From IMG/VR virus record IMGVR_UViG_3300009183_000426, positions 1-21,088 of that record: 21,088 nucleotides of DNA. One strand, 5' to 3'. A program made the translations under genes and the position numbers. The notes under the pieces were generated by a model. It had not been told where the DNA came from. It worked only from the letters and a program-made list of their open reading frames with translations, and made no database searches. The stretch's first letter is position 1; the number at the start of each line of letters is the position of its first letter. This document shows positions 1 through 21,088 of this stretch, piece by piece. Source of the DNA: a virus.

Positions 1-4
1 ATAG

Positions 5-33
5 TTCAACCTTGTGCGCTAGGGTCTTACAAT
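5..33 (+). promoter_or_regulatory. Candidate sigma70-type promoter for the plus-strand cluster
   Basis: A weak -35-like TTCAAC (5-10) is followed, after 17 bases, by TACAAT (28-33), one mismatch from the -10 consensus. It lies about 40 bases upstream of the first plus-strand gene, which itself has a purine-rich ribosome site (GAGAAG) just before its ATG. The window begins only 4 bases further left, so transcription could equally come from outside. Read by eye only. Confidence 0.3.
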
Positions 34-70
34 TAAACAAACTACTACTACAAATAGAAAGAGAAGTAAT

Positions 71-547
71 ATGGGATTAGATATGTATCTATACGCAACG
101 AAGTATGTAAGCAAGAGCGACCTATTTGAGAAAGATAGCCCTGCTCGATACGCAGAGATTGTGAAAACAATAGGCGCAGAGGACTTTCCTCAAACCGAGT
201 TCGGTAGTGCTACCGTTGATATTCAAATAGGATATTGGCGCAAGGCTAATGCTATCCATAACTGGTTCGTTCAGAATTGCCAAGGTGGTGAGGACGATTG
301 CCGTAAGTCTTTCGTATCGCGTAATCATCTTATTGAACTGAGAGACTTATGTGTATCCGTAATGGCTGAGAAAAATAACAAAGATATGGCAGATGAGTTT
401 TTGCCTACGGCTTCGGGGTTCTTTTTCGGCGATACTAACTACGACGAGTATTACTACGAGTATTTAAGCAATACGATTACGCTACTCAATACGCTACTAA
501 TCACCGTACCTGAAGGCTGGGACTTTAGTTACCAGAGTAGTTGGTAG
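71..547 (+). CDS. Conserved phage protein of unknown function (MGLDMYL family)
   Basis: A 158-residue soluble protein. It resembles a family met often in phages of diverse hosts, recognised by the N-terminal MGLDMYL, a central GYWRKANAIHNWFV block (about residues 54-67), a Cys shortly after it, and an aromatic C-terminal part with GFFFG, YDEYYYEY and a final FSYQSSW. No catalytic motif, signal peptide or membrane segment is visible. The start is supported by GAGAAG seven bases upstream of the ATG. It is the first gene of a plus-strand run of small genes and is probably co-transcribed with them. The function of the family is unknown to me; the strongly conserved W/Y/H positions suggest a folded domain and not a spurious frame. 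Confidence 0.8.
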   Translation: MGLDMYLYATKYVSKSDLFEKDSPARYAEIVKTIGAEDFPQTEFGSATVDIQIGYWRKANAIHNWFVQNCQGGEDDCRKSFVSRNHLIELRDLCVSVMAEKNNKDMADEFLPTASGFFFGDTNYDEYYYEYLSNTITLLNTLLITVPEGWDFSYQSSW

Positions 548-551
548 AGAG

Positions 552-647
552 ATGAGCAAGTCAATGTGTCCGTGGTGCGGAGACCTTTACGAAGTTACTG
601 CGTGGGGCAGACCGCATGAGTGTGACGAGGATAGAGAGGATAAGTAA
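552..647 (+). CDS. Small zinc-binding protein, 31 aa
   Basis: A tiny protein with a C-x2-C motif (CPWC, residues 6-9) and a later H-x-C (residues 22-24), together a plausible single-zinc site, followed by an acidic tail. It begins five bases after the preceding stop codon, with the purine stretch GGTAGAGAG in front of the ATG, and its TAA overlaps the ATG of the next gene (TAATG), the coupling seen throughout this cluster. The call as a gene rests on that arrangement and on the Cys pattern. Function unknown; protein-protein or nucleic-acid binding by a zinc knuckle would be typical for such phage peptides. Confidence 0.55.
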   Translation: MSKSMCPWCGDLYEVTAWGRPHECDEDREDK

Positions 648-790
648 TGAGAAAGATAACTCTAATAGTAGATGATGAGTGGTATAAAGCCATAGTCAAT
701 TTAACTACTGATGTGTACGACGGAGAGACGTGTAAGTGGGTAGCCGTTGAGGAAATGCCTACGGTGAGAGAGATGGACGGAGTATCATGA
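647..790 (+). CDS. Hypothetical small protein, 47 aa
   Basis: A 47-codon frame starting at an ATG that shares one base with the previous stop (TAATG), and ending in TGA that overlaps the next ATG (ATGA). The sequence starts MRKITLIVDDEWY and has alternating hydrophobic stretches consistent with a small beta-rich domain, one Cys, and no membrane segment. No family recognised. The evidence is the unbroken frame and the overlaps at both ends, which fit translational coupling with its neighbours. Confidence 0.5.
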   Translation: MRKITLIVDDEWYKAIVNLTTDVYDGETCKWVAVEEMPTVREMDGVS

Positions 791-915
791 GCGCGCCATA
801 CGGATTAAGTCAATGCGAAGTCTGCGAGCAATATGTAAATAGCCTTTGCGATATGGCAGAACTTTGCGTAGAGTGTTGTAGTGATTGTCAAGAGAGAGGT
901 TTAGAGCATGACTAA
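787..915 (+). CDS. Small Cys-rich protein, 42 aa
   Basis: Seven cysteines in 42 residues: C10-x2-C13, C21, C27, C30-C31 and C34. The spacing fits a compact treble-clef or double-knuckle zinc fold. It starts in an ATGA overlap with the gene before it and overlaps the next gene by eight bases, so all are probably read from one message. No enzyme motif. The function is unknown, but together with the proteins on either side it forms a group of unusually Cys-dense peptides. Confidence 0.5.
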   Translation: MSAPYGLSQCEVCEQYVNSLCDMAELCVECCSDCQERGLEHD

Positions 916-1189
916 AGATGAAGTTAATGCGTGTAACTGTGACAAATGCGAGTGCCCTAAGCAAGATGATTACACAAGAGAAGGCGGTACTTGTGAGGAG
1001 TGCTTTAGCGGTTGCCAACCTACTGAGGGCGGTGACGAGTGCGATTGTACGGAAGTGTGCGGTTGGACTAAGCCCCATTATGTAACCGAAGGCTCTTGCC
1101 CTAACTGCGGAACTAATGTAAGTTTAGGTGAGGAGTCTATGATTGAGTTTGATTGCGAAACTCATGGAGAGATTAGTTGGTATAGATAA
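908..1189 (+). CDS. Cys-rich protein: metallothionein-like N-terminus plus zinc ribbon
   Basis: A 93-residue protein with 13 cysteines. Residues 9-16 form C-x-C-x2-C-x-C (CNCDKCEC), followed after 12 residues by C29-x2-C32-x3-C36. This order resembles bacterial metallothioneins of the SmtA/BmtA type, which sequester zinc or copper in thiolate clusters. A second Cys group (C45, C47, C51) and a C-terminal ribbon (C64-x2-C67 and C83-x2-H86) follow. The metallothionein match is by pattern only; a multi-zinc-ribbon binding protein is the main alternative. The start overlaps the previous gene by eight bases. Immediately after its TAA comes an ATG (1190) that opens a 10-codon frame leading to the next gene. 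Confidence 0.6.
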   Translation: MTKDEVNACNCDKCECPKQDDYTREGGTCEECFSGCQPTEGGDECDCTEVCGWTKPHYVTEGSCPNCGTNVSLGEESMIEFDCETHGEISWYR

Positions 1190-1222
1190 ATGAGAGATGA
1201 GAACAGAGGGGAAACAATCTAA
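1190..1222 (+). CDS. Possible 10-codon leader ORF before the ATT-started gene
   Basis: ATG follows directly on the stop of the preceding gene, and the frame ends at TAA 1220-1222, whose last base is the first base of an ATT codon that fits the start of the next gene. The leader contains the purine-rich GAGGGGA that would act as that gene's ribosome site. It may deliver ribosomes to the ATT codon by termination-reinitiation. It could also be chance. Confidence 0.3.
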   Translation: MRDENRGETI

Positions 1223-1641
1223 TTCAAACCTTCCTGCCCCTTCCCGACTTTAGAGAGACTGCGCTAGTCTTAGACAATAAAAGGCTAGGCAAGCAACGCG
1301 TAGAGGCTTATCAGATTATGAAAGTCTTGCGCGGAGAGACTAAAGGGTGGCGCAACCACCCTGCCGTTCTTATGTGGAGAGAGTATGAACCTGCGCTCTA
1401 TGAGTACGGGCGAATAGTTTGTGGCGAGTGGCGCAATAGAGGTTTTGTTGATAACCTATATAATAAGTTTCCCGTCGAGCAAATAGTAATACCTGCGTGG
1501 TTAGGGGATATGAGACTTCATACCTCTCACCAAGCAAACTTAGTAAGGAAGTTTCCCGAACACTATCGAGAACACTTCCCTGATGTAGATGAAACTATGC
1601 CCTATTTTTGGGTGTCTAACGAGAAGGAATACAATGACTAA
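1222..1641 (+). CDS. Pyrimidine-dimer DNA glycosylase-like protein (MSMEG_6728-like), apparent ATT start
   Basis: About 139 residues. The N-terminus, read from ATT, gives (M)QTFLPLPDF, then VLDNKRLGKQRVEAYQIM, GWRNHPAVLMW, YEYG and GFVDNLYNKF. As I recall, these blocks are typical of small proteins related to T4 endonuclease V (Pyr_excise) and of the actinobacterial MSMEG_6728 group, expected to act in repair of UV-damaged DNA. A conservative ATG start at 1318 would delete the LDxxRLGKQRVE block, the most conserved part. No ATG, GTG or TTG exists in frame between the stop at 1198-1200 and 1315. ATT 1222 lies nine bases after AGAGGGGA and overlaps the preceding stop as TAATT. The repair function is inferred from family resemblance, not from visible catalytic chemistry. 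Confidence 0.65.
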   Translation: MQTFLPLPDFRETALVLDNKRLGKQRVEAYQIMKVLRGETKGWRNHPAVLMWREYEPALYEYGRIVCGEWRNRGFVDNLYNKFPVEQIVIPAWLGDMRLHTSHQANLVRKFPEHYREHFPDVDETMPYFWVSNEKEYND

Positions 1642-1924
1642 AAAGGTAAACGTAGTATTTTACGCAGAAACAATTAAGAACTCAGCAAAGGGTGGCGCAT
1701 GGCTAACCACTATTAGAATTACTGATGAGGGTATGGATATTCCTAACGAAACCCTTACCGCAGCGTGGTCAAACGCTTCCGCAGCGAAGCGTTGGATCAA
1801 AGAAAAGGTACAAGAACTAACGCCACGCAAATCGTTAAAGTTAGTGGCTACAACGCAGAACTTAGACGCTAAAGGCAAGCCTTTAGCATGGGTAGGTCAA
1901 CTCGGATACAAGCGAGACGTGTAA
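1634..1924 (+). CDS. Hypothetical protein, 96 aa
   Basis: A small basic protein, MTKKVNVVFYAETI onward, with several predicted strands and a helix near residues 42-55 (WSNASAAKRWIKEKVQEL). The chosen ATG follows GAGAAGG and overlaps the previous gene by eight bases; the frame is open further upstream to 1589 but that start would lie deep in the previous gene. Its TAA overlaps the next ATG. No family recognised; the basic, strand-helix composition would allow a nucleic-acid-binding role, but nothing proves it. Confidence 0.6.
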   Translation: MTKKVNVVFYAETIKNSAKGGAWLTTIRITDEGMDIPNETLTAAWSNASAAKRWIKEKVQELTPRKSLKLVATTQNLDAKGKPLAWVGQLGYKRDV

Positions 1925-2019
1925 TGAGTTTTACAGAGCCTATTATTCCAAATCCAGATTGGGGCAACCCATTTCCAAGTGTGATTCCAGATTGGGACGA
2001 TGATGATGATGACGATTGA
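1924..2019 (+). CDS. Small protein with poly-Asp tail, 31 aa
   Basis: Starts in a TAATG overlap and ends with seven consecutive aspartates (residues 25-31), preceded by two similar Pro-Asp-Trp units (NPDWGNPFP and IPDWDD). Such a tail is highly acidic, and could bind cations or mimic DNA charge; that is speculation. The Asp codons are GAT/GAC repeats which, read one base along, supply the tandem ATG codons of the next gene. Confidence 0.4.
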   Translation: MSFTEPIIPNPDWGNPFPSVIPDWDDDDDDD

Positions 2020-2161
2020 CACTTTAACCGTAATAGGAACTATGATTGCTTTACTTGGTTTACTAGCCACAATGCTAATCATGTGGAGAGAGAACATATA
2101 TTTAACAAAGAGAGTTAAAATGCTTCAAGTTCTTTTGAGAGAAGAAAGACGTAAAACTTAG
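2009..2161 (+). CDS. Small single-pass membrane protein, 50 aa
   Basis: From the last of four tandem in-frame ATGs (2000, 2003, 2006, 2009), the protein reads MTIDTLTVIGTMIALLGLLATMLIMW, a strong membrane helix over about residues 7-26. A basic, amphipathic cytoplasmic tail follows (residues 34-50, many Lys/Arg). The start is ambiguous among the four ATGs. It overlaps the previous gene and is the last plus-strand gene before the convergence zone. Small phage membrane proteins of this shape can be holin-like, spanin-like or superinfection-exclusion peptides; there is no lysin beside it, so no role is assigned. Confidence 0.5.
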   Translation: MTIDTLTVIGTMIALLGLLATMLIMWRENIYLTKRVKMLQVLLREERRKT

Positions 2162-2274
2162 TTTTCTATGCGGGACATGGGAACGTATCAAGGCGTTAAA
2201 GCACCTCTTTAACCTTTCTAATGCTAAGGGCGGTCATGACTCCCCCTCGACGAGCCGTACCTGCGCCTAGATAC
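2162..2274. other. Gene-poor convergence zone; small hairpin, no RNA gene recognised
   Basis: This stretch lies between the last plus-strand gene and the bidirectional terminator. It contains a perfect 7-bp hairpin, GTTAAAG-CACCT-CTTTAAC (2195-2213). It also holds a 13-codon plus-strand frame starting at ATG 2236 with AAGG upstream, ending just before the terminator. I looked for a tRNA (T-loop GGTTCRA, paired acceptor arms) and found none. A short non-coding transcript ended by the downstream terminator is possible but unsupported. Confidence 0.3.
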
Positions 2275-2306
2275 TAAGAAAGCCCCCCGATTGGGGGGCT
2301 TTCTTA
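2275..2306. terminator. Strong bidirectional intrinsic terminator
   Basis: A perfect 14-bp inverted repeat: TAAGAAAGCCCCCC, a 4-base loop GATT, then the exact complement. On the plus strand the GC stem is followed by CTTTCTTATTTA; on the minus strand by CTTTCTTAGTATC. It sits between converging gene clusters and touches the stop codon of the minus-strand oxygenase gene (2304-2306), so it probably ends both transcripts. Confidence 0.85.
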
Positions 2307-2888
2307 TTTACGGTTTGATAAATTATCTATTAAGAGTCCTGCTCTAGGGCTATCACACCATACCTCATGTGAGTTTTCAAGGGGTAAGTAGAGCAAGTCC
2401 CCTGGATTTAGCGTATAGGTAATGTCGTTATCTATTTTCCAAAAAGATGTACCTAGTATTTGCCAATAGAATATGTCATGAGGGTCGTGGTGGTCTGAAA
2501 CAAGCCTATTAGATAGAGAGACTCTTATACCTTGAAAATGCCAGTCGAGAGAGCAGTCATGCCCCATAACTTTATAGTAACCACAGGTAGTATCCTCTTG
2601 CTCATTGTTTAAACCGTATAGAAGTTCTGATACCCCTTTAAACTCTTTAAATATGTCAGAGGTTTGAGGGGCAAGCCAAAACTTGCTTTGTATTTGTACG
2701 TTACCGATTGATATGAAGTCATTATTATTATGCTGCTTTACCCGTTCATTTAAGTCATGATTTGGGGTAAGTGACTCTTTATATAAAAAGTTTAAAACGT
2801 CTTCCCACGTAATGCTTGGGGGCTGGTAGTTTTCAAATACAATACCGTGACTATTCTGCTTAGCCTCTTTAATTTTATCTAACATCAT
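2304..2888 (-). CDS. JmjC/cupin-type Fe(II), 2-oxoglutarate-dependent oxygenase
   Basis: A 194-residue protein whose C-terminal half carries a cupin metal site. An H-x-D motif lies at H133-H134-D135 in SDHHDPHDIFYWQILG, followed by SFWKI, the turn LNPGDLLYLPL (160-170) and the distal His H174 in ENSHEVW. This arrangement matches JmjC/cupin-8 proteins such as YcfD/RoxA-type ribosomal oxygenases, which hydroxylate protein side chains using Fe(II) and 2-oxoglutarate. The usual HTDPYDVFxxQxxGxKxW pattern aligns well. The substrate is unknown; a protein, a nucleotide or a free amino acid are all possible. It starts in an ATGA overlap with the ribonucleotide reductase gene, so the two are translated together, and it is the last gene of the minus-strand run, ending in the terminator. 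Confidence 0.65.
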   Translation of the reverse strand: MMLDKIKEAKQNSHGIVFENYQPPSITWEDVLNFLYKESLTPNHDLNERVKQHNNNDFISIGNVQIQSKFWLAPQTSDIFKEFKGVSELLYGLNNEQEDTTCGYYKVMGHDCSLDWHFQGIRVSLSNRLVSDHHDPHDIFYWQILGTSFWKIDNDITYTLNPGDLLYLPLENSHEVWCDSPRAGLLIDNLSNRK

Positions 2889-4909
2889 GGCTTTGGCACT
2901 TCGCAGAAGTCAGTTGAGCAATACTTTTCACCAATAGCGTCGGAAGCCATGCCTGCGTACACGTCAGTAAAGTCAATAGGCAGGAGAGAAAGCGTGTAGT
3001 TATCGTAGGCTTCTTGCGTCATTTGAGTGTAAGGCATTTGAGGATAGACATGGTTGCCCATAGGTAAGAACGAAACAGTTTTTAGTTGCCCGTCAAACAT
3101 ATGAAGCACAGTGCCAACAGCATCTTTTTCCTTAACCGCGTCAAAAGAGACCGTTACAGATACAGAGTTGTCAGACCAATGGCGTTGAGCCATAGCAGCA
3201 AGAGATGTCTTTTCAAATATAGAAACGTCCTTCTCTGAGCGGAGAGCCGTAGACTTAATTGGGAAGAACACCACCGAAGTAGATGCTGGTGACTCTGAAG
3301 CTGGCTCTACTCGGTAGCCGCTAGCTTTGAAGAGGGGCAGCATAGGATCTTCATTACCAAATCTAATAGCACGAAGGAAGTATTGACCGCCAGGAGTCCA
3401 ATGTACGCCAGGAGATTCTCCAGCCAAGATAGAGACAGTTCCCGAAGGCTTTACAGTAGTTGTTTTAATAGATTCGCGGATACCAAGCCACTCTGAGTAT
3501 GACTTATCGTACTGCTGAACAACATTGTAACCAGCGTCCATCCACTCACGAAGAGTTGGAAGCCCGACTCGGTCAGCAAAGTTAGCCACACCAGACATGG
3601 AAGTTCCGATACGACGGTTGCGCTGCATGATTGCGTTGGTTTCTTCCCAGTGAGTAGGCAGAAGAGTTACAGTTTTGGCATAGAGATAAGCAAACTTAAG
3701 AGTTCGCTTAAAATCTTCTAAAGAGTCATGGCGATTCAAATAGGTTTCAACCAAAGTACAGCATTCAAATGATTCAAGAGACTGCTCAGCGCAAGGGTTG
3801 TAGCCCGAAGCTCTCCAGTCTTTGTTGTTGGCAGGGTCAACAAGGCGACCATATTTACGAGTTACATCCATCCAGATAACGCCAGGCTCACCATTGAGAG
3901 CAATGCCCTCAACAATGCTACTTAAATCTGAACCAACGCTAACTTCAACAGAGTTGTTAGACATCCAAGCCCAGCCAGGCGCTTTAGGGTTGTAAGAGTT
4001 GCGTTCTGGATAAATCTCAGCGTTCTTCAGATTAAGAAAGTCTTTGTCATCTAATCTACCCATGAGCAGCTCAGCTGAGCGGCGGACGTTGCCTGAGACT
4101 ACGCAAACTCCAATTAGATTACCAAGATCGGCAATATCTTTACGGGTTAGTTTCTCTCCAGCACGGTTTTTAAATATAGAACGCACATAGTTGTGAAGGC
4201 GAACTAAAGGCTCTGGGCCCGCAGCTGTTCCGCCGAAAGTTTTGATTGGCTCGCCCGCAAGGCGGATTTCTTTGTAATCAAATACTGGAGCCTTACAATC
4301 TGATTTGAGGTAAGCATTGATGAGGGCGGCAGTTGATTCAACCCACCCTTCTCTGGTATCTGGGATGACGATTGGGTCGGTGTCTGGTTGTGGTTCATAA
4401 ATAGTGAAGTCCTTGTCTGCGCCCTTATCATCGAAGCCAACGCCCACTCCGAGCATTGAAGCTTCCATTAGAAAAGCAAATGGTTTGGCTGGGTTAATTT
4501 TGGTCATGGATTCTGTGGATACAAAGGAGCAGTTTTGAAGAGCAGCTGAGTTCTTCTGTTCATTTACAAGTGGCGTGCCCATAACCCACAGTCCTCGGCC
4601 TGGTGGCGTCCACTTAAGATTAAACAAGCGGTCAAACGCCTCTTTAGCAGAAGACTGAGCCTTGGAGTCGTTCCAAGGTAGTCGGTTAGTCTTGGCGTGA
4701 TCTTTCTGAATAGAATACATGCCGTTGATAACGCGCTCGCATACATCAACCCAAGTCTCTTTAGTCCCGTCAGCCTTTAGACGTGAGTAGGTTCGGAGAA
4801 AGGTAATCTCCCCAACCGAGTTCCCGCCAGCATCTACATATCCCCAAGGCACTTTCTTCTCCTTGTACCCTGTGACAAAGTCTTCGGCTAAATGAAACGA
4901 TAATGGCAT
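2885..4909 (-). CDS. nrdJ: Class II (adenosylcobalamin-dependent) ribonucleotide reductase
   Basis: A 674-residue enzyme converting ribonucleotides to deoxyribonucleotides in the cytoplasm, supplying phage DNA synthesis. It resembles the monomeric Lactobacillus ribonucleoside-triphosphate reductase, about 739 residues. All key residues are visible. C127 in QNCSFVSTESM and C384 in FECCTLVETY form the reducing pair. N371, C373 and E375 in NPCAEQ are the active-site Asn, thiyl-radical Cys and Glu. C664-x4-C669 near the C-terminus is the shuttle pair. VKPSGTVSILAGESPG (486-501) and IRFG are further family blocks. No class I small subunit or NrdG activase is nearby, consistent with B12 dependence, so the host must supply adenosylcobalamin. 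ATG is preceded by GGAAAAC. A separate thioredoxin or glutaredoxin is not seen in the window. Confidence 0.93.
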   Translation of the reverse strand: MPLSFHLAEDFVTGYKEKKVPWGYVDAGGNSVGEITFLRTYSRLKADGTKETWVDVCERVINGMYSIQKDHAKTNRLPWNDSKAQSSAKEAFDRLFNLKWTPPGRGLWVMGTPLVNEQKNSAALQNCSFVSTESMTKINPAKPFAFLMEASMLGVGVGFDDKGADKDFTIYEPQPDTDPIVIPDTREGWVESTAALINAYLKSDCKAPVFDYKEIRLAGEPIKTFGGTAAGPEPLVRLHNYVRSIFKNRAGEKLTRKDIADLGNLIGVCVVSGNVRRSAELLMGRLDDKDFLNLKNAEIYPERNSYNPKAPGWAWMSNNSVEVSVGSDLSSIVEGIALNGEPGVIWMDVTRKYGRLVDPANNKDWRASGYNPCAEQSLESFECCTLVETYLNRHDSLEDFKRTLKFAYLYAKTVTLLPTHWEETNAIMQRNRRIGTSMSGVANFADRVGLPTLREWMDAGYNVVQQYDKSYSEWLGIRESIKTTTVKPSGTVSILAGESPGVHWTPGGQYFLRAIRFGNEDPMLPLFKASGYRVEPASESPASTSVVFFPIKSTALRSEKDVSIFEKTSLAAMAQRHWSDNSVSVTVSFDAVKEKDAVGTVLHMFDGQLKTVSFLPMGNHVYPQMPYTQMTQEAYDNYTLSLLPIDFTDVYAGMASDAIGEKYCSTDFCEVPKP

Positions 4910-4999
4910 ATGTTTTCCGTTCTGCTTAGGGTTTTATAGTTTACTTGCTTGCGGTGCAACTGTTCAGCAGGTATGGTGCTATCCACCTCTGCTATAGGC

Positions 5000-5016
5000 C
5001 TCTTATATGATAAGAG
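5000..5016. repeat. Short perfect hairpin between transglycosylase-like gene and nrdJ
   Basis: CTCTTAT-ATG-ATAAGAG, a 7-bp stem with 3-base loop, four bases downstream (minus strand) of the stop of the transglycosylase-like gene. It lacks a following T-run, so it is at best a weak terminator or an mRNA 3'-end stabiliser ahead of the reductase gene. The 110-base gap also contains TATAAA (minus strand, before nrdJ) that could be a -10 element, giving the reductase its own promoter. Confidence 0.3.
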
Positions 5017-5019
5017 TGG

Positions 5020-6477
5020 CTACTCTTCTTCTATGATTTCACGTATGATTTGCGTAGTCTGCTCCTCATTTAGCCCATCATTTGGTAACTCTTTGAGCAC
5101 GTTTGCGCGGTCTCCGAAGATGGAACTTAGCACACCTGCGGAGCCTTGTCGCTCTACGGTCATGCGAATAAACTCACGTGAGTCGTCCAATTCTTTGGTC
5201 GTTTTGATCAATTTAAATAGGCGGTCAATCTCCTGAGAAACATTAGGATCAGCGTAGCCACCGCTCATTTCTTCAGCAAAACGCATGAAAGCAACGCGTT
5301 GGCCCTGCATTTCTATAATTGAATTGATCAATGCCTTTAGTTGATCTTTAGTTTTAACTTCGATGGGCAGCTTAAATGCGCATACAGATTGAGGCTTAAA
5401 AGCAGGGCAGTTGGTTGCTACAAAACATGAGTCACATGACCGTAGTGAGGTGCTTTGAGAGTGTACAGTTTGTACATCTTGGATGAGCCCGTTCTCGTCT
5501 ACGGTGCTAGAAATCTCGTAGCCGAACACAGGAAGATTGCCCATTTCTTCAGGTTCACGGGGCAAAAGTTTCCGCATCCCAACCCCCTTGTTATCAATAC
5601 CAGGTAGGGGTGTTTCCGCGTTTGATACTACTTCTAGTTCATCGCTGTTATCATATAAGAAGCCCTCATCAGTAGTCACGCCGTTCACCTTTCGTTCAAA
5701 TTGGCCGTATGACCACACTGCTAATCGGCAGACTTCCTTAGGGTCGTCTTCCAAAATCTTGTCTATATCAAGCCCAGCCTTTATATATACGTTCCGATAC
5801 CTAGACCTAGCTTGATCCTTCATACGCTTTGGGTAGCGCATCAATTTCATGCCATCCCATACGATAGTCTCTCCGTGCATCATAGGGCTAAGCCAAGACA
5901 TAGTGCTAGCCGATTCAATACTTACTTGGCGTAGGTTATCTGGTTTAGCGCAGCCTATCGCATGAAAGCGTGTGCCATTGTTTCGAACATGTGTTCGAGT
6001 AACTACGGCAAGCTGGGTCTCTTCCTCAATGGCGTAGCCAGGAATTGCTATATCTAAATAGGTATCTACCATTAGATTCAAGCCTTTTAATCCAGAAGCT
6101 GGATCCCAGACTGGCTGGAACTTGCCTGGTGGCACCTCCGACCAAGCTGTCTTTCTTTGTAGCTCAACAAAGGCGGGGTCTACTTCGCTAATCTCATTGA
6201 AAGTAGTTAAACGGTCTATGTTATGAGCAATAAAGTCTTCGTATTCGGCGGCAAAAACTGCGAGCTCGTCTGGGCCCAGAGATGTGCCTTTTGGGATGCC
6301 AGGGTACACATAAATAGAAAAATCATCATTAAAATAGTTATCTAATAGGTAATCTTTGTTTTTAGGTAAGCCCCGCTCCCGCAGCCGCCAGAAGCTCACG
6401 CCTACCTGAGTGGCTGAAGTTGTTTCTAATAGAGTACGGTTGCTGGGAACCTCTGCCCCTAGATATATCAGCTTCAT
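5020..6477 (-). CDS. TIM-barrel protein resembling TGT/DpdA transglycosylases, with C-terminal Cys-cluster domain
   Basis: A 485-residue protein. Residues 1-240 show alternating strands and helices of a TIM barrel: VYPG (57-60), FNEIS (93-97), FQPVWD (120-125), LDIAIPG (141-147), RFHAIGCAKP (170-179), then SASTMSWLS (189-197). The last blocks resemble the HalGxxxP and SxDSxSW positions of tRNA-guanine transglycosylases and their DNA-acting DpdA relatives, which swap guanine for 7-deazaguanines. I could not identify the catalytic Asp pair with confidence. Residues 345-460 form a second domain with C348-x2-C351-x5-C357-x8-C366, then a helical FMRFAEEM-containing part. It starts in an ATGA overlap with the HAD-like gene. 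No preQ0-synthesis genes are in the window. A different barrel enzyme remains possible. Confidence 0.45.
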   Translation of the reverse strand: MKLIYLGAEVPSNRTLLETTSATQVGVSFWRLRERGLPKNKDYLLDNYFNDDFSIYVYPGIPKGTSLGPDELAVFAAEYEDFIAHNIDRLTTFNEISEVDPAFVELQRKTAWSEVPPGKFQPVWDPASGLKGLNLMVDTYLDIAIPGYAIEEETQLAVVTRTHVRNNGTRFHAIGCAKPDNLRQVSIESASTMSWLSPMMHGETIVWDGMKLMRYPKRMKDQARSRYRNVYIKAGLDIDKILEDDPKEVCRLAVWSYGQFERKVNGVTTDEGFLYDNSDELEVVSNAETPLPGIDNKGVGMRKLLPREPEEMGNLPVFGYEISSTVDENGLIQDVQTVHSQSTSLRSCDSCFVATNCPAFKPQSVCAFKLPIEVKTKDQLKALINSIIEMQGQRVAFMRFAEEMSGGYADPNVSQEIDRLFKLIKTTKELDDSREFIRMTVERQGSAGVLSSIFGDRANVLKELPNDGLNEEQTTQIIREIIEEE

Positions 6478-6932
6478 TGTACGCGTGGGTCTTCTTTTAT
6501 TGCGTCTTGCTGGTTGGCTATCTCTGTAGATATATCTTCCCAGCTTTTGCGGCCTACGCGGCTATCTGGTCTAAATTCCTCTTTGACGTAAGATGGTTGT
6601 AGAAACACCATTGTTGTGATTCCAACTTCTAATAAGTTTTTAGCCAGCACTGGGTTAGAAGTTATAACCATCTCAACTGGCCCTTGACCGCGACAATACT
6701 CAACTTGACGAAACTCTGCGTTATCTGTCATTGAGGGGATATCACGACCAATTAGATCATCAATTTTATTAATCTTATGTTGGCGTAACCACACATCGTC
6801 TACTTCTTTATTAGAAGATATTAAAAGCACTCTATTGTTTTCGGCAAGTAATCTGTATAGACCAAGGCCTTGATAGATAGGGGTATGAGTATGCGTACGC
6901 AGTACGCCGTCTATAAACATTAAAAATGTCAC
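6474..6932 (-). CDS. HAD-like protein lacking the catalytic nucleophile
   Basis: A 152-residue protein whose start (MTFLMFIDGVLR) matches HAD motif I, hhhDxDGVL, but with Phe6 where the nucleophilic Asp should be; only the second Asp (D8) remains. Motif II-like LISSN follows at about 37-41, and a C-terminal block with PSYVKEEFRPDSRVGRKSW is seen in related small phage proteins. Loss of the nucleophile argues against phosphatase activity, so this may be a binding or scaffold protein, or use an altered chemistry. The start is GTG, with GGAG nine bases upstream. Its stop overlaps the start of the transglycosylase-like gene (ATGA), implying coupled expression. Confidence 0.55.
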   Translation of the reverse strand: MTFLMFIDGVLRTHTHTPIYQGLGLYRLLAENNRVLLISSNKEVDDVWLRQHKINKIDDLIGRDIPSMTDNAEFRQVEYCRGQGPVEMVITSNPVLAKNLLEVGITTMVFLQPSYVKEEFRPDSRVGRKSWEDISTEIANQQDAIKEDPRVQ

Positions 6933-6955
6933 GAATTAATTCTCCAACTACCTAG

Positions 6956-7042
6956 TTAAATAATACTTGCTTCTGCCTCATCAACTGCGTCATCTAGTGT
7001 CCGCGTGTGCTCTTGTGAGCAGTTACCGCACTCCCTACACAT
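6956..7042 (-). CDS. Tiny Cys peptide, 28 aa
   Basis: The frame MCRECGNCSQEHTRTLDDAV onward starts at an ATG sharing one base with the stop of the nucleotidyltransferase-like gene (TAATG). Cysteines are at 2, 5 and 8 with His12, enough for one zinc or a small Fe-S site. It fills the space before the HAD-like gene. The evidence is the overlap, the Cys spacing and similar tiny Cys peptides elsewhere in the window; the function is unknown. Confidence 0.45.
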   Translation of the reverse strand: MCRECGNCSQEHTRTLDDAVDEAEASII

Positions 7043-7971
7043 TACTTTCCTAGCATAGTACGTCTAATTAAAGTATCAGTTGTTGGCAACTCCATACCAT
7101 AAGTAGATTGTTCGTACTCCTTACGACTACGCGTAGATATATCTTTTAATTTCTTTAAGGCCTGAACTGTACCAGCAGATTTGCCTGCTTGCCAACGATA
7201 GTTAGCAATATCTGAGTACCCTTGCCCCTCTGGGCTAAACGCTGCTTTTCTACCACTGTGTATATCTTCAAACAAAGCAGAACCTTGTTGAATAGCTAAC
7301 TTTAACGCAGACTCTGCGTTTCGTCTTGCGTGGTCAGTAGTAGCGGAGCCTATTGCGGTTAATGCTTTTGAATAGCGTGAAAGAATTTCTGTAGTCATTG
7401 AGGTATCTTGGGCTAGTTTACGTTCCCATAACTTATTAACTGGTGCTCTGCGAATCTCTGGTTGAACTGTCCAGTCATCATTAGTAAGCGAGTAAGCAGC
7501 ATAAGGTTTAATTGAAATGATATCTGACTTTACATTTACGTAGAAAGTAAGTTCGTAGGCCTCTAAAAAGTTATCAACATAAGGATGAAGGGCTGTTCTA
7601 AAATCTTCATTAAACATATCAGCTATCTGTTTATCACTTAATGCTTTGTATTCTTGATTAGATTGGCGGAATGCTAAATAGTTTATACCAATTAAACAAT
7701 CTAAATCAGCTGGTTTGCGAGCAGCAGTCCATTGATACGATACAGCTGATCCAGCAAGCCAAGCATGAATATAACCCTCAGGGTTATAATAATGAACGCG
7801 AAGGTGTTCAAGTAAGATTCTTAAAATTGACGATCTAACTGCTGGGATTAACTTTCCATCCCTAAATAGCCGTGGATCGAGCCCTGCGGAAGATGGGGCA
7901 AAATACGAAGTTTCTGAAGGCTCTACGTCTACTGGAGTTGCTTGCGCAACCAGTGCGTCGTATAAGTTCAT
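7042..7971 (-). CDS. Nucleotidyltransferase-fold protein
   Basis: A 309-residue protein with a pol-beta-type nucleotidyltransferase signature: LAGSAVSYQW (G74-S75) followed by DLD (D89, D91) in KPADLDCLIG, fitting hG[GS]...Dh[DE]h, the nucleotide and metal site. A YELTFYVNV strand and IKPYAAYSLTNDDW block (about 140-168) follow, similar to nucleotidyltransferases annotated in actinophages. The third carboxylate is not obvious, as the expected strand reads VNV, although D150 nearby may serve. The C-terminal 130 residues are helical and basic. Substrate unknown; nucleotide transfer to RNA, protein or a small molecule are all possible. It begins a run with the Cys peptide, HAD-like and transglycosylase-like genes. 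Confidence 0.55.
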   Translation of the reverse strand: MNLYDALVAQATPVDVEPSETSYFAPSSAGLDPRLFRDGKLIPAVRSSILRILLEHLRVHYYNPEGYIHAWLAGSAVSYQWTAARKPADLDCLIGINYLAFRQSNQEYKALSDKQIADMFNEDFRTALHPYVDNFLEAYELTFYVNVKSDIISIKPYAAYSLTNDDWTVQPEIRRAPVNKLWERKLAQDTSMTTEILSRYSKALTAIGSATTDHARRNAESALKLAIQQGSALFEDIHSGRKAAFSPEGQGYSDIANYRWQAGKSAGTVQALKKLKDISTRSRKEYEQSTYGMELPTTDTLIRRTMLGK

Positions 7972-7978
7972 CTACTTA

Positions 7979-8185
7979 TTATAGTTCTTTTTCTCGCTCT
8001 TCTTTATAGATAACGTCATAGCGCTTCATCTTTTCTTCAATCTCTTGCGCTAAAGGCCGTGTCATGTAACCGCACGAATTGTGCGCGTTTATAAATGATT
8101 GCGCCCAAATTAAACCAAGTGTTTCATTTTCAGCGCTATCAATTTGAAATGACGCTTCGCAGTTGCAGCTCATCTCTATAAACAT
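7979..8185 (-). CDS. Small conserved phage zinc-binding protein, 68 aa
   Basis: Begins MFIEMSCNCEASFQI. C7-x-C9 and a later H35-x2-C38 (INAHNSCGYM) can make one zinc site; the C-terminal 25 residues are a charged helix. Proteins with a CxC start, a WAxxFxxAH middle and CG near residue 38 recur in actinobacteriophages, without known function. The start is chosen because AGAGGTGG precedes the ATG. It ends eight bases before the nucleotidyltransferase-like gene. Confidence 0.6.
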   Translation of the reverse strand: MFIEMSCNCEASFQIDSAENETLGLIWAQSFINAHNSCGYMTRPLAQEIEEKMKRYDVIYKEEREKEL

Positions 8186-8235
8186 GGGGCCACCTCTTTA
8201 AATGTGTGTATGTACAGTATACCCCTGAGCTACAA

Positions 8236-8253
8236 GCCTTTAGTCGTAAAGGC
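8236..8253. repeat. Hairpin at the 3' end of the 184-aa gene, with TATACT downstream
   Basis: GCCTTTA-GTCG-TAAAGGC, a perfect 7-bp stem covering the stop codon of the minus-strand gene ending at 8240. Fifteen bases further down the minus strand is TATACT (8216-8221), a good -10 sequence, though no convincing -35 is paired with it. Together they could mark a weak terminator followed by an internal promoter for the genes from 8185 leftwards. Confidence 0.3.
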
Positions 8254-8794
8254 CACGCTCTTTATACGCCTTTTGCTGGTTGTACATCTTAACAGGGCAA
8301 AAATCGCATAAATGTACCTTAATTGTAGATTTAGCCAAACCTTCAGAGGCGCGTTCTTTGTCAGTACCTGGTTTAAGCAGTTTACGATCTGTCTTATAGT
8401 CTGGACACTGGCCCTTGGGGCTGTTGTGAAGCTTCCAGCAAGACATAGCATCTGCGCTAAACGTATCTTTAAGGTCGTAAAACCCTGTACCAAAAACATC
8501 AAGACCTGCAGTTAATGGGCTTTTAGAAGTAAATTGCTCTTTAATCTGAGCAACAATTGATTCTTTAATCTTAGGTGTCATCCAATATACCCAGTTAATA
8601 TCTACAAGGGCGCCGTAACAACCCTTACGCTCATGCGGGGCGTTAGACTCTGCTAAATATGGGTTTTCTGTTTGATCAAACTTACCATCACCTAAATATT
8701 TGCCAGATTTAACATACGGAATTTCTTCAATGCTTTTACAAGTTTTGCATACAAGCAGAAGGATATATTCGTTTTCTAGTTCAGTCTTTGACAT
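8240..8794 (-). CDS. Conserved phage protein with several Cys/His pairs, 184 aa
   Basis: Has C16-x2-C19 near the N-terminus, H54 and C59, C119-x3-H123-x6-C130 (SCWKLHNSPKGQCPDYK) and C163-x2-C166 (HLCDFCPVK), so two to three metal sites are likely. The C-terminal half, including KPGTDKERASEGLAK, resembles a protein repeatedly found in actinophage genomes without assigned function. No catalytic motif is evident. The ATG at 8794 is in a favourable position but its ribosome site is weak. The pattern would fit a zinc-binding structural or nucleic-acid-binding protein. Confidence 0.65.
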   Translation of the reverse strand: MSKTELENEYILLLVCKTCKSIEEIPYVKSGKYLGDGKFDQTENPYLAESNAPHERKGCYGALVDINWVYWMTPKIKESIVAQIKEQFTSKSPLTAGLDVFGTGFYDLKDTFSADAMSCWKLHNSPKGQCPDYKTDRKLLKPGTDKERASEGLAKSTIKVHLCDFCPVKMYNQQKAYKERGLYD

Positions 8795-8823
8795 GGCGAA
8801 ATACTACCACAAAGGCTGCGTAC

Positions 8824-9168
8824 TTATTTTATTTCCGCATCCTCAATACCTGTCATATCTGGGCGACCTTTACCTTTTTTTGGTAGTTTATTTTCTGGGC
8901 GACCAGTTGCAGTGTTATCTAAACCTTTAGTTGCCTCGTGAGGGTACGAAGACACATCTACTACAGATTCTGGGTCGTAGAAACCTTTTTTACCAACTTT
9001 AACATGACCATGGCCTGATCTTTCAACCTCTGTGTTACCAGGATTGAACTTTACAGCAAACGGCCCAGCTTTGGCCCAACCAGATGCACGACCTAAAGCA
9101 GCAGTCATCTCTTCGTGTGAGCCTACGGAACGGCGGTCATCTCGATCTCTACGGCGTGGTGTTTTCAT
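8824..9168 (-). CDS. Hypothetical basic protein, 114 aa
   Basis: A charged, Gly-rich protein starting MKTPRRRDRDDRRSVGSHEE, likely largely disordered at both ends; the centre contains GFYDPESVVDVSSYPHEA. AGGAG seven bases upstream supports the ATG, which overlaps the previous stop (TAATG). No family recognised. It belongs to a tightly coupled series of five small unknown genes (10785 down to 8824). Confidence 0.6.
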   Translation of the reverse strand: MKTPRRRDRDDRRSVGSHEEMTAALGRASGWAKAGPFAVKFNPGNTEVERSGHGHVKVGKKGFYDPESVVDVSSYPHEATKGLDNTATGRPENKLPKKGKGRPDMTGIEDAEIK

Positions 9169-9377
9169 TAGTTAGCTCCTGGGCTTACCTTTGCAGTCTC
9201 TTCTGAGTTAATAAAACCATAGTTCATGTAAGGGTGCAAGCCAGCGCGGTTCTTAACAACTAACTGGTCACCCATGCCTGGCGCAACTTCTGTATTTGGA
9301 CGGCGCTTACGATACTTGCCGTCTGTTGTGCCTTCAATGAGTGAAGCACTCTCTGATCGGAACTTGTTTACGGTCAT
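9168..9377 (-). CDS. Hypothetical protein, 69 aa
   Basis: The chosen start, MTVNKFRSESASLIEG, sits in an ATGA overlap with the zinc-ribbon gene before it. The frame is open for 33 further codons upstream, but these would lie inside that gene, so the shorter form is preferred. The protein is basic with GKYRKRRPN in the middle and a C-terminal LHPYMNYGF segment. No family recognised. Its stop overlaps the start of the following gene. Confidence 0.55.
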   Translation of the reverse strand: MTVNKFRSESASLIEGTTDGKYRKRRPNTEVAPGMGDQLVVKNRAGLHPYMNYGFINSEETAKVSPGAN

Positions 9378-9601
9378 GCCATTCGGCCTTTCACTAATTT
9401 GTTCAACTTGCGTCGGTTGCAAGAGGAGCAAAGCTCTGTATGTAATGATTGTACGGGGTTCAACATCATCCCACACCCCTTACAGGATGTAGAACCGTTG
9501 TAAACTGTAGGCATTTCGCGCTGGGTTTCAAGCTCAACATCCATGGCTCCAGCCATACCTTCACCTGTGGCGTCTGTAAATAGTCCTGGGTCATTACTCA
9601 T
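9374..9601 (-). CDS. Small zinc-ribbon protein, 75 aa
   Basis: A zinc ribbon C40-x2-C43 (CKGCG) with C58-x2-C61 (CSSC), followed by a basic tail NRRKLNKLVKGR that could contact nucleic acid. The first 35 residues are acidic and probably flexible. It starts and ends in ATGA overlaps with its neighbours. Likely a DNA- or protein-binding accessory factor; no specific family recognised. Confidence 0.6.
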   Translation of the reverse strand: MSNDPGLFTDATGEGMAGAMDVELETQREMPTVYNGSTSCKGCGMMLNPVQSLHTELCSSCNRRKLNKLVKGRMA

Positions 9602-9858
9602 TTATCATCCTTTGAGTCTAGCCATTGAGTAGTAAATGTTAATCCGCCATTTTTACTAGCTGCCTCAAGCTCATCGGCGTGTGGGCCTTTTGGACGTGGG
9701 TTAAACTTGTTGTCGTACTCGTCGCGCTCATAGCTAGTTTCAATTAATCCTTCAGCTTTTTTTGAATCGCCACTTTTTACGGCGCCCTCAAAAGATCTAC
9801 GTCTTGCCATAGCAGCGTCTAGTTTAGATTCGTGAAAGTCCTTGTTGTTGCGTCCCAT
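9598..9858 (-). CDS. Hypothetical protein, 86 aa
   Basis: A highly charged protein, MGRNNKDFHESKLDAAMARRR onward, with a helical N-terminal half and a NPRPKGPHADELEAA centre. The ATG overlaps the previous stop as TAATG and is preceded by AGGAGG nine bases upstream, one of the best ribosome sites in the window, implying good expression. No recognisable family, membrane segment or catalytic motif. Confidence 0.6.
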   Translation of the reverse strand: MGRNNKDFHESKLDAAMARRRSFEGAVKSGDSKKAEGLIETSYERDEYDNKFNPRPKGPHADELEAASKNGGLTFTTQWLDSKDDK

Positions 9859-10250
9859 TAAACTGCTCCTCCTAGAGTATTTCGACTGCTTGATTGAGTG
9901 CTGTTTGGCGTATTGCTAAAGTCAGACTCAACGCGCTGAGCGGTAGGTGCGGTACGCGGTAGGTCAATAATATCCTCAATACCAATTTCGTTTTCTGTAA
10001 ACCCATATCTGGCTGGGAATAGTTTAATCTGAGGTAGCGGTGGGCGGACATATTCTTGAATCTCAGCCGCGCTCATGGTAAATGCGGCTAATGATTGGCT
10101 TAATAAACGCTCTTGATTAGAAGCAAATGGGCCAATGTAAGCCTGTGGTGGAAAAGCAGCCTCTTCTGGGGTAATGACTCCAGCGCGGTCTTTATCCCAC
10201 GGCTTATGGCCGTAGACGCCTCCTGAATATAAATTTGCTCCGTTTGCCAT
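9858..10250 (-). CDS. Hypothetical protein, 130 aa
   Basis: Starts MANGANLYSGGVYGHKPW; GGAAATAAC precedes the ATG. It has a folded-looking centre (residues 33-90, rich in Phe/Pro/Leu) and a Ser/Thr/Asn-rich C-terminal tail. No family recognised. In many phages such short Gly/Pro-rich proteins of a coupled block are minor virion or morphogenesis components, but no recognised structural gene is present here to support that. Confidence 0.55.
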   Translation of the reverse strand: MANGANLYSGGVYGHKPWDKDRAGVITPEEAAFPPQAYIGPFASNQERLLSQSLAAFTMSAAEIQEYVRPPLPQIKLFPARYGFTENEIGIEDIIDLPRTAPTAQRVESDFSNTPNSTQSSSRNTLGGAV

Positions 10251-10251
10251 G

Positions 10252-10785
10252 TTATTTCCAAGCTGGGCGCATACGCGCCATCTGGTCTACACGTTGCTTA
10301 TCTAATGACATTGGTGATGTGCTGCGCATATTAGCCTTACCATCATTTGGTAAGTGTGGGGCAGGCGCAGCCATTGCGTTTTCTACGTTACGTTTTGATA
10401 AATATACGTTGCCAATTCGTGAGGCTCTCATTTGACGCGCAATACCGCGAGTGTTTTCTAAACCCTCTGGGTAATAATAATCTGATTGATCAATACGCTC
10501 ACCGCGGTGAACACCACGCTGGTAGGATCGTTGACCGACTCGTGTTTTTAAACTGTTCATAACGGTGTCTGAGGTGCTTGAAGGGCGGCCTCTATCGTCA
10601 CGACGGGATCTAATAGTACCTAAGTATCCATCTGGATATTCTGCTTGCGGTGCGCGTCCAACACCAAGGCGTAAGAAATCGAGTTCTGAACGAGCAACAG
10701 GAGTACCGCCTCCACCATAGTTGGTGTAGGTTCCTGCCATACCCGCAGCGCCGAGGCTCTGCGTATTTTGATGTGGGGCGCCCAT
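10252..10785 (-). CDS. Hypothetical Gly/Arg-rich protein, 177 aa
   Basis: A basic protein with a Gly-rich N-terminus (YTNYGGGGTP at 20-29), many Arg residues, and motifs such as RSRRDDRGRPS and QSDYYYPEG. Low sequence complexity and high charge suggest a disordered, possibly nucleic-acid-binding protein. The ribosome site is weak, and it follows the phosphoesterase gene by only four bases, so its translation may depend on that of the upstream gene. No family recognised. Confidence 0.55.
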   Translation of the reverse strand: MGAPHQNTQSLGAAGMAGTYTNYGGGGTPVARSELDFLRLGVGRAPQAEYPDGYLGTIRSRRDDRGRPSSTSDTVMNSLKTRVGQRSYQRGVHRGERIDQSDYYYPEGLENTRGIARQMRASRIGNVYLSKRNVENAMAAPAPHLPNDGKANMRSTSPMSLDKQRVDQMARMRPAWK

Positions 10786-10789
10786 GTTC

Positions 10790-11992
10790 TTATGGTACGC
10801 GGTGTTCCCCTGCTAAAACTGCTAAATCTCTGCGGGGATCGTACCCCTCACCAATAACTAATGAAACAATACCTGTTGGTGATTCTAATCCGCTCTTATC
10901 TCTAAACCACGCGCTTCCGCCATCCATGGCAGGCACTTGAACCCACAAGCGCGGACCAATTTGATCAGCGCGGAAATGGTGGAAATGACCTGTCATTAAA
11001 ACATCAGCTGATCCTACTGGTGTACGACCAGTGGCTTGGCCTGATATCCATTTACCCATATCTTTTGCTTGATGGCCGTGCGCTAATCCTAATACAGTTC
11101 CACCTAAATCTAACGCAAGGGTAGCGTGGTCGGCAGGTGGATAACAAAACCTAACGTGTGATAGCGCTGGGTTTTCTGAACAAGCGTCTTGTACAGCAGC
11201 AACTATCTCTATCTGCCATGAATCAATAGGATCTAACATAGTAATTCTATGAGGCTCGTCATGATTACCAGGCACTACTGGAATAATTAGATCTTCGCAC
11301 AAAGGCGCAAACGCTTTAATCCACGCCATAAGAACTCTGCGCCCTACTCTAATCTGTTGTGTTACTCCTAGGTCGCTACGGCCAATTACCATACCTTTTT
11401 GTGAGCTAGTACCTTCAATACAGTCGCCTAGTTGAGGTAAAACAACTGTGCCGATGGGCCTACCTAGTTTAAGTAATTCTTTATGACGCGCTACTGCTGC
11501 GTCTAAACCACGAAGAACTCGGTTAATTGTTTCTTCTGTGCCTCCACCAGCATCCTTGCCGTACTGAGTATCGCCTATTGCGTAAATGGCATACAAAGGG
11601 CCCGATACCTTTTCAATTTTGCCAGGCTTCCACTTTTGTATATGATCAACTAACGCATCATAATCAATGTCAACGCCGTGTTTTTGAAAAGCAGGTTTTA
11701 CATTTACCCGTGCGGCCTCTAACCACTCGCCATCGTAACGCTGCCAACGGCTTTTACGAACGCTTACTACAACCCACACTTCTGGGTCTAAATCAAAGTC
11801 TTTAAATAAATCTATTGCGTCTGGTAACTCACCTGCGGTTCGCGGTGTAGAAATAAAATAACCGCCATCAACTCCTATATCTAGTTTTGCTCGCCAATCT
11901 TGAGGAACATTACTTTGTTTTACTTCGTTCTGCATGCTGTTTAAATCAGCATTTATAAGGGTTTTTCCTAGTATATTTAATTTTTCAGACAT
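10790..11992 (-). CDS. Calcineurin-like metallophosphoesterase
   Basis: A 400-residue protein with the five blocks of the calcineurin/Mre11-type phosphoesterase fold in order: GDTQ (140-143), LGDCIEG (189-194), PGNHDE (241-246), AHGHQ (304-308) and TGHFHH (334-339). These bind a dinuclear metal centre (Mn/Fe) that hydrolyses phosphodiesters. The first block has D-x-Q in place of the usual D-x-H, so metal 1 coordination is altered. Residues 1-125 are an extra N-terminal domain of unknown role. Relatives are common in tailed phages, annotated as phosphoesterase or DNA-repair exonuclease. The substrate cannot be read from sequence. It overlaps the upstream gene by 16 bases, and is followed by a block of unknown small genes. 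Confidence 0.85.
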   Translation of the reverse strand: MSEKLNILGKTLINADLNSMQNEVKQSNVPQDWRAKLDIGVDGGYFISTPRTAGELPDAIDLFKDFDLDPEVWVVVSVRKSRWQRYDGEWLEAARVNVKPAFQKHGVDIDYDALVDHIQKWKPGKIEKVSGPLYAIYAIGDTQYGKDAGGGTEETINRVLRGLDAAVARHKELLKLGRPIGTVVLPQLGDCIEGTSSQKGMVIGRSDLGVTQQIRVGRRVLMAWIKAFAPLCEDLIIPVVPGNHDEPHRITMLDPIDSWQIEIVAAVQDACSENPALSHVRFCYPPADHATLALDLGGTVLGLAHGHQAKDMGKWISGQATGRTPVGSADVLMTGHFHHFRADQIGPRLWVQVPAMDGGSAWFRDKSGLESPTGIVSLVIGEGYDPRRDLAVLAGEHRVP

Positions 11993-12216
11993 GTACAGTA
12001 ACCTCTCAAGTGGGAACGAAAAGCGGTTAACCCAAACGGCATTGACTCTGCGTTATGTAATTCCTTATATAGTGAAGCAAGAACAACGTTTTTATTATTT
12101 TCTTTTAACTTAGCAAACGCTTCTTTTTCAGCATCTTCTAATGACTCAATCCAAACGCTTACTACACAGTTAATAGAAGCTTTTTCTTCAAGGTGCTTTG
12201 TTAAAATATCCAACAT
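11977..12216 (-). CDS. Small HTH-like phage protein, 79 aa
   Basis: The start at MLDILTKHLEEKA is chosen because AAGGGGATAAC precedes it; a longer frame to 12279 would run through the likely promoter. The C-terminal segment, MPFGLTAFRSHLRGYCTC, resembles the recognition-helix end found in small phage HTH proteins that finish with RxHxxGxCxC. It may therefore be a small DNA-binding protein (regulator or small packaging factor). First gene after a promoter-like site and a terminator, so it heads a transcription unit that includes the phosphoesterase. Confidence 0.5.
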   Translation of the reverse strand: MLDILTKHLEEKASINCVVSVWIESLEDAEKEAFAKLKENNKNVVLASLYKELHNAESMPFGLTAFRSHLRGYCTCLKN

Positions 12217-12247
12217 GTTATCCCCTTGTTGTCGTCGTGATGCGTTA

Positions 12248-12276
12248 AGGTTAACACATAAACATCGCCATAACAA
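12248..12276 (-). promoter_or_regulatory. Candidate sigma70-type promoter
   Basis: On the minus strand TTGTTA (12276-12271) and TAACCT (12253-12248) are separated by 17 bases. The site directly follows the T-run of the terminator at 12278-12305 and lies about 30 bases before the ATG at 12216, as expected for a promoter restarting transcription after termination. Confidence 0.4.
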
Positions 12277-12277
12277 C

Positions 12278-12305
12278 AAAAAACCCCGCCACTAGGGCGG
12301 GGTTT
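12278..12305 (-). terminator. Intrinsic terminator closing the SpoVS-side operon
   Basis: AAACCCCGCC, loop CTAGT, GGCGGGGTTT on the minus strand, a perfect 10-bp GC-rich stem followed by T6 (TTTTTTG). It starts 14 bases after the stop of the 113-aa gene. It should end minus-strand transcription; the plus-strand side lacks a T-run beyond TTTAATT. Confidence 0.85.
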
Positions 12306-12318
12306 AATTGGTAATACT

Positions 12319-12660
12319 TTAAGCTAAATCTGACATCCCTGATTGAAATGAAGGACGTTGACGATTCATAGCTGGACCAAGAATACGGCCGTTGCTTTGA
12401 GTAGCTGTTGCCTCTGGTGCGACATGCGCATTAAAACCTACTTTAATTCCGTAAGTTGCTCCATTACGTCCTTGAGCATTTGGGCTCAATACATTTGGGC
12501 GTGATGGCTTTGGTTGTGCATATGGATCACCAGACGCTGTGTTCTTCTTTTTGATAAGTGTTCCGCGCTCAGGCATTGCTACGCGTGGTTTTGCACTTGA
12601 CGAAGATTTTGGCGCAGTTGATGCGTCCGCAATCGTTGGGTTCTTAGTTGAATCTTTCAT
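12319..12660 (-). CDS. Low-complexity hypothetical protein, 113 aa
   Basis: Ser/Ala/Pro/Lys-rich, starting MKDSTKNPTIADASTAPKSS, with no stable hydrophobic core; probably intrinsically disordered. The C-terminal part contains GATYGIKVGFNAHVAP and RPSFQSGM. AAAGGAAAATAA precedes the ATG, a good ribosome site, so it may be abundantly made. Last gene before the terminator. The style resembles the disordered basic proteins around 8824-10785, suggesting a shared structural or DNA-condensing setting, which is only inference. Confidence 0.55.
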   Translation of the reverse strand: MKDSTKNPTIADASTAPKSSSSAKPRVAMPERGTLIKKKNTASGDPYAQPKPSRPNVLSPNAQGRNGATYGIKVGFNAHVAPEATATQSNGRILGPAMNRQRPSFQSGMSDLA

Positions 12661-12701
12661 TTATTTTCCTTTGGCCTAAGGGTTATTAAAGAATAACAGG
12701 A

Positions 12702-12980
12702 TTACCGTACTTCTACAGACCAAACAATGGCTGAGATAGTACCTTCATGGCTTTCAATGCTAGCAAAACCAGGCACACAGATAAGGTCTAGCCCTCTAGG
12801 TGCGGTGTAACCACGAGCAATGGCAATAGCTTTGGTGGCTTGATTTACGGCCCCAGCACCTACTGCGCGTAATTTACAAGACCTTAGCTCATAAATACTA
12901 TGAGCAATTGCTGACGCAACGGCTTGGGGGTTACTGCCTGCGCTTACACGCAGGATGTTTTCTTCATTTTGTTCAGTCAT
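12702..12980 (-). CDS. spoVS: SpoVS-family protein
   Basis: A 92-residue protein: ILRVSAGSNPQAVASAIAHSI, then RAVGAGAVNQATKAIAIARGY, then DLICVPGFASIE. These are the hallmark blocks of Bacillus/Thermus SpoVS, an Alba-like fold protein of about 86 residues thought to bind nucleic acid and to influence sporulation or cell division. The start at MTEQNEEN is chosen for GAGGT seven bases upstream; the frame runs further back to 13100 through non-coding sequence. In a phage it could act as a DNA/RNA-binding regulator of host or phage expression. It is preceded by a 10-base direct repeat pair. Confidence 0.88.
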   Translation of the reverse strand: MTEQNEENILRVSAGSNPQAVASAIAHSIYELRSCKLRAVGAGAVNQATKAIAIARGYTAPRGLDLICVPGFASIESHEGTISAIVWSVEVR

Positions 12981-13033
12981 TTTATACCTCGTTTTACGAA
13001 TAGTGTGAGTGCTCCGTCGGATTAAGTATGAGG

Positions 13034-13062
13034 TATTAAATAGTAACTGTCTTATTAAATAG
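13034..13062. repeat. 10-bp direct repeat upstream of the SpoVS gene
   Basis: TATTAAATAG occurs at 13034-13043 and 13053-13062, start-to-start distance 19 bases, close to two helical turns. The second copy covers the stop codon of the 52-aa gene. A pair of half-sites on one face of the helix would suit a dimeric regulator; no promoter could be placed securely. Confidence 0.4.
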
Positions 13063-13213
13063 GAGTTGGGGCTGTGGCCAAAGCTCCGCAGGAATAGCAC
13101 TCCATATCAAGCATGTATAGGGCTATTTCCCCATCTTGAAACATGGCTTTTACGTTCCAAAGGGTAGACCCGCAAATACAGACCTCTACAGGGTCGCCGC
13201 GGAGGTCAAGCAC
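13055..13213 (-). CDS. Small zinc-ribbon protein, 52 aa (GTG start)
   Basis: Read from GTG at 13213, the frame gives MLDLRGDPVEVCICGSTLW, a central EIALYMLDMECYSCG, and ends ATAPTPI. C12-x-C14-G and C39-x2-C42-G form a zinc ribbon. AAAGGAG seven bases upstream of the GTG is a strong ribosome site, and the start overlaps the stop of the previous gene by eight bases. The pattern CxCGSxxW...YxxDxxCxxCGxxAxAP recalls small phage proteins seen in actinophages. Easily missed because of its length and its GTG start. Role unknown. Confidence 0.65.
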   Translation of the reverse strand: MLDLRGDPVEVCICGSTLWNVKAMFQDGEIALYMLDMECYSCGALATAPTPI

Positions 13214-13436
13214 CCCACTTCTCCTTTAAGCCTTCAATCAGCTTGCGGTTGGCTTCAATTTCGTTTTCAATCTCAACTACCTGCTCAGGGCTTAGTTTAT
13301 CTTTATTATCTTGGTATACGCGAAGACCTGTTTCAAAGTTTTGCTCAAAAATAGCAATCTGTACCGCACGACGTTCTTTTACAAATGCTTCTGCGGCTGC
13401 TTGATTTGTTTCTTTTTTTTCTTGTCGTTTACTCAC
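13206..13436 (-). CDS. Hypothetical coiled-coil protein, 76 aa
   Basis: Almost entirely helical and highly charged, MSKRQEKKETNQAAAEAF onward, with heptad-like leucine/isoleucine spacing in the C-terminal half (VVEIENEIEANRKLIEGLKEKW). It starts at GTG in a GTGA overlap with the 45-aa gene and overlaps the 52-aa gene at its end. Likely an oligomerising accessory protein. No family recognised. Confidence 0.55.
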   Translation of the reverse strand: MSKRQEKKETNQAAAEAFVKERRAVQIAIFEQNFETGLRVYQDNKDKLSPEQVVEIENEIEANRKLIEGLKEKWGA

Positions 13437-13570
13437 AACTCAATCCCAACCCAAAAACATAAAAAATCAATGTTAATTGAGTACTTATCAATAGAAAACC
13501 CTAATGATAAACGCTTTCCATAACCGTAGGAAACCCAGTACTTTTTAAAAATCTTACTCTCTTTATGCAT
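13433..13570 (-). CDS. Small hypothetical protein, 45 aa
   Basis: The frame starts MHKESKIFKKYWVSYGYGKR and ends DFLCFWVGIEL. The ATG shares a base with the stop of the FmdB-like gene (TAATG), and its TGA overlaps the GTG of the coiled-coil gene, so it fills the gap exactly. An aromatic, beta-rich make-up with a hydrophobic C-terminus recalls small phage proteins ending in a FWxGxEL-type segment. Function unknown. Confidence 0.55.
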   Translation of the reverse strand: MHKESKIFKKYWVSYGYGKRLSLGFSIDKYSINIDFLCFWVGIEL

Positions 13571-13740
13571 TACCCTTGCCCTCCCCATCCTCCGCCTTTG
13601 AATTGTACTGCTGGTGGTGTGTAAACCTTAGTCATATAGTTACCGCACCTATCGCATGCGGGCCGTTCAACGGAATCAAACGTCATGTGCATCTCCACGG
13701 TGGAGTCACACGGCGTGCATACAAAATCATAATTCGGCAT
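13570..13740 (-). CDS. FmdB-family zinc-ribbon protein
   Basis: A 56-residue protein starting MPNYDFVCTPC, with C8-x2-C11 and C29-x2-C32-G, and a C-terminal VQFKGGGWGG. This is the layout of FmdB-type putative regulatory zinc ribbons (MPxYxYxCxxCG...CPxCG...FxGxGWY), found in many bacteria and phages; their role is poorly known but often assumed regulatory. GGAG six bases upstream supports this ATG over upstream ones; it overlaps the resolvase-like gene by 14 bases. Confidence 0.8.
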   Translation of the reverse strand: MPNYDFVCTPCDSTVEMHMTFDSVERPACDRCGNYMTKVYTPPAVQFKGGGWGGQG

Positions 13741-14083
13741 CTTGTTCTCCATATCCTGCATCACGTAGTAGCCCTACAAAATCTTCAAGCCTTAATAAAG
13801 TTACCCACTCACCCACGTTAGCTTCGCCTTGACCATTAAGCCTTAGCACTGCTACTGGCAAGTCTCTACCGTTATGTCGGTCTTTGAGTTGTTTAATAGT
13901 AGCACTTGGAGAAAAATCTTTACGCGCTTTTACTTCCCAGTCAATACCTACTGTGCCTGTTATGTCTGTGCCTGAGCGGCCCGCTCCAGTGCTTTCAGCA
14001 TATGGGAACCCATGCTCAGCAAGATACATGGCTACAACTTTTTGAGAACGATATCCTCTGTGTTTACGAGATTGACTTGGCAT
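13727..14083 (-). CDS. PD-(D/E)XK nuclease, Holliday-junction-resolvase-like
   Basis: A 118-residue protein, basic N-terminus with KHRGYRSQKVVAMYL, then E30, GRSGTD (35-40) and DWEVKARKDF (48-57). D40, E50 and K52 form the PD-(D/E)XK metal-dependent nuclease triad. Similar actinophage proteins with GRxGTDxTG...EVKARRDFxP are annotated as resolvase-like nucleases that cut branched DNA. It starts in a TAATG overlap. Placed close to RecA and the Cas4-like exonuclease, a role in processing recombination intermediates or concatemers is reasonable. Confidence 0.7.
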   Translation of the reverse strand: MPSQSRKHRGYRSQKVVAMYLAEHGFPYAESTGAGRSGTDITGTVGIDWEVKARKDFSPSATIKQLKDRHNGRDLPVAVLRLNGQGEANVGEWVTLLRLEDFVGLLRDAGYGEQDAEL

Positions 14084-14559
14084 TAGAACCTGTTTCGTAA
14101 CGCTGAAGTACGTCGAGTAAGTTCACGGCTAGTCAAGCTGTAGTAACGCTCAAGGTTATCCATCGTAGTCTCTAGCATTTTACGATAAGCATAGGCATAT
14201 ATCTTTGCCGTAGATAGTTCAACAATCTCAGGGTCTACGCTAACAGCAGCTTTTAACATGGTAGCTTTTTCTGTGCTTTTTCCATTAGTTTTAGATAAGA
14301 ATGCTTTTGCTTCAGCAGTTGAGTATGCGTTCTCAGCCTCTAACTCTGCTAGAGCAGCGCACGCCACCTGTGTGCGAAGAAAGCTGTAGTTCTCCATGTA
14401 TTTGGTTGCTAAGACCATCAACTCTTGGTCGTCTACAACTGTAATATCTTTTGGAAATGGGGGCGAATCGATATCTAAGCTACGACGTACAGGTAACCCT
14501 TGTGCTTCAAGGACCTTCATTACCTCATCGCTTATGCCAGTTGCTATGATCTTAATCAT
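14083..14559 (-). CDS. Conserved phage helical protein, 158 aa
   Basis: MIKIIATGISDEVMKV onward; residues 40-158 are strongly helical with a C-terminal YYSLTSRELTRRTSALRNRF. A family ending in VSRELTRRT with a preceding YAxRKxLE segment is common in actinophages, lying beside recombination nucleases; its function is not known to me. AAGGAT upstream of the ATG supports the start, which overlaps the Cas4-like gene by eight bases. Confidence 0.65.
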   Translation of the reverse strand: MIKIIATGISDEVMKVLEAQGLPVRRSLDIDSPPFPKDITVVDDQELMVLATKYMENYSFLRTQVACAALAELEAENAYSTAEAKAFLSKTNGKSTEKATMLKAAVSVDPEIVELSTAKIYAYAYRKMLETTMDNLERYYSLTSRELTRRTSALRNRF

Positions 14560-15397
14560 TTACATATCCTTTACAGTTAGCACATTCATCGGAAGATAGA
14601 TTACACACTGGAGGCTTTTTATCTCGAACCGCATCGCAGATCATCTTAGCTGCATCAAATAGTTCAGTAATTCCAAAATCGCTCTTGTGAACTACAAACT
14701 CTTTTGCTTCTTGATTAGCTTTGCATTCATAAATAAGAACAGCCTCTTGCGGTACGTCTTCATACCCAAGGAGTTCGGCTAGCTTCATATAAATTTGAAC
14801 TTGTGTTATATGTTTTTGAAACGGTGCTTTTAACGCTCTCCATGCTTTTTCAATGTCGTTATCGTTTTCAATTAGTAACTCAGGAGCTTCCCACCTAAGG
14901 GTGCCTACACCTACTGATTTAATCTCAAGCATTAATGGATTGCCAAGGCCTACTAGCCAACCATCTGAGTGCCCACTAATACGTAATGGTTCATAAAACA
15001 AAGGAACTTCGCGGTATTCAAGTGGCCCGTCGTGACAGTCAGAACCGCCCCAGAACATCTCTTCGCACTCAACGCAATACCACTTACCGTACAGTACGTT
15101 CATCTGCTGGAACCAGCGTTGCCACTTTGCATGGATAAAGTGGCCTTCTTCAAACACTGATAGAAGGCGCATACTCATTTTTCTATTAGCCTGTGGTGAT
15201 TGACCTAATAGTTGAAAGTAAGACGCACGGTAACACCAGTTACCACTTGCCATCTCAGATGGGTGTAGAACGTCTGTTCTACGGGATCCATCTCTAGGCT
15301 TAGACAATAGAAATCGCTCTACTGAACCAAGAACACGCGTATCTTTTTTACCCACTTCAATGAACCTCTTTAATGTGCCACTTGGTTTGTATTTCAT
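14552..15397 (-). CDS. Cas4/RecB-like exonuclease with Fe-S cluster and extra zinc knuckle
   Basis: A 281-residue protein of the PD-(D/E)XK superfamily. H86 (EGHFIH), D145 (SGHSDG), E158-x-K160 (LEIKS) and QVQIYM (199-204) match RecB-family nuclease motifs. Four Cys, C55 (WCYRASY) and C265, C272, C275, match the Fe-S cluster ligands of Cas4 and AddB. An internal C108-x2-C111 with C121-H122 adds a probable zinc site not present in ordinary Cas4. Phage Cas4-like proteins are thought to act as 5' to 3' exonucleases in recombination. No CRISPR array or other cas gene is nearby, so this is a recombination enzyme. AGGT precedes the ATG. Confidence 0.85.
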   Translation of the reverse strand: MKYKPSGTLKRFIEVGKKDTRVLGSVERFLLSKPRDGSRRTDVLHPSEMASGNWCYRASYFQLLGQSPQANRKMSMRLLSVFEEGHFIHAKWQRWFQQMNVLYGKWYCVECEEMFWGGSDCHDGPLEYREVPLFYEPLRISGHSDGWLVGLGNPLMLEIKSVGVGTLRWEAPELLIENDNDIEKAWRALKAPFQKHITQVQIYMKLAELLGYEDVPQEAVLIYECKANQEAKEFVVHKSDFGITELFDAAKMICDAVRDKKPPVCNLSSDECANCKGYVND

Positions 15398-15409
15398 ACG
15401 TAGAACCTA

Positions 15410-15730
15410 TCACGATTTTTTAGTTTCTACCCAATCCTTAAATGAAATTCCCGCTTTAGTTGCTTTACGCTTTAACGAGTTTCGTTCACGATGGCTCATG
15501 CCACCCCAGATACCGTGCTGCTCTTCCATTTTATCTGCGTACAGTAAACAATCTTTACGCACAGGGCATTCTGGTAAACCATCTTTGCCATAGCATACGG
15601 CTTTAGAGACCTGTGCTATTGATTGGTATTTAGATTTGTCTCTTGGGGGGTACCAGAGTTCGGTATCCATCCCTCTACATTTAGCTTTGTGTCGCCAGCT
15701 TTCATTGTGTCCAAGATCTGATTCGTACAA
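15410..15730 (-). CDS. WhiB-family Fe-S transcription regulator (TTG start)
   Basis: A 106-residue protein with the WhiB Cys set C18, C46, C55 and C61, tryptophan W12, and GIWGGMSHRER (73-83), the turn and basic region that contact sigma factor and DNA. The central spacing is unusual: C46-x8-C55 in place of C-x2-C, because of an insertion (YGKDGLPE). The start is TTG, supported by CAGGAG a few bases upstream and by the need to include W12 and C18. It overlaps the upstream nuclease gene by 115 bases. WhiB proteins carry a 4Fe-4S cluster sensing redox or NO; phage copies can alter host transcription. This is the best host marker in the window. Confidence 0.88.
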   Translation of the reverse strand: MYESDLGHNESWRHKAKCRGMDTELWYPPRDKSKYQSIAQVSKAVCYGKDGLPECPVRKDCLLYADKMEEQHGIWGGMSHRERNSLKRKATKAGISFKDWVETKKS

Positions 15731-16047
15731 GTATGCTCCTGAAGAGTAGAGCGAAGCTCTAGAAAATCATCTTCAGTTAACATTACGTAGTTCTCGTTGT
15801 TAAGGCTGAAACCGAGGATAGGCATCCGACTGTCAAGAATTGCTTCTTCAACAATCTTTTCCAAAACCGTCGCTTTGACGGTAAAAGAAGCTTTGCCCGT
15901 CCACTTATGCTCTATAAGCAAATCAGTAGAACGCACATCGCCTTTCCGACTCCAGAAAGCTCCGCTTCCAGCGCTACGCTGTCCGCCAACTTTCTTTGCA
16001 AGTCGGTCCTCGTGCTTCTTAGACTCTCGTTGGCCCTTACTCTTCAT
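15616..16047 (-). CDS. Small PD-(D/E)XK nuclease, resolvase-like
   Basis: A 143-residue protein from the ATG overlapping the end of recA by 11 bases. KHEDRLAKKVGGQRSAGSGAF is the conserved N-terminal block; GDV (36-38), D42 and E46-x-K48 (LLIEHKW) are the probable metal-binding nuclease residues. A group with this pattern, small putative Holliday-junction or VRR-type resolvases, is common in phages next to recA. The C-terminal 38 residues lie in the overlap with whiB and are likely less conserved. A start further upstream (TTG 16095) is possible but would sit well inside recA. The ribosome site is weak. Confidence 0.65.
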   Translation of the reverse strand: MKSKGQRESKKHEDRLAKKVGGQRSAGSGAFWSRKGDVRSTDLLIEHKWTGKASFTVKATVLEKIVEEAILDSRMPILGFSLNNENYVMLTEDDFLELRSTLQEHTCTNQILDTMKAGDTKLNVEGWIPNSGTPQETNLNTNQ

Positions 16048-17089
16048 AAGCGAACTTAGACCCAGCTTTAATTGAGTCCAGCACGTCCCGTTCAAGGGCC
16101 TCTTTCAAGTCAATCTCTTCCCGTATTGAGGCAAGCATAGCATCTGCACCCTGCCATTGTCGATCCCCGTATCGGTAGTAAGCCCCAGCACGGACAATAA
16201 CCTTGTTTAACTTACCAATAGCGATTAATTCTTTACCAAAATCAAGTTCTCCAGCAGGTATTTCCCCGCCCTCAGCAAAGTAAAAATCAAAAGAAGCCAC
16301 ACGTGATGGTGGGGCGGACTTATTCTTTAATACTCTAGCTTTAATTGTTTGGCCAACACGATGCTTGTCCTCACCAGTTCCAGCCTCAATCCACTCATCT
16401 CTGCGTACATCTATACGGGTAAAGTAACTGTAATTCTTTCCCTTACCTCCTGGGGTAGTGCGCGGGTCGCCGTACATAACCCCAACCTTGTCGCGCCATT
16501 GATTAATCATAATGCCAATAAACGGGCGCTCAAACTCTGTAAGACTACGTTTAGATGCTAGTCCAACTTTACGAAAAAACTTATTAGTAAGTAACGCGCC
16601 ACGACCTACAGTGTGCTCGTCCATGTTTTTGTCGTCTTCTGCGCTGGGCACTAACGATGGAAGTGAATCAACAACAATACAATCAATTGCTTTACTCTCT
16701 ACAACCTGTATAACCGCCTCGTACGCCTCTTCCATAAGGTTTGTAGATACTACGTACACGCGAGAAGTATCAACGCCGCACATTTCTGCGTATTTTGGTA
16801 CCCACTGCTCTGCTGCTACCCATACAGTTGTAAAGTCTGGATTAAGTTTTTGATTTGCTGCAATAGTTTTTAATGCAATTGCTGTTTTACCTTGACTCTC
16901 TTCACCAATAACCTCATGCCACTGATTAATTGGCCACCCACCACCTAGCGCTACGTCTAAAGAAATAGAGCCAGTAGTTATATAACCCATAACATCATCT
17001 CTAATGTCAGACCCTAAAACAATTGTGCCTAGGCCCATTTTTTTATTAATTGAGCTAAATACTTTTGCTAACTCACCTGTAATTGCCAT
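16037..17089 (-). CDS. recA: RecA-like recombinase
   Basis: A 350-residue RecA family ATPase. Walker A GEESQGKT (62-69), the AAEQWVPKYAEMCGVD block (92-107, bacterial DAEHALDPxYAxxLGVD), Walker B IDCIVVDSLPSLVPSAE (135-151), and the DNA-binding loop region INQWRDKVGVMYGDPRTTPGGKG (195-217) are all clear. It forms filaments on single-stranded DNA and catalyses strand exchange. It is phage-type: the Walker A Gln and NQW replace the usual Ser and NQx of host RecA. TAATG overlap with the zinc-ribbon gene; RecA's own end overlaps the small nuclease. With the Cas4-like exonuclease it forms a probable double-strand-break or annealing pathway. Confidence 0.95.
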   Translation of the reverse strand: MAITGELAKVFSSINKKMGLGTIVLGSDIRDDVMGYITTGSISLDVALGGGWPINQWHEVIGEESQGKTAIALKTIAANQKLNPDFTTVWVAAEQWVPKYAEMCGVDTSRVYVVSTNLMEEAYEAVIQVVESKAIDCIVVDSLPSLVPSAEDDKNMDEHTVGRGALLTNKFFRKVGLASKRSLTEFERPFIGIMINQWRDKVGVMYGDPRTTPGGKGKNYSYFTRIDVRRDEWIEAGTGEDKHRVGQTIKARVLKNKSAPPSRVASFDFYFAEGGEIPAGELDFGKELIAIGKLNKVIVRAGAYYRYGDRQWQGADAMLASIREEIDLKEALERDVLDSIKAGSKFAYEE

Positions 17090-17457
17090 TAAATATGTCC
17101 AATGATTGTCTGTGGATTAAACCCGCCTGCTTGCACTTGCTTTGATGGTTGAGCTGGCCCTGAGGCCTGTGGCCCGCTTGTTATGCCTTTGCCCATACCT
17201 GAACCGCTTTGTGTGATTGGGTACCCGCAATCATAACAACGTTTACGAGACTCTGCAGTTGCGCCTCCTACGTAGTTACCGCTACCACATCCTGGACACC
17301 GATCCGCCATAGGAACTGCGGGAGCGGCCACTGGGTATGAAGGCTGTTGTAACTGATATGGGACCTGCTGTTGCGGAACGTAAGTAGGCTGTATAACTTG
17401 TTGTTGAGGTACGGGTTGAACACCCAGTTTTTTTGCAAACCAATCAGCGTTACTCAT
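17089..17457 (-). CDS. Gln/Pro-rich protein with zinc ribbon, 122 aa
   Basis: The N-terminal 12 residues MSNADWFAKKLG form a conserved helix, followed by a Gln/Pro/Val/Tyr-rich linker to about residue 45. A zinc ribbon C54-x2-C57 and C74-x2-C77 (RCYDCGYP) follows, with a Gly/Gln/Pro tail. Such helix-linker-ribbon proteins next to recA and DNA polymerase are seen in phages; a bridge between replication proteins or DNA is plausible. The ATG at 17457 (GGAT upstream) is preferred to the TTG two codons earlier; it overlaps the previous gene by eight bases. Confidence 0.6.
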   Translation of the reverse strand: MSNADWFAKKLGVQPVPQQQVIQPTYVPQQQVPYQLQQPSYPVAAPAVPMADRCPGCGSGNYVGGATAESRKRCYDCGYPITQSGSGMGKGITSGPQASGPAQPSKQVQAGGFNPQTIIGHI

Positions 17458-17893
17458 TATCAATATCCATATCTACTCTTCCTGAACTTATTGCGGCAGT
17501 TTCTAGTATACCAAGGCTAAGCCCAATAGATAAAGCGCCAATTAAAGACGACATAGAAATTGCCTTATATATAACAGAAGAGGCCTCTATTTCTTCTTCA
17601 GACATTTCATTATTAGTTTTAGATTCTTGTAAAGCAAGCATAGTAGACACGCTCATATCAGAGATAGAATCAATAAAAGGCATTAACTCAAAAATACCGC
17701 TAAGGCGTAGATCGCTATCTTCTTTTTCTTTAACGTCGCCCTCTTCACTAACTCTATTTAAACCAACGCCCTCTGCTAAAGAGTTTGCAGGAGCTAGCCC
17801 TGTGTCGTATAGGTACCAACGAAGCATAGTTGATAACGGGATCTCTGTAGATACGACCTCAAACTTTTTCTTTCTTTTGTTATACCACGCCAT
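17450..17893 (-). CDS. Conserved phage protein beside DNA polymerase, 147 aa
   Basis: Starts MAWYNKRKKKFEVVSTEIP; the stretch MLRWYLYDTGLAPANSLAEGVGL (23-45) with SEEGDVKEKEDSDLRL following is conserved in actinophage proteins of unknown function. A hydrophobic segment near residues 108-133 could be a buried helix or weak membrane segment. The ribosome site is poor, and the ATG lies inside a 15-codon frame that starts at the polymerase stop, so translation may be coupled to it. Confidence 0.6.
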   Translation of the reverse strand: MAWYNKRKKKFEVVSTEIPLSTMLRWYLYDTGLAPANSLAEGVGLNRVSEEGDVKEKEDSDLRLSGIFELMPFIDSISDMSVSTMLALQESKTNNEMSEEEIEASSVIYKAISMSSLIGALSIGLSLGILETAAISSGRVDMDIDNE

Positions 17894-17927
17894 GTTTAAC
17901 CCATTTCTTTTCTAGTTGTTTACTCAT
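17880..17927 (-). CDS. Possible 15-codon coupling ORF after DNA polymerase
   Basis: ATG overlaps the polymerase stop (ATGA) and is preceded by GAGAGG; it encodes MSKQLEKKWVKHGVV then TAA, ending just inside the next gene. Good ribosome site and overlap on both sides suggest it carries ribosomes across to the poorly initiated 147-aa gene. The peptide itself may have no function. Confidence 0.35.
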   Translation of the reverse strand: MSKQLEKKWVKHGVV

Positions 17928-19891
17928 TTTGCCTCTCCCCACTTGGTAACTACTTTAATATCTGCTACTAAAGGAATGGGTAGAATCTTAATTTCTTCCA
18001 TAGCCTCACGGATAGCGCTGATTGTTTGGTCTACCAGATGGTCTGGGGTTAACGTTACAAGCTCGTCGTGCACTGTAAGGATCAATTTAGCACCTTCTGG
18101 GATCATCTGATGAGCACGCACCATAGCAACTTTAATAATGTCAGCAGCCGAGCCTTGAATCCTTGTGTTAAACGCTTGACGCTCAGAGCTAGACCTAAAG
18201 CTGTGGACTTTAGACGAAATATCAGGAAGATAGCGTCTACGCTTTAAAATTGTAGTAACGTACCCTTTATTACGAGATAGGCCAATAACCTTAGCGCGGT
18301 AGGTGCTAACAGCCGCAAATTTATCAGAAAAGTCAGTCAAAAGCTTTTTTGCCTCATTGACCGAGCACCCAATAGAACGTGCGATTTTGTCAGGGCCTAC
18401 GCCGTAAGCCATAGCAAGCACAAGAACTTTACCTGCTTTACGGTCTACCCCCATCGTATCTCCTACCGTAGTGTAAATATCCCCACCATCTAGATAGTTT
18501 TTCATCATAATTGGGTCTTCTGACATTGCCGCAATTACGCGAGGCTCAATCTGTGAGTAGTCGGCTACTACCAATTTGTACCCCTCAGGGGCTGTAAATA
18601 AATTACGGATAGAGCGCCCGTGCGCAGTGTGCGGAGCAGGTACATTTTGAAGGTTAGGGTTACGGCTAGAAAAACGACCAGTCTCTGCCCCCCATTGAAC
18701 AAAGTCACCGTAGATGCGGCTATTAACTAACATAGACTCTCGGGTTTCAACTTTTGATTTACCGCCCACGGTTTTAGTTACCTCACCGCCTAAATACGGA
18801 ATTACGTACGTACTCATCAACTTATTTAAATCTGAATAAGTTAAAAGGGCGTTTACCAACTCATCTTTTTCTCGATAAGGTTCTAACGCCTCAGCAGATA
18901 CGGAATAGTCTTTGTAGTCAAGTTCAGTCTCTGCTTTTTGTAACCCTTTACCAGTAAGGAGTTGTGGCCGTAACCCTCGACAACCTTCGTCGCGAGGCCC
19001 GTATAAAATGTATTGTTTTTCATTATTTGAATTAATATTAAACGGCTGACCAGCAATGCGATAAATATTAGATCTAACCTCTTCGATCTCAAGCACTAGC
19101 TTGTCATGAAGAATCTGTAATTCATTTGTATCAATGGGTGCGCCAGTCAATTTCATATCGCAAAGCACACGAAGAACATCCATCTCCAACTTCATAACGC
19201 CTTCAACATCAGCAGCCGCCAACTTTGGAGCAATAGACTTCCAAAGAATAAACGTGTATTTAGCGTCTAAGTAAGAGTATTTAGCTACCTCGCTAAACGA
19301 ATAAAGCTCAACTTGATGGCCAATGCCCTTTTCCATGCTGTAGCCCAGCTCTCGCTGTAAGCAATCGTCTAAACCTAACTTGCCTTTGTTCTTGTTATCA
19401 TATAAAAAAGAAGCCATTAGCGTATCAAAATAAGGCCCTAGAGGCACACTACCTCCGTAGTACTTTGCTACAGAACTAAGATCAAATACTAAGTTGTGGC
19501 CTATAGTTAATATGCTGTCGTTAAACATTAAAGGCTTAATTGCTTTAAATACTTCTGCTGGGAACAACTGTGTAGGGGCCTCATCAAACACTTTGATTGC
19601 TTTTTTCTTATCACGAGAGTAGTCCAACTCTCGGGCAGGTAATCCCGCAGCCACTCGTTTTTCACCTTGTCCAGTTAACGGAAAAGATTCAGAAACAAAC
19701 TCCCCGTGCGGGTGCCCCATAGGAATTACATCGCCTCTGCCATGAGTAGCAAAGCTAATCCAAAGAACTTCGTTTACAGCAGGAGTGCCGCGATGATCTC
19801 CAACGGTTTCCACGTCAAATGCAAACGAGTCTTGCTTAAGATAGTAATTAACCATCTCGTTTAACTGTTCTTTTGTTGTAATAATATTCAA
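17924..19891 (-). CDS. polA: DNA polymerase, family A, with 3'-5' exonuclease (TTG start)
   Basis: A 655-residue replicative polymerase. The exonuclease domain has D26 and E28 (FDVETVG), HNLVFD (132-137) and Y205-x3-D209. The polymerase has motif A DYSQIEPR (444-451), motif B R484KAGK488...Y496G, and motif C HDE (608-610). There is no 5' nuclease domain, the usual phage form. Two departures from E. coli Pol I: the residue aligned with Phe762 is Leu492, and Leu711 in motif A is Pro450. The start is TTG, with AAGGGGTG upstream. It ends in an ATGA overlap with the coupling ORF. Together with the ssDNA-binding and RecA-like proteins it forms the replication core. Confidence 0.95.
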   Translation of the reverse strand: MNIITTKEQLNEMVNYYLKQDSFAFDVETVGDHRGTPAVNEVLWISFATHGRGDVIPMGHPHGEFVSESFPLTGQGEKRVAAGLPARELDYSRDKKKAIKVFDEAPTQLFPAEVFKAIKPLMFNDSILTIGHNLVFDLSSVAKYYGGSVPLGPYFDTLMASFLYDNKNKGKLGLDDCLQRELGYSMEKGIGHQVELYSFSEVAKYSYLDAKYTFILWKSIAPKLAAADVEGVMKLEMDVLRVLCDMKLTGAPIDTNELQILHDKLVLEIEEVRSNIYRIAGQPFNINSNNEKQYILYGPRDEGCRGLRPQLLTGKGLQKAETELDYKDYSVSAEALEPYREKDELVNALLTYSDLNKLMSTYVIPYLGGEVTKTVGGKSKVETRESMLVNSRIYGDFVQWGAETGRFSSRNPNLQNVPAPHTAHGRSIRNLFTAPEGYKLVVADYSQIEPRVIAAMSEDPIMMKNYLDGGDIYTTVGDTMGVDRKAGKVLVLAMAYGVGPDKIARSIGCSVNEAKKLLTDFSDKFAAVSTYRAKVIGLSRNKGYVTTILKRRRYLPDISSKVHSFRSSSERQAFNTRIQGSAADIIKVAMVRAHQMIPEGAKLILTVHDELVTLTPDHLVDQTISAIREAMEEIKILPIPLVADIKVVTKWGEAK

Positions 19892-19911
19892 GCTGCACCC
19901 CTTATAAAGCC

Positions 19912-19949
19912 GAAAGGCTAGAGCCAGGGGATATAGGCCCTAGCCTTTC
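19912..19949. promoter_or_regulatory. Hairpin just before the polymerase start
   Basis: GAAAGGCTAG (19912-19921) and its complement CTAGCCTTTC (19940-19949) enclose an 18-base loop holding a short GGG/CCC pairing. No T-run follows on the minus strand, so it is a poor terminator. It sits 20 bases upstream of the TTG start of the polymerase, suitable for partial attenuation or for shielding the ribosome site, between the putative ssDNA-binding protein (needed in large amounts) and the polymerase (needed in small amounts). Confidence 0.4.
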
Positions 19950-19962
19950 AGCGACCTATTTA

Positions 19963-20631
19963 TTAAAGAAGTGAAGAAGCAACCGCTTCTAGTTCTTCCC
20001 AAGTTGGCTCCTTAATAGCGGAGCGTTCAAACGGCACCATTGCAGCAATTGCTTTTTCAATTGCTTCTTCATCTGTAATGCCCCAGTCCTCAGCGAGATC
20101 ACGTGGCTTAACTGGATTAATATGGTACACAGTTGATTGCATCTTGCCTGTACGACTAATCGCCCAGTAGTTCTTTGTTAAAGGGCCTGCTGGTGAAAAG
20201 TGCGCGGCATGCAGTGATTTGTACAAACGTGGACTTGCAATAAGCATTTGACGCTGCGGACCACCAGGTGCGCTGAGGTTAGCAATTGTAAATGCTTTTT
20301 TATCTTCAGGCTTACTTCCAATCTTTACACACAACGGGTCATTAGCACCTAGTGAAACGAATGAACGCTTACCTGATGTAATTTGCGACAAGAAGTGCTG
20401 CTTGTAGATAGCGAACGGGCCATCTTGATCAAGGAACTTAATTACTTGAAAGTCACCATCGCTGAATTTAAATTCAACTGGATAACCGCCTGCTGGTGCA
20501 GATGCTTTATCTGCGGCTTCCCAACCAGATTGAATTACTGAGCTTGTGCTCTGGGCTGGTCGGTCTTCAATTGCTGTGTTAGAAAACTCGTCGTTCTCTG
20601 CTACGTACTCATCTGTTCTGTTTACTGCCAT
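19963..20631 (-). CDS. Replication-module protein, putative ssDNA-binding protein
   Basis: A 222-residue protein with an acidic, Ser-rich N-terminal 45 residues. A strand-rich core follows: VEFKFSDGDFQVIKFLDQDGPFAIYKQHF (52-80) and KRSFVSLGANDPLCVKIG (88-105), then QRQMLIASPRLYKSLHAAH and NYWAISRTGKMQSTVYHINPVK (153-174). The C-terminus is acidic (EEALEAV region). It resembles a protein regularly beside the polymerase in actinophages. An OB-like, aromatic-rich core and acidic tail would suit a single-stranded DNA-binding role, but no diagnostic motif proves it. AAAAGGATG precedes the ATG. Confidence 0.45.
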   Translation of the reverse strand: MAVNRTDEYVAENDEFSNTAIEDRPAQSTSSVIQSGWEAADKASAPAGGYPVEFKFSDGDFQVIKFLDQDGPFAIYKQHFLSQITSGKRSFVSLGANDPLCVKIGSKPEDKKAFTIANLSAPGGPQRQMLIASPRLYKSLHAAHFSPAGPLTKNYWAISRTGKMQSTVYHINPVKPRDLAEDWGITDEEAIEKAIAAMVPFERSAIKEPTWEELEAVASSLL

Positions 20632-20651
20632 TTGTTTATCATCCTTTTATT

Positions 20652-21088
20652 TTAGTTTGGTTTAGTTTCGTTTGCTCGGATGTTATTCCAAGCCTCGGCT
20701 ATCTCATTGCTGAGCTGTCGGTGTGCAGACCATTCTATACGTTTTATGTTTAGAAGTCCAGCCGAATCAAACAACCGAATTACTGCTTCCACCATAGCCC
20801 TAGAGTAAAGTCTACGGCCTTGATGGTCATCCCCCTTAGAGTCCTTCTTAGCGGGAAGTCTATATGGTGAGGCGGGTAAGTACCCCTCTTTTATCCAAGT
20901 ACGGATAGTAATAACTGGACGACCTAGAGCCGCAGCAAGCGGCCCAATAGTAAACATCTCTACCTCATTGCCGTTAGGCAAAGTTTTTTTATAAGGCTTA
21001 GTATCCCAATGTAAATCTAGTTTTACTTCTGGAGCCTTCTCTACCAACGGCTTTCTTTTACGTTTGCTGTTAGGGTAATAAGAATCCA
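20652..21088 (-). CDS. MerR-like helix-turn-helix protein, 5' end at or beyond window edge
   Basis: A winged-helix DNA-binding protein: FTIGPLAAALGRPVITIRTWIKEGYLP is a MerR-type HTH, followed by a basic linker and GRRLYSRAMVEAVIRLF, the second-helix signature. The C-terminal part (RIEWSAHRQLSNEIAEAW) is helical. A TTG at 21047 is a possible start, but the frame stays open to the right edge (DSYYPNSKRKRKP) and the codon at the edge is NTG with its first base cut off, so the true start may be exactly there. First gene of the replication operon read here; likely regulator or replication-linked DNA binder. The gap to the following gene is 20 bases. Confidence 0.6.
   Translation of the reverse strand, partial: DSYYPNSKRKRKPLVEKAPEVKLDLHWDTKPYKKTLPNGNEVEMFTIGPLAAALGRPVITIRTWIKEGYLPASPYRLPAKKDSKGDDHQGRRLYSRAMVEAVIRLFDSAGLLNIKRIEWSAHRQLSNEIAEAWNNIRANETKPN

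Follow-up and report, generated by a model that had tools for sequence, protein, structure and literature searches.

The Pyr_excise-like gene of the phage sequence examined here very probably begins translation at an ATT codon at position 1222, and the ATT start looks like a recurrent feature of the viral family rather than an error. The window, that is, the whole stretch of DNA analysed, is the 21,088-base virus record IMGVR_UViG_3300009183_000426 of IMG/VR (positions 1 to 21,088). Profile matches elsewhere in the window identified WhiB, RecA, DNA polymerase A and a B12-dependent ribonucleotide reductase; the WhiB match points to an actinobacterial host, and the carrier of the ATT gene would thus be a phage of an actinobacterium. 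The features of the locus are as follows.

1222 to 1641, plus strand: MSMEG_6728 / Pyr_excise (T4 endonuclease V-like) gene of 139 codons plus stop, assigned from NF038085, PF03013 and a fold match.
1222 to 1224, plus strand: probable ATT start codon, placed by profile position 1 and by the residue-1 codon in homologues.
1205 to 1212, plus strand: Shine-Dalgarno site AGAGGGGA, 9 nt before the ATT, with a computed duplex energy of -8.1 kcal/mol.
1198 to 1200, plus strand: in-frame stop TGA bounding the reading frame on its 5' side, read from the sequence.
1225 to 1317, plus strand: the 31 N-terminal codons before the first ATG, under purifying selection according to the codon differences against contig L003.
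1303 to 1305, plus strand: codon of Glu28, the candidate catalytic glutamate, invariant in members with the RLGKQR motif.
1318 to 1320, plus strand: first in-frame ATG, the expected choice of a gene caller and not the start, judging from the frame, the homologues and the coding constraint.
1190 to 1222, plus strand: 10-codon leader ORF (ATG 1190, TAA 1220-1222) overlapping the ATT at 1222 by one base; not conserved and of doubtful role.
908 to 1189, plus strand: preceding ORF of 93 aa, present in the sister phage and not in the fetched stretches of the other syntenic phages.
1634 to 1924, plus strand: following gene, conserved in the phage group, with its ATG at 1634 inside the end of the glycosylase gene.

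The ATG at 1318 is the first canonical start in the frame of the gene: direct reading of the codons at 1201-1317 gave zero ATG, GTG or TTG, as the original prediction had stated for the interval from the stop at 1198 to codon 1315. A gene that truly starts at 1318, N-terminally truncated or decayed, is nevertheless highly improbable. Such a start would delete the most conserved block of the protein, QTFLPLPDF...LDNKRLGKQRVE, which was found at 1225-1305, 5' of the ATG as predicted, with QTFLPLPDF directly after the ATT at 1222-1224. The 31 codons preceding the ATG are under purifying selection, as indicated by the 17 synonymous versus 3 non-synonymous differences between the window and L003, with other pairs being similar. 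In addition, the alignment of homologues, which had been proposed as a check, placed the start of the relatives at the residue equivalent to 1222 and not to 1318, and position 1 of the NF038085 profile falls on codon 1222. In annotated isolate phages, the gene start was the residue equivalent to 1222 in 9 of the 11 annotated cases checked, the other two having an N-terminus without close alignment. The start at 1318 is therefore contradicted by the homologues, and the predicted start at ATT 1222, nine bases from the end of AGAGGGGA, is borne out by them.

An error of sequencing or assembly at 1224, with an ATG read as ATT, had been named in advance as a possible refutation, and a single base change would indeed give TAATG. 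However, the identical ATT is present in the sister phage (contig L002), an independent contig that is 93-96% identical overall (approximately 4-7% of bases differ), in syntenic phages with 72-80% protein identity (L003 at 80% and L005-L007 at 72%) and in further lineages, which rules out the error and leaves it with practically no probability. Among the 34 viral relatives to which these belong, residue 1 is encoded by GTG in L008-L010 and by ATG in L004, and the more distant members have one or the other of these two codons.

The codon at this position was further surveyed in larger collections. A scan of IMG/VR for any DTN codon before QTFLP[LF]PD[FY] recovered 41 contigs (ATG 27, GTG 7, ATT 7 and nothing else), while the 80 nearest relatives, scanned blind to the start codon, carried ATG in 66, GTG in 9, ATT in 3 and ATC in 2, again with nothing else. 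When all twelve NTA, NTC and NTT codons were searched for in family members, 18 ATT contigs (a count that includes near-identical contigs), 2 ATC contigs and 2 truncated ATA copies were obtained, so that ATT and ATC are the only intact non-NTG codons at residue 1 among the IMG/VR family members. The relaxed ATT scan selects for ATT, and usable frequencies come only from the 41-contig DTN scan and the 80-relative sample. This spectrum fits a start codon, because further codons would be expected at an internal residue. The two ATA copies (L446:6424 and L447:1793) read ATA-IQTFLPYSDFRKS followed by a stop, that is, a family member truncated after 13 codons. Unlike ATT and ATC, TTG was absent as a residue-1 start in the viral contigs (0 of 41 and 0 of 80), yet the Shine-Dalgarno-linked starts of the remaining genes on these contigs include TTG roughly as often as GTG.

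Phylogenetic analyses suggested that the residue-1 codon is labile. The tree of 13 proteins has the topology ((window ATT, L003 ATT), (L004 ATG, (L009 GTG, (L005 ATT, L007 ATT)))), which indicates that the codon changes within the phage group. In the family tree of 93 proteins, nine changes of the ATT label are required, and well-supported branches force at least four of them; thus, ATT appears to have been gained or lost several times in the viral family. Support in the 33-protein tree of the nearest relatives was too poor to decide whether ATT is ancestral.

The original prediction also drew attention to a 10-codon leader that shares base 1222 with the ATT in a TAATT overlap. The leader is present in the window as described; coupling through it as a general mechanism did not hold, and the leader was rejected as a general feature, since neither leader nor overlap is conserved in relatives; the two therefore do not define the start. 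Most ATT relatives have no 10-codon leader and no stop overlapping the ATT, and instead possess a well-spaced Shine-Dalgarno site. It is conceivable that in the window phage a ribosome that terminates on the TAA of the leader (1220-1222) moves back one base and reinitiates at the ATT, such that coupling, and not the Shine-Dalgarno site, does the work. The leader and TAATT of the window and its sister, the rather distant spacing of the Shine-Dalgarno site in the window and the TAATT of L220 are compatible with such reinitiation; however, the TAATT frame of L220 is without a start codon, and together with the absence of both elements from most ATT relatives this makes the proposal unlikely. A +1 frameshift at ATC TAA, joining the leader to the gene in an N-terminally extended protein, is very improbable even though the leader frame is +1-compatible with that of the gene. 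In six relatives (L003, L007, L214, L217, L220 and L221), each of the three frames is closed by a stop a short distance 5' of the ATT, and the interval contains neither ATG nor GTG nor TTG; a leader frameshift thus has nowhere to begin there, and initiation must be non-canonical. The homologues show no N-terminal extension, and with additional residues in front of it the presumed catalytic amine would be buried. The frameshift was rejected on these grounds and on the closed frames in several relatives.

Translation at the ATT would use initiator fMet-tRNA, with the Shine-Dalgarno site at 1205-1212 directing the ribosome. The computed duplex before ATT has a median energy of -8.2 kcal/mol, with 14 of 15 below -6, versus a median of -4.0 kcal/mol and 35% below -6 before ATG (Mann-Whitney p 0.001, an optimistic value because related sequences are not independent). 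L217 (ATT) and L443 (ATC) are without a recognisable Shine-Dalgarno site, and in L039, L076 and L211 a canonical codon lies 9-15 nt upstream of residue 1. A special phage-borne initiator tRNA was not found in the fetched stretches, where the only tRNAs were those for Asn, Gly and Gln, in contigs L005, L007 and L009.

By profile and model, the gene product is predicted to be a small DNA glycosylase/lyase that resembles T4 endonuclease V and belongs to the MSMEG_6728 family. It scored 159.8 bits against NCBIfam NF038085 (curated cut-off 100) and 86.5 bits against PF03013, Pyr_excise (gathering threshold 23). In an AlphaFold model built from eight viral homologues (mean pLDDT 91.5), the best structural match was T4 endonuclease V (denV; 1eni/2end) with Z 9.2 over 102-103 residues and an rmsd of 3.3-3.5, the next entry reaching only Z 3.4. 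The match covers model residues 1-116 at about 13-15% identity, and model residue 1 pairs with residue 2 of T4 endonuclease V, so that the mature N-terminal residue of the latter superposes on residue 1. Foldseek alone gave no match to the model at E<=0.001 and did not find T4 endonuclease V, and the fold assignment accordingly rests on the structural alignment plus Pfam. Direct profile comparison with the T4 endonuclease V sequence, which agrees with PDB 2end over its full length, gave no match; a PDB sequence search with the family profile returned nothing relevant, no PHROGs family matched the MSMEG_6728-like protein, and literature searches gave nothing direct on MSMEG_6728. Glu28 is invariant in 182 of 182 viral and 112 of 112 cellular members with the RLGKQR motif, and it is a candidate for the catalytic glutamate.

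This similarity offers a possible reason for the unusual codon. In T4 endonuclease V, the nucleophile is the alpha-amine of the N-terminal residue, exposed after Met removal (PMC3285167). By analogy, the mature N-terminal amine of the phage protein may be the catalytic nucleophile, in which case the N-terminus could be neither lengthened nor shortened; with the start position fixed by chemistry, variation would fall on the codon. A weakened start codon might then be tolerated, or might be favoured because it limits the amount of enzyme, and the Shine-Dalgarno site would compensate for the weak codon instead of its replacement by a neighbouring ATG. We regard such a locked N-terminus as a plausible reason, to which we give a little under half of our credence, on the basis of knowledge of the family and of the similarity in fold, whose Z of 9.2 is that of a helical protein. 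The T4 enzyme starts Met-Thr and loses its Met, whereas the window protein starts Met-Gln. Glutamine at residue 2 should prevent Met removal by methionine aminopeptidase, and the Met-Gln protein should thus probably keep its Met. In L223 (298-303), the start lies one codon earlier, as ATG GTT, giving Met-Val-Asn-Thr-Phe-Leu-Pro; removal of Met before Val would restore the common mature N-terminal position, a suggestive exception.

Alternatively, the same start may reflect only tolerated drift, with no tie to catalysis or regulation and with the Shine-Dalgarno site keeping expression sufficient. This is a real possibility, though we lean against it: close relatives switch between ATT, ATG and GTG, as drift would allow, but other genes and cellular members do not show the ATT start. 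Of 405 codons placed behind a strong Shine-Dalgarno site in the remaining ORFs of the viral contigs, 3 were ATT, the same as for codons unable to start, so that ATT starts are not above background in other genes of the same contigs. Neither was there a sign of general ATT use by the phage group, as the conserved genes displayed from syntenic phages start with ATG, GTG or TTG. Weak starts do occur elsewhere in the group, but not ATT; the DNA polymerase A (19889-19891) and WhiB (15728-15730) genes, both on the minus strand, have a TTG start that is kept in most syntenic relatives. ATT is likewise not seen in those cellular members of NF038085 / PF03013, the family to which the window protein belongs, that carry the searched motif: across 84,980 cellular species, the tested motif was never found after ATT, ATC or ATA, whereas at least 118 stretches carried it after ATG or GTG, the ATG and GTG totals from the scans being lower bounds.

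An ATT start should give weak initiation that is sensitive to IF3. The mismatched AUU/CAU pair is disfavoured by IF3, which also inhibits initiation at non-canonical codons (PMC10158994, PMC2268962). A more speculative and rather doubtful proposal is that ATT and ATC are selected as weak, IF3-sensing starts, adopted repeatedly by phages together with a strong Shine-Dalgarno site, which would keep a DNA-cutting repair enzyme scarce until IF3 or initiation fidelity falls during infection or DNA damage, with the fixed N-terminus forcing the change onto the codon. In E. coli, IF3 feeds back on the AUU start of infC, the gene that encodes it (PMC2268962), and in Streptomyces the GTC start of sigR is used for IF3 repression (PMC5472188). 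The sigR gene resembles the phage gene in its non-canonical start, actinobacterial setting, strong ribosome-binding site and omission by gene callers (PMC5472188); its GTC start was experimentally tested, while the ATT of the phage gene is known here from sequence.

AUU is known as the start of only a few bacterial genes. Examples are infC, encoding IF3, and pcnB of E. coli, in which the AUU initiation codon likewise stands at a conserved position. As for an infC-type AUU, we found in the phage gene an AUU at the conserved N-terminus, no canonical alternative and retention in relatives. Whereas infC and pcnB are host genes, the present case concerns a family of phage genes for DNA repair, in which some relatives have AUU and others do not, and no phage gene with an AUU start was reported in the open literature searched. 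The recurrence of AUU and AUC at one fixed residue in distant phages may provide a natural series for the study of non-canonical initiation, Shine-Dalgarno compensation and IF3 control. A systematic annotation error is implied as well, because a caller restricted to ATG, GTG and TTG would start the gene 32 codons late and lose the presumed catalytic N-terminus.

The comparison with the sister phage also revealed differences elsewhere in the window. An ORF of 194 aa at 2304-2888 (minus strand) weakly matches JmjC_2 (cupin-like). The sister phage (L199) lacks this ORF, and approximately 2314-2888 is skipped in its alignment, which suggests that a gene was cleanly gained or lost. Conversely, the sister carries about 900 extra bases just downstream of polA (window 17909-17911) and about 430 extra bases near 10240 (window 10232-10253). 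In the window, the ORF at 5020-6477 (minus strand) matched PHROG 887, a queuine tRNA-ribosyltransferase, and its product is possibly a 7-deazaguanine DNA-modification enzyme.
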